64,000 bases of DNA from Ignavibacteria bacterium. Lineage in GTDB: Bacteria; Bacteroidota; Ignavibacteria; Kapaibacteriales; Kapaibacteriaceae. The notes beneath the pieces were generated by a model. That model had not been told where the DNA came from and searched no databases. It saw only the letters and a program-made list of their open reading frames with translations. The stretch is taken from contig JACPPD010000016.1 in NCBI GenBank assembly GCA_016191145.1, forward strand, positions 1 to 64,000. Direction: 5' to 3'. Shown here piece after piece: positions 1 to 64,000 of the stretch; within the stretch, counting starts at the first letter, position 1; each line of letters begins with the position of its first letter. Made by a program: the position numbers and the translations under genes.

Positions 1-72
1 AAGACCATGCTCTTCGACTTCCTTCAAGATCGCCAGTCGTTGCTCATCCGTAAATCGTGGTCGCTTCTTCAT
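1..72 (-). CDS. IS3-family transposase OrfA, N-terminal 24 residues
   Basis: Only the first 24 codons are in the window. They begin with MKKRPRFTDEQRLAIL, which matches the helix-turn-helix start of IS3-family OrfA proteins (DNA binding to the element ends). In intact elements OrfA and OrfB are joined by programmed frameshifting to make the transposase; that junction is outside this window. An AAAGGAG purine run about ten bases before the ATG could serve as ribosome-binding site. The gene reads away from argD, off the left edge. Confidence 0.75.
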   Translation of the reverse strand, partial: MKKRPRFTDEQRLAILKEVEEHGL

Positions 73-140
73 CTGAGAATTCTCCTTTCGTCTTACTTCA
101 AAGGTAGAATCTCAGTCCAACTATTTAGGGGTCTGTATCA
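1..140 (-). mobile_element. 5' end of an IS3-family insertion sequence
   Basis: This is the transposase-start end of an IS3-family element that runs off the left edge of the window. On the minus strand the element appears to begin with TGATACAGACCCC at base 140 and contains a subterminal TAGTTGGAC, which resembles the TTAGAC subterminal motif of many IS3 ends. The orfA start follows at base 72. The outer boundary is inferred from where the argD reading frame leaves the argD family sequence. It sits inside argD, so the insertion destroyed that gene's 3' end. A second IS3-type end is at 63212, but the two visible pieces are opposite halves and cannot be compared directly. Confidence 0.75.
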
Positions 141-1114
141 AAACCATCAGGAAGGTCAATTCCAATCATCAACCCTTTCCCTCTCACTTCATTTATACCT
201 GAAACACCTCTCAATTGGTCAATAATGTATGTCCCGATTTTTGAAGCATTATTGAGCAGACTTTCTTGTTCAATGACTTCCAACACAGCCATTCCGGCAG
301 CAGAGGCAAGATAATTACCCCCGAAAGTAGTGCCTAGCATTCCGCTCCTTGGTTTAATATCCGGGTGAATCATTACACCTCCTATCGGAAAACCATTTCC
401 CATTCCCTTTGCCATTGTGATGAGGTGCGGTCTTATTCCAGCATGTTGATGGGCAAAGAATTTCCCTGTGCGTCCATAACCGGATTGAATCTCATCTAAT
501 ATTAAGAGCGAGCCATTTTCAGCGCATTTCTTCTCAATGAATTTAAGAAAAGAATGATCTGGCAATTGAACACCTCCAACACCCTGAATACCTTCAATAA
601 TTATGGAAGCAACATTCCTATCTAGAGCTTCAGAAAGTGCCGATTCATCATTCAATGGTAGGAACTGGATATCATGTCCAGTGTTAAATGGAGCAACAAT
701 TTTGGGATTGTCTGTTGCAGCTACAGCACCTGACGTTCTTCCGTGAAACGAATTCCTGAATGCGATTACTTTCCTTCTACCTGTGAAAAATGACGCCAGC
801 TTCAGAGCGTTTTCGTTCGCTTCAGCTCCTGAGTTACAGAGAAATAGCTGGTAGGTATCATATCCTGATACGTGACCCAGTAATTCTGATAATTTGATCT
901 GTAATGGATTTTTAACACTGTTAGAATAAAATCCAATCTTGTTTAATTGGTCGGTCAATGCTTTCACATAGTGTGGATGACAGTGTCCAATAGAGATAAC
1001 TGCATGACCTCCATAGAGATCAAGATACCTTTCATCCTTGTCGTCCCACAACCATGAGCCCCTTGCTCTAATCGGGACAATGTTGTAGAGTGAATAGACA
1101 TCGAATAATTTCAT
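125..1114 (-). pseudogene. argD: Acetylornithine aminotransferase, C-terminus cut off by IS
   Basis: This is a PLP-dependent class III aminotransferase for the acetylornithine step of arginine synthesis. The N-terminus MKLFDVY..LYNI and the DLYGGHAVISIGH segment are typical of the Bacteroidetes ArgD type. The SGAEANENA, LDEIQSGYGRTG and MAKGMGNGFP motifs are present, the last carrying the PLP lysine. I start at the second Met (base 1114), which matches the family; an in-frame ATG at 1132 is the alternative. The frame ends after about 330 residues, whereas relatives have about 375-400. The last codons (DTDP, stop) come from the IS end at 140, so roughly 45 C-terminal residues are lost. It is the last gene of the arg operon, 32 bases after argC. 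Activity is doubtful. Confidence 0.85.
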
Positions 1115-1146
1115 TCTGGCACTATTATGCATTACTCACGTTGGGT

Positions 1147-2124
1147 TCAATAGACAATACTCTTAAGCCTCAACCCTGTCGTTTCCTCCAACCCAAACAT
1201 CAAATTCATATTCTGCACAGCTTGTCCCGATGCTCCTTTTAGCAAATTATCAATGGCTGTATGTACCACAAATTTCTCTCCCTCTTTTGCCAGGTTCACC
1301 ATACATCTACTCGTATTTACAACCTGCTTCAGATTAATTGTTTCATCCGACACAACCGTAAACGGATGATAAAAGTAATATTCCTTATATAATTTTATCA
1401 TCTCTGCTAATGAACGATCTGATGTAAAGGTTGAGCTCACGAATACTCCTCTGGTGAAACCTCCACGCCAAGGAACGAAATTGATAGAATTTCTGAAACC
1501 TGGCTGGAGCTGCTTCAGCGAATTGTTGATTTCGTCCAAGTGCTGATGGGTCAATGTTTTGTATGCAGAAATGTTATTCGCCCTCCATGCGAAATGTGTA
1601 GAATTATCGAATTTTCTCCCCGCCCCTGTCGAACCAGTAATCCCTGTAGAATAGACTTCTCCAAGGATCCCTGAGTTTGCAAGTGGAAGCAATCCCAAAA
1701 GAATTCCGGTAGCAAAACATCCAGGATTTGCAATGTTGTTTGCCCTTCGAATCTCTTCACGGTTAAGTTCTGGAAGACCATAAACAAATATTCGACTATC
1801 AGAGGATTCAGCCAACCGAAAGTCATGACTTAGATCAATGATTTTAACATTGTCTGAAATAGAATTTTCGTTCAAAAAATGCTTACTCTCTCCGCTACCT
1901 AAACAAAGGAACATCACGTCAACGGTATCATCAAGCGCATCGGAAAAATGTAAATCCGTTTCACCAACCAAATCTTCATGAACAGAATGCAGAGGACTAC
2001 CTGCGTGACTTCTGCTGTGTACAAAGGACAGATTCACATTTGAGTGGTTCAGCAGCAAGCGGATTGCTTCTCCACCTGTATATCCCGCGCCTCCAAGGAT
2101 TCCGGCATTTACTGTATTACTCAT
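1147..2124 (-). CDS. argC: N-acetyl-gamma-glutamyl-phosphate reductase
   Basis: ArgC reduces N-acetylglutamyl phosphate to the semialdehyde with NADPH, the third step of arginine synthesis in the cytoplasm. At 325 residues it has normal length. The dinucleotide-binding motif GGAGYTGGE lies at residues 11-19. The catalytic cysteine is in NPGCFATG (Cys136), and the HQHLDEI segment holds a catalytic histidine. It sits between argG (79 bases upstream) and argD (downstream) on the same strand, as in the Bacteroidetes arg operon. The ATG at 2124 is the only start that preserves the Rossmann N-terminus. Confidence 0.95.
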   Translation of the reverse strand: MSNTVNAGILGGAGYTGGEAIRLLLNHSNVNLSFVHSRSHAGSPLHSVHEDLVGETDLHFSDALDDTVDVMFLCLGSGESKHFLNENSISDNVKIIDLSHDFRLAESSDSRIFVYGLPELNREEIRRANNIANPGCFATGILLGLLPLANSGILGEVYSTGITGSTGAGRKFDNSTHFAWRANNISAYKTLTHQHLDEINNSLKQLQPGFRNSINFVPWRGGFTRGVFVSSTFTSDRSLAEMIKLYKEYYFYHPFTVVSDETINLKQVVNTSRCMVNLAKEGEKFVVHTAIDNLLKGASGQAVQNMNLMFGLEETTGLRLKSIVY

Positions 2125-2202
2125 AGTCTCATGTTATTTAGTAATGGTGGCACACTGCTGAAGCACGTTTGCATTTCACACTTCAGAATTATGTGTTGAA
2201 CA

Positions 2203-3405
2203 CTATACTTTTTTATTTCTTTCTTTCACGTGGTGATAAATCATCGTTTGATTGCTGAAAATTTTTGAAAATCCACGCACGTCTTCACCTGTCCAGCCTA
2301 GATTCATTTCACCGTACCGTCCAAAACTGGATGCCATCAAATCATACGTAGATTCAATGCCCAAAATCTGGTATCGATAAGGATAGAGTTGAACATGCAC
2401 ATCACCCGTGACATGTTCCTGACTATTAATGAGAAATGCTTCGATATCACGCATCACCGGATCGAGGTATTGCCCATCATGCAACCAGTTGCCATAGAAT
2501 TGCCCAAGCTGGTCCTTCCAGCCAAGTTGCCACTTGGTAAGCACATGTTTTTCCAACGCATGATGTGCTTTTAATACAATCATCGGTGCGGCAGCCTCAA
2601 ATCCCACTCTCCCTTTAATACCAATTATCGTATCGCCAACGTGAATGTCTCGCCCAATGGCAAATGCTCCGGACTTGGATTGTAAATATTGAATGGCCTC
2701 AATTGGGTGCTCAAAACCTTTATCATTAATTCCTTTCAACTCACCTTTTTCAAAATTTAGAACTACCTTTTCGGTGTCATTCCTTGTAAGCTGTGTAGGA
2801 AATGCCTCCTCAGGCAACATACCAAGTGATTTCAATGTTTCTTTTCCTGCAACTGATGAACCCCACATACCCTTATTAATCGAATACAGTGCCTTTTGAT
2901 AATTCATCTTAACACCCTTCGTCTGCAAATAGTTGATTTCCTCATCGCGGGATAATTTCAAATCACGAACAGGTGTAATGATCTCTAGTGTGGGAATAAG
3001 AATGTGGAAGATCATATCGAATCTCACCTGGTCATTCCCTGCTCCTGTGCTTCCGTGCGCAACTGCATCTGCTTTAAGTTTCACCGCGTAATTAGCAACG
3101 GCTATTGACTGCGAAATGCGTTCAGCACTCACACTTAATGGATAGGTGTTATTCTTCAGAGAATTGCCGTATATCAGGTAGCGGATCACTTTGTCATAAT
3201 AATTCCTTGATTCATCTATGTTGCAGTGCGACGCCACACCCAATGCCACAGCACATTGTTCAATTTCTTGCAATTCATCAGAACTGAAACCACCTGTGTT
3301 CACAGTAATAGTGTGTACTTCATAGCCCAAATCCTCACTGAGGTATTTCGCACAATATGATGTGTCGAGACCACCACTGAATGCCAGAACAACTTGCTTT
3401 TTCAT
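2203..3405 (-). CDS. argG: Argininosuccinate synthase
   Basis: ArgG joins citrulline and aspartate using ATP. The protein is 400 residues. It begins MKKQVVLAFSGGLDTS, so the ATP-binding SGGLDTS loop is at residues 10-16, and it contains the STGAGNDQVRFD segment typical of the family. The frame is open upstream to 3462, but the family start is the Met at 3405; the longer start would overlap the end of the preceding acetyltransferase gene. No strong Shine-Dalgarno sequence is visible, which is common in Bacteroidota. It ends with TAG, showing that TAG is a normal stop in this genome. Second gene of the arg operon. Confidence 0.96.
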   Translation of the reverse strand: MKKQVVLAFSGGLDTSYCAKYLSEDLGYEVHTITVNTGGFSSDELQEIEQCAVALGVASHCNIDESRNYYDKVIRYLIYGNSLKNNTYPLSVSAERISQSIAVANYAVKLKADAVAHGSTGAGNDQVRFDMIFHILIPTLEIITPVRDLKLSRDEEINYLQTKGVKMNYQKALYSINKGMWGSSVAGKETLKSLGMLPEEAFPTQLTRNDTEKVVLNFEKGELKGINDKGFEHPIEAIQYLQSKSGAFAIGRDIHVGDTIIGIKGRVGFEAAAPMIVLKAHHALEKHVLTKWQLGWKDQLGQFYGNWLHDGQYLDPVMRDIEAFLINSQEHVTGDVHVQLYPYRYQILGIESTYDLMASSFGRYGEMNLGWTGEDVRGFSKIFSNQTMIYHHVKERNKKV

Positions 3406-3443
3406 AATCCGAATTCTTAGTTGACGTCGTGATATACCGTTAG

Positions 3444-4160
3444 TTAGAAGACACGCATCCAACGGGTCTTAAGTATGATAAACTGTTTGAAACGAAGCCA
3501 TCGTGTTAACAGTATGGAATAGCTCTTGCGATCTTGCTTAGGTCTTGTCGGGGACCAGTTTGTGCGCGATACTTCAGTTGAGGCAGTTACGGACGTCTGT
3601 TCGGGTTTGGATTCTTCTTCATCAGATGGATTGTACAACATTGCAGTACAGAGACAATTATGGCGCTCTTTCAAAGTAAGGATTGGGAAGTTAACGCAGC
3701 TTTGACAGCCCATCCAGAACTTTTCATCTGTTGTAAGCTGCGAATATGTAACAGGTTTATACCCCAAGCTCGAGTTGATTTTCATAACTGCGAGCCCAGT
3801 CGTTAAACCAAAGATGAGTGCGTCAGGATACTTTTTCCGTGAGAGTTCAAAGATTTTCCTCTTGATTTCCTTAGCAACACCAGATCCGCGGAAATCCGGG
3901 GAGACAATTAGACCAGAATTAGCCACATACTTTTCATCCTGCCACGCCTCGATATAACAGAAACCAACCCATACCCCGCCTTTCGTGATGGCAATGACGG
4001 CCTTACCCTCTTTCATTTTCTGTCGTATGTAGTCAGTTGATCGTTTCGCAATACCGGTACCCCGCACGTTTGCCGAAACTTCCATTTCTTCGGTTATAGT
4101 GTCAGCATACTGCTGATCATCAGCAGTAGCAATCCTGACAATAATTTTTGAGTCTACCAA
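3444..4160 (-). CDS. GNAT acetyltransferase of the arginine operon (N-acetylglutamate synthase-like)
   Basis: The first ~150 residues are a GNAT fold. The acetyl-CoA loop is RGSGVA at 91-96, and there is a LGYKPV motif near 132. It heads the operon upstream of argG, argC and argD, as in Bacteroidetes, where this protein is the presumed acetyl-CoA:glutamate N-acetyltransferase starting the pathway. A C-terminal extension carries four cysteines (C152, C155, C169, C171; C..C then C.C) followed by TAMLYNP. I recall this pattern from Bacteroidetes homologues, and it suggests a metal or Fe-S site. The basic tail after residue 180 is poorly conserved in my memory. Assignment to acetylglutamate synthesis is by context; other GNAT substrates are possible. 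Confidence 0.8.
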   Translation of the reverse strand: MVDSKIIVRIATADDQQYADTITEEMEVSANVRGTGIAKRSTDYIRQKMKEGKAVIAITKGGVWVGFCYIEAWQDEKYVANSGLIVSPDFRGSGVAKEIKRKIFELSRKKYPDALIFGLTTGLAVMKINSSLGYKPVTYSQLTTDEKFWMGCQSCVNFPILTLKERHNCLCTAMLYNPSDEEESKPEQTSVTASTEVSRTNWSPTRPKQDRKSYSILLTRWLRFKQFIILKTRWMRVF

Positions 4161-4937
4161 TTTGTTACAATCCGTTTATTGAAATTAACAAGCTTTTGAA
4201 AACGTTGCTACAATTCACGCAGGCGAACGCCTTGTAAGTGCTGAGCACTATAAGATTGGGCTAGAGAGTCTGTATCAAATACGCGTAATACGCGCAAGGC
4301 GGGATCGGCTGGCTACCAAATAGATAACCGCAGATATTATCTGAATAGATCTAAATAAATGGAATGCAGATGCGGCTGCAAATCTTGTAGTCTGTGTTTT
4401 CAATTTCTTAACTCTGTGTAATCAGCTAAGATGAAAGAAAAAGCTCAACGACCCTAGTTGTGCAATATTAACGATAATATTGGATTTTCCATATCCATCG
4501 ATGTTTGCCGAATTAACAGACTCTCTTTATGAATTGAGGCGCTCTGCTCGGATGGTTGACACATTCCATCGCTTGTGCTGAGACGGTCCTACATTGGCAT
4601 ACCATGGGTGAAGGTCAACACTGTTCAACGAATCAGCTTGTCCCTATACAGTCGTCTGGCCACGGCAATCTGGCTGGATGCCAAGTACTATATCGGGTAC
4701 ACCTGAACCCACCACATATCAATCACCGATGGTCCCAGAAGGTGCTATACATGTCATCCTCAGCATTTCCTGCTATCAAGAACAGCAACGAACACATTAC
4801 ACGGAGCGCCTCTATTTAGTTTTACGTAGTCATCATCTGCACTATTGGAATCAATCCTAGATGACCAGGAAATTTATTTCTGGAATTCTCCCGGTTTCCC
4901 AAGTGAATACTTAGGTAAATAATAATAGATTCATTAT
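4161..4937. other. Intergenic region, no recognisable gene
   Basis: About 780 bases separate the arg operon promoter side from the small membrane-protein gene. I see no convincing coding frame, tRNA or known riboswitch. Visible structure: AGGCGAACGCCT (4221-4232, inverted repeat with a 2-base loop), a 12-base match GTCTGTATCAAA (from 4268) to the IS end at 131-142, an inverted pair AGAGAGTCTGT/ACAGACTCTCT (about 4263 and 4510, enclosing ~250 bases), and AATATTA-ACGA-TAATATT (4464-4481). The arg operon promoter should lie just upstream of 4160. Confidence 0.5.
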
Positions 4938-5375
4938 TTATACCGTACGATGCGATTCTTTTTTTCCCAAAAGCAGCCAAACAGCAACTGCTATAAATGT
5001 TAGCTCCCACAAATAATACCCAATTAACGCATCCACGCTGGTGCCGGACATTAGCACCCAGTGCAGATTAACAACAGCGGAAACAATAACAGCAGATTTC
5101 AGCCATTTAGATTTGAACTTGAAATCAAATAACAACAATCCCATCACGATTACAATTAACAGGTTGCTAAGGCCGCTGAAAACCATTAACGCTGACTTAT
5201 ACCAAGCGCTGGGAACCGGAAAATCCTGCGACCAAAGAGGCGAGAGAGAAACTCTTAATGCTTGCCACCCCGGCACCGTTCCAGAAGAAAGTGTATCACC
5301 ATATCGAGCCACTGGGACGAACCAGGAAGTGATGTAAACGGCACAAACGACGATGCCAAAGATTCGGTTTAACAT
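4938..5375 (-). CDS. Small four-helix membrane protein of unknown function
   Basis: A 145-residue protein starting [14 protein letters not shown]. The frame is open upstream to 5531, but that part overlaps hutU on the other strand, so the Met at 5375 is preferred. Four hydrophobic stretches are visible (near residues 5-20, 60-80, 90-105 and 115-135), consistent with an integral inner-membrane protein with both ends inside. A basic KFKSKWLKS loop lies between helices 2 and 3. I do not recognise the family. It is divergent from hutU, sharing a 72-base intergenic region. Confidence 0.6.
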
Positions 5376-5447
5376 TTCAAAATCCCATACAGATTTAGCA
5401 CACAGTGCCAATGTACCGAATACTCTGGATTTCCCGATTTTTGCGGC

Positions 5448-7130
5448 ATGAACAGAATTGTACGGAGTCCTCTTGGTACCGCCATTACCTGCGCCAACTG
5501 GCAGATAGAGGCTGCGTACAGAATGATTCAAAACAACCTCGATCCGGATAATGCTGAGAGACCGGAAGATTTAGTGGTGTATGGCGGAATTGGAAAGGCT
5601 GCCCGCAACTGGAATTCGTTCGACGCAATTCTGGATTGCTTAAAGAACATGCACGCTGATGAAACGCTACTCGTTCAAAGCGGCAAACCCGTTGGAGTAG
5701 TTCAGACACATCACTGGGCACCGCGTGTTGTGATAGCGAATTCAAATCTCGTACCTAAGTGGGCAACATGGGAAGAATTTCGCAGGCTCGACGAGCTGGG
5801 GTTGATTATGTACGGTCAGATGACGGCAGGCTCATGGATTTACATCGGTACACAAGGCATTGTTCAGGGTACATACGAGACGTTTGCAGAGTGTGCAAGA
5901 CAATACTTCGGCGGTACACTCAATGGTCGCTTTCTACTCACTTCAGGGTTAGGGGGCATGGGTGGCGCACAGCCGCTGGCGGCCACTATTGCCGGCGCGG
6001 CAGCGTTGTGCGTAGAAATCAATGAGTCGCGCATTGACAAACGTATCAGAGATGGGTATCTGGATGTGAAGATGTACCATCTTGATGACGCAATGGCTCT
6101 CATCAGGCAACACGTTGAGTCGAGAACGCCAGTATCGATAGGACTTGTAGGAAATGCTGCCGACGTCCTTCCGGAAATCTTGCGCAGAGGAAGTCATTCG
6201 GAACATGGTAATGCAGGGCTGATGCCCGACGTAGTTACGGATCAGACCAGTGCGCACGATCCTCTAAATGGTTACTATCCTTCCGGCTTTAGCATGGAGG
6301 AGGCCGATGCCCTTCGCACATCCGATCCAGCAACCTATCTCGAGCACTCGTATGCGTCCATAGGGGCACATGTAAAGGCAATGCTTGCCTTTCAGAAGCG
6401 CGGTTCCATTGTTTTCGACTATGGCAACAACATTCGTGGCATTGCAAAGGAGTATGCACACGTCGGTAATGCATTTTCCTTTCCCGGCTTTGTTCCAGCA
6501 TTTGTCCGCCAACTCTTCTGTGACGGCAAGGGGCCATTCCGATGGGTTGCATTATCGGGCGATCCCAACGATATTAAACAAACTGATGATGCTATTATCG
6601 ATTTATTCCCCGATAACATGCCCCTTATCAAATGGATACACGAAGCGCAGAGCCGCATTCATTACCAGGGATTGCCGGCAAGAATTTGCTGGCTTGGATA
6701 CGGCGACAGAGCAAAAGCCGGCAAGCTTTTCAACGATCTCGTGCGTGATGGCAAGGTATCTGCTCCCATTGTGATTGGAAGAGATCATCTCGACTGTGGC
6801 AGTGTTGCATCACCTTACAGAGAAACTGAGTCGATGAAGGACGGCTCCGATGCCATCGCCGACTGGGTGTACCTGAATTTTGCACTGAACACCATTGGCG
6901 GGGCAACGTGGGTTTCTTTGCACCACGGCGGAGGTGTTGGTATGGGGCTTTCACTGCATGCAGGAATGGTAGCTGTTGCCGACGGGACACCGGAAGCAGA
7001 ACAGAAACTTGAGCGTGTGTTAACGTACGATCCACTGATGGGGCTGCTGCGTCATGCAGATGCTGGGTATGAACGGGCACGAACGAATGTCGGTAAATTC
7101 GGCATCAAAATTCCAATCGGCAACTACTGA
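5448..7130 (+). CDS. hutU: Urocanate hydratase
   Basis: HutU converts urocanate to imidazolone propionate, the second step of histidine degradation, using tightly bound NAD+ as an electrophile. At 560 residues it is full length. The N-terminus contains GTAITC and NNLDPD, and [13 protein letters not shown] is the family hallmark. [11 protein letters not shown] is part of the NAD site, and the reactive cysteine lies in ARICWLGYG (Cys414). GGGVGMG near the C-terminus is also typical. The ATG at 5448 matches the family start. No hutH or hutI is nearby; the arginase-family gene at 14116 may be the HutG partner. The stop overlaps the start of the next gene by one base. Confidence 0.96.
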
Positions 7131-7642
7131 TGAGACTCTCCGCACTTGAGGATATCGTCGGCGCTCTCACGACAACCAATACTAAATTTATTGTCGTTGG
7201 CGGAGTTGCCGTTGTTGCGCACGGATACCTAAGGTACACAGGAGATATAGACTTGGTAATTGGGCTCGACTCCGACAATATTCACCATGCATTGAATGTG
7301 CTCCGATCGTTAGGCTACAAGCCAAGCATACCAATTACAGAGGAACAGTTTGCCGATGCTTCTCAGCGTGAAGAATGGATTCAGCAAAAAGGAATGAAGG
7401 TGTTAAACTTCGTTAGCGATTTCTATCAGCACTCACCAGTTGACATATTTGTATATGAACCATTTCCTTTTGAAGAAGAATTACAGCAAGCTATGATGGT
7501 CGATTTATCAGCAGGTATTCGTATCCCTTTCGTATCGCTTCGGACACTAATCAGGATGAAGCAAGAGGCTGGGCGTCAGATCGATCTAGATGACATCTCA
7601 CATTTATTAGAAATTCAGAGATCTCGAGATGAATCTCGATAG
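7130..7642 (+). CDS. Nucleotidyltransferase-fold protein (toxin-antitoxin type)
   Basis: This 170-residue protein has the polymerase-beta-like nucleotidyltransferase signature: VVGGVAVVAHGY near residue 22 followed by RYTGDIDLVIG, with the metal-binding D.D pair. A later VDIFVYEP could supply the third acidic residue. Such minimal or DUF6036-like nucleotidyltransferases usually act on RNA, tRNA or a partner protein and often sit in toxin-antitoxin pairs. It overlaps hutU by one base (TGATG) and overlaps the next small gene by 14 bases, so translational coupling is likely. Association with histidine catabolism is probably accidental. The substrate is unknown. Confidence 0.75.
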   Translation: MRLSALEDIVGALTTTNTKFIVVGGVAVVAHGYLRYTGDIDLVIGLDSDNIHHALNVLRSLGYKPSIPITEEQFADASQREEWIQQKGMKVLNFVSDFYQHSPVDIFVYEPFPFEEELQQAMMVDLSAGIRIPFVSLRTLIRMKQEAGRQIDLDDISHLLEIQRSRDESR

Positions 7643-7823
7643 CAAGAATTTAGAAATTGATTTCAGCAAGACAACCTTTGACGGCGTTCGACGTGAACAC
7701 TTGCGGCAATGGCAGCGGCTAACAATCCGGCAGCGTCTCGAAGCACTGGATGAGCTGTGTGCCATCGCTGAGAAGATAATGGAGTGGAGAAAGCGAACAG
7801 TTGCCGGGAAAGACGTGGGATGA
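7629..7823 (+). CDS. Small helical partner of the nucleotidyltransferase
   Basis: A 64-residue, charged, predicted mostly helical protein with the core HLRQWQRLTIRQRLEALDEL followed by a second helix (CAIAEKIMEWRKR). Small proteins with a T.RQRLE.L-type helix are frequent partners of solitary nucleotidyltransferase genes. The 14-base overlap with the upstream gene supports a functional pair. Role as antitoxin or binding partner is inferred from layout only. It ends at 7823 and is followed by a 334-base gap. Confidence 0.6.
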   Translation: MNLDSKNLEIDFSKTTFDGVRREHLRQWQRLTIRQRLEALDELCAIAEKIMEWRKRTVAGKDVG

Positions 7824-8157
7824 TGCACTAGGGAACTTGCCGGGAGGCATATGCTGCCCTGGAACTTCACCCATACAATAAACCCTATCGCAGTGGAGTC
7901 TCCCAACAATGCCCCTTGGCCGGAAACTCTTTAACTGTGCACTTGTCTTGATTTTCTGAAGAATATTTGGCATTTTAGTGCCTAAACGTCTAACTCCTAC
8001 CACTATCGAAGGAACTTGGCATAGAATTATCACTACTACCTTAATAGACGATTCGCCCACAACATTGGACAAAATGGCATAACTGCTACGCCATAACGAC
8101 AAAAGAAACAGACGTTTCGACTGTCATTTTTCAAATACACCTGTAGCAGGAGCTGTC
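7824..8157. other. Intergenic region before the ECF sigma gene
   Basis: This stretch has no convincing coding frame on either strand; the open minus frame across it lacks family-like sequence. It must hold the promoter for the sigma-factor gene. The last bases include CAGGAGCTGTC, with AGGAG six bases before the ATG at 8158, a clear ribosome-binding site that supports that start. No hairpin terminator, tRNA or known RNA motif was recognised. Confidence 0.5.
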
Positions 8158-8811
8158 ATGAGAACGGTGGAGTTCCGTCGGAAGACGGGCCTAAGAACTG
8201 GACCAAGCTGGGCTGATAATCGACTCTTTCCACAAACAGACGGTAGTGATGCCATGGATCTCGCACTTCAGATAGAACAGCTTTTTAAAACAGATCGGAA
8301 GAAGTATTTAGGCTTCATTCGGCAGCGCGTGCGCAGCCAGGAAGAAGCCGAGGACATTCTGCAAGACGTGTTTACCAATGTGCTGGCTGCGTCGAAAGAC
8401 GTCAATAAGCCCATAGATAACCTGGCTTCGTGGGTGTTTACTTCTGTACGCAATAGAATCATCGATAGCTATCGTAAAAAACGAGCTGAGAACTTTGCCG
8501 ATCTTGGTACCCAGGAACAAAAAGATGACGGAATGGACTTTGTAGAGAGATACCTCGGCGATTTCTCCTACAACCCGGAGTCCGATCTCGTTCGGAAAAC
8601 AATTTGGGAAAGCGTGCTCGAAGGCCTCGAAGAACTCCCAGCAGAACAGAAGTGGGTGTTCGTAAAAAATGAATTTGAAGGTATATCGTTTAGAGAGATG
8701 TCCGACGAAACGGGCGTAAACATCAACACTCTCTTAGCGCGCAAGCGCTATGCTGTTTTGTACCTCCGCAGGAAATTGCAGGAGCTGTACGATACGGTAA
8801 ACGAAAACTAG
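8158..8811 (+). CDS. ECF-type RNA polymerase sigma factor
   Basis: A sigma-70 family protein of 217 residues containing regions 2 and 4 only. Region 2 includes SQEEAEDILQDVFTNVL and the W..R.RIID segment (SVRNRIIDSYRKK). Region 4 has LPAEQKWVFV, EFEGISFREMSDETG and a helix-turn-helix NTLLARKRYAV. The ATG at 8158 has AGGAG six bases upstream, giving an unusual ~35-residue N-terminal extension. An in-frame ATG at 8254 (MDLALQIEQLF) would give a more typical ECF length but lacks a ribosome-binding site. The next gene, 12 bases downstream, encodes a small membrane protein that could be its regulator. Confidence 0.9.
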   Translation: MRTVEFRRKTGLRTGPSWADNRLFPQTDGSDAMDLALQIEQLFKTDRKKYLGFIRQRVRSQEEAEDILQDVFTNVLAASKDVNKPIDNLASWVFTSVRNRIIDSYRKKRAENFADLGTQEQKDDGMDFVERYLGDFSYNPESDLVRKTIWESVLEGLEELPAEQKWVFVKNEFEGISFREMSDETGVNINTLLARKRYAVLYLRRKLQELYDTVNEN

Positions 8812-8823
8812 CCCCCTTACCAT

Positions 8824-9216
8824 ATGTCGCTGACATCAACCAGGACAGCCCGCGCGGTGATCTACTTTTGTTGCATCGGCGGGCTGTTAGTATTTAATAG
8901 TCTGGTTGTAATGTTTTTGTGGAACCATGTTATACCAACCCTGTCAGTGAGCTTCAACCACTACCATCTGAATTTTTTGGAGGGGGCAGGTATTTCGGCA
9001 TTTACTTATGTAATTGTTTTTGCAGTCCGGTATGGTATTCAGGACAGGAAGAAGGTTGGAGAGTCAGAGAGGCAAAGAGAGCATTCTGCTATGAGAGAAA
9101 GGTGTAGTCATCTTACACCCGAACAGCGTGAAGCGTTAAAGCACGAGCTTATTACTACTTGTGGTTGTAAGGAAGAAAACGAGAGGGTGAACGTTGAGGT
9201 GAGGTCGGGTTCTTAA
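8824..9216 (+). CDS. Small two-helix membrane protein downstream of the sigma factor
   Basis: 130 residues with two hydrophobic segments (about residues 11-35 and 53-68) followed by a soluble, charged tail ending in LTPEQREALKHEL and TTCGC. The gene starts 12 bases after the sigma-factor stop, so co-transcription is likely. ECF sigma factors are commonly controlled by a membrane-bound anti-sigma factor from the same operon, which makes that role plausible, but no zinc-binding anti-sigma motif (H...C..C) is visible. Function unknown. The tail cysteines (CGC) near residue 113 might sense redox state or metal; this is speculation. Confidence 0.6.
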   Translation: MSLTSTRTARAVIYFCCIGGLLVFNSLVVMFLWNHVIPTLSVSFNHYHLNFLEGAGISAFTYVIVFAVRYGIQDRKKVGESERQREHSAMRERCSHLTPEQREALKHELITTCGCKEENERVNVEVRSGS

Positions 9217-9248
9217 CTTTGCACTCTTTTTGAAACGAGGACCTACTC

Positions 9249-10802
9249 ATGTTATCAGACGATGCAATTCGTTCATCTCTTCAGTTACAAGGATTTTCAA
9301 ACCTCGGCGATATATATCACAACCTAAGCGTTCCTGAATTATATGAACATGCGCTGATACTTGAAGAAGGTATTCTTACAGAACATGGCGCTCTTGCAGT
9401 TAATTCCGTCCCCTATACCGGAAGAAGAGCAAACGATAAATTTTTGGTCGAGGAAGAGTCGAGCTCGAACGAAGTATGGTGGGGCAAGGTTAATAAACCA
9501 TTTAGCCGAGACCAATTCAATGCACTGAAGTCGCGCGTGTTTGCATATCTGCAGGGACGTGATGTATATGTACACGATGTAAACGCTGGCTCGGATCCAA
9601 AGTATGTTTTACCTGTTCGGTTTGTTCAGGAACAAGCATATCATTCGCTGTTCGTAAAAAATATGTTCATAGAAATTGAACACGAACAACTCACCGATTT
9701 CGAACCAGGCTTTACCGTTATTACTGTACCTGACTTCAAAACAATTCCTGAAGTCGATGGCACGTTAAGTGAATGTTGCATCATTCTCAGCTTTGAACAA
9801 AAACTTGTTCTCATTTGCGGCACATCATACGCCGGAGAAAACAAGAAAGCAATCTTCACTGTATTGAATTACCTCATGCCCAAGAATGGCGTGATGAGTA
9901 TGCATTGTTCAGCGAATATTGGTGAAGGGGGCGATACAGCATTGTTCTTTGGCTTGTCGGGTACGGGAAAGACAACTCTTTCAACAGATCCCGAAAGAGC
10001 CTTGATAGGCGATGACGAGCATGGATGGAGCGGAGATGGTGTATTTAATTATGAAGGTGGCTGTTATGCAAAGGTCATTAACCTAAACGCCGAGGCAGAG
10101 CCAATAATTTTTAATCTAACACAAAAATTTGGGACAATACTTGAGAATGTGGACATTGACGAGCTTTCCCGCAAAGTTGATCTCGATTCTCAGAAGCACA
10201 CAGAGAATACACGAGCGTCGTATTCGCGTCACCATATCCCCAACATCGCTCCCGGAAACCGCGGAGGACATCCTAAAAATATTGTATTTCTCACGGCCGA
10301 TGCTTTTGGCGTAATGCCGCCGATTGCCCGCCTCACGCCCGAACAAACGATGTTCCATTTTCTTAGCGGCTATACTGCCAAGGTTGCAGGAACAGAAGCT
10401 GGAGTGAAAGAACCGTCAGCAACGTTTTCAACGTGTTTTGGAGCCCCCTTCATGGTGCATCATCCAAAGGTGTATGCAAACCTGTTAATTGAAAAGATTA
10501 ATCAGCACCAGTCAAAAGTGTGGCTTGTAAATACGGGGTGGAGCGGGGGACCCTACGGTGTTGGCGAGCGCATGAAAATTAGGTTTACGCGGGCCATGCT
10601 TAGGGCTGCCTTAAATGGCGAATTGAATAACGTGGAGTACGAAAAGGATGAGTTCTTTGATCTAAACATCCCAACAAGCATTCCCAACGTGCCACGCGAA
10701 GTTCTGAACCCTAGAAATACATGGAAGGACAAATCGGCTTACGATAAACAAGCGAAACATCTTGTGCAGTTGTTTGAGGAGAATTTCAAACAGTTTCTCT
10801 GA
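9249..10802 (+). CDS. pckA: Phosphoenolpyruvate carboxykinase (ATP)
   Basis: PckA interconverts oxaloacetate and phosphoenolpyruvate with ATP, the gateway to gluconeogenesis. The protein is 517 residues, close to the usual ~530. The kinase-1a loop GLSGTGKTTLS starts at Gly235 and the metal-binding GDDEHGW follows at 254. PYTGRRANDKF near residue 55 and SGYTAKVAGTEAG near 375 are family landmarks, as is NTGWSGGPYG. A GAGG element lies nine bases before the ATG. The gene is followed directly by a small hairpin with a T-run. It stands alone between the sigma-factor pair and convergent genes. Confidence 0.97.
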   Translation: MLSDDAIRSSLQLQGFSNLGDIYHNLSVPELYEHALILEEGILTEHGALAVNSVPYTGRRANDKFLVEEESSSNEVWWGKVNKPFSRDQFNALKSRVFAYLQGRDVYVHDVNAGSDPKYVLPVRFVQEQAYHSLFVKNMFIEIEHEQLTDFEPGFTVITVPDFKTIPEVDGTLSECCIILSFEQKLVLICGTSYAGENKKAIFTVLNYLMPKNGVMSMHCSANIGEGGDTALFFGLSGTGKTTLSTDPERALIGDDEHGWSGDGVFNYEGGCYAKVINLNAEAEPIIFNLTQKFGTILENVDIDELSRKVDLDSQKHTENTRASYSRHHIPNIAPGNRGGHPKNIVFLTADAFGVMPPIARLTPEQTMFHFLSGYTAKVAGTEAGVKEPSATFSTCFGAPFMVHHPKVYANLLIEKINQHQSKVWLVNTGWSGGPYGVGERMKIRFTRAMLRAALNGELNNVEYEKDEFFDLNIPTSIPNVPREVLNPRNTWKDKSAYDKQAKHLVQLFEENFKQFL

Positions 10803-10818
10803 AGCTCTGCTTCTTTTT
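10801..10818 (+). terminator. Probable intrinsic terminator of pckA
   Basis: GAAGC-TCT-GCTTC forms a five-base stem with a three-base loop, immediately followed by a run of Ts. It starts within the pckA stop codon and lies between two convergent genes. The stem is short, so strength is uncertain. Confidence 0.5.
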
Positions 10819-10844
10819 CCCAGCTCGCATCGAAACCGTAATTA

Positions 10845-11087
10845 TCACTCCTCTTCGAAGTCGTCGAGGTCAATATCCTCTTCTATATCGGGCATGAATG
10901 TGTCGCTATCCATTTCCCGTGCCGAAATGATTTCCTTAGCCTCCTCAAGGTCGTCTTCGAACACAAGAATTCGCACGGTATCCCCACCCGGAATATCTTC
11001 CGTCTTGTATTCAATGCCAGCTTCTTTCAACTGCGACTCAACGAGTTGGGCTTCAATCTCGTTAGAGAATGTTGCCAGTAATATCAT
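10845..11087 (-). CDS. DUF2007-type small signalling protein
   Basis: An 80-residue protein with the DUF2007 (putative prokaryotic signal transducing protein) pattern: LATFSNEIEAQLVESQLKEAG at the N-terminus, then a VRILVFEDDLEEAKEII helix. The fold is a small ferredoxin-like (GlnB-like) unit. The C-terminal ~20 residues are strongly acidic (EEDIDLDDFEEE). It lies 52 bases after the 11140-11739 gene on the same strand and converges with pckA. The biochemical role of the family is not established. Confidence 0.75.
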   Translation of the reverse strand: MILLATFSNEIEAQLVESQLKEAGIEYKTEDIPGGDTVRILVFEDDLEEAKEIISAREMDSDTFMPDIEEDIDLDDFEEE

Positions 11088-11139
11088 CAGCCAATCCTCG
11101 CTTTGTTGTTTTGATTCAAAATAGCAAACAACATTTCAA

Positions 11140-11739
11140 TTACTTCTTTTGCTGCATCTTCTGTCCGATGCTACTGATCATGTTAAAAATGTATGTTTGA
11201 TGGTCCTCCTTCGCTTTGGATTTTGGATTGCGAAAGCACCATACTATCACTGTGTGATCGTTGACTAAGAATTGTTCAACAGCCTTTGAGTCTGTGGGAT
11301 CGGGGGGTACAGTAGACTTGAAAAAGTATTTGGACAGTTGCTCCTTTGCATCCATCGGCAATACGTGGCTGTATTCAAAGTAGATTACAATACCGTCAGC
11401 ACCCTGTCCAACAAATGCCTGAAACCCTTTCCGTGAAGGTGTTCCAAATGCAGGCATTGCCGAAACGGAATTGTTGTAATACTTTTCAGCCGTTGCAGAT
11501 GGACACGAAAAAGTCTTCGACACACTGATACCCTTCGAGAGTGTGGAAGGGGGCATTGCAATCTGATCGAACTCAATCGGAAGATCGCGCTTCAACGGAT
11601 AAAAGTTGTAGGAGTGAGAAACCGACTGAACTTTAGCCTCATAACCGGGTGGCGCTTTAAACTGGGGAACCTGGCTTGGTTGCGTCTGCTGGTTTCCAAA
11701 CAATCCTGCAATGGCAATTAGAAAAATGTATGTTGGCAT
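11140..11739 (-). CDS. Predicted exported protein, unknown function
   Basis: 199 residues beginning with a short hydrophobic stretch (MPTYIFLIAIAGLFG) that could be a signal peptide, followed by a Gln/Pro-rich linker. The body has no motif I recognise; it contains two cysteines (one in FSCPSA, one in VWCFRN). Its ATG at 11739 lies four bases after the ettA stop, implying co-transcription with ettA, and DUF2007 follows. A Bacteroidota periplasmic or surface protein is likely; function cannot be assigned. Confidence 0.6.
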   Translation of the reverse strand: MPTYIFLIAIAGLFGNQQTQPSQVPQFKAPPGYEAKVQSVSHSYNFYPLKRDLPIEFDQIAMPPSTLSKGISVSKTFSCPSATAEKYYNNSVSAMPAFGTPSRKGFQAFVGQGADGIVIYFEYSHVLPMDAKEQLSKYFFKSTVPPDPTDSKAVEQFLVNDHTVIVWCFRNPKSKAKEDHQTYIFNMISSIGQKMQQKK

Positions 11740-11743
11740 GAAT

Positions 11744-13426
11744 TTAGTCGCGAGTAAGTTTTCGATATGTAATTCTGTGTGGGCGGTCTGCTTCGAGGCC
11801 TAACCGACGATGTCTGTCCTCCTCATATTGCGAGTAGTTACCGTCGAACCACACAACTTCGCTATTGCCTTCAAATGCAAGTATATGTGTTGCAACTCTA
11901 TCAAGAAACCACCGATCGTGGCTTATCACAACTGCGCACCCTGCAAACCCTAGCAGCGCTTCTTCGAGAGCCCTGAGTGTGTTCACATCTAAGTCGTTGG
12001 TGGGCTCATCTAATAGAAGCACGTTGGCGCCTTCCTTAAGCGTCTTTGCAAGGTGTACACGGTTGCGCTCGCCACCGCTGAGCTGCGTCACCTTCTTTTG
12101 CTGATCGGATCCGCTAAAGTTAAACCGCGCCACATAGGCACGCGAATTCACTTCCCTTGTACCGAGCTTGATTACGTCGTTGCCATCGGAGATCTCCTCC
12201 CAAATTGATTTCTTAGGATCGAGCGGACGGTTCTGATCAACATAGCCGAGCTTTACCGTATCGCCAACAATAAAGGATCCAGCGTCGGGCTCCAGTTGTT
12301 TTGTAATCATTTTGAATAATGTTGTCTTACCTGCGCCATTAGGCCCGATGATGCCGATAATACCACCAGGAGGCAGCGAGAACGACAGATCTTCGTACAA
12401 GAGTTTTTCGCCAAACGATTTTGAAATGCCTTTAGCATCAATCACCAAATCACCAAGTCTATCACCCGGCGGAATAAAAATTTCCATTTCTTCATTCCGC
12501 TTGATGGACTCTTCGCTAAGGAGCTTTTCGTAGGCGCCAATTCTCGCCTTGCTTTTGGCATGCCTGCCCTTGGGATTCATCCGCACCCACTCAAGCTCTT
12601 CGCGCAATGCTTTCTGACGCTTTGATTCCTGCTTTTCTTCCTGCGATAATCGGGCTTGTTTCTGATCCAGCCACGATGAGTAATTACCTTCAAAAGGAAT
12701 TCCATAGCCGTTGTCGAGTTCAAGAATCCAGCCTGCCACGTTGTCTAGAAAATATCTGTCGTGCGTTACAGCTATTACCGTGCCCTGATAATCGTGAAGG
12801 TGCGTCTCCAGCCATGCAATGCTTTCGGCGTCGAGATGATTTGTTGGCTCGTCGAGCAACAACACGTCGGGTTTTTGCAACAGGAGTCTAACGAGGGCTA
12901 CACGACGTCGTTCCCCGCCGGAAATCGTACTCACCAATGCATCTCCGGGCGGACACCGTAGTGCATCCATTGCCATGTCAAGTTTTGAATCAATATCCCA
13001 TGCGTCGAGAACTTCGATTTTTTCCTGAAGCTTAGATTGCTGCTCCATCAACTTTTCGAAATCAGCGTCGGGCTCGGCAAATTTCTCACTAACTTTATTA
13101 TATTCCTTTACTAAATTGACGGCTGTTGCCGCCCCTTCCTCCACAACTTCTTTTACGGTTTTCGATGGGTCAAGCTCAGGTTCCTGTGGTAGGTATCCGA
13201 ATGTTATATCCTTGTTGGCTGTTATCTGCCCAACATATTCATCGTCGATACCTGCAATAATTTTCAGCAGCGTTGACTTTCCTGATCCGTTTAGGCCAAG
13301 AACTCCAATTTTTGCTCCGTAAAAAAAGCTTAAATAAATATCGCGCAGCACTTGTCGGTTCGGCTTGAAAATCTTGCCAACACCCACCATGCTAAAGATA
13401 ATTTTCTGAGGTTCGGTAACTGCCAT
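11744..13426 (-). CDS. ettA: Energy-dependent translational throttle protein, ABC-F ATPase
   Basis: EttA is a cytosolic ABC-F protein that binds the ribosomal E site and gates entry into elongation according to ATP level. The 560-residue protein has two ATPase domains. The first Walker A is GLNGSGKS at 44-51 with signature LSGGERRRVAL; the second is GPNGAGKTTLF with signature LSGGERNRVHLAK. Each domain has an LLLDEPTN Walker B. The linker has PKGRHAKSKARI, and the C-terminus ends LEADRPHRITYRKLTRD, matching the EttA subfamily rather than Uup or YheS. The ATG at 13426 opens toward the divergent gene at 13486. Confidence 0.96.
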   Translation of the reverse strand: MAVTEPQKIIFSMVGVGKIFKPNRQVLRDIYLSFFYGAKIGVLGLNGSGKSTLLKIIAGIDDEYVGQITANKDITFGYLPQEPELDPSKTVKEVVEEGAATAVNLVKEYNKVSEKFAEPDADFEKLMEQQSKLQEKIEVLDAWDIDSKLDMAMDALRCPPGDALVSTISGGERRRVALVRLLLQKPDVLLLDEPTNHLDAESIAWLETHLHDYQGTVIAVTHDRYFLDNVAGWILELDNGYGIPFEGNYSSWLDQKQARLSQEEKQESKRQKALREELEWVRMNPKGRHAKSKARIGAYEKLLSEESIKRNEEMEIFIPPGDRLGDLVIDAKGISKSFGEKLLYEDLSFSLPPGGIIGIIGPNGAGKTTLFKMITKQLEPDAGSFIVGDTVKLGYVDQNRPLDPKKSIWEEISDGNDVIKLGTREVNSRAYVARFNFSGSDQQKKVTQLSGGERNRVHLAKTLKEGANVLLLDEPTNDLDVNTLRALEEALLGFAGCAVVISHDRWFLDRVATHILAFEGNSEVVWFDGNYSQYEEDRHRRLGLEADRPHRITYRKLTRD

Positions 13427-13485
13427 GCTGTGTATTTAAAAATTGAAGGGGGCAAAAATAGCGCGTCTTCGTATACTCGTTGTTA

Positions 13486-14109
13486 ATGAAGTGGGCCGAT
13501 CTACTTAAGGACTGGAAAGCAACCGCTGTTGCATTGATAACTGTTGTTGCCTTTCTGGTTTCTCTGTTTAGTTATACAACCTTTCTTACGTGGGTTGAAT
13601 TGCGCCCTGGCGTATCGTTTACCGATCCTGTTCACTCAGTTGTTGGACCTGTAGATCTGACGTGGCCGATTTTTATCGTTCTGTATACTGCTCTCGTAGT
13701 TGCAATCTTCTCGATGCTCAGGTACCCTGAAGTTTTGTTCGGAACTCTCCGTGCTTACACAATCCTTGTTGCTTTCAGAATCATCTGTATGGCAATGCTG
13801 CCCCTCGATCCCCCGCAAACCATGATTCCACTGATAGATCCAGTTGTTCAATTGGCAACAGGCAATGGCAATTTACCTCTTACTCGAGATTTGTTTTTTA
13901 GCGGGCACACATCAATTCTGTTGCTCGTAGCCATCTCGGCTCCAACACGTCTTGGTAAAATATTTTTCTATAGCCTTTCACTCTTCATTGGCATCGCAGT
14001 AATTCTGCAGCATGTGCACTACACTGTAGATGTTGTTGTTGCGCCGATGGCCGCATGGCTTGCATCAAATCTTGCAGGCACACCTCAGTTATCACGATCA
14101 CAGTTTTAG
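13486..14109 (+). CDS. PAP2/sphingomyelin-synthase-like membrane protein
   Basis: About 207 residues, with several transmembrane helices and the motif pair DLFFSGHTS (near residue 140) and HVHYTVDVVVAP (near 175). SGH and H..YT.DV are the catalytic histidine/aspartate motifs of the PAP2_C (sphingomyelin synthase-like) branch of lipid phosphatase/phosphotransferases. The ATG at 13486 starts MKWADLLKDW; a TTG two codons earlier is possible. A serine palmitoyltransferase operon lies 6 kb away, so a role in sphingolipid headgroup transfer or lipid phosphate hydrolysis is reasonable but unproven. Divergent from ettA, convergent with the arginase-family gene. Confidence 0.8.
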   Translation: MKWADLLKDWKATAVALITVVAFLVSLFSYTTFLTWVELRPGVSFTDPVHSVVGPVDLTWPIFIVLYTALVVAIFSMLRYPEVLFGTLRAYTILVAFRIICMAMLPLDPPQTMIPLIDPVVQLATGNGNLPLTRDLFFSGHTSILLLVAISAPTRLGKIFFYSLSLFIGIAVILQHVHYTVDVVVAPMAAWLASNLAGTPQLSRSQF

Positions 14110-14115
14110 TTAAAT

Positions 14116-15093
14116 TCAGTGGTGCAATTTTGTTCGCTCGGCAACACCCGATAACAACTGCATAATCATCACACCTGCAAGCTTCGAGGTTCTTCCGTCA
14201 ATATCGAAATCAGGGTTTACCTCGACAACATCGAAAGCCGCAAGATTTTTCTGCCTACCAACGTGCCGCAAGCACTGTCCAATTTCAGCGGGAGTAAATC
14301 CATCTGCCGAGGGTGCACTTACACCAGGTGAGTAGGCTGAGGCAAACGCGTCCATATCGAGCGATACGTACATCTGAGAACTGATAATGGAATCGACGGC
14401 ATCTCTAAACGATGGGAAGACGCCTCGATCACGGATTTCGTCGAGCATTAATACCTGCCCTCCATTGTCGGCAACGTATTTCAAGTGTGCAGCAGAAACC
14501 GAAACAGACTGCAGCCCAAACTCAATCAGCCCCTTATCAACCAACCCCGAATTCTTAATGGTAAGAAGCTGACGGAATGCCGATCCGGAATGCGCTCTCA
14601 CGTTATCATGAAGGGGGCGAACATCTGCGTGTGCATCGATGTTGACAACACCAAATTGGCGCCTGAGCGTTATTAGCGCGTGCATGGTTGGCCACGCAAT
14701 ATCGTGCCCGCCGCCTAGTACAATTGGTATTCCGCCACTTGAAATAACATCGACAACTATATCATATAATTCATCATGAATTTGTTCAAGTGTCTTTCCT
14801 GTAGTTTCAATATCACCAACATCGAAGAGCTGCATTGCGCCCGACAAAATTGCGTCGAGCATCGACGACGCCGAAAGCTTGTACAACGATCTGCGAATCT
14901 CCATTGGACCTCGTGCAGCACCTGGTCTTCCGTGGTTGCGTTCAACTCCAATGTGCTGAGGTACTCCTAGCACTACACACGCAACACCGCCCATTTTGGG
15001 TACTGACGAGACAACACTGACGATGTCTCCAACTCTCTGATCTTGCGGATCCGACGAGCGGAATATTACCTCTGCTAGATGCTCGGTAGTCAT
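14116..15093 (-). CDS. Arginase/agmatinase-family hydrolase, probably formimidoylglutamase
   Basis: A ureohydrolase with the binuclear manganese motifs GGGHDIAW, NIDAHADVR and SLDMDAF. Ureohydrolases cleave guanidino or formimino groups. With hutU in the same window, formimidoylglutamase (HutG, last step of histidine degradation) is the most likely role, but arginase or agmatinase cannot be excluded from motifs alone. The frame extends to 15141, but MTTEHLAEVIF at 15093 avoids overlap with the upstream gene's stop and gives ~325 residues, near the family norm. It lies 31 bases after the PNGase F-like gene on the same strand. Confidence 0.85.
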   Translation of the reverse strand: MTTEHLAEVIFRSSDPQDQRVGDIVSVVSSVPKMGGVACVVLGVPQHIGVERNHGRPGAARGPMEIRRSLYKLSASSMLDAILSGAMQLFDVGDIETTGKTLEQIHDELYDIVVDVISSGGIPIVLGGGHDIAWPTMHALITLRRQFGVVNIDAHADVRPLHDNVRAHSGSAFRQLLTIKNSGLVDKGLIEFGLQSVSVSAAHLKYVADNGGQVLMLDEIRDRGVFPSFRDAVDSIISSQMYVSLDMDAFASAYSPGVSAPSADGFTPAEIGQCLRHVGRQKNLAAFDVVEVNPDFDIDGRTSKLAGVMIMQLLSGVAERTKLHH

Positions 15094-15124
15094 TCTGTGC
15101 CCGCAAAGTACATGCTGTCCACCT

Positions 15125-18100
15125 TCAACGCAGCCTAGCAAAGAATGTACTCACTATACCATTAGCCGACTGGAGCATCGCAACGTGAGAGCCGATGGTA
15201 AGTGTGGGTGGAACGGCAAATCTCAGCGAAGCGGACTCTAGAATACCATCAAAGACAACTTCCTCGATTCTTCCAAGCATGTCTGTGATGACGATTCGAC
15301 ATTGCGAACCCAGCAATCTGTTCGTTGATTTGCTATTGCCTGTAATCCCGGCTATCTCGACAAGAATTTCACCGCCTGATACAACTGGATTGGGGACTAC
15401 ACCAATCTCTGCGCCAATTCGAGGATTGGTTCCATCTTCTTCGACATCAGTGACAACTGCATTGCCAACAAGTCTTACAAGACGCAATGACGACCGTTCG
15501 TCGTTGCTAAATATTCTTACTGTACCCGACGTAACTCCAAGATCCGGCCGCAAGAATCCTACGGTGACGTAAAGTGTATCTCCCTGCATCAATGTTGCAG
15601 GCAAAGTCTTGGACGTGTTTTCAATCGTAAAATGATTTTTTATAGAAAAAGCGACAATGCTGTCTATCCGCAAGGGAGCGCTTGTAGATGATGTGATGGC
15701 AAATGTCTTTTCAGCCTTGATACTGGGGAGAGTGAGGAAAAAGAGCGTGTCTGCGCTTGTGGCGATGGTTGGCTTTGAACCGACGCTAAACTGCATCCAT
15801 GTACGGTTGCCAAAATCCAGTTCAAAGGTTTTAATAGTCAGCCCATCTGATTTAAATGTAAGGGAACCGCTTCCAAGTTGCGAACGGAGATACCAAAAAT
15901 CGAGACCGTATCCTTCTTTATTAATCAGTTCATAATCGTAACAGCCATCGTCGAGTACAAAATCGTTAGTGTATGTAGTGTTGTCTGCCAGGTTAGATCC
16001 CGACCCAAGTATGGTTCCATCTATGTTCTTAAGACGCCACTCATACTGTGCCGCTGCCTGATTGTTTGTTCGTAGTACGATTTGTAAATTTCTATAGTAA
16101 ACTGGCGGGCTGACAAACGAGGTTCGCTTCTCGTCGTTATCAATGTTCTGATCAGTGCTGCCATTCGGAGCAGATACGGTAGCAATAAATGTCTGCATTC
16201 CCTCACGCGCCGTCCAACTGGGTATGGGAAGAGTGAGTGTATCCATCTCAAGAAAATCAAGATCTCCCGTCCACTGAAACGAGCTTTGCAAGCCCCCTTC
16301 AACACCATAAGTGATTGTACATGAGGTAAGTTTTGTCGACCCTGAGTTACGGATAACAATTGTTGGCTGACCGCATATTGGATTTATTCTCTGGTAAAAT
16401 TCCCATGAGTTAGGACTAATTACATCAAACAGTTCGGCATCGAGCGCAAAGTTGGGTGCGCCATAGCCGATAAGTTGTCCGGATACCTCCCATCGTCCCC
16501 AGCTTTCGTTGGCTGCTAACTGTTTAACTCCGTAGTCAATAGTCACGGAAGATTTGCTCGTGATATAGGGAGTCAGTTCAAATTCATAAAGGTCTACCGG
16601 AGCGCCCGGGCACCATCCCGTGCGATCAATGAGCCACGTACCTCCCTGTGGATACACTGGGTTATCGCCGCATTCTTTCCAGAGCGTCCATTTAAATCGT
16701 TCTATGCCGTCAACGGCAAAAAAGTGTTCGCGCGGACAGAACTCCGCACAGTTGGTTTCATTGCTAAAATCGTGTCCGCTTGTTACAGCTTTCAGCCGGA
16801 ACGTTTGTGCATTTCGATTAAGCGGCACAACAACAGGAGCTAATGCTGTATTTGAAAGAACTGACGGAAACGAGGCATTACGTTCGTACCACACTTGATC
16901 AATTTGCTTAACATCTCTTGGAGGTGTGCCTTTGATGAACACAAAGGTGAGATCGATTAACTCTTGTTGGTTTCCAGCTTCGAGAGTGACGTTGTTTCTC
17001 AACAGTGGAGCGAAGTCTGTAACATCATAAATCCATTTGAAACCATTAGGACCAAGGTCGAGACCGATTCCATACGGAGTGATATATCGTCCAATCTCAA
17101 ATTGTACAATTGGGCTGAAATATATTTTGAGCTGTTTTCTCAAAGTCTGCGAAGGAGTAACCCACTCAGAGTCAATCCTACTTCCGGCCTCGTTAACAAT
17201 TGGGAGCCATCCGGCTGCATACACATTGAGTGTATCAGTTGGGTTGCCCGGATGATTAGCGTCGCTTGGGTAATAGACACGGGGCTGCGCCGGGTTGTCG
17301 AATTTTATCACATGTGTAACTCTGGGCGCTAAAGACTGCACAACATCACCTTGTACAGAATTACGCGACGGTGCACCCTGCTCGAATTTCAGGAGGGGTC
17401 TCGATGTGGAGACATTGGTTAGGTAGCCAAGCATGGTACCAAGAATCCATGCGCGCCTCATGGCTCCAAATTGCTGTGCATGTCTTCCATTTTCCGATTC
17501 ATCATCGGCAACGAGGGGTATTGACTCATTTTCGGCGGAATAATAACTCAGAAGATTTGAATAGAATGGGTGCAGGCTAGTGATGTGCTTCGTCATCCAC
17601 TGCCGAATCGTTGCCTGGTCCAAAGCCTTATTCCAAATCTGTATTTCGTCGAGAAAACCGTCATAGGATCCTGAATTTCCAGAACCAACCAACAGCTTTG
17701 CAATTCCTGTGATTGGAGTATTCTTACCGGAACCCTCTATGAACAATTCACCATTCAGATAAATGCGCATAATACCAGTAGTTGCATTTTTTACAAAAGC
17801 CCAATGGTTCCACCTATTTTCATAATTCTCAGGAATGGCGGCTGCTTGGATTCGATCGACGTTGCCGTTCGATTGATTTCTTCCCGCATCCCAATACACA
17901 GTTCCGTCGCCCCACGGACTATGAATGTTCATCACCCTATTGCCGCTTGCATCATAAGCTTCAAGAGTATTGTGGTTCTTTGGCATCACATCTTGTGTAC
18001 CAAAAGACCAGAAAGCTACCGTAACCTCGTTTGTTATATCAGATCCAATCGAGGGCGGAACGATGAGCATGTCGCCTGTTGTAAACTGAAATGCCCGGCG

Positions 18101-18949
18101 CGACCCGTCGTCGATGAGACCGCTCGAAGGAGCAGTTCCTGCTTCGACTGTTCCGGCGAGCTCAGAGCCAAGGCATGAGATGTCGATGATGATGTTAGAA
18201 GTGCCATCCCACACGAATGCCGAGTGGAATGCAATAAAGTTGTCACCATCGTCGACGACGAGGTTTCTCCTGCATACTGTTGTTAGATTTTCCTGACCTA
18301 ATATCCCAGAAACTGATGTAGAAGTTGTCTGTCCCATCATTACTGTAAATAATTTTACAGCACCAACTGAATCCAGCGCCTTGAGTACCATTCCGCCAAT
18401 CTTGCCTGCAGACATCCCTGCATCTTTCAGCTCGCCTGCAGTCCAGATAAACCGCAATCGGCCACCAGTGCTTTTAAACAGTGAATTGTTACCTAATCCT
18501 CCACTTCCAATTGCATAGAGATCTCCCTGAACCCCGGAGGATAACTGAAACTCCTTGAACCTTTGTTTTTCATTAACTGGATTCACTGTATAGAGGAAAC
18601 TATCCGGAGTTGTTCCCCTCACGATATAATTCACCTGTTGAGTTCGTGTGGAATCGAATTCCCCTGTTGAATCTGTTAATATCGTGTAAGTCAGATAATC
18701 CCACTCACCGCACGGATATTGGTCCTGAGTGGTTCTGGAATCGCACTTTAACGTGTATTCCATCAGCACCTTTTGATATTCGCCGGGCGGCGGGAACAAC
18801 CACGTCCCGCTTCTCTTAGTGATATCGTCGAACGTTAACGTTTTTACACGAATCGTATCACCTACGGCCGCGCTAAGACTTGCACCATGTGCAAGAAATG
18901 CGATACCAATCAACGTAATGAAAGAACATTTGCGTATAGATTTTTTCAT
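15125..18949 (-). CDS. Giant secreted PNGase F-like protein with LamG insert and type IX sorting tail
   Basis: About 1274 residues. I start at the Met at 18949 because GGAGG lies a few bases before it and overlaps an earlier in-frame ATG (18964). A signal peptide ends near residue 30. An N-terminal PNGase F-type domain shows CDSRTTQDQYPCGEWDYLTY. A LamG/concanavalin-like domain (about residues 300-470; AFWSFG, WNHWAFVKN, GFLDEIQIWNKAL) follows. A second PNGase F-type region contains CPREHFFAVDG and DRTGWCPGAPVD. A HYDIN/choice-anchor-like beta domain precedes a last ~90 residues (VVPNPVVSGGEI..., ITDMLGR) resembling a type IX secretion sorting domain. Likely surface-exposed; N-glycan amidase activity is plausible but unproven. 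Confidence 0.85.
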   Translation of the reverse strand: MKKSIRKCSFITLIGIAFLAHGASLSAAVGDTIRVKTLTFDDITKRSGTWLFPPPGEYQKVLMEYTLKCDSRTTQDQYPCGEWDYLTYTILTDSTGEFDSTRTQQVNYIVRGTTPDSFLYTVNPVNEKQRFKEFQLSSGVQGDLYAIGSGGLGNNSLFKSTGGRLRFIWTAGELKDAGMSAGKIGGMVLKALDSVGAVKLFTVMMGQTTSTSVSGILGQENLTTVCRRNLVVDDGDNFIAFHSAFVWDGTSNIIIDISCLGSELAGTVEAGTAPSSGLIDDGSRRAFQFTTGDMLIVPPSIGSDITNEVTVAFWSFGTQDVMPKNHNTLEAYDASGNRVMNIHSPWGDGTVYWDAGRNQSNGNVDRIQAAAIPENYENRWNHWAFVKNATTGIMRIYLNGELFIEGSGKNTPITGIAKLLVGSGNSGSYDGFLDEIQIWNKALDQATIRQWMTKHITSLHPFYSNLLSYYSAENESIPLVADDESENGRHAQQFGAMRRAWILGTMLGYLTNVSTSRPLLKFEQGAPSRNSVQGDVVQSLAPRVTHVIKFDNPAQPRVYYPSDANHPGNPTDTLNVYAAGWLPIVNEAGSRIDSEWVTPSQTLRKQLKIYFSPIVQFEIGRYITPYGIGLDLGPNGFKWIYDVTDFAPLLRNNVTLEAGNQQELIDLTFVFIKGTPPRDVKQIDQVWYERNASFPSVLSNTALAPVVVPLNRNAQTFRLKAVTSGHDFSNETNCAEFCPREHFFAVDGIERFKWTLWKECGDNPVYPQGGTWLIDRTGWCPGAPVDLYEFELTPYITSKSSVTIDYGVKQLAANESWGRWEVSGQLIGYGAPNFALDAELFDVISPNSWEFYQRINPICGQPTIVIRNSGSTKLTSCTITYGVEGGLQSSFQWTGDLDFLEMDTLTLPIPSWTAREGMQTFIATVSAPNGSTDQNIDNDEKRTSFVSPPVYYRNLQIVLRTNNQAAAQYEWRLKNIDGTILGSGSNLADNTTYTNDFVLDDGCYDYELINKEGYGLDFWYLRSQLGSGSLTFKSDGLTIKTFELDFGNRTWMQFSVGSKPTIATSADTLFFLTLPSIKAEKTFAITSSTSAPLRIDSIVAFSIKNHFTIENTSKTLPATLMQGDTLYVTVGFLRPDLGVTSGTVRIFSNDERSSLRLVRLVGNAVVTDVEEDGTNPRIGAEIGVVPNPVVSGGEILVEIAGITGNSKSTNRLLGSQCRIVITDMLGRIEEVVFDGILESASLRFAVPPTLTIGSHVAMLQSANGIVSTFFARLR

Positions 18950-19018
18950 AGGAACCTCCAGCACGATAAACTACGAAACGTTGACCCCAGATGTACACTT
19001 TCCCCTATGCCATCAAGG

Positions 19019-19783
19019 TTAGTGCCTGGCCACGCCCCCATCGACATTGATGGTCTGTCCGGTAATGATGCCGGACGCAGGCAGGGCAAGGAAGGCAACG
19101 ACGTTTGCGATATCTTCTGGTTCATCAGCCCGATGAACTGCTTGGGCTGGTATGATATGTTTCAGCATAGTAGTGCTCACCGATCCCTCGGCAGCGCTCT
19201 GCGTGGCAGTTAAGCCGACACTAACTGTATTTATTGTTATTCCATACTTGCCGATTTCTGATGCCAGCGATCGGGTAAGTCCGATTACGGCCATCTTAGC
19301 GGAGACATAATGGCACAGGTAGGGCGTACCAAGCCACACAGTATCACTCGAAAAAGTAATGATCCTTCCAAAGCCGGCTTTTTTCATATATGGAAGAACT
19401 GCACGGATGGTGAGAAAGAGAGTATCGAGTGTTATCTCGAACGTGCGTTTCCACTCAGCGAACGACAGCAACTCAAATGGCTCTTCGTGATACACACCAA
19501 CATTGTGTACAAGGATATCGATGCGACCATATTTTTCCATGGCCGTTGCAGCAACCACATCTGCGTCCTCAGGTTTCGTTAGATCTGCAACTACACTCGT
19601 CACCTCGCCCCCGGCATCGCGTACATGTTGCACTGTTGCAGCCGAATCCCGAACATCTGCTATAATTAGTTTTGCGCCTTCCTCTGCGAGCCGTTCACAG
19701 AATGCATGTCCATTGCCAACTGCAGCGCCGGTAACAATGGCAACCCTGTCTTTCAATCCGCGTTCGAACTTTGCTATCTGCAT
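19019..19783 (-). CDS. Short-chain dehydrogenase/reductase, candidate 3-ketosphinganine reductase
   Basis: A classical SDR of 254 residues. The cofactor loop is TGAAVGNG at 18-25 and NVGV (in place of NNAG) is at 94-97. The catalytic residues are Ser145/146, Tyr159 and Lys163 (HYVSAKMA), and the C-terminus ends ITGQTINVDGGV. Its ATG lies two bases after the serine palmitoyltransferase TGA, so the two are translationally coupled. The product of that enzyme is a 3-keto base that must be reduced, which makes this SDR a good candidate reductase. Sequence alone does not separate this from other SDRs of the FabG type. Confidence 0.88.
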   Translation of the reverse strand: MQIAKFERGLKDRVAIVTGAAVGNGHAFCERLAEEGAKLIIADVRDSAATVQHVRDAGGEVTSVVADLTKPEDADVVAATAMEKYGRIDILVHNVGVYHEEPFELLSFAEWKRTFEITLDTLFLTIRAVLPYMKKAGFGRIITFSSDTVWLGTPYLCHYVSAKMAVIGLTRSLASEIGKYGITINTVSVGLTATQSAAEGSVSTTMLKHIIPAQAVHRADEPEDIANVVAFLALPASGIITGQTINVDGGVARH

Positions 19784-19784
19784 A

Positions 19785-20978
19785 TCAATTGATTATCCCA
19801 AGTTCCAAGCCAACTGCATGGAACACATTCAGAATCTGATCAAGGTGCTCGTCTCGATGCGTTGCCATATAACTCGTTCGCAGCATGGCGAGATTAGGGG
19901 GAACACCGGGTGGAATGAAAGCATTAACGAAAACACCTTTGTCGTATAGCTTGCGCCAGAAGATCATGGTCTTATCTGTATCGCCTAGAACTACTGGCAC
20001 AATGCCCGATCTGCTCTCGATTACATTGAATCCCATCTGCTTAAAACCCTTGCGCATCTTTTCGGCGTTTGCCAGCAGTTGATCTATGCGCCATGGTTCT
20101 TCCAGAAGAATGTCGAGAGCCTTAAGCGCCGAAGCAACCGATGCCGGAGTTGGAGAAGCGCTAAAGATGAGGGCCGGAGAATGATGTTTAAGATAGTTTA
20201 ACACTCGTTCCGGACCAGCAACAAATCCTCCAAGAGAAGCAAATGTCTTTGAAAATGTACCCATGGTTAAATCGGTTTTCGCAGTTACTCCGTAGTGACT
20301 CGCAGTACCCCTGCCCCCTACACCAACAACACCAGTTGCATGAGCATCGTCGACCATCACGCGTGCGCCGTATTTCTCTGCAACCTCGAGCATCTGCGGC
20401 AGCTCAACAAGTTCACCAGAAACAGAAAAAACTCCATCGGTAACAACGAGCTTGCCTGCATCATCGGGCAGGCGCTTAAGCACTCGCTCCAAATCCTCCA
20501 TATCGTTGTGTTTATAGCGAACAAATTCTGCGAATCCACCTTTTGCTAATAAACACCCACCAATGATACAGGCATGATTTTCTTTGTCAGAAATAACGTA
20601 GTCACCTTTTTGTACCAAGGCAGAGATAACACCGAGCGCCGTTTGATAGCCTGTTGAAAATAAGAGGACATCTTCGTAGCCAAGAAAGTCCGCTAATCTT
20701 TCTTCAAGTTCGATGTGCAGTTTTATCGTGCCGGTTAAATATCTGCTGCCAGAGCACCCGGTACCGTAACGATCTATAGCATCCTTCGCGGCAGTCTTTA
20801 CACGGCTGTCGGCGGTAAGTCCAAGATAATTATTCGAACCTGCCATGATTACCTGGCGTCCTTCCAACATAACCACAGGCCCTTCGTTTTCCTCGACCGG
20901 ACGGAAGTACGGGTATAAGCCTAGTTCCTTTATCTCATCTGCTCTTGTAAAATCGAAACACTTCTGAAATAGCTCCAC
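19785..20978 (-). CDS. spt: Serine palmitoyltransferase-like alpha-oxoamine synthase
   Basis: A PLP-dependent alpha-oxoamine synthase of 397 residues. [23 protein letters not shown] and the PLP lysine Lys244 in [11 protein letters not shown] are diagnostic, with Asp210/His213 in DDAHATG. The N-terminus ([16 protein letters not shown]) resembles bacterial serine palmitoyltransferase rather than KBL or BioF, so the likely reaction is serine plus palmitoyl-CoA to 3-ketosphinganine. The start is GTG at 20978, five bases after AGGAG. The ATG overlapping it at 20980 is out of frame. It heads a two-gene operon with the SDR and is divergent from the SulP transporter. Confidence 0.88.
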
Positions 20979-21042
20979 ATGTTCTCCTGGATGACCTAAT
21001 CACCCAAAAATACGTGTGTTAGTATTTTCAGAGCTTTGTACG

Positions 21043-22590
21043 ATGGCAAACTTCATTTTCATTCCGAAATTTCGATCAGCGGCTGCCGATGTGCCTGCAG
21101 GAGTTGTGGTATTTCTGGTTGCATTGCCACTATGTCTGGGTATAGCATTGGCATCCGGCGCAACTCCTCTAAGCGGCTTAATTGCAGGCATCATTGGAGG
21201 CGTCGTTGTTTCCGTACTTAGCGGAAGCGAGATTAGTGTTAGCGGACCCGCGGCAGGTCTTGCATCTATTGTTGCCATGGCAATTACTTCACTCGGTTCG
21301 TTTGAAATCTTTCTTGTCTGTGTTGTCGTCGCCGGATTAATTCAGGTTGTCTTAGGAATCATCCGCGCAGGCATTGTGGGCGACTATGTTCCGAACAGCG
21401 TTATCCGTGGTATGCTTGCCGGCATCGGCATCGTGATCATTTTCAAACAATTGCCACACCTGGTTGGTTGGGACATCGATTTTGTAAGTGACGAGACAGC
21501 GATCCAACCGGCTATCCATGAACCTTTGCAACCTTTTCTTACATCGCTGCAAGGTGTGTTTGAGGGAGCTGTTATCATTGGAGTTTTCTGTCTTATTCTC
21601 TTATTTGTGTGGGACCGTCCGATGATGAAAAAACAGAAGTGGACATTGCTCATTCCCGGTCCGCTGGTTGCAGTAATCTTCGGCGTTTTCCTCAATGAAA
21701 TGTTTACGATGTTCGCGCCATCGTTGGCTCTTCATCAGGATGCTCATCATCTTGTGAGCATTCCCTCCAATATTGCTTTTACTTCACTGGCAAAGTTTCC
21801 CGACTTCAATGGATTTCTAAGGGGAGATGTGTGGCTAACGGCGTTAACTATCGCAATTGTTGCTAGCCTCGAATCTCTGCTATCAATTGAAGCGGCTGAT
21901 AAACTCGATCCTGAGAAACGCATATCGGATACAAATCGAGAGCTGATTGCACAGGGCGTCGGCAACACGGTATCAGGATTGGTAGGGGGCTTGCCAATCA
22001 CTGCAGTCATCGTTAGGTCGTCGACGAATGTATACGCCGGTGGCCGCACACGCCTTGCATCTTTTGTCCACGGTGTGCTTTTGCTCGCCAGTGTATTGTT
22101 CATACCCTTTTTACTTAACAAAATTCCATTGGCCTGTCTCGCCGCCATATTGATCAGTGTTGGTTATAAACTAACATCACTAAACATTATTCGAGAATCT
22201 TATGAACGCGGCCTTGATCAGTTTATCCCGTTCGGTGCAACAATTGCTGGAGTAGTATTTACCGATTTGCTTACTGGTATTGGCATTGGCCTTCTAGCCA
22301 GCGCTGTTTGGGTAATTCGCGCTAACATGCACGCTTCTGTAACGGTTGTGTTTGAGGACCGTGTTTACCTTGTACGTTTTAATAAGGACATGACCTTCGT
22401 GCATAAATCGGAGCTAAGGCGTAAACTTCGGCTTATTCCGGATAGTTCGTTTGTGTTATTCGATGGTACTAAATCCGCCATCATCGACCACGATGTATAC
22501 GATGTTCTCGGAGAATTTGCACAAGCATCAGTTTATCGAAACATTACTGTTGAATATCAAAACATTTTTGCAAAACGTAGAGCTGTATAA
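21043..22590 (+). CDS. SulP-family anion transporter, probably bicarbonate
   Basis: About 515 residues with 10-14 hydrophobic helices and the SulP opening DVPAGVVVFLVALPLCLGIALASG. The conserved GSEISVSGPAAGLASIV and a later GLVGGLPITAVIVRSS are typical, and the last ~80 residues form a cytosolic STAS domain (TVVFEDRVYLVRF...). A GTG at 21016 also opens the frame, but the ATG at 21043 gives the family N-terminus. The carbonic anhydrase gene starts 15 bases downstream. SulP-carbonic anhydrase pairs are generally taken to move bicarbonate; sulfate remains possible. Confidence 0.9.
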   Translation: MANFIFIPKFRSAAADVPAGVVVFLVALPLCLGIALASGATPLSGLIAGIIGGVVVSVLSGSEISVSGPAAGLASIVAMAITSLGSFEIFLVCVVVAGLIQVVLGIIRAGIVGDYVPNSVIRGMLAGIGIVIIFKQLPHLVGWDIDFVSDETAIQPAIHEPLQPFLTSLQGVFEGAVIIGVFCLILLFVWDRPMMKKQKWTLLIPGPLVAVIFGVFLNEMFTMFAPSLALHQDAHHLVSIPSNIAFTSLAKFPDFNGFLRGDVWLTALTIAIVASLESLLSIEAADKLDPEKRISDTNRELIAQGVGNTVSGLVGGLPITAVIVRSSTNVYAGGRTRLASFVHGVLLLASVLFIPFLLNKIPLACLAAILISVGYKLTSLNIIRESYERGLDQFIPFGATIAGVVFTDLLTGIGIGLLASAVWVIRANMHASVTVVFEDRVYLVRFNKDMTFVHKSELRRKLRLIPDSSFVLFDGTKSAIIDHDVYDVLGEFAQASVYRNITVEYQNIFAKRRAV

Positions 22591-22605
22591 TTCACAAAGA
22601 CCCGC

Positions 22606-23247
22606 ATGGAAAGCTATCAACGACTGCTACTGAATAACAAAGCCTGGGTACAGGATAAGTTGAATCTGCATCGCGATTTCTTTGAACGCTCGGCCGCAGA
22701 TCAAAGGCCAGAATTTCTTTGGATTGGGTGTTCTGACAGCCGTGTCCCCGCCGAAGAAATTACTGGCGCAGAACCGGGTGAATTATTTGTCCATCGCAAC
22801 ATTGCCAATCTCGTTATCCATACCGATTTTAATGTTTTGTCTGTTATCCAATTCGCAACCCAGGTTCTAAAAGTAAAGCACATAATCGTTTGCGGACATT
22901 ACGGGTGCGGAGGTATTAAGACGGCTATGACGAGACGTGACCTTGGCTTGATTAACAAATGGCTGCGGCATATTAAAGATGTTTATCATTCTAATCAGCT
23001 CGAATTAGGCTCAATTTCCGACGATCAGATGCGCTACAAACGTCTTGTAGAGCTTAACGTTGTTGAACAGGTTAATCACCTAGCACAGATATCGATTGTT
23101 CAGAGATCCTGGCGAACCGAAAACCAACCCACCTTGCATGGCTGGGTTTACGATATTCATACGGGCTTACTCAAAAGTCTTGTTCAGATAAAACCTGGAA
23201 CAATTTCTGACAATATCTATCGGTATGATTTTGAAGATTTGCCATGA
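22606..23247 (+). CDS. Beta-class carbonic anhydrase
   Basis: Beta carbonic anhydrase interconverts CO2 and bicarbonate with zinc. The protein has 213 residues. Zinc ligands are Cys42 (GCSDSR), His97 and Cys100 (CGHYGCGG), with the Asp44/Arg46 dyad. HRNIAN at 62-67 and [10 protein letters not shown] near the C-terminus are further landmarks. It follows the SulP gene by 15 bases, suggesting a bicarbonate uptake and interconversion unit. E. coli Can is the closest well-known relative by motif. Confidence 0.95.
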
Positions 23248-23271
23248 CCGTATTACATATTTTACGTTCCT

Positions 23272-23943
23272 GTGAGCGATCTTATGCTGCCTAAAGAATT
23301 CTTCTCGTTTTTTACGAAACTGGAAAAAAATAATAACAAGGAGTGGTTCGACACTCACAGAAAAGATTATGAACAGTACGTCAAGGAACCATTTCGAAGT
23401 TTGGTCCAAACGGTAATAGAAAGAATTCGAAAGGTTGAGCCGGATTTGCAAATGGAAGCGAAGGACGCAGTTTTCCGCATCAATAGAGATGTACGATTTT
23501 CTAAAGACAAAAGCCCTTACAAAACACACATGGGAGCTCATATCTCGCGGTTCGGAAGAAAGGCGATTGGTAGACCCGGATTTTATTTTGAAGTCAGTGC
23601 TAAGGGCGGAGGAGTTGCAGGCGGTTGCTATGAACTTGATAAGGAAAGCTTACTTCTCGTAAGAGACCTCATCAAACACGAATCGAAGGAATTCAACAAG
23701 CTTATTAATGCAAAGTCGTTCGTGAATACTTTCGGTGAAATACGCGGCCAGAAGAACAAGGTTCTCCCGCCTGAATTCAGAGAGGCCTCTGAGCTGCTGC
23801 CTGTTCTGTACAACAAACAGTTTTATTGGTGGACAGATATTCCGGCAAGTGTCTTTTTGACATCATCGTGCGTCGATGTATTGCTGAGCTGTCACAAGGC
23901 TGCAAAGCCTATGTCAGATTTTTTAATAAAAGCATTTGAATAA
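23272..23943 (+). CDS. DUF2461-family protein
   Basis: About 220 residues matching the DUF2461/TIGR02453 pattern: FTKLEKNNNKEWFDTHRKDYE at the N-terminus, then RINRDVRFSKDKSPYKTHMGA and PGFYFEVSAKGGGVAGG. These conserved basic and aromatic stretches are diagnostic, but no biochemical function is established for the family. The frame opens with GTG at 23272; an ATG at 23284 gives LPKEFFSFF and may be the true start. It lies 24 bases after the carbonic anhydrase gene on the same strand, so it may be co-transcribed. Confidence 0.85.
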   Translation: MSDLMLPKEFFSFFTKLEKNNNKEWFDTHRKDYEQYVKEPFRSLVQTVIERIRKVEPDLQMEAKDAVFRINRDVRFSKDKSPYKTHMGAHISRFGRKAIGRPGFYFEVSAKGGGVAGGCYELDKESLLLVRDLIKHESKEFNKLINAKSFVNTFGEIRGQKNKVLPPEFREASELLPVLYNKQFYWWTDIPASVFLTSSCVDVLLSCHKAAKPMSDFLIKAFE

Positions 23944-24038
23944 CGCAATCGTTTCAACTCTTACGATCGCCGTATTCGAAATAGGAATTTCAAACTCGAT
24001 TACAAGACGGTCATAAGTTTCGAAACAAGCTTCAATGA

Positions 24039-26498
24039 TTATCGGAATGTATATGTCAGTGTTCCGGTAGCCTGCCGACGCAGGATCGTCCCACCAAATA
24101 TTTCATAGTGCTCGCGGTCAAGCAGGTTGAACACACTGATGCTAGCCCGCAGCTCTGGCAGAACATAATACCCAGCATTCAGGTTCAGCACTGCATACGA
24201 AGGCACCCTTCCCTCAAACAAACCGGCAATCCATTGAAAACCTTCTACATAGCGGAGTTGGATGCCGGCATCGAATTTTCCCGGGTCGATGTACTCTAAT
24301 GCACCGTTGATACGATGCCGCGATGTATTCGGAAGAATTTTTTGCGCTGAAACACTGTTGTCCTTTACCGTCACATCTAAGTATGCATAGTTGGCAGAAA
24401 CGCTGAGCTCATTGGTGATGAAGTACCCTGCACTAATCTCTGCACCCATTTCATTAACTACTGCAATGTTGGTCGGGGCAATTACAAGCGCCGCTGATGA
24501 GTTATAGGTAGCTAGTCGGGCCGGAAAGTTCGGGTTGATCTTTGCCAATTCTGCAGCCAGTACTGAGTCGGCTACATGATTCCATGCATCATTACCGGTA
24601 TTACTCTCAACCGGTGGAAAGACGTTTGGCGCCAAGCCCCCTAACGGAGCCGAAATGAGGTCGGTTCGCTGATTAAAATATCCACTGACGTCAACAAATA
24701 CTTTATTAATCGGCGTACCTCGATAGCCGATTTCAATCGACTGTGCCTTTTCTGGAACGAGCGTTGGATTTCCAAGATTCCATTGAGGTGTAACACCAAG
24801 GTTGAGATTCGATGAAACTTGTTGCCCTACAATTTGACTAGTAACGGAATCAACCGTCGCCTCTACACCTGCAAGATTTACGGGAGGACCTGCTGGCGAT
24901 TTGCGATAGAAATCAGCAAAGCTCGGACGAAGGAACGAACGGTTGTATGTAAGGCGAAACGACTGTCCTGTAGCTGGCTCAAATACAACACCAGCTTTGG
25001 GTGAAATCTGCGTCTCAAACAGGTTACTACCGTCAACGCGCAAGGCTCCAACAAGTTTAATGCTTGCTGCTGCCCGAAATTCAGCCTGTGTATATCCTCC
25101 AGTGAATGTTCCGAATTGGTCGTCGGGAGAGAGTAGTGGCATTACTACATCCGGCGGTGTTACCTGGTAATCGTAGGTTGTATTAACGTACTGCCGCTCA
25201 TGTTGAGCTCCAACGATGATCCTTAGCTTATCGTTGAGATACGTGTTGTTGTATTGAGCGTCTATTGAGAGCACATCTGATTTCTCGCCGCTTGTAGCCA
25301 TTGCATTATAAACAAGTTGAGCTTTTGGAGCTGTACGATTTTGCCAGAGAGCCTGCACATTTATGCGGTCTGAATTATATGCAACTCTTGCAAAGGGGCG
25401 TGTAACCTGTTGAATGAGAATTCTTCCGGTTTGGTTCACATAGAATTCATTGCCGCTGTTGGAATAGCCCCCTTCAAAAAGTAGTCGACTTGTTGTATCG
25501 AGATGATAGTCAAGTCGCGCTGTTCCCACAATTGCAAATGGACGCCTGGCGTCATCTGTTAGGGGTCGTACATCGTAGGCAAGGCCTGGGTACTCGAGAC
25601 CGTTGTTAGGCTTTGTAGAATCCCGCAAACGCGAAACAATTGAATAGTTGAGCTGCTGTGAATACCCAAAAGTTAGTTTGTATGCCAAATCGCCCATTTC
25701 ACCAGCGTGGCGGATGGATCCCTTGTATGTCTCCCATTCACCTGCAGTTAGACTTACACGTGTGCCAAGTACATCCCTGGGGTCAGAGGTGCGGATGTTA
25801 ACAACTCCATTGTAAGCATTTTGACCGTATAGCGCCGATCCTGGTCCGTGTACTACTTCGATAGTTGCGATGTCTCCAAGCAACGATGACAATGAATTCC
25901 ATTCATTGAGGTTAATTAGTGGCGTCGATGGATCTCTGCCATCAATGAGCACTAACATTCGCCTGTTGATGGAATTATTAAAACCTCTTGAATTGATATT
26001 GAAGTCATTTGATCCGTTTTGCACAACATCTACTCCAACAAGATGTTCCATAGTCTTCCCAACACTGCCGTGAGCTGTTCCCTGTTCTATTGCAAGAGGC
26101 GATACCACGCTGAGTGCAGCGGGAGCACCTGTGAGTTTTTCCTGACGGCGCGACGCAGCATAAACAATGATTTCACCCTGGCTTTGTGCACTTTGCACTA
26201 ACATGAATTCAACCTTTGCCGATTCCGTGCCCCTTACCTCAACTTTTTTAATAACGGGCATCCATCCAATACCAGTAACTTTTATCGAATAGCGCCCATC
26301 TGCCAGAAAAGAAAACTGAAATTCGCCCTCTTTCGAGGTGGCCACTGTTTTCTTTACTTCGACACATGTAACGGTGATTCCTTCTAACAGCTCGCCTGTT
26401 GCCGAGTCTCTTACAACTCCGGCGATAGATCCGGCTTCTTTTGCATGGATAGCTTCAAATGCAAGGAGAATTACGATGGTAAGTACTAAGAATCGCAT
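24039..26498 (-). CDS. TonB-dependent outer-membrane receptor with carboxypeptidase-like N-domain
   Basis: 819 residues. A signal peptide (MRFLVLTIVILLAFEAIHA) is followed by a carboxypeptidase-regulatory-like beta domain (GSIAGVVRDSATGELLEG, about residues 27-110). A TonB plug comes next (IVYAASRRQEKLTGAPAALSVV; VLIDGRDPSTPL; VHGPGSALYGQNAYNGVVNI). The rest is a 22-strand beta barrel ending in the outer-membrane-type TLTYTFR. The ligand is not predictable from sequence; this is not a SusC-type protein with an adjacent SusD. A TetR-type palindrome (26527-26540) lies 29-42 bases upstream of the start. Confidence 0.9.
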   Translation of the reverse strand: MRFLVLTIVILLAFEAIHAKEAGSIAGVVRDSATGELLEGITVTCVEVKKTVATSKEGEFQFSFLADGRYSIKVTGIGWMPVIKKVEVRGTESAKVEFMLVQSAQSQGEIIVYAASRRQEKLTGAPAALSVVSPLAIEQGTAHGSVGKTMEHLVGVDVVQNGSNDFNINSRGFNNSINRRMLVLIDGRDPSTPLINLNEWNSLSSLLGDIATIEVVHGPGSALYGQNAYNGVVNIRTSDPRDVLGTRVSLTAGEWETYKGSIRHAGEMGDLAYKLTFGYSQQLNYSIVSRLRDSTKPNNGLEYPGLAYDVRPLTDDARRPFAIVGTARLDYHLDTTSRLLFEGGYSNSGNEFYVNQTGRILIQQVTRPFARVAYNSDRINVQALWQNRTAPKAQLVYNAMATSGEKSDVLSIDAQYNNTYLNDKLRIIVGAQHERQYVNTTYDYQVTPPDVVMPLLSPDDQFGTFTGGYTQAEFRAAASIKLVGALRVDGSNLFETQISPKAGVVFEPATGQSFRLTYNRSFLRPSFADFYRKSPAGPPVNLAGVEATVDSVTSQIVGQQVSSNLNLGVTPQWNLGNPTLVPEKAQSIEIGYRGTPINKVFVDVSGYFNQRTDLISAPLGGLAPNVFPPVESNTGNDAWNHVADSVLAAELAKINPNFPARLATYNSSAALVIAPTNIAVVNEMGAEISAGYFITNELSVSANYAYLDVTVKDNSVSAQKILPNTSRHRINGALEYIDPGKFDAGIQLRYVEGFQWIAGLFEGRVPSYAVLNLNAGYYVLPELRASISVFNLLDREHYEIFGGTILRRQATGTLTYTFR

Positions 26499-26526
26499 AT
26501 AGATAGAAGAAAATTGATGAGCATTT

Positions 26527-26540
26527 ACCGACTGGTCGGT
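26527..26540. promoter_or_regulatory. TetR-type operator upstream of the TonB receptor
   Basis: ACCGAC-TG-GTCGGT is an inverted repeat with six-base arms and a two-base spacer, matching the general form of AcrR/TetR-family operators. It sits between the divergent TonB receptor (starts at 26498) and the gene at 26712. No TetR gene adjoins it; the only one in the window (54268) has a different operator sequence beside it. Confidence 0.5.
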
Positions 26541-26711
26541 CGGAATACGAAAATATGCAGGTTAAGTCTTAAAACCTTGCGTGTCTGTGATAATTTCTCA
26601 AATTGAATAAATGCATGGCTGGGTTTGAAAATTCAATAAGTAGTAATAAAATAATTTATTAACATCATCGAATATTCATTCCTTGATTCGCTTACACATC
26701 AATTTTACGGT

Positions 26712-28406
26712 ATGAAAATGTTAACATTAGTGCAGGCAGCAATCTTTCTCGCTCTCACTTTCGTTTCATCTCAGACGGAGCAGTGGCCGCGGAGCTTTAC
26801 GGGTTCGAAGGGCACTATTACCATTTACGATCCTGAGGCAGTAAATTTTCAGGGCGGAGTGCTCGAAGGCAGAGATGCAATTTCTTTTTCAACTAGTGAA
26901 ACGAGCATGATTTTCGGAGCCCTGTCGTTTTCGGCAGCATTTTCCAAAGTCGGTACAACAGACTCATTGATAATGAAGTCGTTTACCATTACTGCAATGC
27001 GTTTGCCGGGTGTAGACGACGCAACTCTTTTCGTGGTGAAGCAAGAAATCGAAGCGGAAATTCTGGGATGGAGAGTAAAGACAACCGCAGCACATCTAAG
27101 CGATGGAATCAAGTCGGGCAGCGGAGGAATTGCATCGAAAGATTTGAATACCGATTCTCCTAAAATTCTTGTTCGGTATCAAACGGCTCAACTGGTAATT
27201 GTTGATGGAGATCTGATTTGGGAAAAAATTAACGACACAGATATCAAATATGTCGTTAACAGCTCCTCTCCAATGTTTTCCGATGTGGTAACAGAAAAGT
27301 ATTATTTATGGCTTGGGAAGAATTGGTATTCATCCAAAGTAATAACGGGACCTTGGAGCCTATCAGTATCGACGCCAAATTACATTACAGGGCTTATCGA
27401 CTCAAGTGATTCGCCTTCGCAAGAACGATCGAAACCGGTAAAGGAGATTATTGTTACCGACAAACCTTCAGAACTTATCTCCTTTGACGGGCAGCCTGCA
27501 TGGGAGCCGCTTTCGGGAAACGATTTGCTCTATGCAAATAACACTGCTAACGATGTGTTTATGGAAATTGCCAGCCAGCGTTACTTTGTTGTATTCAACG
27601 GTCGTTGGTATTCATCAACTGCGCTTGACGGGCAATGGGAGTACCGTGCCGCCAATGCTCTGCCAACTTCTTTTTCCCAAATTGATTCAGGAAGTGCTAA
27701 GGGGCATCTACTGAAGTTTGTGGCTGGCACTCCACAATCCCGAAACGCTGTTCTTGATGCACAAATTCCGACAGTAGCGGCAGTCGAAAAGTCTAAAGCA
27801 ACGCTCGCTGTAACCTATAAAGGAGATCCCTGGTTCGAAAACGTTTCTGGTACAAACATGAAGTATGCCGTTAATGCAAGTACCACAGTGATTTTGTCGG
27901 ATAATCGATACTACGCATGCGACAATGGCATCTGGTTTGTATCGGCGTCTGCTACAGGTCCATGGATTGTTTCCGACAGCAGACCTGATGAGGTTGATAA
28001 TATTCCCTCGTCAAGTCCGGTGTATAACGTTAAATATGTTTATGTTTATAGCGCTACGCCCAGCTACGTTTATGTAGGCTATACACCTGGCTACCATGGC
28101 GTCTATGTTTATAATGCTGCAGTTGTCTATGGAACTGGCTGGCACTATAATGCCTGGTATGGACACCACTACTACCCCATGTATTATCCGCCAGGTTTTC
28201 ACGTGTATTATCGTCCACACAGCTATCATGGATATGCATACCACGCCCCGTACCACGGGTATACGCCTTCTCATAGCGTCCCGCGCCATTCGGTTGGCAG
28301 GCCTGCACCAGTTTACAGGCATTCAACACCGGCTTTTTCCCCGTCAAGCCACTCCTCGTCACCAGCATCAGGTCACGGTGGAAGATCATCAGGGCGCCAT
28401 CGGTAA
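26712..28406 (+). CDS. Exported protein with three W/Y-rich repeats and a Tyr/His-rich tail
   Basis: 564 residues with a signal peptide (to about residue 22). Three imperfect repeats of about 90 residues each contain a P/L-W-x-x-x-x-G/D-T/N-x-(I/L/M)-x-YA/VxN core and a (K/G)xWY/FxS...GPW ending (about 155-225, 260-325, 370-430). Proteins with this repeat are sometimes annotated as carbohydrate-binding family V/XII, but I know of no proven ligand. The C-terminal ~130 residues are dominated by Tyr, His, Gly and Pro (YVYVGYTPGYHGVYVYN, WYGHHYYPMYYPPG) and end in a Ser/His/Arg-rich tail. A surface or matrix role is plausible. Confidence 0.7.
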   Translation: MKMLTLVQAAIFLALTFVSSQTEQWPRSFTGSKGTITIYDPEAVNFQGGVLEGRDAISFSTSETSMIFGALSFSAAFSKVGTTDSLIMKSFTITAMRLPGVDDATLFVVKQEIEAEILGWRVKTTAAHLSDGIKSGSGGIASKDLNTDSPKILVRYQTAQLVIVDGDLIWEKINDTDIKYVVNSSSPMFSDVVTEKYYLWLGKNWYSSKVITGPWSLSVSTPNYITGLIDSSDSPSQERSKPVKEIIVTDKPSELISFDGQPAWEPLSGNDLLYANNTANDVFMEIASQRYFVVFNGRWYSSTALDGQWEYRAANALPTSFSQIDSGSAKGHLLKFVAGTPQSRNAVLDAQIPTVAAVEKSKATLAVTYKGDPWFENVSGTNMKYAVNASTTVILSDNRYYACDNGIWFVSASATGPWIVSDSRPDEVDNIPSSSPVYNVKYVYVYSATPSYVYVGYTPGYHGVYVYNAAVVYGTGWHYNAWYGHHYYPMYYPPGFHVYYRPHSYHGYAYHAPYHGYTPSHSVPRHSVGRPAPVYRHSTPAFSPSSHSSSPASGHGGRSSGRHR

Positions 28407-28462
28407 TAAGGATATCGTTTTGGGCTGTATTTGTTATTGTTATTTATCATTATCCTCTATAG

Positions 28463-29112
28463 AGCCAGGACGATAGGTTTACCGAATTCTGGGCACAAGC
28501 AGATGTCTTCACACGATTATCTGAAACGGAACGATTATATTTCATGGCTGCTCCTACGTGCGAGCGCACGATGGGCTTGCGCGATATACAGCTTGTTGCC
28601 CACTTAGACATCGGATTACTTCCGTACTTCAGAGCAAATACCGATAGATCCTTAGTAGATTCTTATGGGCTGCGTTACCTTCGGTTTCGAGCTGGAGTAG
28701 GATACCTAACTGGTCCTGATCCGGACTTCACCTCTACAGAATGGCGGGGAATCCTCGAGCTTACTCCTCTGATACCGCTAACAAAAATTGGCTTGGTTCT
28801 ATTCCGTGCACGAACAGAATTTCGATGGATATCCGGTGATTTTTCGTTTCGCTTCCGACCAAGATTCTGGTTCGAACGGATGTTTTAACCATTCGGTAAT
28901 GAGGGTGTGAGCATAACGCCGTATGTGAACGCCGAAGCATTTTTTGATTCACGCTTTGGGTACAAGCTCTCTGGAATGCTTTACCAGACGGGGATCTCGA
29001 TTGGCATAGATGCCAGGGTCGCTGTTGAGCCAAACTTTTCGGTTCAAATTGATATGGAACCTCGTGACCGACAGATTATAGCTCCCGGATTAACCGCTCA
29101 GTTTTTTTCTAG
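28463..29112 (+). pseudogene. Decayed DUF2490-like outer-membrane protein
   Basis: A single reading frame from about 28463 gives QDDRFTEFWAQADVFTRLSE..., AHLDIGLLPYFRANTDRS, RYLRFRAGVGYL, RTEFRWISGDFSFRFRPRFWFE, then, after an in-frame TAA at 28886, ITPYVNAEAFFDSRFGYKLS and PNFSVQIDMEPRDRQIIAPGLTAQFF. The order looks like a DUF2490-type outer-membrane beta-strand protein. Lesions: an in-frame TAG at 28460 separates it from a signal-peptide-like stretch in another frame; TAA at 28886; and a run of Ts near 29100 where one extra T would restore a QFFF-stop end. No functional product is expected. Confidence 0.7.
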
Positions 29113-29126
29113 TTACGCTTGCTTTT

Positions 29127-30155
29127 TTATCGCCGAACGATCGGTGAAAGAAACACTGTTAGCCCCTTTCGTATCAATTTGTCATCGGAACCATCAATGT
29201 TCATCAGACGAACCTCGGAAGTGAAGGCATTCAAAGGGTCCGGAGTGGTTATATACGCAACCGCTCTGCCGTCGCTGCTAAGCGATGCTTTCGTTATTGG
29301 GTAGGGGGCAAGTATTTCCGCTAAGGTGCCATCAGCAATGTTGACTCGTATTAATTTATTTTTATTTATAATTCCTAACTCAGAATACTGACGAGTGGTG
29401 TGACCTATACTATATGATCCGGTGATTGGCACGTTAGCTACACTTGTCTTGCTACCGTTTATGAACCCGATTCTATAAAGTGCCAAGGTGTCTGTGGCCA
29501 GCATTTTTGTTGTTATGATTTCGGTCGAATTCTGCGCCCATCCATTCAGAATACCCGTACCCGAAAGATGAGCAACGGAATCTCCCCGAACAGAAAATAT
29601 CTGAACTGCATTGGAGCCATCTGCAACTGCTATGAAAGCTCCATCACCCGACCAGTATGGCTGCCCTGGATACGATTCCCAGGATTGGAGCGCTAGGTCG
29701 GATACGATTAAACCATCTGTGCTTAGAACTGAAATCGTTGGACTTGCTTGCGACTTGACAGCTATGCGCGAGCCATTCGGCGACCACGATGGGAAATAGC
29801 GCTCGTCCGGAGCAAATCCTTCTATCACCTTCCGGGATTTCGATTCGATGTTTGCTATAATGAGTGATGTGACGCCATCGGTTGAATTGATGAAGGCCAG
29901 AAACCGACCATCCGGACTCCAGGCAGGATTAAAATTCAGTCGTTTGGTTCTAAATGTTGTGTCCGTAATAAGCGCGCACTCTGCCTCCTTACTGTCGCAT
30001 ACAACTAAGTCGTGGGCCACAGATGCCGTTGCGTCGATTATTCCAACGGTAAACTGATAAAGCGGAACAGATGTGTCAGGACCTGCGATATCTCCGTTTG
30101 AACATGCCGATACAAGCAGAAATATACTTCCCGCTAATGCTGCAAGATTTTTCAT
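29127..30155 (-). CDS. Lipoprotein with TolB-like beta-propeller (PD40) repeats
   Basis: 342 residues with a lipoprotein signal peptide (lipobox LVSAC, Cys at ~18). The body has PD40/WD40-like blades: NFNPAWSPDGRFLAFI, YFPSWSPNGSRIAV, GQPYWSGDGAFIAV and KASLSSDGRAVAYI, spaced about 45-60 residues apart. These W(S)PDG blades are typical of TolB-like propellers used for protein or ligand binding in the periplasm. It ends just past the decayed DUF2490 gene on the opposite strand. The specific partner is unknown. Confidence 0.8.
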   Translation of the reverse strand: MKNLAALAGSIFLLVSACSNGDIAGPDTSVPLYQFTVGIIDATASVAHDLVVCDSKEAECALITDTTFRTKRLNFNPAWSPDGRFLAFINSTDGVTSLIIANIESKSRKVIEGFAPDERYFPSWSPNGSRIAVKSQASPTISVLSTDGLIVSDLALQSWESYPGQPYWSGDGAFIAVADGSNAVQIFSVRGDSVAHLSGTGILNGWAQNSTEIITTKMLATDTLALYRIGFINGSKTSVANVPITGSYSIGHTTRQYSELGIINKNKLIRVNIADGTLAEILAPYPITKASLSSDGRAVAYITTPDPLNAFTSEVRLMNIDGSDDKLIRKGLTVFLSPIVRR

Positions 30156-30276
30156 CCGATCTTCTACCGCAAATAGAATGCCATTTGATCCAAATTCGAA
30201 TACGTATCATGTTGTTGCATTAGGTTGGAGGCGACGCCTATTGTTAAGTTCTGTGAATTATACGCTCCCAACATCC

Positions 30277-31488
30277 ATGATTGTAGTGATCAGAAGCCCC
30301 TTAACAACTGTTTCACTCTTAACACTTTTTGTTCTGCAGCTTTTGTCTATTCGAGCTTCAGCAACGTCAGCGATTGTTTACAAAGAATACTTTCATTCAA
30401 AGTCTGTAGATAGTGCAATGGCGCCATGGCGCTTGCAGCAATCAACGCCAAGAATAACACGATCGCCCAGAGGTATTAATCATCTGGGATTGTTTAAATC
30501 GAACGACACACTGTTTCTATTTCTGCGCAATCTTCCACGCCATCAGCGAATCACCGTTGAATTTGGTTTTCACATCATTGGTTCGTGGAATGGAGTAACA
30601 GACAATGATCGGTTTATTTTTCTGGCTGATGGCCAACCAATCATCGACGAATCATTTTCGAATACTACCTCGAGTCAATCATGGCCGGCTACACAACCGG
30701 GAGTCTTGTATCCACCGCGAGCAACTGCGCGGAACAGCAACATGCTTGCTTACCCAGGCAGAGTTGCAGACGTATATGTTGGACCAATGGATGCCACTTA
30801 CGCTACTGTTGAACACATCGATCATATTAAAAGCGATTTCACAGTCGCCATTACGTCATCTCTAAACAACATCGTTAAGGGAAAGGAGTTTAAGGGATGG
30901 GGCTTGGAATATTTCATCGTATATGCCGATGATACATCTGCCTCCGCTGTCGAAGAAGATGATCAACCATCTGTTTCATCCGATGGATCATCAATTCAAA
31001 CGTTTACTGGTCGCGACATTCGCTCCCTTGCCGAATTCAGTCAGGACGGCGATTTCCCTGGTTTGAAGGTGGGGTCCGATTTTGAACGTGCTTTACACAT
31101 CGTAGTTGCTGGCTGTGAATGTCACAGTTGTGGCGACTTCTGTCTATGGTATACGTTTAGGGTATACACTGATGGGTGGGTAAATGTTTGGAGCAACAAG
31201 CCGGCAAAAGGCGAATCTTTGGTTTCTGTTCAACTCAACATACAAGAACTCGATACCATCCGAACACTTATTTCCGAATGCCTTGAGTATGGATTGGATA
31301 AAGAATACCATGATGCATCATTCGAAGAATCCCATCCGGATTTGACGCATTGTACTCTTTCGCTGAAACTGGGCAGACACGAAGCCCAAACGGAAGTGTA
31401 CGCTTCAGAACCTATCACCGTGCGTTCGTTGATGTATTACATGCTCGATGTACTATCAAGGCACGGTTGGGTTCCTTCGCCCGGATAA
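30277..31488 (+). CDS. Exported protein with C-terminal Cys cluster, unknown function
   Basis: 403 residues starting MIVVIRSPLTTVSLLTL with a signal peptide ending near ASA (about residue 30). The frame is open further upstream to 30073, but that part overlaps the divergent lipoprotein gene. The first half is beta-rich with WNGV and DRFIFLADGQP. After an acidic/serine linker comes a compact C-terminal domain with the cysteine cluster CECHSCGDFC, then a DGW.NVWSN segment and a helix ending LSRHGW. I do not recognise either half. The final domain may be a small regulatory or binding fold seen in uncharacterised FCB proteins. Confidence 0.65.
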   Translation: MIVVIRSPLTTVSLLTLFVLQLLSIRASATSAIVYKEYFHSKSVDSAMAPWRLQQSTPRITRSPRGINHLGLFKSNDTLFLFLRNLPRHQRITVEFGFHIIGSWNGVTDNDRFIFLADGQPIIDESFSNTTSSQSWPATQPGVLYPPRATARNSNMLAYPGRVADVYVGPMDATYATVEHIDHIKSDFTVAITSSLNNIVKGKEFKGWGLEYFIVYADDTSASAVEEDDQPSVSSDGSSIQTFTGRDIRSLAEFSQDGDFPGLKVGSDFERALHIVVAGCECHSCGDFCLWYTFRVYTDGWVNVWSNKPAKGESLVSVQLNIQELDTIRTLISECLEYGLDKEYHDASFEESHPDLTHCTLSLKLGRHEAQTEVYASEPITVRSLMYYMLDVLSRHGWVPSPG

Positions 31489-31515
31489 ACTTTCTCTTTT
31501 CAATCTATTATAATT

Positions 31516-32148
31516 TTATTTACAGTCGCCAAAGAGAATGCAGTCCATATCGATAGTCTTTGTGTTAATGCGCTTTGCCGATACTGGTTTGCTAAAGCAT
31601 TTTTGAAATCTTCGTAATACTTCTTTTGCAGCGGACTTACAGCCCCTCTCCTCGGATCCATATCGAACCTGATAACCGTATATCTCGCAATCGTCGTTTA
31701 CAATTGGGGTGATAACTAATTGTTCAGTCGAGATGTCGGCAGGCAGTCTGACACGAGGGACTTCACCTACGCCATAAATATTCACAACCTGACATTTTTC
31801 CTTTAGAATTACAACGCCGTCGTCAATGCCAACAATTTCCAGCTTTACTGTATTAGGGCTGTCACCTAAAGTTGTGGTAATCCGATGTTTCGACGGATCG
31901 AAGCCAACCAGCTCCATTCGCACTGCTTGGCCATCCTTCAAGGTCACCGGACCTGTGGACGGTCCCAAGCTGATTGTGTCTTCAGTTGCCATGCCAGCAA
32001 CAGGAGATAAGATATCACTCTGAATCACAACACTTTGTTGCTGAGGTGGCGGTATTTGTTGCGACGGCGCGGAGGAACACGACGACAGTACAAAAACCAA
32101 CAATGCTACGCATGCTATTGCAGTCCATTTAGAAACCATACTCACCAT
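31516..32148 (-). CDS. Lipoprotein, second copy of a tandem pair
   Basis: 210 residues with lipobox VLSSC (Cys ~24). It is a paralogue of the next gene upstream (32177-32827): both share SPVxG/KPVTG, GDSPxxVKLEIVGIDD, KCQVVNIYG.GEVPRVR and NDxCEIYGYQVRYGS, and both end DMDC(I/V)LFGDCK. The ATG at 32148 has AGGAG five bases upstream. Five conserved cysteines after the lipid cysteine suggest disulfides. It is the last gene of a three-gene operon (33471 to 31516). No known family recognised; role likely in the periplasm or outer membrane. Confidence 0.7.
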   Translation of the reverse strand: MVSMVSKWTAIACVALLVFVLSSCSSAPSQQIPPPQQQSVVIQSDILSPVAGMATEDTISLGPSTGPVTLKDGQAVRMELVGFDPSKHRITTTLGDSPNTVKLEIVGIDDGVVILKEKCQVVNIYGVGEVPRVRLPADISTEQLVITPIVNDDCEIYGYQVRYGSEERGCKSAAKEVLRRFQKCFSKPVSAKRINTKTIDMDCILFGDCK

Positions 32149-32176
32149 GAAGTCTCCTTGGTTATAAACTCAGCGA

Positions 32177-32827
32177 TTACTTGCAGTCTCCAAACAACAC
32201 GCAATCCATGTCGACCGTTTTCGAAACTCTTACCCTTTTTGAAGGGGGCTTTCCAAAGCATTTTTGAAAGCGCAGCAATACTTCCTTTGCCTCGGTTTTG
32301 CATCCTCGGTCAACCGAACCGTATCGCACCTGATAGCCATAAATCTCGCAGTTATCGTTGACAATAGGAGTAACAACGATTTGCTCGGGAGTTATACCCG
32401 GAGGCACACGAACACGGGGAACTTCACCCTGACCATAGACATTCACAACCTGGCATTTAGTATCAAGTTTTATCATATCATCGTCGATCCCTACCACTTC
32501 CAGTTTCACCATTCCCGGAGAATCCCCGCTCGTTGTAGAAAGTCTGTGCAGTGTTGGATCGAAATTGTTAAACACAATTTTCACAGCCTTGCCTTCCTGA
32601 ACCATAACAGGACCCGATCCCGGACCTATTTCAATTGTGTCCTCGATAACTACTGCTTCGCCTGTGACTGGTTTTACGACGTCTGACTTAACAATCACGT
32701 TCGATGCTTGCGGTGGCAATTGTTCTCGTTTACTTGGTGATGATGAACACGATGTGATCAGTGCAAGAACAATTACACAAAGAACGTGAGTACCTGTAAG
32801 TCCAAACTTTCTATTCCATATTGTCAT
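32177..32827 (-). CDS. Lipoprotein, first copy of a tandem pair
   Basis: 216 residues with lipobox ALITSC (Cys ~27), a low-complexity linker, then the same domain as its downstream paralogue: GPVMVQEGKAVKIVFNNFDP, GDSPGMVKLEVVGIDDD, VNVYGQGEVPRVRVPPG and a DMDCVLFGDCK C-terminus. Its start overlaps the stop of the preceding gene by four bases (ATGA), so it is translationally coupled. The N-terminal halves differ more than the C-terminal halves, suggesting that the C-terminal domain does the shared job. Function unknown. Confidence 0.7.
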   Translation of the reverse strand: MTIWNRKFGLTGTHVLCVIVLALITSCSSSPSKREQLPPQASNVIVKSDVVKPVTGEAVVIEDTIEIGPGSGPVMVQEGKAVKIVFNNFDPTLHRLSTTSGDSPGMVKLEVVGIDDDMIKLDTKCQVVNVYGQGEVPRVRVPPGITPEQIVVTPIVNDNCEIYGYQVRYGSVDRGCKTEAKEVLLRFQKCFGKPPSKRVRVSKTVDMDCVLFGDCK

Positions 32828-33471
32828 TTATTCATCCCTCCCATACGAACAAGAACGGAGTCATACTCAACCCCTTTACGATTCAGCAAGCCTCGCAATC
32901 GGATAATAGCGTCGTTCGAGCCCGCAGTGCCAGGCAGCACAACAAACACAATATTGAGAAGGCCTGTCTGCCCAGACAACCTGGCTACATCCGATGGATC
33001 GAGCAGCACAGATTTCTGGTCTTTTTCCAGAGCGTTCATATCTATTGGCAACTGTCCAACAACAACCAAGATTCTTCTTGAAGTATCAGCTTCAGAAGTC
33101 GCCGAAAATATAGCCGTTTTTAAAGTGGAAGAACTTTCGTTCAGTGTTTGTGGAGAGCCTTTCTCTAATGCTATGCTAAGATCGCGTACCAGAAGCCCCT
33201 TATCATCATTTTTAATAGGTGGCATAGCAGCAGCGTTATAAATCACGGTGTAGACGGTTTTGGTTCCAAGCTTTTCGACAATCGCTTCCGCACATGCCTG
33301 AGATTGCGTGCCATTGAGTTTCGAGGCAACTGCGATGTATGCTGGTACTTTAGCATCCACTGACAGTGTGTCTGTACTGGCAACTGATGATGAGTTAGTA
33401 GAGACATACCAAAGAGAAACTCCAACTGCCGTGATAGCAATTGCAAATATTACAATCCAGCGGATGTTCAT
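32824..33471 (-). CDS. Membrane-anchored protein at the head of the lipoprotein operon
   Basis: 215 residues from the Met at 33471, which has GAGG five bases upstream; the frame continues upstream to 33510 without a better start. One N-terminal membrane anchor (IRWIVIFAIAITAVGVSLWYV) is followed by an extracytoplasmic domain. Alternating hydrophobic strands (AYIAVAS, TVYTVIYN, RILVVVGQLP, NIVFVVLPG) suggest a Rossmann-like or vWA-like fold, but no complete metal site (DxSxS) is visible. Its TGA overlaps the next ATG. The operon likely encodes an envelope complex of one anchored protein and two lipoproteins. Confidence 0.65.
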   Translation of the reverse strand: MNIRWIVIFAIAITAVGVSLWYVSTNSSSVASTDTLSVDAKVPAYIAVASKLNGTQSQACAEAIVEKLGTKTVYTVIYNAAAMPPIKNDDKGLLVRDLSIALEKGSPQTLNESSSTLKTAIFSATSEADTSRRILVVVGQLPIDMNALEKDQKSVLLDPSDVARLSGQTGLLNIVFVVLPGTAGSNDAIIRLRGLLNRKGVEYDSVLVRMGGMNK

Positions 33472-33555
33472 AGCACCTCGGCAAATTTGTTTACATCTTG
33501 GGTAACGCAAAAACGTAATTGCGGCAAAATCGGAGATTCTGTCGCGAAATCCACT

Positions 33556-36500
33556 CTACTTGACCTGAAGCGTCTCGATCCCCTCCCAGTCGACCGGTAC
33601 GCCTTCGATCATGTGCCGCGCTGCAAAGTCCAGGAACCGTCGAGACGAGCGGTCTTTCGGAAACTCATCAAGAATTTTTTTAAAGGCTACGGCCGACTCT
33701 GCAAATCGCTTACTGTAATAATCCTCTAATGCTTGTTGATAAGTTGGCAGCCATCGCTGCTTTCCCGTACGCAGGTCTGGTTCATCTGCACCATACAACT
33801 CAAATACGGTGACGACTTCTTCCTTTCCAACCATTCTAACTTTTCCGAGGTATCGTATTTGAAATTGTTCTACATTCACAACCTTGTCCATCGTTTGCTC
33901 ACTCAGGATTACCGTTGATCCATACGCCTTCGTCAGGCCTTCAAGCCTCGAGGCTGTATTCACGGCATCGGCGATTACATTGGCATCCTGCCGCTCTCCG
34001 TCGCCGATAATTCCCATCATCACCTGTCCGGTATGAATGCCAAATCCAAGCCGTATCGGCACCAGGTTCCTCTCTAATCTATCCTGATTGAACGATTCGA
34101 GTTCTACAACAATTTCCTGTGCCGTTAACAACGCATCCGATGGATTTTGTGTGAACAGAGCGATAAAACCATCACCACTGTAGTGGTTGATAAAACCATT
34201 ATTCTTTCGGATTACTGGTCCGACGCGCTGCAAGTATGAATTAATGAATTTGAAATTCTCCTCAACCGTGAGGCGTTCTGCAATGCTGCTGTACGACCGG
34301 ATATCGCAAAACATCACCGTCATTTCGCGGCTAATTCCATCGCCAAGTTTCACTTCTAGAATATTATTATGTCCAAGAGCACGGACAAAGTCCTGTGGTA
34401 CAAAACGCTGCGCAGCAGTAATGAGGTCTGCCTGACGCTGGTACAGTGTAGCGTTTTCCAGTGACACGGCCATTTGGCTGGCCAGGGTCTCTAGCACATC
34501 CATTCTATCTCTGGTTAGGATGTCGCTCCCACTGCGATGTTCCACATAAAGGATTGCATTGGTTGCGCCTTTGTGGGTAAGGGGCATGCAAAAGAACGAC
34601 GCAGGTCTCTGCTCGATTACGTACTCATCCCGCTCGATGATCTTCTGCATAACATCGCTGGTACTTAAGGCATTGTTATTAGTCCTCATAACATAATTTA
34701 CAATCGAAACTGGAACCATTGCGTACTGGTCCAATGGAATCTTCCGGATGTCTGTCTGGCGGGAGTTGATGTCATATTCGGCGCGCACAAACCAGGTTCC
34801 AGATTCTTGAACCATCAGAACGGCGCGCTCAGCTCCTGCATTTTCAATAACTATGTGAAGCATCTTATTCAACAAGGTGTCCATTTCTATGGACTCCGAC
34901 AGTGCACGTGCAGATTTAAAGATGCTGCTGATATCGAGCGAGCCGACGGACATGGCAGTTGTGGATGTACGCGTAAACGTTAACGTGTCGATATCAGAAG
35001 AACTGCGTTGGCCAGTCATAATATGCGCTGCATAATCATGCTTCATCGACGATGTAAGCCGCTTATAGCCTAATGCATCCAGAATTTTAATGCTCCGTTC
35101 CAGGTGCGACTCTGCATAGATCGGTACATTTTGTTCAAGCCAAAAATCTGCTGCCAGCTTGTGAATCAAGCCAACTTCGCGCATAAAGTCGTTTTCTTCT
35201 GCAGACGCTATTGCATCGTTATAATATTTCGATGCACGAGCATGATCTCCTGTCGTCCATGCAAGCTCTGCTTCTACCAGTAAGTACTTGTGTTCAAAGT
35301 TTGCTTTGTTATGATCTGCCCACAGCTTTAACTGCACCTGATTCTGTTCAATCTGCGCGCGTGCTGGTGCTGAAAGCTCGGCCTCACGTCGGGCAATAGC
35401 CAACAGGACGAGAGAATGCGTCATGTTTAACACTGTGTGAAACACTGCTGCTCCATGAATAACTGCAGCAAGCGAATTAGCGGTCTCGATACTCTTCATT
35501 GCCTCATCATACTCTGAATGCAAATACAGAGCATAAGCACGGCATACATGATAATTGCCAATTGAGTACAAATCGTTAGAACTTTTACAATTGGCTAGGA
35601 AGGAGTCTTCATCAAGATCCTTAGTTGCAAATGTCCGGCCATCCTTTGTAAGACCCATCATGTTCTCGACTAAGAGCATTAAACCCATGATAGCATCAGT
35701 TGCCAGAACATTGTGAATTTTTTTACAAAAGGCAAGCGACTCGGGCAAACGTGTCCGTATTGCTTCGAGCGAATCTTTGCCGAGATGCAGCGCTGTATAC
35801 TGTAAGTACAGGCTTGCATATCCAACAAAAATTAATTCTCCCGAGTCGAGCGCATTCTGATATACTTCCGGAATCATCCTAATGATTTCACTGAAGTGCT
35901 TAACCCACGGATAATTATAATTCACAACTATGTGACCAGCGCGGCTAACGTGGCGAGGCGACCGATGTCGGAATTTTTCGGTAATCTTCATGCTCAGTCG
36001 AGCAGATGGATAGCCTAATTCATAATTGCCCTGCAGAAAAAAGATCAATCCAAGTTCGGTAAAGGCATACCCTCCTTCTGGAGAGAGACCGTACTCAATC
36101 GTCAAATTAATTTTGTAGAGTACGTGCAAGATCCAAAGATTCGTCTCACCTGAAAGGTATGCAGGAGGCGAAACATTGTCGAGAAGGTGAATGATGGCAA
36201 GAGCACGCTCATCAGTCATATCGGGTTTGTTGTAGATCGACTCAACGCCGTGCTCCTGAAAGTATGCCAGTGCCTTTCCCATCTCTTCCGGAATGAAGCC
36301 GCCACATTTATCATTATCGGGCAGAATAAAATCCAGCAGAGGGAGGCCTGAGCGTGCCGAGACCAGCGAATCGGCATAACGCGAGCTTCCATTTTGATTC
36401 TGCATTAACATGTAGTAAATCACTGACTTCTCAATCGGCGTTTTTGCCTTCCCAAGGCATTCATGAAACAGCTTCTCAGAACCATCGACGTTCCCATTGA

Positions 36501-38871
36501 GGAATTCGATCTCAGCTTCAGTCTGAGCTTGTTGGAGCGCAAACGCATAGTCGGTTTCCCACACTTCGTTTGGCGTAAGACTGACAGAGATTTTAATAAA
36601 TGCCTGAGCAGATGTATAGGCGCCGGAGTCGCGAGCTTGTAGTGCTGCCTGAAGATTCATTTTGGCAAGCTTCCGCTTGTCTTCATCACTCTCTATCAAA
36701 CTGATGGCATTGTTAAGATGATTGACAATGTCGAATAGGGAGTGATTGTCCGGATCCTCCTGTAGAAGTCTTCCGATGCGCAGATGAGTAAAGTCCTTTT
36801 CAGCATCACCCATTAGTGTGTACGAAGCCTGCTGCACTCTATCGTGAGAAAACACAAATTCACATTTGCGTTCAAGCTCTATGTCTTCTAATCCAACATA
36901 CTGGTACGCTTCGTCTACTGGCACTATGAGTCCTTCAAGGACAGCCGGCCACAGACGTTCCAGGATGATGCGCACAGATGTGTCTAAGATCTTCGATAAC
37001 GTGGTTAAATCGAACAGAGCTCCGATGCATGAAGCGATTTTTAAAATCTGCTGCGTCTCCTCCTGAAACAAAATAATTTTCGATATAAGCAATTCAACAA
37101 CGTTCGAGCTTATGCCGCGGTTCTGTATTGCCTCTACGTTGACCTTCCATATCTGATTGTCGGTATCAAATCGTATGCAGTCGTACTGATTCAACGACTT
37201 CAGCAGCTCGAGACTGAAAAAAGCGTTCCCCAGCGTCTTGCTGTAAACCACGCTCGTCAGCTCATGCGTATGCCCATCATCTAAATGCAGCGTGTCCTTG
37301 ATGAGGTTGAACAGGTCGATTTCGGTTAAGGGGGCAAGCTCAATGTCCACGATTGTCGCTTCTTCTCTCCGCGCATCGTCGAGCATCACCGTGAGCTGAT
37401 GCCCGGGAATGATTTCATTATTTCTGAATGCGCCGATAACAAGTAAATATCTATTCGACTCGTCGGACACCAACATCTTAATTAAGTTTAGCGATGCTGT
37501 ATCTGCCCACTGCAAGTCGTCGCAAAACAACACAAACGGATGTTCAGGTTGTGCGATACAACGGATAAAGCTTTGGAAGACAAGGTTAAATCTGTTTTGT
37601 GCTTCCTGTGGGTCCAGCTTTGGAGCATCCGGCTGGTCGCCAATGATATAGGCTAACGTAGGCATGAGCTCCGTTAGCACTGCGCCATTCTGACCAACAC
37701 TCTGCTGGATCTTTTCGCGCCACAGGTTCAGAGATTCTTCCCTCTCGGTAAGAAGCAGCTCACAGAACTCTTCCAGAGCCTGCGTAATTGCAGAATAGGG
37801 AATGTTACGCTGATACTGATCAAACTTGCCGCTTACAAAATGTCCTCGCCGTTCCGTGATGGGCTTATAAATTTCCGCTATGAGTGCAGACTTCCCCACA
37901 CCTGAATAGCCCCCTACAAGAAATAATTCAGTCTTACCCTTACTGATGCGGTCAAATGATGTTAGCAGCGCCTCTACTTCGACTTCTCTTCCATATAGTT
38001 TTTGTGGGATGAGGAATTTCCCGGAAAAATCCTGTTCACCGAGTTTGAATAGCGGAATTGACCCTGATGTCTGCAGAAACTCCGTGCACTTCTTTAGGTC
38101 GTTAGCCAGTCCGAATGCTGTTTGATAGCGGTCTTCGGCGTTCTTGGCTATAAGCTTTTCCACTATACGGGAAAGAATCTCCGGAACATCGGGATTGATG
38201 TGATGGACAGGCTCAACGCGACGGGCGATATGCGCGTGCACGAGCTCTAACGAATCCTTGGATACGAATGGCAGCGATCCGCTGAGAATGTGATACAACG
38301 TGATGCCGAGCGAATAGAGATCGGACCTGCTGTCTACCTTTCTGTTTACTCTTCCGGTTTGCTCGGGAGGTATGTGTGTTAGGGTACCCTTGAGTTTATC
38401 GGGGTTGCCAAGATTATTCGATACATAGTCCAGTTTACTGGATATTCCAAAGTCGATGATGGTTGCCTTCGAGTCAGCTTCGCTCCATAAAATATTCCGC
38501 CCATTGATGTCCTTATGAATGATTCCTTCATCATGAAGCTGGCCCAGAGTTTGTGCTATGTCTGTAAATACTTCGAGAATTTGCGCTAGGGGAAGCCCCT
38601 TTCCGACAAACGCTTCTTCGAGAGTGATACCATCGATATACTGAAGGCGTATGGAATGCTGGCCTTCATCCTTGCTACGTCCGAACGATTTTCTGATTCC
38701 AGGTATGTCGAGATTCTTTGTGAACTCAAATTCGTTATGAAAACGCTGTACCTGATCCTGATCCGGTGCAAGGGTATGCAGCACTTTGCGGACAACCTTA
38801 CCATTCGGACTTGTCTCGACATAGATCAGCGATTCTCCGCCTGTATAAATGAGTTGTCGGTCATCAGTCAT
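33556..38871 (-). CDS. Ser/Thr kinase - AAA ATPase - GAF - class III cyclase multidomain protein
   Basis: 1771 residues. Order: protein kinase (1-270; catalytic loop HKDINGRN with His119/Asp121, DFG at 140-142); predicted AAA_16-type ATPase (Walker A GYSGVGKS 321-328, Walker B LFCDDLQWAD); a long helical TPR-like region; GAF domain (~1330-1470); class III nucleotide cyclase (FCDIRSYSS, Asp~1523; YSGDGFIALF; ADAVNTASRLEG); short C-terminal helical tail. The residue that is Lys in adenylate cyclases (K.IGD) is His here (HYSGD), so substrate or activity is uncertain. Similar multidomain sensors occur in spirochaetes and cyanobacteria. It begins 29 bases after the DUF2236 gene, so it is probably co-transcribed. 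Confidence 0.92.
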   Translation of the reverse strand: MTDDRQLIYTGGESLIYVETSPNGKVVRKVLHTLAPDQDQVQRFHNEFEFTKNLDIPGIRKSFGRSKDEGQHSIRLQYIDGITLEEAFVGKGLPLAQILEVFTDIAQTLGQLHDEGIIHKDINGRNILWSEADSKATIIDFGISSKLDYVSNNLGNPDKLKGTLTHIPPEQTGRVNRKVDSRSDLYSLGITLYHILSGSLPFVSKDSLELVHAHIARRVEPVHHINPDVPEILSRIVEKLIAKNAEDRYQTAFGLANDLKKCTEFLQTSGSIPLFKLGEQDFSGKFLIPQKLYGREVEVEALLTSFDRISKGKTELFLVGGYSGVGKSALIAEIYKPITERRGHFVSGKFDQYQRNIPYSAITQALEEFCELLLTEREESLNLWREKIQQSVGQNGAVLTELMPTLAYIIGDQPDAPKLDPQEAQNRFNLVFQSFIRCIAQPEHPFVLFCDDLQWADTASLNLIKMLVSDESNRYLLVIGAFRNNEIIPGHQLTVMLDDARREEATIVDIELAPLTEIDLFNLIKDTLHLDDGHTHELTSVVYSKTLGNAFFSLELLKSLNQYDCIRFDTDNQIWKVNVEAIQNRGISSNVVELLISKIILFQEETQQILKIASCIGALFDLTTLSKILDTSVRIILERLWPAVLEGLIVPVDEAYQYVGLEDIELERKCEFVFSHDRVQQASYTLMGDAEKDFTHLRIGRLLQEDPDNHSLFDIVNHLNNAISLIESDEDKRKLAKMNLQAALQARDSGAYTSAQAFIKISVSLTPNEVWETDYAFALQQAQTEAEIEFLNGNVDGSEKLFHECLGKAKTPIEKSVIYYMLMQNQNGSSRYADSLVSARSGLPLLDFILPDNDKCGGFIPEEMGKALAYFQEHGVESIYNKPDMTDERALAIIHLLDNVSPPAYLSGETNLWILHVLYKINLTIEYGLSPEGGYAFTELGLIFFLQGNYELGYPSARLSMKITEKFRHRSPRHVSRAGHIVVNYNYPWVKHFSEIIRMIPEVYQNALDSGELIFVGYASLYLQYTALHLGKDSLEAIRTRLPESLAFCKKIHNVLATDAIMGLMLLVENMMGLTKDGRTFATKDLDEDSFLANCKSSNDLYSIGNYHVCRAYALYLHSEYDEAMKSIETANSLAAVIHGAAVFHTVLNMTHSLVLLAIARREAELSAPARAQIEQNQVQLKLWADHNKANFEHKYLLVEAELAWTTGDHARASKYYNDAIASAEENDFMREVGLIHKLAADFWLEQNVPIYAESHLERSIKILDALGYKRLTSSMKHDYAAHIMTGQRSSSDIDTLTFTRTSTTAMSVGSLDISSIFKSARALSESIEMDTLLNKMLHIVIENAGAERAVLMVQESGTWFVRAEYDINSRQTDIRKIPLDQYAMVPVSIVNYVMRTNNNALSTSDVMQKIIERDEYVIEQRPASFFCMPLTHKGATNAILYVEHRSGSDILTRDRMDVLETLASQMAVSLENATLYQRQADLITAAQRFVPQDFVRALGHNNILEVKLGDGISREMTVMFCDIRSYSSIAERLTVEENFKFINSYLQRVGPVIRKNNGFINHYSGDGFIALFTQNPSDALLTAQEIVVELESFNQDRLERNLVPIRLGFGIHTGQVMMGIIGDGERQDANVIADAVNTASRLEGLTKAYGSTVILSEQTMDKVVNVEQFQIRYLGKVRMVGKEEVVTVFELYGADEPDLRTGKQRWLPTYQQALEDYYSKRFAESAVAFKKILDEFPKDRSSRRFLDFAARHMIEGVPVDWEGIETLQVK

Positions 38872-38900
38872 TGCTGTGCGTGGTCAAGATGAAAAACGTG

Positions 38901-40232
38901 TTAGTCCCACTTTAACACCTTGCCTAATCGTTGGAAAAATGTTGGCTCGGTTTGAATATTTCGTGCATCAACTTTAGACGCAGAATCCCCAAAGCCGTCG
39001 GCGATTCTAAAATGCCTGCTCGTCCATGTTTTGTTCATATCGACAAGCGCCTGAATCATTCGCTGATTCCGGTTTGCCACTCTATGGCTGTATTGTTTCT
39101 CTTCGCCGTTTGAAGACACAAATAATCTGCGAATGGCATCAATAGCTTCAAGCGCATGTTCCAGAATAAAAAACCATATCATCCACCCAAGATGTGCATT
39201 CCCAATTGGAAGTTTGAGGATGTCCTCAAATACGGGTTTGTAGTCGACGGGATCATTATATCGCTTAATCATTGCATAGATATGCGTTACACCGGGTGAA
39301 AACGGAAGGAACGTTCTTGAAAAATCAATCAGTGGCGTCGTCAATGCTAATGCGTTTTGATTGGGAATAAACTGACTTTTATAAATGCGCGACTGGAGTT
39401 TCTTTCCTTCGGCGTACGACGTCGGATTGAGATCCGGATTAACCCCTAGTGCTCTGCCATACAAATGCCACGTCATGTAATAATCATCGATGTCTTGTTG
39501 TGGAACCTTAACCCCATTTGCCAACAATCCATCTATAACTTCTATGCTAAATGTATGCACGGCAAAAATCATGTCCTGCTGGTTGATTGGCAAACCCCAC
39601 GCATCGTCCCACATCATTGTGATTGCCGAATCTTGATAATCCGGATTGCTCTTTTTCTTATTTATTCTGTGCCTGATCATGGCATGAACCAGGCGAAGTT
39701 TCTGGATCGATCGGATAGCATTTCCCTCTGGCTGAAATCCATTATCCTCCATAACATCTGCCACAAATTGCAGCGTTTCAACAATGCGCCTGTGCGGGTA
39801 GTCTACAAGCAGTTTCGTTGCAACCAGAACGTTCGTTGCTTTAAACGCCGAGTATTGCTTAAGAAGTGATCTCAGCGTAAGAGCAAACAAACAATCGCCA
39901 ACATGCAAATCGAAAAATTCACACCCACGATGAATAATCTCATATTCTTCCTGCGATTGAGGGAAGAGATGTTGATCATTAAAGTAATCCGTCAATACCT
40001 GTACCAGCCGCTCATGTTCTTCGTTGAACTCTGCTTCGGGAGTGCCGTTTCTGAACACGTCGGCGCTAATCTGATGTGTGTTGTTGACGATATGAGCCAT
40101 AGAAGGATAGATATCCTTGGCATAGCGCGACTCAAGCAAGGTGGCAGCCACCGAATCGGCATAGTCATCCTGGACGTATCTCCAGGATTCCAACTCCTCA
40201 TCAGTCATTGTTGCATTGAACATATTCATCAT
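38901..40232 (-). CDS. DUF2236 / MpaB-type oxygenase domain protein
   Basis: About 443 residues, alpha-helical, matching the DUF2236 (MpaB/rubber oxygenase-like) pattern: YPHRRIVETLQFV, then IRSIQKLRLVHAMIRHRI (the conserved R..H..IR.H stretch), AITMMWDDAWGLPINQQDM and YYMTWHLYGRALGV. Members are thought to be heme- or metal-binding oxygenases; MpaB and the latex-clearing protein are studied relatives. The frame opens at 40331, but the first ~33 residues overlap the methyltransferase gene; ATG ATG at 40232 is preferred. No cofactor ligand can be assigned. It lies between a SAM methyltransferase and the kinase-cyclase gene. Confidence 0.75.
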   Translation of the reverse strand: MMNMFNATMTDEELESWRYVQDDYADSVAATLLESRYAKDIYPSMAHIVNNTHQISADVFRNGTPEAEFNEEHERLVQVLTDYFNDQHLFPQSQEEYEIIHRGCEFFDLHVGDCLFALTLRSLLKQYSAFKATNVLVATKLLVDYPHRRIVETLQFVADVMEDNGFQPEGNAIRSIQKLRLVHAMIRHRINKKKSNPDYQDSAITMMWDDAWGLPINQQDMIFAVHTFSIEVIDGLLANGVKVPQQDIDDYYMTWHLYGRALGVNPDLNPTSYAEGKKLQSRIYKSQFIPNQNALALTTPLIDFSRTFLPFSPGVTHIYAMIKRYNDPVDYKPVFEDILKLPIGNAHLGWMIWFFILEHALEAIDAIRRLFVSSNGEEKQYSHRVANRNQRMIQALVDMNKTWTSRHFRIADGFGDSASKVDARNIQTEPTFFQRLGKVLKWD

Positions 40233-40255
40233 CGCTTTATGGAAATAGAAGTCAA

Positions 40256-41107
40256 TTATTTCGTTCCACTGAACAACATGTACCGCCAAAGATCCTTGCG
40301 GTAGGCTTTGTATTGATAACCAGTCGACCATGCATTAAGAAGGTTTTGTCGGCTCCGCAATCCAAGCGCATACTTGCCATACATGTAAACAATGCCGGGA
40401 TAGAACAGGTAATACAGCCGACGTATACTCTTTACTACCTTGGGTGTGATATCTGATCTCTTCGGTTCACGGAACCCGGCAATCTGAATTATTTCCCAAA
40501 AATTATCGACGTCAGCATACGCGTTGATAGCCCATGTGCGTGTCCACTTGTCCATCAAAACGGCATCAGTAGAGTTGGGTTCAACATTGTTACTGAAAAA
40601 ATCAGCAACTATCACCTTACCGCCCGGTTTGAGAATTCTATAAGCTTCGTTAAGAAAATCAATTTTATCATGAGCGTAGCACACGCTTTCAATTGCCCAT
40701 ACAACGTCGAATGAATTATCGGGGAACGAAGTTTCCAGATAGTTCTGACATTCAAAAAATGTTTTATGTGATACCCCATGTGCTGAAGCGTTAGCATTGC
40801 ACTGATCTACCTGTTTGGCGCTGAGCGTAATACCCTTAACATTACAATCAAATTGCTGAGCGAGAAAAATTGAAGAGCCCCCTACGCCACATCCAGCATC
40901 GAGAATATAATCACCACGCTTAACCCCTCCGAACTCGGCAACTCGTTCATTCATGTTGGCAAGAGCTGTGCGCAGGTTGGGTGTCGCATCGTCCCAATAG
41001 CCATAATGCATGCACATGCGTGCATTCAGGTGCCAGAATTGCTCATAATCCACCTGACAGTGATCATAATAATCAATGATCTCCTGTACATTCAGGCTTG
41101 ACGCCAT
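40256..41107 (-). CDS. SAM-dependent methyltransferase (tocopherol/sterol C-methyltransferase type)
   Basis: 283 residues with a complete class I SAM fold: motif I LDAGCGVGGSS near residue 87, post-motif acidic residue, motif II SFDVVWAIESVCYA and motif III LKPGGKVIVADFF. The N-terminal YYDHCQVDYEQFWHL and HYGYWD resemble the small-molecule C-methyltransferases of the tocopherol, sterol and cyclopropane group. The substrate is probably a lipid or quinone-like molecule, which is an inference from resemblance. Its 3' end is close to, or overlaps, the DUF2236 start, so the two are likely one operon. Confidence 0.85.
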   Translation of the reverse strand: MASSLNVQEIIDYYDHCQVDYEQFWHLNARMCMHYGYWDDATPNLRTALANMNERVAEFGGVKRGDYILDAGCGVGGSSIFLAQQFDCNVKGITLSAKQVDQCNANASAHGVSHKTFFECQNYLETSFPDNSFDVVWAIESVCYAHDKIDFLNEAYRILKPGGKVIVADFFSNNVEPNSTDAVLMDKWTRTWAINAYADVDNFWEIIQIAGFREPKRSDITPKVVKSIRRLYYLFYPGIVYMYGKYALGLRSRQNLLNAWSTGYQYKAYRKDLWRYMLFSGTK

Positions 41108-41293
41108 CTAATCTCCCACGTCGATAGTACTCCGGAGCCTCTTCCCCAATGCTGAGCAACAATATAGTATTATAAAGATGCCGATTCAAAATTAGCAGCT
41201 GATCTACATAGAAACAGACCTCCCGATCCGAAATATAATTACATGAAATTTTTGCGATAGATGCTTAACAGAGGTTCGAGTACGTTAAAGCAA

Positions 41294-42577
41294 TTAAACA
41301 AGAACACTTTCGAGAGTGCTCAGCAGACGTTGTATATGCTCCTCCTCGAGGGTTCCAACTGAAATTCTGAACCAACTGATTCCCTGAGGGCACCCAAACG
41401 CTGTAAATGGTACTGCTGCGATCCCTGCATTATGAATTAAGTAATTAGTTATATCCGCAGTTGTCTGCAGCTCCTTTGCTCCGTTCACGGTTTTACCAAT
41501 CAAATCGAACTGAGCGCTAACATATATGGCGCCTTGAGGTTTAATTGCATGAACTGGAAACCCTCTTGAACGCAGATCATCAAGTCCGTTATAAAGTGCA
41601 TTAAAACGAGCATCAATTTTGGATTGCAACACTTTTATGTAGCTGTTTACAGATCCTACATCATTCAGAAATCTTGCCGTTGCAATTTGTTCAGCCCGTG
41701 GCGCCCACGCTCCAACGTGAACAAGAAATTTCTTCATGACATTTATAACTGCGGGCGGACCGATACTCCAACCCACACGCACTCCCGTTGCCGCAAATGC
41801 CTTGCTAATGCCGTCGATATACACGGTGTAATTTTTCATTTCCGGACGAACAGAAACCGGATCAACATGTTCGATACCATTTGTTCGCAGCATCCAATAA
41901 ATCTGATCATACAGCACATACAATGGTTTTCTTTTCCCTTCACGCCGTTTGTTCTCTTCGATAACTATATCGCAGATCTTTTCCAACTGTTCACGCGTGA
42001 ACGTTGTCCCCGTAGGATTTCCCGGAGAGCACAAGGCAAACATTGCAGCCGACTCAACATGCAGACGCAATTCATCGGCTGTCGGCATAAAACCATTTTC
42101 AGCCGATGTTGGTATCTCAACTCCAATTGCTTCAGTCAAATAACAATAGTGATTGTTATTCCATGATGGAGTTGGATACACCACAACATCACCTGGATCA
42201 AGAATCGACTTATATGCAGCATAGATTAGGGGGCGTCCACCTGCAGCAATAAGAATCTCATCGTTGGCAACATCGAGACCTTCATTCAATGCCAGAAACT
42301 TTCGCACTGCAAATTTTAGAGATGGTACACCGTCGGCCGGTGGGTAGTTTGTTTCGTTCGCTATGTATGCTTCGATAATATATTGTTTCAGGAGCTCTGG
42401 AATCGGAAATATGCTCGGGTTAAAATCACCAATCGTAAGATTTAGAATTGATTGTCCTTTTGCACTTAACTGACTTATCAGTGAACCTAGCTGAAGGATT
42501 TCTGAGCCAATCAAATTTGAAGCCTTCTCTGATATGCCCAACACAGAGTTCGCAACAGAATCGGTTGATAGTTCCAT
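41294..42577 (-). CDS. Class I/II PLP-dependent aminotransferase
   Basis: 427 residues. SPGNPTGTTFTREQL, LYDQIYWMLR and the PLP lysine in YIDGISKAFAATGVRVGWS place it in the fold-type I aspartate/aromatic aminotransferase group. AAGGRPLIYAAYKSILDPGD binds cofactor phosphate. The substrate cannot be fixed from sequence; aspartate or an aromatic acid is most likely. It is 186 bases upstream of the methyltransferase and 53 bases downstream of the DUF3293 gene, on the same strand. Nearby tryptophanase and tyrosine phenol-lyase genes make an aromatic role tempting but unsupported. Confidence 0.85.
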   Translation of the reverse strand: MELSTDSVANSVLGISEKASNLIGSEILQLGSLISQLSAKGQSILNLTIGDFNPSIFPIPELLKQYIIEAYIANETNYPPADGVPSLKFAVRKFLALNEGLDVANDEILIAAGGRPLIYAAYKSILDPGDVVVYPTPSWNNNHYCYLTEAIGVEIPTSAENGFMPTADELRLHVESAAMFALCSPGNPTGTTFTREQLEKICDIVIEENKRREGKRKPLYVLYDQIYWMLRTNGIEHVDPVSVRPEMKNYTVYIDGISKAFAATGVRVGWSIGPPAVINVMKKFLVHVGAWAPRAEQIATARFLNDVGSVNSYIKVLQSKIDARFNALYNGLDDLRSRGFPVHAIKPQGAIYVSAQFDLIGKTVNGAKELQTTADITNYLIHNAGIAAVPFTAFGCPQGISWFRISVGTLEEEHIQRLLSTLESVLV

Positions 42578-42630
42578 AATGCAATGATATTACAAACAAC
42601 GACTTTTGAAATGTTGTAACAAGACTTCCA

Positions 42631-43032
42631 CTAATCTTCAATCAATTCTACAACTCCATCCATCTGGGCGTACAAAGCCGCAGCCTGATCATATCTTTGT
42701 TTAAGATCTCTTGTATCGTCGCGCGAGAGGCCTACTATCATTACATGACGTTCCTCCCAGTCGATGGCTTTGCCAGTTGCAGGATACCAATGCAGTCCAC
42801 GCTGCGACAATTCTTTAAGCAGCTCTAAATGACGGGACTCGTTTTCTTCGTCGGTAATGCGGCGTCCGTGCGGGTTTTCCGCCCCTAAAACGGCAATCGC
42901 GTTGGATTGATATGCGCGCAACCACGCCTGAACTTCTTCAGACAACGGCTCACCGATTTTCATATCAGCAAGCCCCCTAACTGAATAGGTTGCTGTAACA
43001 AATTTTTGGCGAAGGATAGGATCAAGTGGCAT
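42631..43032 (-). CDS. DUF3293-family protein
   Basis: 133 residues from MPLDPILRQKF at 43032; the frame continues to 43071, but the family starts near this Met. The pattern AYQSNAIAVLGAENPHGRRITDEENESRH, then ELSQRGLHWYPATGKAIDWEERHVMIVGL, matches DUF3293, a small domain common in bacteria, with no established biochemical role. It is upstream of the aminotransferase on the same strand and downstream of the decayed genes at 43197-44127. Confidence 0.75.
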   Translation of the reverse strand: MPLDPILRQKFVTATYSVRGLADMKIGEPLSEEVQAWLRAYQSNAIAVLGAENPHGRRITDEENESRHLELLKELSQRGLHWYPATGKAIDWEERHVMIVGLSRDDTRDLKQRYDQAAALYAQMDGVVELIED

Positions 43033-43196
43033 GGCTGTCTCTCCCAATTCCTTAATACATGCAAGATACACAGTTGATTTGTTTGCGCAAATGCACAGTG
43101 TTCTGCAACAATTTCGGAGCGTTCTGCAGTTTTAGCCTTATTACTTCGTAAACCGTGACTTGTTGAAACGCCGGCTACCAGGGCTTTGATAAAGAA

Positions 43197-43613
43197 CTAT
43201 TGAAAAGCGCTCAGCATTAATCCTATTGCCATTACCTTGTGGCCCATACTATAACCCGACATCGCTGCGTCATCTGGGTCTTGTGGAAAGCTGACCAAGG
43301 CAAGGCTGATAACTCCAGTTACTACAATGAACCGTGCTGTTGTGGTCGATCTATTCCCGACACGTTTTTGCAAAACGAACCAACCTACTCCCGTTAAAAA
43401 CAGAAATATATTGTAAACAATAAAGATAATCGTAATCGTTAGATAATATGGTCCATCATATGCCGTAAGCCTGCTGAGAGTGTGATATTTTTGACTGTAT
43501 CCAGTTTGTAGCGCTCCTCCCAGTACAATTGTTATCATGCAAATCACAGCCGTGCTGATACCGGTCAACGCAGTCGCCTTGGACCATCGGGATATTCTTG
43601 TGTTTTGCTTCAT
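43197..43613 (-). pseudogene. Truncated DUF998-like membrane protein
   Basis: About 138 residues from MKQNTRISRWSKATALTG. Hydrophobic segments at roughly 18-38, 63-85 and 98-112 and the loop SFPQDPDD...GHKVMA resemble the middle of DUF998-type membrane proteins (FP.D...H). The frame stops at LMLSAFQ soon after the GHKV motif, where relatives continue for two to three more helices, and the following sequence is not membrane-like. It is probably a 3'-truncated remnant. Its 5' end overlaps the end of the decayed PorT-like gene in another frame. Confidence 0.5.
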
Positions 43614-43629
43614 CAGAAGTGATACTGAC

Positions 43630-44127
43630 GTTTTTACCACCAGATCCTGTTTCAGAGATATTATCCGTTGCCGCAACTAAATATCCAATTTGAGGCCCTT
43701 CCTAGATATCGAATGGAGACAGTGTGTACTTTATCAATATCGGAATTGAAACATAGGATACCGACGTCCATTCTTCCCTGTTCGAAATAGCAGTATCAAA
43801 TTCCGGATCAGCCTGCCAGAGCCCAGACATTCCTTTTGAGCCAGCAGGCATTTTGAATGTGATTTCTGGAGATAGCACCCAACCATCTGTCAAACGCCAT
43901 TGAAGCATTGTTCTGAAAAACCAACTGAGGTAAAACTTAGAAGCATCAAGACCTGAAAAACGCGTCATCGACACTCCGCCAACAATACGTCCAGAAAAAT
44001 TCTCGGAAGCTAATTCGTCAGCTGCAATTAGCATTATCAATGCCTGGCTCTTTAACTAAACAACACCCGACAAACAGCAGAAAGAAATCGAAAGCAGTAC
44101 CCTAAGGCACATAGATTGTGCAATCAT
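43630..44127 (-). pseudogene. PorT-like outer-membrane beta-barrel gene with in-frame stops
   Basis: From the ATG at 44127 the frame encodes a signal peptide (MIAQSMCLRVLLSISFCCLSG), then an in-frame TAG (44058-44056). It continues with NFSGRIVGGVSMTRFSG, LQWRLTDGWVLSPEITFKM, VSYVSIPILIKYTLSPFDI, a second in-frame TAG (43704-43702), and EGPQIGYLVAATDN. The order GGV.....L.....P.L.KY....GPQIGYL is the pattern of PorT/outer-membrane beta-barrel domains. The 3' end is lost near 43620, where the DUF998-like gene begins. TAG is a regular stop elsewhere in the window, so this is decay rather than recoding. Confidence 0.65.
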
Positions 44128-44149
44128 CAAACCGCCTCCCAATACATGT

Positions 44150-45520
44150 TTAAAGGAAGCTCAATCTAGCAGTAAAGTGTCGTAAATACTCTGCTTCATA
44201 ATCAATTTTCATCCCGCGTAAAGATTTTCTTTGTTTATATACGTTAGCAATAACTTCAATACAGTAATCAATATGACTTTGAGTGTATACTCGTCGGGGA
44301 ATAGCCATGCGCACGAGCTCCATGGGTGGCGCAATGTGGTTACCTTCTGCATCGCGTTTGCCAAACATAAGCGAACCAATCTCAACGGTTCGAATGCCCC
44401 CTTCCTGATAAATGGCACACACTATTGATTGCCCTGGGAAATGCTCTGGTGGGATATGTGGCGCAAAGCGTTTTGCATCGAGATAGATTGCATGACCACC
44501 GGGCGGCTCCAGGATGGGAACACCGGCTTCGAGAAGTTTCTCTCCAAAGTATTCTACGCTTCGCAAACGATACGTCAGATAGTCTTCGTCGAGTACCTCT
44601 TCCAGCCCTTGCGCCATGGCTTCGAGGTCACGTCGTGCAAGACCGCCATACGTTGGGAACCCTTCCGTAACGATGAGCACTGTACGAGCCTTTTCTGCCA
44701 ACTCATCGTTATTCAGTGCAAGAAATCCACCGGTGTTTACGAGGCCATCTTTTTTCGCGCTCATCAAAGCGCCATCGGCGTACGAAAATATTTCCTGTGC
44801 AATCTCTTTCACGGTTTTGTTTTCATATCCTTGTTCTCTCTGTTTAATAAACATTGCGTTTTCGGCAAAACGGCATACATCAAGAAACAACGGGAGATTA
44901 TAACGATTGCAAACATCGCGCACTTCGCGAATGTTTTGCATGGAAACGGGCTGTCCACCGCCAGAATTATTCGTGAGGGTTAGCATTACAACAGGGATAT
45001 TCTCGCGTCCTGTTTGTTCAATTGTGCTAACAAGCGCATCGACATCCATGTTTCCTTTGAAAGGGGCTCGAACTTCGGGTTTGTTGCCGAGTTCGTTGAG
45101 AAGGTCGAGTGCCACGGCACCCGATACTTCGATATTGGCTCGGGTTGTGTCGAAGTGTGTGTTGTTGGGAATAACCTTCCCTTTGCCACCAACGAGTGAG
45201 AAGATGATTTTTTCGGCCGCTCGACCCTGATGTGTGGGTATGATATGCTTTAACCCAGTTAGATCTCTAATCACTGCCTCAAATCTGAAAAAGCTTCTCG
45301 AACCCGCATAAGCTTCATCGCCGTTCATGATGCCCGACCACTGTAGGGCGCTCATGGCAGTTGTACCGGAATCTGTTAATAAGTCTATGAGAACATCATC
45401 GGCATGCAAAAAGAATGGGTTATAATATGCCTCAGATAATAGTTGCTTTCTTCGCTCAGGTGTTGTAAAACGAATTGGTTCAACACTCTTAATCTTGAAT
45501 GGTTCAATGATTGTGCGCAT
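44150..45520 (-). CDS. tnaA: Tryptophanase
   Basis: 456 residues. TnaA cleaves tryptophan to indole, pyruvate and ammonia with PLP. YAGSRSFFRF, PTHQGRAAEK and MSAKKDG place it in the tryptophanase/tyrosine phenol-lyase family, with PLP Lys at ~257. At the specificity site it has RTVEIGS (Ile381 where tyrosine phenol-lyase has Arg), and the C-terminus reads LRHFTARL (His448), both as in tryptophanase. The gene starts 22 bases after the tyrosine phenol-lyase gene on the same strand. No TnaC-like leader peptide was found upstream. Confidence 0.92.
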   Translation of the reverse strand: MRTIIEPFKIKSVEPIRFTTPERRKQLLSEAYYNPFFLHADDVLIDLLTDSGTTAMSALQWSGIMNGDEAYAGSRSFFRFEAVIRDLTGLKHIIPTHQGRAAEKIIFSLVGGKGKVIPNNTHFDTTRANIEVSGAVALDLLNELGNKPEVRAPFKGNMDVDALVSTIEQTGRENIPVVMLTLTNNSGGGQPVSMQNIREVRDVCNRYNLPLFLDVCRFAENAMFIKQREQGYENKTVKEIAQEIFSYADGALMSAKKDGLVNTGGFLALNNDELAEKARTVLIVTEGFPTYGGLARRDLEAMAQGLEEVLDEDYLTYRLRSVEYFGEKLLEAGVPILEPPGGHAIYLDAKRFAPHIPPEHFPGQSIVCAIYQEGGIRTVEIGSLMFGKRDAEGNHIAPPMELVRMAIPRRVYTQSHIDYCIEVIANVYKQRKSLRGMKIDYEAEYLRHFTARLSFL

Positions 45521-45542
45521 ACTTTAATGATACTCTGCTTAT

Positions 45543-47012
<1,470 letters not shown>

Positions 47013-47049
47013 CTATTATCATTGTAATGAATTTGGGTATCGGGGTACT

Positions 47050-48951
47050 ATGTCACTTCAGCTCGAAGAAGTTCTTACGAATGCTTTGCTTCTAGCCTAT
47101 CCCAAGGCAACGGAAGAACTCGTTAATCATCGACATTTTATTAGTGAAAATCATCTTACACCCGAATTAAAATCACTTCTGGATGCATTGAGCCTTTATC
47201 ATTCCAAGGACTATGAGGGGTCCGTCAGCCTTCTTTCTTCATATCAAAGAAGGTTAAACCAAGAATACAAGCCTTCTTTCAGTGTTCATGCTGGTATACT
47301 GTTATCGCAAGCCCTCAATAGGTTAAGCAAATGGAGTGAGGCGCTTAGCGTTTTGCAATCAATCCAATCAAACAACGATGAACAAAATGCAATTGAGTTG
47401 CTAGCAATTAGTTGGCGAATGGGAAATTCTTATATGCTAATGCACCACTATTCTGAAGCAATGAAGCATTATTCCCGTGCTCATTCCATTGCTGTTTCGG
47501 ACGGATTGTCGTTGACTGCGAATTTAATATCCGTTGATATGGCAAATGCAATACTTGGTACAGGAGACATTGCGAGAGCTATTGCAATGTATCAGCAAGT
47601 ACTTGTTTCATTGTCATCATTTGACGCATTGGAGGTTGACAGCATATCGGTGAAGGCTCGAATTAATCTTGCAGGCTTGTACTTATCGGTTGGCCGTCTT
47701 AGAGATGCCACGCATGAATTCGAAGTGTTGGCAAATAATATGGTGGTTCTTAGGGATAGCAATCTAAAACTTTCCGTTCAAATCAACCTTGCTATCTCCT
47801 ACAAAAGAAGCGGCAGAACAGAAGAATCAATCCTTGCCTATCAACGCGCCTGGGAACTTGCTACCGCCGAGGGGGATTCAGAATTCGAGGTCAGAGCCCT
47901 CATAGGATTGGCTGACCATTTCGTTAAGAGTAAAGACCTAACTCGCGCTCGTGAGTATGCGACTCAGGCATTTAACATTGCCCGGGAAAAAAACGTGGCT
48001 ACGTTATTCAACGAAACTCTTATCCATGTAGCAGCCGTTGATCGAGAAGAAGGAAAACGAGTCGAAGCTGTTGAAGGATTGCTTTCTTCTTTTAATTCGA
48101 TGATCGAAGTATCCGATGACAATAACGCAATTATTTACGGAACCGAGCTCGCAGCATGGATGGCAGAGGATGGTCTATTCGCTGAAGCTTATGAGATACA
48201 GAAAAAGTGTAATGCAATTCAGAAAGCTATCTATGAAAAAGATATTGAAAGAACTATTGAGCTCGCTGCAGTCCGCACCCAACTAGAAATTGAGAGGGAG
48301 ACAATACGAAATCGTGATGAGGAAAGAACTAAAATTCTTCTTTCCGTTCTGCCGCAACACATTGCCAATAGACTCATGATGGGCGAAACGCATATTGCCG
48401 ACAGGCTGCGTGATGTTACAATCATGTTTGCAGACATTGTTGGGTTTACCGCAATTGCATCGGTTAAGGAACCCGAAGAGCTTGTCGAGCTTCTCGAAAA
48501 TCTATTCAGTGTATTCGATGAAATATCAGCCCAGTTCGGTTGTGAGCGCATTAAAACAATAGGCGATTCTTACATGTCGTGCTGTGGAGCATCGGAGCCA
48601 TTCGTCGATCATACAGAACGCATTTGCAGAGCAGCGCTTGCAATGTTGGATCCATCAACCAAACTTCCAGTCGACTCATCATTATTGCGTATAGGTATTA
48701 ACTCCGGTCCGGTTGTTGCCGGTGTTATGAGTGGTTCTCGACTGTCGTATGATGTTTGGGGTGATACCGTAAACGTTGCAGCAAGAATGGAAGAGCATTC
48801 AAAACCTGGACGTATTCATTGTTCTTCGCAGGTGGCATCACGTGTGATGCCAGTATCAGAATTCAACTTAGAAAAAAGAGAGCCCCTTGATATTCGCGGC
48901 AAGGGGCTCATGACTACATACTGGTTAACCAAAAGCAAAACTTCTAATTAA
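47050..48951 (+). CDS. TPR-containing class III adenylate cyclase
   Basis: 633 residues from MSLQLEEVL at 47050, preceded by GGGG; the frame is open upstream to 46984 but without a better start. The first ~400 residues are TPR-like helical repeats (for example ARINLAGLYLSVGRLRDA, ARALIGLADHFV). The cyclase domain has FADIVGFT (Asp462), GCERIKTIGDSYM (Lys502, Asp506) and YDVWGDTVNVAARM (Asp568). Lys502 and Asp568 match the adenine-selecting Lys/Asp pair of adenylate cyclases, so cAMP is the likely product. It converges with a lipoprotein gene, overlapping by eight bases. Divergent from tpl-tnaA, so joint regulation is possible. Confidence 0.9.
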   Translation: MSLQLEEVLTNALLLAYPKATEELVNHRHFISENHLTPELKSLLDALSLYHSKDYEGSVSLLSSYQRRLNQEYKPSFSVHAGILLSQALNRLSKWSEALSVLQSIQSNNDEQNAIELLAISWRMGNSYMLMHHYSEAMKHYSRAHSIAVSDGLSLTANLISVDMANAILGTGDIARAIAMYQQVLVSLSSFDALEVDSISVKARINLAGLYLSVGRLRDATHEFEVLANNMVVLRDSNLKLSVQINLAISYKRSGRTEESILAYQRAWELATAEGDSEFEVRALIGLADHFVKSKDLTRAREYATQAFNIAREKNVATLFNETLIHVAAVDREEGKRVEAVEGLLSSFNSMIEVSDDNNAIIYGTELAAWMAEDGLFAEAYEIQKKCNAIQKAIYEKDIERTIELAAVRTQLEIERETIRNRDEERTKILLSVLPQHIANRLMMGETHIADRLRDVTIMFADIVGFTAIASVKEPEELVELLENLFSVFDEISAQFGCERIKTIGDSYMSCCGASEPFVDHTERICRAALAMLDPSTKLPVDSSLLRIGINSGPVVAGVMSGSRLSYDVWGDTVNVAARMEEHSKPGRIHCSSQVASRVMPVSEFNLEKREPLDIRGKGLMTTYWLTKSKTSN

Positions 48952-49369
48952 GAACAAAAACGAAAACTGGTTGATCCGTAATTGCAATGGTAGGGTACGG
49001 TGTAGGGTAGGGCTGCTGACTGGGGGGAACCGGAGTGATATTGACAATGGTGACTACTGACCCAAGTGGTATTGTAAGATCATTTATCACTACATATGAT
49101 GTAACCCTCAGAGTAACATTCCAGAGATTCAGGTCAATTGGTACCACCCCAGTTGGAACAATACTTAAAAGCTTCTTATTCTGAGTTACCGTTTTATATG
49201 TCAATAAATCACTTGTAAGCAGCACTTTATCTTTGGTAATATGCTGCACTGTATCTTTGGTTATCTTATGTTGTTGTTTTGATGAGTCCTCTGAACATCC
49301 AATAGCCAACAACACAATCACGCTGAGAAAACCTGCAGCGACACCCAGCTTTAAAGAAAATATTTTCAT
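48944..49369 (-). CDS. Small lipoprotein, unknown function
   Basis: 141 residues starting MKIFSLKLGVAAGF at 49369, with lipobox LLAIGC (Cys ~25). The frame extends upstream to 49435, but that part is not signal-like. A Lys/Thr-rich region (KITKDTVQHITKDKVLL) precedes a beta-rich domain with SYVVINDLTIPLGSVV and a Pro-rich PPSQQPYPTPYP segment, ending VFVFVLN. Overlaps the cyclase stop codon by eight bases, convergent. Divergent from the TonB receptor at 49504. Family not recognised. Confidence 0.6.
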   Translation of the reverse strand: MKIFSLKLGVAAGFLSVIVLLAIGCSEDSSKQQHKITKDTVQHITKDKVLLTSDLLTYKTVTQNKKLLSIVPTGVVPIDLNLWNVTLRVTSYVVINDLTIPLGSVVTIVNITPVPPSQQPYPTPYPTIAITDQPVFVFVLN

Positions 49370-49503
49370 AAACACTCGCCTCGAATTGTGGTTGATACCT
49401 GCAATGCAGATTCGCCAAGATAAGAAATTTCTCACCCCAATTATATTTGCTAATCACGTAATCTTCACATACCAATCTCACACATGTAACGTGCATAATC
49501 AGA

Positions 49504-51678
49504 ATGATCACCTTCTTCAATTTAATTGTGTTTTTTACTATCGGTGCTCTTCCGGCACTCGCTATGAAGGAAGACACAACGTACGTTGATCCGAAGGATA
49601 CGGTAGTCGTCACCTCAACACGGTCTCACGAAAACATCCTTGAAACGCCGATGGCGGTTACCGTTATTCCAAAACTTGTTCTGCAGTCGCAGCGTGGATT
49701 TGGGATGGATGAAGCGCTGACTCTTGTACCGGGTGTTCTCGCTCAGTCCAGATCTGGCAATACAGACGTCCGCATACAAGTGCGCGGATTCGGCGCACGC
49801 GGAGCGGGTGAACGCTCAAATGCCGGAACCTCCCGCGGCATACGATTTTATCAGGATGGCATTCCTGAAACCGAACCGGATGGGAGAACTTCGTTTGATA
49901 TTATCAACATGACGCATGCATCTAGCATCGAAGTTCTGCGGTCAAATTCTTCAGCTCTATGGGGCAATGCGTCCGGAGGCGTAGTATCCGTGTCCACTAT
50001 ACCGGATGAACTCAGACCATTTGTTGAACTGGGCGGAGGGTTGGGGAGTTTTGGTTACAACAACATTCAACTGCTTACGCAGACGATGCTGAATAACGAA
50101 GGCCAGCTATACCTTTCATTAGTTAATCAGTCAACCAATGGTTGGCGCGTTCATAGCAAGAGTGATTTGCTGCAGGGTACGATTGGAATTAAAGCTAATG
50201 TCGATGAACGCACAAGATTTAAAACCTTCATTGCCGGAGCCTGGAACCGCTACGAAATACCAGGTGCACTAACGTACCAGGAATACCTAGACAATCCACA
50301 ACAGGCTCAGGACAACCCAGATGTTTACAATCCAACCTACGTTGGGAGAGATGAATTCAGGGATAATAAAATTATTCGCATTGGCTCGACGTTTGAGCAT
50401 GACTTAGGAAATGGAGATGGAATCAGCGCAACTGCCTTTGTTCAGAGTAAAGCTCTACAGCGCTCAGAACGAAATACATGGCGAGATTTCACCAGATATC
50501 ATATAGGTGGTAATGGCGTGTACAGAAATATCATGGTAATCAATGAATCCTTATCAAATAAGTTTCTTCTCGGAACCGACATCCAGTACCAGGACGGTTC
50601 AATTCTGTTCTATAACCTCGACACAGCCGCATCTACAAATGGACGGCAGGTTGGAAGAGGTACAACATTACGCGACAATAAGCGTGAGGGGGCGCTCAAT
50701 CTGGGCATGTTTTTTCAAGATGAGGTGATAATAGATAATATTAGCATTGTTGGCGGGTTTCGTTATGATGCTATTACTTATTACTCCGAAAGCCGTATCA
50801 ATCCTATACCGGGCTCGAGCAAAACATACAGCAGACTGACGCCCAAACTTGGGCTTACTTATCAGTATTCCGACATTTTGAATATCTATGCAAGCCTTGG
50901 TGGCGGAATAGAGGTTCCAGCCGCAAACGAGACGGATCCACCCGCTGTAAGAGGTGAAGACACGCTTACCACACTCAATCCTCTCCTCGAGCCAATTGTA
51001 AGCACAACGTACGAGGTTGGCTTCAAGGGAATCTCGCCTCATTGGAAAGGAATTGTTGGTTCATTTCGGTACGATGCAGCAGCATTTTACATCGATGTTC
51101 GCAACGACATAATACCTTACCGCAACGGAAGATTTTACCAAACAGCAGGTCGCTCCAGACGTGTCGGCGCTGAATTCGGCGCCTCAGTAGTGTTATTACA
51201 GAAGTTTACATTGTTCTCTTCACTAACATTGATGCAAACAGAATACCTGGACTACACAATTGATTCAGGCTACATCGATGAAAGCAAGACGGGCATAACT
51301 GTTTCGTACTCAGGGAATCAGATGGCAGGCATTCCAACATTCTTTACAACCGTCAGGCTGCGTTACGATCTGCCAATGGTAAGGGGCATGTTTGCAGAAG
51401 CAGAAGTTCGCCGCGTAGGTTCTTACTTCGCAAGCGACGACAATACAATTATCGTTGATGGTTATACCATCGTCGATGCAACTCTTGGCACCAACTTCAA
51501 TCTCATTCAGGATCAACTCGACGTTCGCGTGCTGTTACGCGCTAACAACCTGACGAGTGCATCATACATGGCGTCGGCGTGGCTTAATCCCGACAGAACA
51601 CCAGGAGGTGTTGCCTACATCGAGCCTGGCCTGCCCCTTAACATTTCGGGAACTCTAACAATGAGAGTTCATCTGTGA
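49504..51678 (+). CDS. TonB-dependent outer-membrane receptor, FecA-like
   Basis: 724 residues. The signal peptide ends near residue 20 (LPALA). A TonB-box-like stretch (DTVVVTSTR) leads into a plug (ETPMAVTVIPKLVLQSQRGFG, VQVRGFGARG, FYQDGIPETEPDGRTSFD, VLRSNSSALWGNASGGVV), then a beta barrel ending GTLTMRVHL. The RFYQDGIP(E/L)...PDG plug stretch resembles the FecA-type siderophore/citrate receptors rather than SusC. The ligand is unknown. Neighbours are a lipoprotein (divergent) and the dioxygenase YgiD (convergent). Confidence 0.88.
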   Translation: MITFFNLIVFFTIGALPALAMKEDTTYVDPKDTVVVTSTRSHENILETPMAVTVIPKLVLQSQRGFGMDEALTLVPGVLAQSRSGNTDVRIQVRGFGARGAGERSNAGTSRGIRFYQDGIPETEPDGRTSFDIINMTHASSIEVLRSNSSALWGNASGGVVSVSTIPDELRPFVELGGGLGSFGYNNIQLLTQTMLNNEGQLYLSLVNQSTNGWRVHSKSDLLQGTIGIKANVDERTRFKTFIAGAWNRYEIPGALTYQEYLDNPQQAQDNPDVYNPTYVGRDEFRDNKIIRIGSTFEHDLGNGDGISATAFVQSKALQRSERNTWRDFTRYHIGGNGVYRNIMVINESLSNKFLLGTDIQYQDGSILFYNLDTAASTNGRQVGRGTTLRDNKREGALNLGMFFQDEVIIDNISIVGGFRYDAITYYSESRINPIPGSSKTYSRLTPKLGLTYQYSDILNIYASLGGGIEVPAANETDPPAVRGEDTLTTLNPLLEPIVSTTYEVGFKGISPHWKGIVGSFRYDAAAFYIDVRNDIIPYRNGRFYQTAGRSRRVGAEFGASVVLLQKFTLFSSLTLMQTEYLDYTIDSGYIDESKTGITVSYSGNQMAGIPTFFTTVRLRYDLPMVRGMFAEAEVRRVGSYFASDDNTIIVDGYTIVDATLGTNFNLIQDQLDVRVLLRANNLTSASYMASAWLNPDRTPGGVAYIEPGLPLNISGTLTMRVHL

Positions 51679-51697
51679 TCCAGGATATCTTAACATC

Positions 51698-52594
51698 TCA
51701 TGCCGATAGAATAAAACTTCTTTCGCTAAATGCCGGCAGTGTAGATTCAGATTCGAAGAAATAGGTGAGAGATTCGTCATCGTTCATCAAACCCAGGCTA
51801 TAAAGCACAGGTACAAAATGATCGGGAGTTGGCGCTGCTAATTTTCCAAGCTTGTGGCTGGATTCGTAATTAAGAATGTTTTTGATGTTTCTCTCATCAA
51901 GTTGCTTTTTGATCCACTCGTCATATTCTGCTTCCCAGCCATACGGAGTGTAATCTTTCTTCATCATTTTTTGTCCTGCAAGACGCAGGTTATGAATCAG
52001 AGAACCACTACCAATAATCAGTACTCCCTTATTTCGCAGCGATTTTAACTGCCTGCCAAGTTCATAATGATATTCAGGTTTAGCATAGTAATCCAGACTA
52101 AGCTGAAAGACCGGAATGTTGCCAAGAGGAAACAAATGCATGAGCATCGGCCATGCACCGTGATCCAAGCCCCACTCAGTGGTCTCCGTAATAGATGGCA
52201 CAATGCGTTTCACTTCTTGTGCCACAGTCAGCGAGCCGTTAGCATGATAGATTACATCGTAATATTCTTTAGGAAAACCGTAATAATCGTAGATCTGCTC
52301 CTGCTCTGCAGCGATGTTAACATACGTGCCGCGCGTGCACCAATGTGCAGACACTACGATTACTGCCCGTATATCGTATGAAGTCTGAAGTTTTTTGCCT
52401 AAATCAAACAGCGTTTTCCAAAAAGGCCGTTCATCTCTCGACATCGGAATATCCATTGGATTTCCATGCGATGTAAACAGAACGGGAGTTACTATTTCTT
52501 GTGTAGGTAACACATCTGTTACCGCCTTCAAATTGCTGAGAGTTCCCATAATTGGAACCGAAAGTAATGTCTGGATGAATTGTTTGCGTTTCAC
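51698..52594 (-). CDS. ygiD: DODA-type extradiol aromatic ring-opening dioxygenase (YgiD-like)
   Basis: 298 residues with the class III extradiol dioxygenase (DODA/LigB) motifs: TSHGNPMDIPM, VVSAHW, GLDHGAWPMLMHLFP, LIIGSGSLIHNLR and APTPDHFVPVLYSLG. The conserved histidines are the metal ligands. The first ~25 residues (KQFIQTLLSVPIMGTLS) are hydrophobic and may be an export signal, unusual because YgiD homologues are cytoplasmic. Family members cleave L-DOPA in vitro. The gene converges with the TonB receptor. Tyrosine phenol-lyase, which can make L-DOPA from catechol, is about 5 kb away. Confidence 0.85.
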   Translation of the reverse strand: MKRKQFIQTLLSVPIMGTLSNLKAVTDVLPTQEIVTPVLFTSHGNPMDIPMSRDERPFWKTLFDLGKKLQTSYDIRAVIVVSAHWCTRGTYVNIAAEQEQIYDYYGFPKEYYDVIYHANGSLTVAQEVKRIVPSITETTEWGLDHGAWPMLMHLFPLGNIPVFQLSLDYYAKPEYHYELGRQLKSLRNKGVLIIGSGSLIHNLRLAGQKMMKKDYTPYGWEAEYDEWIKKQLDERNIKNILNYESSHKLGKLAAPTPDHFVPVLYSLGLMNDDESLTYFFESESTLPAFSERSFILSA

Positions 52595-52811
52595 TAGAAG
52601 GTCAAGTTACCTTTTTCGGAACGGGTCGCTTAGGACGAATAGATGTAGATAATAGCTTGCCTTTTGTTTGTTTCAACCAAATTGTAATACAGGCTGTTTG
52701 AAATCTTCATAAAAAATCGACGATCCCTTTTATAATGCTCTCGTTGTTTTAATGAAATATTTTAGCGACCAGGGTGACTGTACAATTATTCAAGATCTCC
52801 TCAGGACATGA

Positions 52812-53715
52812 TCATCTCAGCACATCCATTAAAGGTCTGTTGATGTAGTACACCTCGTTCCCTTCCGGCAATGACTGTAAAATGCCGATTCGCTCCAATT
52901 CTTTCAAATACTTGGATGCTGTTGCTCTCTTACCCATGCCTGAGTTTTCGACAAATCGAATTTTACAGTATGGATATTGAAAGATTAGTTCTACTAAATC
53001 ATTTGAATATATTTTAGGAGTATGCTGACGAATTTGTCTCTGTGTTCTCTTCATGGCAGCATGAATAGCCTCTAAGCGCTTTCTTGTGTCAATTGCTGTT
53101 TTCTCAATTGCCGTCAACACATACATTATCCACGGAATCCAAGCTCCTTTTTCAGTAACATCTCTCAGCCCTTGATAATAATCTCGTCTGTTGTCTAGAA
53201 TATATTTGCTCAAATAGAGCACAGGCAAATCCAATAGTCCTTGTGATATGAGATACAATATCGTTAGTAACCTACCAGTTCTGCCATTCCCATCACTGAA
53301 TGGATGTATGGCTTCAAACTGGTAACGAAACAATGCAGCTTTGATCAACGAATCGGTTCCATCGTCAGAATGAACATAATACTCTAATTGTGACGGCTTA
53401 TCACGGATAAGCGATTCGCCCTCCGGTGGAGTGTAAATAATATTACCATCCCCATCGGCTATTCTGGTTCCCGACGTTTTACGAATCCCATCGTGAATGC
53501 CCCTTACCTCCTGCATCACACGAATAAACATGTTTGTCGAGAACTGTTGCCCATATAGATCCAGATATTCCGACCATAATGCTTCAGGTTATCGACATAC
53601 CTCCTTGAGCCCTGTTAGCCACAATCGCCCGGCGGAGTACTTCCTTAGGTTCTATTTCGGTAACTGGTGGAAGATCCGGAAGGTCATTATAGGGGTTAAG
53701 TCTGTTAAAAGTCAT
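52812..53715 (-). pseudogene. Fic-domain gene with internal deletion and frameshift
   Basis: The family start is at 53715 (MTFNRLNPYNDLPDLPPVTEIEP...VANRAQG), but this frame stops at 53584 after 43 residues. The Fic core continues in another frame (ALWSEYLDLYGQQFSTNMFIRVMQEVRG) and is open from 53531 to 52812. Between the two, the part of a normal Fic protein that carries the inhibitory helix ((S/T)xxxE(G/N)) and about 70-80 residues is missing. The catalytic motif HPFSDGNGRTGR (His76 of the downstream frame) and a C-terminal winged-helix-like domain are intact. If translated from the Met at 53531, the product would be an AMP-transferase core without the intramolecular inhibitor. Confidence 0.75.
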
Positions 53716-53940
53716 GATGTTATGCGCTTTTGATTTGTAGGACATGTCGCCCTATGATCAAAAATCGGCATTTATTAAACTTACTCTTGTACAATGTTCA
53801 TGACTCGCTCATAGCAACTTTCTATGTTCAAATTTTTCCATTATTTGAGCATGCATAGAGTTCCAGCGTAATCTATGTGCAAACCTTGCACATACCCAAA
53901 ACCTATGTTCAAATTCCATCGCTTTTTGAACACGCCTCTC
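53716..53940. other. Intergenic region before the minisatellite
   Basis: AT-rich non-coding sequence upstream of the broken fic gene. It contains two copies of CTATGTTCAAATT (near 53822 and 53902) and several GTTCAA/TGAAC pieces, which could be a binding site or simple drift. It ends in CCTCTCTCC, the left arm of the hairpin that opens the 40-bp repeat array. No gene or RNA motif was recognised. Confidence 0.4.
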
Positions 53941-54210
53941 TCCGTGAGGAGAGGGGTTGGGGGTGAGTTCCTACTGACGACTCGTGAGGAGAGGGGTTGG
54001 GGGTGAGTTCCTACTGACAACTCGTGAGGATAGGGGTTGGGGGTGAGTTCCTACTGACAACTCGTGAGGATAGGGGTTGGGGGTGAGTTCCTAATGACGA
54101 CTCATGAGGATAGGGGTTGGGGGTGAGTTCCTACTGACAACTCGTGAGGAGAGGCGTTGGGGGTCAGTTCCTACTGACGACCCGTGAGGAAAGGGGCTGG
54201 GGAATGAGTA
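53938..54210. repeat. Minisatellite: ~6.7 copies of a 40-bp unit
   Basis: Units start at 53941, 53981, 54021, 54061, 54101, 54141 and 54181 (partial). The core is GAGGGGTTGGGGGTGAGTTC followed by CTACTGACGA/CAA and CTCGTGAGGA. Substitutions are few and shared between neighbours, a sign of recent expansion. The first copy also has CTCTCC-GTGA-GGAGAG (53938-53953), a perfect six-base stem; later copies lost the left arm. Some non-coding copies end just before a TetR operator. The G-rich strand (GGGG, GGGGG) could in principle form quadruplexes. Confidence 0.9.
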
Positions 54211-54220
54211 GCGAATAATT

Positions 54221-54244
54221 AACCAAATGGTTTAACCAATTGGT
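54221..54244. promoter_or_regulatory. Two adjacent palindromes: probable TetR operator
   Basis: AACCA-AA-TGGTT (54221-54232) and ACCAATTGGT (54235-54244) are two inverted repeats three bases apart, 24-47 bases before the TetR start codon. AACCA arms recur in both. This is the usual position for autoregulation, and the export operon follows in the same direction, so the same site would control it. Confidence 0.65.
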
Positions 54245-54267
54245 CAATTCTTTCTAAATTCGCCCCG

Positions 54268-54864
54268 ATGACGACAAAGGAAAGAATACTGCAGGGTGCG
54301 CACGATGTGTTTCAGCGTAATGGCTTTTCTGGTGCAACAATGCAGGCGATTGCAGAAAAGAGTGGCGTTAATAAGGCGCTATTGCATTACCACTTTGGGA
54401 CAAAGTCAGATCTGTTTCATGCAATTCTTCAGCAGAGTTTTTCGCAATTATTGCCTGCCGTTTTTATGGCGTTGAACTCTGAGATGCCACTCAGAAATAA
54501 ACTCCAAAATGTTGTGGAGCTATACCTTGGCACAATTATTAAAAATCCTGAGCTTCCTCTGTTTGTCATAAGTGAGCTGCAGCGCAATCCATCATTCATT
54601 CGGAAACAAATCAAACTGCGTGCGTTCCCGCCGCGATTTGTGCAGCAGGTTAAAGACGCTACAACACGCGGCGAGATAATACGAGCAGAACCGGCAGATA
54701 TCATGGCAGACCTTATGGGTCTGTGTATCCTCCCCTTTGTAGCCCGCCCAATCCTGCAGCATTTGTCTGGAAAATCAAATGCCCAATACAAAGAATTTCT
54801 CCAACACCGAGTCCAGCATGTCTGTGATGTGTTGGTAGGTGGTCTATTTCATGTACAGCGATGA
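54268..54864 (+). CDS. TetR-family transcriptional regulator
   Basis: 198 residues. The N-terminal TetR helix-turn-helix is MTTKERILQGAHDVFQRNGF, then ATMQAIAEKSGVNKALLHYHFGTKSDLF. The C-terminal ligand domain is helical and poorly conserved. It precedes TolC, HlyD and ABC genes, as in the E. coli cecR(ybiH)-ybhGFSR region, so it probably represses its own operon and releases it on binding a toxic substrate. The TGA overlaps the TolC start by four bases (ATGA). Confidence 0.93.
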   Translation: MTTKERILQGAHDVFQRNGFSGATMQAIAEKSGVNKALLHYHFGTKSDLFHAILQQSFSQLLPAVFMALNSEMPLRNKLQNVVELYLGTIIKNPELPLFVISELQRNPSFIRKQIKLRAFPPRFVQQVKDATTRGEIIRAEPADIMADLMGLCILPFVARPILQHLSGKSNAQYKEFLQHRVQHVCDVLVGGLFHVQR

Positions 54865-56186
54865 TGCAAAACACCGATCTCAAATCGCTAAGAGCGGACT
54901 GTCTGCGTCCCAAACATAGATACTCACTGTTATCTGCCGTTCTTATAGTGCTGACTGCAAGCATTGCTAATGGGCAATCGGCAATCACACTCGATTACTG
55001 CATTCAGAGTGCATACCGCAACTTTGATTTTCTGGGACAAAGAGACATAGCCGCTGAAATCACTCAAAATAATGTGACCCGAATTGAGCGCGGCTATCTA
55101 CCGTCACTGGAATTCAATGCAATATCAACCTATCAAAATTCTCAGATTACAATTCCCCTAGCGATACCAATTCCCGGTTTAACACTTCCGTCTGCTCCAT
55201 TAAATCTCAACAGTGCATTGTTCACGTTGCGTCAGTGGATTTACGATGGTAGCGCGATTCATCACAACTCGCTTGTTGAACAGGCTTCCGGAAATGTAGC
55301 CCTGCTTGAAGTTGAATCCCAAAAACTCGATCTGAAGACTCGCGTAATTCAACGGTTTTTTTCTGTGCTTCTTACTGATAAACAAATTGAAAATCTCTTG
55401 CTGCGGGACCGAGTCCTTACGGATAAACTAGCAGAAGTTATAGTAGCAGTTAATAGCAATGTTATGCTTGCCTCTGAGCGAGATCTGCTACAGGCAGAGA
55501 TACTTAGCCTGAGAGCTGCCATATCGGAGTCTAAGTATGCACGCTCCGAACAAATCGTTGCTCTTGGTGAGTTAATGGGCGAAAAATTGTCTGCCGATGC
55601 AGTGTTTGAATTGCCTTCTGCTGCCCTCGATAAAAATGCCTCCATCGAAGAACGACCTGATATAAAACTTGTCGATGGTCAAATGGAACTGATGGAGACA
55701 CGCAAGGGTTCTATTTCATCAATCTATTTACCACGTGTTGGCTTGTTTGCAGATCTTGGATTAGGATACCCAGGTTACAACATCTTCGACAAAAACGTAG
55801 TCGTGATGGCTAAGGTGGGAGTGACGCTGAGTTGGAAAATTTTTGATTGGAATCAGGGGGCTCTTCAGAAACAAAGTATCGACTTAAACAAGAAGTCATT
55901 GACAATACAACGCCGCCGAATACAAACTCAGGCAAACGTTGTAGCCGAATCGTTTCTCAACGGTATGGCTAGAGCCGAAGAACTGATGAAATCGGACCAG
56001 GAACTCCTGTTGTTGTATTCGTCCGTAACTAACGTGTATGCAGTGAAAATGATGAGCGGAACAATTACATCGGCAGAATACGTGGCACAACTAACAAAAC
56101 AGGAACAAGCACGAGTTAACTCGGAGCTGCACAAACTTCAATATCTGGTGGCTGTAATGAATTATAATTCTGCGATGGGAAGATGA
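54861..56186 (+). CDS. TolC-family outer-membrane efflux protein
   Basis: 441 residues. An N-terminal extension precedes a signal peptide (YSLLSAVLIVLTASIANGQ, about residues 20-38). The rest has two long coiled-coil repeats with beta strands, as in TolC/OEP proteins; PSLEFNAISTYQNSQ and LPRVGLFADLGLGYPGYNI mark the strand regions, and VTLSWKIFDWNQGALQKQSIDLNKK is the conserved second-repeat start. It would form the outer-membrane channel. Start codon overlaps the TetR stop; the next gene starts one base after its stop. Confidence 0.92.
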   Translation: MMQNTDLKSLRADCLRPKHRYSLLSAVLIVLTASIANGQSAITLDYCIQSAYRNFDFLGQRDIAAEITQNNVTRIERGYLPSLEFNAISTYQNSQITIPLAIPIPGLTLPSAPLNLNSALFTLRQWIYDGSAIHHNSLVEQASGNVALLEVESQKLDLKTRVIQRFFSVLLTDKQIENLLLRDRVLTDKLAEVIVAVNSNVMLASERDLLQAEILSLRAAISESKYARSEQIVALGELMGEKLSADAVFELPSAALDKNASIEERPDIKLVDGQMELMETRKGSISSIYLPRVGLFADLGLGYPGYNIFDKNVVVMAKVGVTLSWKIFDWNQGALQKQSIDLNKKSLTIQRRRIQTQANVVAESFLNGMARAEELMKSDQELLLLYSSVTNVYAVKMMSGTITSAEYVAQLTKQEQARVNSELHKLQYLVAVMNYNSAMGR

Positions 56187-56187
56187 C

Positions 56188-57090
56188 ATGAGCGGCAAGC
56201 ACTACCAACGACTAACGCCTGTCCTCATGATGGCACTGTTTACAACTCTCATCGGATGTAATAGAGACAACAACAAGGCCGATGCCTATGGCACCTTTGA
56301 AGTTGATGAAGTCTGGGTGTCGTCGAAAGCCTCTGGTGAATTAGTAGCCTTCCAAGTCGAAGAAGGTATGCGACTACCAGCCGATACCAGCGTAGGCTTA
56401 GTTGATTCGACCGAATTGCATTTGCAGCGTGCAGAAATCGAAGCGGCATTGCGTGCGGCACATGCCAAGCAACTGACGACTGATGCGCAGATGCGCGTTA
56501 CTCAACGCGAGAGAGAACAACTGAAATTGGACCACAACAGAATTGAGTCGATGTATCAGCAGAAAGCAGCCACGCAAAAGCAGTTGGAGGACATCACCAC
56601 AGCTCTTGACCTTTCATCTAAACGGCTGGAATTATTGGGAACACAATATCCGGCAATCAACGCCGAGATTTCAAATATCAATGCACGGAAAGCATTGCTT
56701 GAAGAACGGATACGCAACGCTGTTCTAATCAATCCAATCGATGGAATTGTACTTACCAAATTCGTACAGCAGCACGAACTAATCTCACCTGGAAAGCCCC
56801 TTTACACCATCGCAGATATGAGCGTGATGTTTCTGAAGGCATTTGTATCGGGACCTCAGCTTTCCGAAATCAAACTCGGACAGCACGTTCGCGTGTATAC
56901 CGACCTATCTGACAGCAAAATGCAAGAACATGATGGAGTGATATCGTGGATAAGCAGCAAGGCAGAGTTTACTCCAAAGTCAGTACAAACAAGGGATGAG
57001 CGGGTTGCCCTCGTATATGCAATCAAGGTGAGAGTTAAGAACGGCGGTACGATTCAAATTGGTATGCCGGGTGAAGCTCGCTGGAAATAA
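56188..57090 (+). CDS. HlyD-type membrane fusion protein
   Basis: 300 residues with a lipobox-like TLIGC near residue 24, so probably a periplasmic lipoprotein adaptor. Order: short biotinyl-lipoyl half (VDEVWVSSKASGELVAFQV), long coiled coil (HLQRAEIEAAL...LEERIRNAVL, about residues 70-175), second lipoyl half (INPIDGIVLTKFVQQHELISPGKPLYTIADM) and a beta-barrel domain. It bridges the inner-membrane ABC permeases and TolC and resembles E. coli YbhG. Translationally tied to TolC and the ATPase gene that begins two bases later. Confidence 0.92.
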   Translation: MSGKHYQRLTPVLMMALFTTLIGCNRDNNKADAYGTFEVDEVWVSSKASGELVAFQVEEGMRLPADTSVGLVDSTELHLQRAEIEAALRAAHAKQLTTDAQMRVTQREREQLKLDHNRIESMYQQKAATQKQLEDITTALDLSSKRLELLGTQYPAINAEISNINARKALLEERIRNAVLINPIDGIVLTKFVQQHELISPGKPLYTIADMSVMFLKAFVSGPQLSEIKLGQHVRVYTDLSDSKMQEHDGVISWISSKAEFTPKSVQTRDERVALVYAIKVRVKNGGTIQIGMPGEARWK

Positions 57091-57092
57091 CC

Positions 57093-58031
57093 ATGATTGT
57101 TTTTAGCAACGTATCGAAACACTATAATGATGTTGTTGGCTTAAACACAACATCGTTTCAAGTTGAAACTGGAGAGTTGTTTGGACTCATTGGTCCCGAC
57201 GGTGCTGGTAAGTCCACGGTGATGCGCCTGTTAGCAACGCTATTACTGCCCGATACCGGATCGATTACATTCAATGGCATTAACGTGGTTACCGATTACA
57301 AATCCGTGAGAAAATCCATTGGCTACATGCCTGGCTCGTTTGCGCTGTATACAGACCTAACTGTGAAGGAAAACCTGGAATTTTTTGCAAGCGTGTTTTC
57401 TTCGTCTGTAGAGGAGAACTACCATCTAATTAAGGATATTTACGATCAGCTTGCGCCGTTCCGGCATCGTAGGGCTGGCGCTCTGTCAGGGGGCATGAAG
57501 CAGAAACTTGCGCTGTCGTGCGCGCTCATCCATAGCCCCCTTGCACTTATTCTCGACGAGCCAACAACTGGCGTCGATGCAGTAAGCCGCGTTGAATTCT
57601 GGAACATGCTTCGTCGGCTGAAGGATACTGGAATGACAATTCTTGTATCCACGCCATATCTGGAAGAGGCATCGCTGTGCGATAGAGTTGGCCTGATGAA
57701 CAATGGCACGTTTATGCGAATCGGCACCCCTGATGAAGTTGTTAAAGCTTATAACAAAACGTTGTGGGCAATCGAAGGCGGATACAGCCATGCAGTGCTC
57801 AAGGCACTGCGCAGGTATGAGGCAGTCCATGCCGTCTATGTATACCGCGACAAGGTTATGATGTCGACCGAAGCAAACATTAGTGCAGAGGATATAATGG
57901 AGTACCTGAAATCCAAGGAAATTGAAGGCGCCTCGGTTGTTAGAGCCACTCCCGATTTTGAAGATTGCTTCATGGACCTGATGCAGAGTCATACTTCAGT
58001 TAAGCACGATAGAACAGACAAACATGGATGA
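57093..58031 (+). CDS. ABC transporter ATPase, first of two (YbhF N-half-like)
   Basis: 312 residues. Walker A GPDGAGKS (near 32), Q-loop region YMPGSFALYTDLTVKENL, signature ALSGGMKQKLALSCAL and Walker B LALILDEPTTGVD. The Asp in GPDGAGKS (instead of Asn) is also found in the N-terminal half of E. coli YbhF. Beyond the fold, about 80 C-terminal residues form a DrrA-type extension. In E. coli the two ATPase halves are fused; here they are separate genes overlapping by eight bases. Confidence 0.93.
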   Translation: MIVFSNVSKHYNDVVGLNTTSFQVETGELFGLIGPDGAGKSTVMRLLATLLLPDTGSITFNGINVVTDYKSVRKSIGYMPGSFALYTDLTVKENLEFFASVFSSSVEENYHLIKDIYDQLAPFRHRRAGALSGGMKQKLALSCALIHSPLALILDEPTTGVDAVSRVEFWNMLRRLKDTGMTILVSTPYLEEASLCDRVGLMNNGTFMRIGTPDEVVKAYNKTLWAIEGGYSHAVLKALRRYEAVHAVYVYRDKVMMSTEANISAEDIMEYLKSKEIEGASVVRATPDFEDCFMDLMQSHTSVKHDRTDKHG

Positions 58032-58755
58032 CTTTGTAATAATTGCACGTGATTTAACAAGGAAGTTTGGCGACTTTGTTGCTGTAGATTCTATTTCATT
58101 CAACGTCGAGCGCGGAGAGATCTTCGGTTTCCTTGGAGCGAATGGTGCTGGAAAGACCACTGCCATGCGAATGATGTGTGGTCTGCTTATGCCAACCTCA
58201 GGCGAAATACACGTGGCAGGTTACAACGTTAAAAATGAAACTGACGCCGTAAAAAAATCAATCGGTTATATGAGTCAGCGATTTTCATTGTACAACGATC
58301 TATCAGTGCAAGAGAACATTGATTTTTATGGTGGCATCTACGGATTAAGCAAGAGCACGTTAAAGCAGCGCTCTCAGCAATTACTCGACGAACTCGATTT
58401 ACATCAAGATCGGAGTCGGCTTGTTTCAGACCTGCCCCTTGGCATTAAACAAAGACTCGCATTCTCAACAGCTCTGATTCACGATCCATCAATTGTATTC
58501 CTCGATGAACCCACCAGCGGTGTAGACCCCTTAACGCGCAGACAGTTTTGGGAAATGATACAATCTGCTGCTGAACGTGGTATTACTGTTCTAATCACTA
58601 CTCATTACCTCGACGAAGCAGAGTATTGTCAGCGAATTTCCATCATGGTCGACGGACGCTTAGCTGCGTACGATACGCCTGAAAACGTACGAAGCACATA
58701 CAGCGCACGGACGATGGATGAAGTATTTCTTAAAATCACGAGGAAATCATCCTGA
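58024..58755 (+). CDS. ABC transporter ATPase, second of two (YbhF C-half-like)
   Basis: 243 residues. Walker A GANGAGKTTAMRMM near 39, YMSQRFSLYNDLSVQENI, and Walker B SIVFLDEPTSGVDPLTRRQFWEM. The signature is degenerate: DLPLGIKQRLAFSTAL in place of LSGG, which is common in this sub-family and still compatible with activity. It begins within the end of the first ATPase gene and its TGA overlaps the CTG start of the first permease. It pairs with the upstream ATPase as a heterodimer. Confidence 0.93.
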   Translation: MDDFVIIARDLTRKFGDFVAVDSISFNVERGEIFGFLGANGAGKTTAMRMMCGLLMPTSGEIHVAGYNVKNETDAVKKSIGYMSQRFSLYNDLSVQENIDFYGGIYGLSKSTLKQRSQQLLDELDLHQDRSRLVSDLPLGIKQRLAFSTALIHDPSIVFLDEPTSGVDPLTRRQFWEMIQSAAERGITVLITTHYLDEAEYCQRISIMVDGRLAAYDTPENVRSTYSARTMDEVFLKITRKSS

Positions 58756-59840
58756 AATCATTCCTTGCCTTCATACGGAAAGAGTTTCGTCACATCTTTC
58801 GCGACAGGCGAACGCTGGTAGTGTTGTTTGGAATGCCCATAGCACAGCTCTTTTTATTCGGATATGCAATTACAACAGAAATCAGGAATGCATCGATCGC
58901 GATTCTTGATAATGCGCATAACACAAAGAGTACCGAGCTCACAAATGATATTGTTTCTTCGGGATACTTTACCATTGAAGAAGAAGTTCAGTCGTATCAG
59001 GATATCGATGATGCCTTCCGTCAGGGAAAGATCAAGGCTGCAATTATCATTCCATCAACCATTGGTTCCGGGCAGATACCTTCGGCAAGAATTCAAATTC
59101 TTGCAGACGGAACCGATCCCAACTTTGCAGCTATCGTAGTTGCCTACATATCCTCAATTGCTTCGCGTGTTGCAACGCCCCTTTCATCTCAACCAGCGTT
59201 CATCAACGTCGAGCATAGAATGTGGTATAATCTGAACCAGCGTAGTGTAAACATGTTTGTGCCTGGTGTAATCACGTTTATCATGCTTCTGGTATCGGCG
59301 ATGCTAACATCCATTTCCATTACTCGCGAAAAGGAGATGGGCAACATGGAAGTCCTTTTGGTATCGCCTCTAAAGCCCGTCATCATAGTTCTGGGTAAGG
59401 TTGTTCCATATCTCATTTTGTCGATGGTGAATGTGACATCGGTACTCACTGTTGCACTTGTTTTCTTCGAAGTACCAATGCAGGGCAGCTATATATTATT
59501 GGCATTGGCCTCCAGCATCTTTATAATATGTTCTCTCAGCCTTGGAGTGCTGATTTCTTCCATTGCAAAAACTCAGCAGGTGGCTCTGATGATGTCGTTG
59601 ATGGGGCTAATGTTGCCGACAATTCTTCTTTCGAATTTCATTTTCCCTGTAACAAGCATGCCCCCGCTTTTGCAGTGGATCAGTGTTATCATCCCCGCAA
59701 AATATTTCGTCTCAATCATTCGCGGAATTATGCTGAAGGGGGCTGGTATCGGCGTTATTCTGAATGATTTGCTAATTCTTGCAGGAATGACGTTGTTATT
59801 CATTATAATTAGTGTCAGAAAGTTTAAGATAAGACTGTGA
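58752..59840 (+). CDS. ABC-2 type permease, first of two (YbhS-like), CTG start
   Basis: About 362 residues. One amphipathic start (LKSFLAFIRKEFRHIFRDRRTL) and six membrane helices, with a large extracytoplasmic loop after the first. The conserved EKEMGNMEVLLVSPLKPVIIVLGK and a final membrane block (LPTILLSNFIFPVTSMPP) are ABC-2 features. No ATG, GTG or TTG lies before the conserved N-terminus; a GTG at 58821 would cut into it. The best start is CTG at 58752, overlapping the TGA of the ATPase (CTGA), with GAGG about eight bases upstream. The start codon is inferred. Confidence 0.85.
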   Translation: MKSFLAFIRKEFRHIFRDRRTLVVLFGMPIAQLFLFGYAITTEIRNASIAILDNAHNTKSTELTNDIVSSGYFTIEEEVQSYQDIDDAFRQGKIKAAIIIPSTIGSGQIPSARIQILADGTDPNFAAIVVAYISSIASRVATPLSSQPAFINVEHRMWYNLNQRSVNMFVPGVITFIMLLVSAMLTSISITREKEMGNMEVLLVSPLKPVIIVLGKVVPYLILSMVNVTSVLTVALVFFEVPMQGSYILLALASSIFIICSLSLGVLISSIAKTQQVALMMSLMGLMLPTILLSNFIFPVTSMPPLLQWISVIIPAKYFVSIIRGIMLKGAGIGVILNDLLILAGMTLLFIIISVRKFKIRL

Positions 59841-60949
59841 AAGCATTGCCTCATCTTCTCAAAAAGGAGTTTCGTCAGATACGGCGCAACAAAGCAATGC
59901 TGCCCATCATATTTATTATGCCTTTTGTCCAGTTATTGATACTCGTCAACGCCGCCGACTTTGAGATTCGGAACATTCGAATCGCCTTTGAAGATGCAGA
60001 CAGATCTAAAGCATCACAGCAATTGATTGCGCGTTTCACATCGTCGCCATATTTCAACGTCCTTGGAATGGTAAATTCAGCGACAGAGGGTCTATCATTA
60101 CTCGACAGGGACAAAGTCACAGTTGTTCTTCGCATCCCAAACGGCTTTGAGCGGCAGTTGCAATCCAACCATCACACCACGCTTGCATTAGACATCAACG
60201 GTATCGACGGTCAGGCTGCAGGGTTAAGCAGAGCCTACGTTGGCAGCATCGTCCGTGAGTTTCAGGCAAGCATAACCAGCAGGGGGCAAGTGGGCAGGGG
60301 GCAGGCGAGCTCAGGCATAGACGAGCGTTATTGGTACAATTCCGATCTGGAATATCGAAATATGATGCTGCCGGGTTTGCTCGTATTGCTGGTAACAATG
60401 GTCGGCTTATTCCTTACCAGCATGAACATCGTCCGTGAGATAGAAATGGGAACGATTGAGCAGATTAACGTTACGCCCATCAGGAAATACGAATTCATTA
60501 TCGGAAAGCTCTTGCCGTTCTGGATCATCGGCCTGTTAGAGCTAGCTCTTGGACTTACGATAGGAGTGTTAGTGTATTCCATTCCAATCGTCGGAAGTGT
60601 CTGGCTACTCTTTTTATTTGCCATGCTCTATCTACCAGTCATAATGGGAATGGGCCTGATTGTGTCATCGATTACAAAAACGCAGCAGCAGGCAATGTTT
60701 GTTAGCTGGTTTCTTATGGTAATATTTTTACTAATGAGTGGATTATTTACACCAATTGAGAACATGCCACAGTGGGCGCAGTCCATTACATTATTCAATC
60801 CAACAGCATATTTTATCAAAGTCGTTCGACTCGTCCTTCTTAAAGGCAGCAGCCTTATGGACGTAGCTCACGAATTTGGTGTTATAACTTTATTTAGTAT
60901 CGTCATGACGACGATCGCAGTATTGGCGTATAGGAAGCGGGTTGCGTAG
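59837..60949 (+). CDS. ABC-2 type permease, second of two (YbhR-like)
   Basis: 370 residues, paralogous to the previous gene. It starts GTG at 59837, overlapping the previous TGA by three bases. N-terminus KALPHLLKKEFRQIRRNKAM, followed by a first helix, a soluble extracytoplasmic region, then five helices; EIEMGTIEQINVTPIRKYEFIIGKLLPFW is the ABC-2 cytoplasmic loop and ENMPQWAQSITLFNPTAYF precedes the final helices. It completes the ATPase/permease set and is the last gene of the export operon. Confidence 0.92.
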   Translation: MKALPHLLKKEFRQIRRNKAMLPIIFIMPFVQLLILVNAADFEIRNIRIAFEDADRSKASQQLIARFTSSPYFNVLGMVNSATEGLSLLDRDKVTVVLRIPNGFERQLQSNHHTTLALDINGIDGQAAGLSRAYVGSIVREFQASITSRGQVGRGQASSGIDERYWYNSDLEYRNMMLPGLLVLLVTMVGLFLTSMNIVREIEMGTIEQINVTPIRKYEFIIGKLLPFWIIGLLELALGLTIGVLVYSIPIVGSVWLLFLFAMLYLPVIMGMGLIVSSITKTQQQAMFVSWFLMVIFLLMSGLFTPIENMPQWAQSITLFNPTAYFIKVVRLVLLKGSSLMDVAHEFGVITLFSIVMTTIAVLAYRKRVA

Positions 60950-61022
60950 GGAGGGCCAAGGTATCATTAATTCTGACCAAATGATTTTACAACAAATGAC
61001 CAACGAATTCTGCTCCAGGTGA

Positions 61023-61190
61023 CTACTTACAGCAGGATTCTACAACTAAGTAGCCAAACAATATTTTGTAGCCATTTGCTGGATCGAAGAATCTACCCAA
61101 CACTCTTCCATTATCCTTTATCTCGGCTGAACCACGTAGGTTCAAGTGCCATACTCCCGACTCCACCTTCCATGTTACCTCCTGTCCCAT
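61023..61190 (-). CDS. Possible small ORF downstream of fic
   Basis: A 55-codon frame from ATG at 61190 with a plausible beta-rich sequence (WHLNLRGSAEIKDNGRVLGRF, then GYKILFGYLVV and a CC pair). It begins 17 bases after the fic stop on the same strand. It resembles no family I know and may be a gene remnant. Kept because the amino-acid pattern looks protein-like; not strongly supported. Confidence 0.25.
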   Translation of the reverse strand: MGQEVTWKVESGVWHLNLRGSAEIKDNGRVLGRFFDPANGYKILFGYLVVESCCK

Positions 61191-61206
61191 AAATTGGTTG
61201 TTAGGC

Positions 61207-62370
61207 TTAGGTAGCCTTGGCCTCAGGCAATCTTGTGAACAATAATAACTCATGATTTGTTCGATAGGTTTTGTCTTTGTTTTCAACAATCAATTTCATT
61301 TTTATGAGTTCGTTCACATCTCTAGCGAGTGTGCGTACTGTATCGCGATAGGCTTTCATTAAGATAATGTTAGCAACAGCCAACTCATCGAGGGAGTAAT
61401 CTTTTCCAAGTTTTAATGTCAGCGCCAATCGTTGGCGCCTCTTAGAAACTGCTGCTGAGGATGCTGGGATATCGCGAAACTTTTCATAAATCAGATGCTG
61501 CCAGGTGATGCGTTTCACGCTACCGAGGGCGTCTGTGTAAATTGATTCCAAGCCATCTCGTAAACCGCCAACAGCGTATCGGAGAAATTTAGTCAGATCT
61601 TTCTCTTGACGCGCAACATCGAACTGTCGATAGTATTCGCTACGAGTAGCGTTGTAAAAATTTGAAAGGAGTGTCGACGCAATTACAGGCAGTCCGGCTC
61701 TTACTAGAATGTAGAATTCGATGAGCCGACCAGTTCGTCCATTACCATCGCCAAAGGGATGGATCCATTCGAAGTACACATGCGCGGCAATCGCTTGAAT
61801 TATACACTCGTACCAATATGTGTACTTTGGATAGTGAAATTCTTTCACCAACCATTCGCAGAGATTACCTATGAGAAGGTCGACGTGTTCATGGTTTGGA
61901 GGTCTGTATTTACCAACGGTACGATTGTCGGTACGGAATCTTCCCGGAATTGCATCGATAAATTCACCCAGGTTCGCTGCAACGTCTCTATGAAATTCCT
62001 GAATCAGTTCTTTTGAAAGCGCGCGTTCATCGCCATCTACTGCATTATTTTTTATTTTATTAAATGCATTTAAAATATTGTCGACTTCGATCTTCAAATA
62101 TGCTTTACTCTCTGGCAGTTCCATTTTTCTGTCATATATGTCGTCAATATCCTCTTGTGTCAGGGTATTTCCTTCAATTGCAGTAGTAGAATGCGCCCCT
62201 TTCCTCAATGTAATGGAAAGCATTCGTGCATATTCATCTGGAAGGAGTGGCATGCTTTTTAACGAACTAACCAGAGCCTGACATTGCCCAAGCTGATATG
62301 CAAGTAATGGATCGATGGTCCAGTGCTTGGAAAACATTAAGTGTGGATACAGTTCTTGAAGGTCTTGCAT
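61207..62370 (-). CDS. Fic-family AMP-transferase-like protein with inhibitory motif
   Basis: 387 residues, complete. The N-terminal inhibitory helix has STTAIEGN (61-68; Thr62 and Glu66 fit (S/T)xxxE(G/N)), and the catalytic loop HPFGDGNGRTGR is at 204-215. The last ~100 residues form a winged-helix-like domain. Such proteins transfer AMP (or another nucleotide moiety) to a protein target and are held off by the inhibitory glutamate. The target is unknown. It is a distinct sub-type from the broken fic gene at 52812. It stands alone, with an ~840-base gap on its upstream side. Confidence 0.9.
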   Translation of the reverse strand: MQDLQELYPHLMFSKHWTIDPLLAYQLGQCQALVSSLKSMPLLPDEYARMLSITLRKGAHSTTAIEGNTLTQEDIDDIYDRKMELPESKAYLKIEVDNILNAFNKIKNNAVDGDERALSKELIQEFHRDVAANLGEFIDAIPGRFRTDNRTVGKYRPPNHEHVDLLIGNLCEWLVKEFHYPKYTYWYECIIQAIAAHVYFEWIHPFGDGNGRTGRLIEFYILVRAGLPVIASTLLSNFYNATRSEYYRQFDVARQEKDLTKFLRYAVGGLRDGLESIYTDALGSVKRITWQHLIYEKFRDIPASSAAVSKRRQRLALTLKLGKDYSLDELAVANIILMKAYRDTVRTLARDVNELIKMKLIVENKDKTYRTNHELLLFTRLPEAKAT

Positions 62371-63211
62371 GGTGAGTTTAGAATGACTATATCACAGTGA
62401 GCAAATGTAAGCTAACTGTGACAATATTTGTGCGACTAATTTGATGATTAAGAAAGCAAAGAGCGGTATCTTATTGTACTACATTGAGTTACGGACGCTA
62501 TTATCGATAGAGAATGCTGACATTATTGGGCTGATAATTTTTTCATTTAAGTGCTGAGTATTGCTTCTCTGGTTGTCCCCTACAAACTCCAAGCCCCCTG
62601 CAAGTCATTACTCACAAGGGGTTTAGGAATTGTGGAGTGGTCAGGGGGGGTAGGAGCCTAGGCTACACACCCCTGTTTATGGCTTTCCAGAAAGGGTGGA
62701 CAGAAAAGGGTGGGCATAGAGAGTCTAGCTTCTAGTAACACACTTCTTCTATGCTTCGAGGAGTGTCCGAAACAGCCTTTGAGTACGATACACCCATACT
62801 CACAACTCAAAACCCAAGATTAGCTCGTGTAAATATTTATCAGAATATTAGCGAATCGACATCTTTTCATTTGGATTGATACTATTTATGTGTGGTACAC
62901 TATTCATATTGACAATGTAGAACATTTTGTTGATGGTACTATATAACAATATCATGTGTTTATTAAATTATTATAGGAGTTTTATATAGGTGATTTGTTT
63001 GTTATTGCTTTTGGTGTTTATGCTCTGATAGCACCGACAATTGTTAGCACAATCGAGATTGCTCTTCACGTTCGAGACTTTATACGATCTAGACGAAAGA
63101 CCTGAGACAGTAATGAATGAGTCGAATATACTTCGGTATCTTCGAAAGGCCCTCCCCAGCCAGATATACTTGTCTGGGATTGTCTTTAGAAATCAGGAAA
63201 GAGAATTGGGC
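62371..63211. other. Intergenic region between fic and the IS element
   Basis: About 840 bases without a convincing gene. The left part holds the fic promoter. Around 62587-62640, AACTCCAAGCCCC pairs with GGGGTTT...GTGGAG, giving a possible long-stem hairpin. The middle (62860-63000) is very AT-rich. Open frames near 63041-63311 look like chance. No tRNA motif, CRISPR or rRNA was seen. Confidence 0.45.
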
Positions 63212-64000
63212 TGGTCCAGCAAAATTAGACACTCAACGTAGTCAATCGTTGTGTGCGAATGTACTCACCTTCGAACCCAAGTGGTGTTGTGTAGCCGAGT
63301 GTAGTGTGTAGTCTTCTTCTGTTGTATCGAATCTCGATGAAGTGCCACGACTCGTGTTGCACGTGTTCAAGATCGCGATACACGTATTCGTCGAGCCCTT
63401 CGATCTTCAGCGTTGCAAAAAATGATTCCACCGGTGCGTTGTCCCAACAGTTTCCTCTTCTGCTCATGCTCTGCCGTGTCTTGCAATGGTTCTCCATGAA
63501 CTGTCGATAACCACGAGCAGCCTACTGCACGCCACGATCACTGTGGATGATCATTCCCGTAGGCATGTCTCGAATCTTCCACGCCTTCCATAACGCAACG
63601 ATTGTTTGACGTTGCGTCATGTGTTCGGCAGCATGCCAACCGATGATGCGACGCGAATACAGATCCATCACCGCAGTTAGGTACACAAAACCGCGCAGTG
63701 TTCTGATATAGGTGATATCACATGACCACACCATGTTTGGTGCAACTGGAGAGAACTCACGATTTACCAGGTTCTCTGCGATCGGATGATCATGATCAGA
63801 ATTTGTTGTTGCTACTCGCCGGAATCTCGGTGTGCGTTTTGCAACCATGCCGTCTTCTTTTATCATCCGACGCACACAGTTGCGGCCAACGATATGATTC
63901 CTGTTCTTCAATTCTTGTACCATCCCGCACGTACCAGCTGAACACTATGATTCCTTGTGGATCTCACGCATTGCCAAAAGCAGCGCTCGTTCATCTTCCG
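63212..64000 (-). mobile_element. 3' part of an IS3-family insertion sequence
   Basis: Begins with TGGTCCAGCAAAATTAGACA on the plus strand (63212), a typical IS3 end; its TGGTCCAG resembles TGATACAG at 140, the other visible IS end. It contains the OrfB reading frame on the minus strand and runs off the right edge. If both ends belong to the same IS type in the same orientation, the 63 kb between them would be flanked by direct IS copies. Confidence 0.8.
63225..64000 (-). pseudogene. IS3-family transposase OrfB (DDE), two in-frame stops
   Basis: The reading frame shows DERALLLAMREIHKES, then TAG (63947-63945), then MVQELKNRNHIVGRNCVRRM, WSCDITYI (first Asp), HSDRGVQ (second Asp), TAG (63524-63522), AARGYRQFMENHC, NAPVESFFATLK (catalytic Glu) and TTLGYTTPLGF. 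Both stops fall where relatives usually have Tyr. The second separates the catalytic Glu from the two Asp residues, so no active transposase can be made. Single-base changes from TAT/TAC explain both. Confidence 0.85.

Follow-up and report, generated by a model that had tools for sequence, protein, structure and literature searches.

The window analysed, a stretch of 64,000 nt from an uncultured bacterium of the family Kapaibacteriaceae (class Ignavibacteria), contains a minus-strand directon with an spt-like gene and, facing it, a plus-strand gene for a PAP2_C membrane protein that is not a member of the directon. The features considered are the following:

20988-20984, minus strand: AGGAG ribosome-binding site of spt, from reading of the sequence, with a 5 nt spacer to the GTG
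20978-19785, minus strand: spt-like gene (alpha-oxoamine synthase, putatively SPT), GTG start at 20978, 397 codons
19783-19019, minus strand: classical SDR, ATG at 19783 (PF13561, 186 bits), either an auxiliary ketone reductase or an unrelated alcohol dehydrogenase
18964-15125, minus strand: large protein with N-glycanase_C (PF09113, 62 bits) and Laminin_G_3 (PF13385, 52 bits), 54 nt past the SDR
15141-14116, minus strand: HutG-like arginase-family gene (PF00491, 194 bits), last of the spt directon, true start possibly further in
13486-14109, plus strand: PAP2_C/sphingomyelin-synthase-like membrane protein of 207 aa, a candidate headgroup transferase, ATG at 13486 with an alternative TTG at 13480 (PF14360, 34 bits, cut-off 27)

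The observations of an earlier note on this DNA were confirmed, and its interpretation, a possible sphingolipid route involving the spt, SDR and PAP2_C products, was supported in part. The GTG start, the AGGAG site and the PAP2_C protein are as it had described them, and the reported spt-SDR coupling corresponds to a junction of TGA-T-ATG, with 1 nt between stop and start, which is close enough for coupling and involves no overlap. The full catalytic triad attributed to the SDR is present (Ser146/147, Tyr159 and Lys163, identical in 22/22 aligned rows with the SDR itself counted), as are the Tyr-X-X-X-Lys and Gly-X-X-X-Gly-X-Gly motifs common to most SDRs. The N-glycanase-like gene and the HutG-like gene, the latter scoring 201 bits against TIGR01227 and thus below the cut-off of 229, probably have no tie to sphingolipids.

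The Spt-like enzyme and the putative ceramide gene set

The Spt-like protein has a PF00155 domain (189 bits, residues 43-383) covering most of its length. Its best NCBIfam match was NF047600, the Bacteroidota-type SPT equivalog, at 493 bits, and because this misses the strict threshold of 640 bits the designation 'Spt-like' is the safe one; five of the seven Spt-like relatives scanned also fell below the threshold, those above it being from Niastella (L062) and Parabacteroides (L091). The best PDB match was the Sphingobacterium-type SPT 3a2b (397 bits), to which the protein is identical at His135, Asp211, His213, Lys244 and Arg367, which we take to be the active-site residues of SPT and which are common to much of the superfamily. 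In a tree of 89 alpha-oxoamine synthases, rooted for display only and with long branches for some of the references, the protein fell inside a set of 82 rows with support of 98/86 that includes the Sphingobacterium-type, Sphingobium, Bacteroides, Parabacteroides and Niastella SPTs. Outside this set were E. coli BioF and Kbl, another BioF, another Kbl, the genome's own paralogue, a Thioclava protein and L078. The enzyme thus resembles the Bacteroidota SPTs (3a2b, Parabacteroides, Niastella, NF047600) over its full length and in its active-site residues, but differs from them in lying under the NF047600 cut-off and in belonging to a distinct clade, with support and comprising 40 rows, drawn mostly from the same class with a few other Bacteroidota.

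The alternative raised in the earlier note, that the enzyme is an AONS or KBL in an organism without sphingolipids, is very improbable: the superfamily is shared and TIGR00858 (379 bits) and PRK06939 (370 bits) both match, each below its cut-off, but the reading was rejected on the position of the protein among SPTs and on a distinct KBL paralogue in the genome (673 bits, cut-off 493), and in relatives bCerS and CerR adjoin spt or, in 17 cases, spt is fused to bCerS. The tree, the residues and the gene order of relatives support a predicted SPT, neither AONS nor KBL, as had been proposed. Alanine can also serve as the amino acid for Spt, and further ones are suspected (PMC11334938).

The ceramide synthase that the earlier note had suggested seeking elsewhere in the genome has a candidate in a bCerS homologue on contig C19 (32409-33503, 509 bits), the single match in the genome. 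This homologue is 34% identical to E. coli YghO, which PMC9386255 lists together with Caulobacter CC_1154 as the acyltransferase, and it retains 46 of 49 invariant columns. There was no NCBIfam match to bCerS at E limits of 1e-80 and 1e-20, and the best E of the bCerS profile against PDB sequences was only 0.016. A CerR homologue was found on contig C15 (355607-356587, 398 bits; runner-up in the genome 93 bits), which keeps 28 of 29 invariant columns and is only 29-31% identical to the CerR of Rahnella, E. coli, Rubrobacter and Niastella, within a large fold family.

With these homologues the three-gene ceramide set looks complete in the genome, two of its genes lying far from spt, and at the level of sequence the proposed sphingolipid route is well supported. 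The three genes are on three separate contigs and are not clustered, and for this reason their joint action rests on homology and on relatives. Clustering of ceramide genes is common and is not a defining feature. Such clustering has also been described as not required (PMC11334938). Across 81 spt-bearing loci (the best 80 named and the present one, with an antisense open frame taken as reference gene in six), a bCerS-like gene lay within 6.5 kb in 28 and a CerR-like gene in 26. Of the 119 genomes sampled from the class, 114 had the spt gene and 110 had homologues of all three genes, by a tally of three gene lists; ceramide-backbone synthesis is thus an apparent core trait of the whole class and not a one-contig oddity.

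It is likely that the spt of the window, together with bCerS and CerR, makes dihydroceramide, with the coupled SDR outside this set and the PAP2_C protein a possible headgroup enzyme. As predicted from homology, gene content and conservation, Spt would condense an amino acid (serine expected) with an acyl thioester to give a 3-ketosphinganine-type base, and the bCerS-type N-acyltransferase and the CerR-type extended SDR, which would reduce the ketone, would finish the backbone as dihydroceramide. The coupled SDR, adjoining spt solely in its own family, may serve as an additional ketone reductase, of NADH type, or have some other substrate, and in those members that have it the PAP2_C protein may attach a phosphate-bearing headgroup, phosphoethanolamine being the natural guess, to ceramide.

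The ceramide set of Caulobacter crescentus and E. coli BL21 consists of spt, acpR, aasR, cerR/epi and bcerS/aca. The present genome is similar in having an Spt-like enzyme, a YghO-family N-acyltransferase and a CerR-like epimerase-fold reductase, but differs in that spt has neither an acyl carrier protein gene nor an acyl-ACP synthetase gene beside it, the genes are on three contigs and a different SDR is coupled to spt. There is also a likeness to Spt-like clade B of a Black Sea study (PMC11334938), a wider clade around known SPTs marked by nearby bCerS and CerR. The main text of that study does not contain the words Kapabacteria or Ignavibacteri, and a literature search found no paper joining sphingolipid with either term.

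Role of the coupled SDR

As ketone reductase the CerR homologue has better support than the coupled SDR, because such a homologue exists in the genome and all three ceramide genes are so widely held in the class. The chances are even that the SDR has nothing to do with sphingolipids and is an alcohol dehydrogenase for small molecules that came to lie after spt. Its best PDB match was (S)-1-phenylethanol dehydrogenase (2ew8), its top NCBIfam match was pyridoxal 4-dehydrogenase, under the cut-off, and the directon runs on into the N-glycanase-like and HutG-like genes. Orthologues in 21 genomes of other families adjoined spt in none (0/21); their recurring neighbours were an OmpA/PD40 protein, an ABC transporter pair and a RimP-like gene, with no lipid-synthesis gene, and no hint of function was found in these neighbourhoods. 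Against this reading, the spt-SDR pair was kept, beyond what chance would give, in 8/8 own-family genomes, spanning three genera, in the sample of 119, with a short gap in most members (8, 11, 15, 15, 15 and 64 nt in six named relatives, all longer than here), and in two of these six (L006 and L009) it persists where the N-glycanase-like gene is not adjoining. However, the N-glycanase-like and HutG genes were likewise kept downstream of the pair in 6/6 family genomes looked at (the present one and L133-L137) of the eight, so that spt-SDR adjacency alone is weak evidence of shared function.

The earlier suggestion that the SDR is the 3-ketosphinganine reductase, in which case the route would run at least partly in the eukaryotic order of reduction followed by acylation, is unlikely. 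The Ser-Tyr-Lys residues, the 1 nt gap and the conserved pairing stand in its favour, but its claim to be the sole such reductase is weakened because a CerR homologue occurs in 28 of 29 SDR-bearing genomes and in other families the SDR is not next to spt. Replacement of CerR by the SDR is ruled out by the same persistence of CerR. A further point in favour is that CerR was within 10 kb of spt in 0/29 SDR-bearing genomes, compared with 61/85 SPT genomes lacking the SDR; however, the former count rests on about two lineages, CerR was also unlinked in 24/85 of the latter, and 'unlinked' is an upper bound since some census genomes are fragmentary. The predicted cofactor may also count against this role, in that Asp43 is identical in 22/22 rows, an aspartate at this position predicting NAD(H), whereas in the CerR family the matching site is an invariant Arg. 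Among the 60 of 713 PDB matches listed for the SDR none was named as a 3-ketosphinganine reductase (BT_0972, TSC10, KDSR), nor was any molecule so named among the 60 of 478 listed for a clostridial SPT-adjacent SDR. BT_0972, compared by description, shares both SDR motifs, but PMC9278070 describes this sole tested bacterial enzyme as NADPH-dependent and not clustered with SPT.

The PAP2_C membrane protein

Headgroup transfer to ceramide by the PAP2_C protein is possible, because its AlphaFold2 model (pLDDT 91) is nearest to human SMSr, which was the best match by fold search (Z 15.5, 187 residues, rmsd 3.5) and also first in Foldseek; in the family profile search SMSr (8ijq) was again the top row, with an E of 3.3e-5. 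The core fold, D-X3-S-G-H-T and H-Y-T-X-D-V are shared with human SMSr, yeast Aur1 and an IPC synthase (9vj4), the last motif reading HYTVDV, with His141, His178 and Asp182 invariant in 23 rows. Compared with those proteins the present one is shorter, has Val before the D4 histidine and lacks the D4 tail X3-Y-X6-F-X2-Y-H, having VVAPMAAWLASNLAG after DV. The SMS D3 motif is C-G-D-X3-S-G-H-T (PMC11663969), and the sequence here, T-R-D-LFF-S-G-H-T, lacks the C-G and so departs from the full motif.

That the protein is instead an ordinary lipid phosphatase, of the LpxE or undecaprenyl-diphosphate type, comes only slightly short of an even prospect. LpxE was fourth by fold (Z 11.8, level with second and third) and third by profile (E 0.096), and the missing C-G and a distribution independent of spt point the same way, but human SMSr stood above all other rows by both measures. 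The gene is patchy, being present in 30/119 genomes and not found in 89/119, and all 30 carry spt, approximately as expected from the base rate. The 6 kb separation from spt, part of the earlier case for a shared route, was rejected as functional evidence, as the two genes are 250 kb apart in a same-genus genome, PAP2_C was not found in 3/8 own-family members and co-occurrence is near the base rate; this nearness is local synteny.

SPT-bCerS fusion and reaction order

Two families of the class encode SPT and bCerS as one protein, in 17/17 SPT-bearing genomes sampled. No such fusion was apparent by title among the literature matches listed, and the words fusion and fused are absent from the main text of PMC11334938. 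PMC11087976 treats as unsettled in which order steps two and three of bacterial ceramide synthesis occur, and the fusion bears on whether acylation comes before reduction. A speculative and unlikely extension is that the class constitutes a natural experiment on reaction order, the fusion in two families fitting a 3-keto base that is acylated first and reduced afterwards, and the present family, with a cytoplasmic NADH-type ketone reductase in the spt operon and an intact CerR, perhaps running a reduction-first branch in parallel. The natural fusion offers a single protein allowing a direct test of step order.

The spt-like locus and the probable ceramide gene set

The spt-like gene lies in the following gene run, for which the start codon, Shine-Dalgarno sequence and catalytic residues described in an earlier note proved correct when the sequence was read.

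20978-19785, minus strand: spt-like gene
19783-19019, minus strand: coupled SDR gene
18964-15125, minus strand: 1279-aa protein with N-glycanase_C and Laminin_G_3 domains
15141-14116, minus strand: HutG-like gene
13486-14109: PAP2_C gene, facing the minus-strand run of the other four

The top NCBIfam model for the encoded PLP enzyme was that for serine palmitoyltransferase (SPT), NF047600, at 493 bits (next models 389 and 379, a lead of more than 100 bits), which is below the curated cut-off of 640 passed by two of seven scanned Spt-like relatives (L062, 697; Parabacteroides L091, 684) and missed by five (L027, L058, L008, L015 and L036). In a tree of 89 alpha-oxoamine synthases the enzyme grouped with six named SDR-bearing relatives (7 rows, support 100/97) and fell in a 40-row clade drawn from this class plus a few other Bacteroidota (100/100), enclosed by an 82-row set with known SPTs (98/86); E. 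coli BioF, Thioclava and Sphingobium sit on long branches, which leaves the deep branching order unsure. The active-site residues His135, Asp211, His213, Lys244 and Arg367 are identical to those of the Sphingobacterium-type SPT 3a2b, and the other close paralogue in the genome is a KBL. A separate Spt-like/SDR pairing was seen at nine clostridial or similarly placed loci (L045, L058, L063, L065, L066, L069, L074, L079 and L081), with a different nearby SDR at 24-30% identity to that of the window.

Across 81 loci (the best 80 named matches and the window's own), 6.5 kb around the spt-like gene was surveyed, revealing a GNAT-fold, bCerS-like gene in 28 (26 of them with it immediately downstream in the same orientation) and an epimerase-fold, CerR-like gene in 26 (directly upstream and divergent in 19). 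Both profiles also recovered the corresponding genes of E. coli and Rahnella, each part of a five-gene set that encodes SPT, an acyl carrier protein, an epimerase, a fatty acyl-AMP ligase and an N-acyltransferase. These proteobacterial sets are plasmid-borne (L164, E. coli; L159, Rahnella), that of L164 adjoining genes annotated lptF and lptG, and on plasmid 1 of the actinobacterial Rubrobacter radiotolerans (L158) an Spt-like, a bCerS-like and a CerR-like gene follow one another. PMC9386255 lists YghO and its epimerase neighbour alongside Caulobacter CC_1154 and CC_1164, both described there as required for dihydroceramide.

The window's genome (2.47 Mb, completeness 99.96%) contains single strong matches to bCerS (contig C19:32409-33503) and CerR (contig C15:355607-356587), so that an ordinary bacterial ceramide route looks complete by gene content; literature searches found no published account of this route in the lineage. 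Among 119 genomes of the class, spt was present in 114, bCerS in 116, CerR in 113 and all three in 110, counts that include a few incomplete matches at the ends of contigs. Of the 114 genomes with spt, 65 have bCerS immediately downstream of it in the same orientation, 17 have the two fused and 32 have them unlinked; for CerR, 50 have it divergent and within 500 bp of spt, 11 have it within 10 kb and 53 have it unlinked.

SPT-bCerS fusion in relatives

Within two families of this class, f7 and f13, all 17 spt-bearing genomes of the 18 sampled encode SPT and bCerS in one open frame of 794-947 aa (L101-L117), the remaining genome (G094, 67% complete) having neither domain. The SPT domain (704-742 bits) is followed by a 21-41 aa linker and the bCerS domain (452-519 bits), and the five residues named for the window enzyme are kept in 17/17. 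Two representatives are sisters in the 89-protein tree (100/99), and a single origin of the fusion is therefore likely. A search of 395 sampled genomes of the phylum gave 46 matches at E <= 1e-200, of which G003, G010 and G020, all f7 or f13, are fused. Twenty others, outside the class, each have an in-frame stop between the domains (codon 401-424) and are therefore neighbouring, unfused genes; the remaining 23 show one or more stops, and those also in the 119-genome census are unfused there.

CerR is never part of the fusion, being unlinked in 16 of the 17 fusion genomes and not found by the census profile search in the other, G107. PMC11087976 calls it unsettled whether acylation or reduction comes first and argues from enzyme location for acylation. 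The fusion is a useful one; joining SPT to the acyltransferase and omitting the reductase, it agrees with acylation first, short of proof.

The coupled SDR

SDR orthologues (E <= 1e-60) occurred in 29 of the 119 class genomes and adjoined spt only in the window's own family (8/8), lying on a separate contig or far off along the same contig in the other 21. Outside that family, recurring neighbours were an OmpA/PD40 protein (one f2 and two f13 genomes) and, in f13, an ABC transporter pair and a RimP-like gene. A role unrelated to the pathway is about as likely as not. The earlier note proposed a 3-ketosphinganine reductase; the catalytic residues fit a reductase, and the specific assignment is doubtful given that CerR is retained in 28 of the 29 SDR-bearing genomes, the sole exception being 67% complete. 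CerR was within 10 kb of spt in 0/29 SDR-bearing genomes versus 61/85 SPT genomes without the SDR; the 0/29 represents about two lineages, and CerR is also unlinked in 24 of those 85. Asp or Arg distinguishes NAD(H) from NADP(H) preference, and Asp43 of the SDR points to predicted NAD(H) use, the invariant Arg36 of the CerR family to NADP(H). A ketone-reductase role of the SDR in the pathway appears unlikely, and another lipid-linked role takes the remaining probability. At L009 (6637-6700) the spt-SDR gap contains a 21-nt tandem repeat in roughly two and a half copies.

The PAP2_C protein

Headgroup transfer, as suggested for the PAP2_C protein, is a possible function, as a profile of 23 relatives had human SMSr as its best PDB sequence hit (E 3.3e-5) and the structure model (pLDDT 91) gave SMSr at Z 15.5, ahead of Aur1 (12.3), an IPC synthase (12.2) and LpxE (11.8). 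SMSr alone stands out by fold, because the other three are tied and Z up to about 13 may reflect an arrangement common in mostly helical proteins. His141, His178 and Asp182 are invariant in the alignment; His178 is preceded by Val, whereas SMS2 has at this position a Glu that PMC11663969 describes as important for phosphoethanolamine transfer. The gene occurs in 30 of the 119 class genomes and in five of eight in the window's own family, lying within 7 kb of spt in four of these five. Three CDP-alcohol phosphotransferase genes in the window's genome make phospholipid donors plausible. Elsewhere in the window, at 38901-41107, the gene for an MPAB/Lcp oxygenase-domain protein overlaps one for a methyltransferase, which has a further match to the cyclopropane-synthase family.
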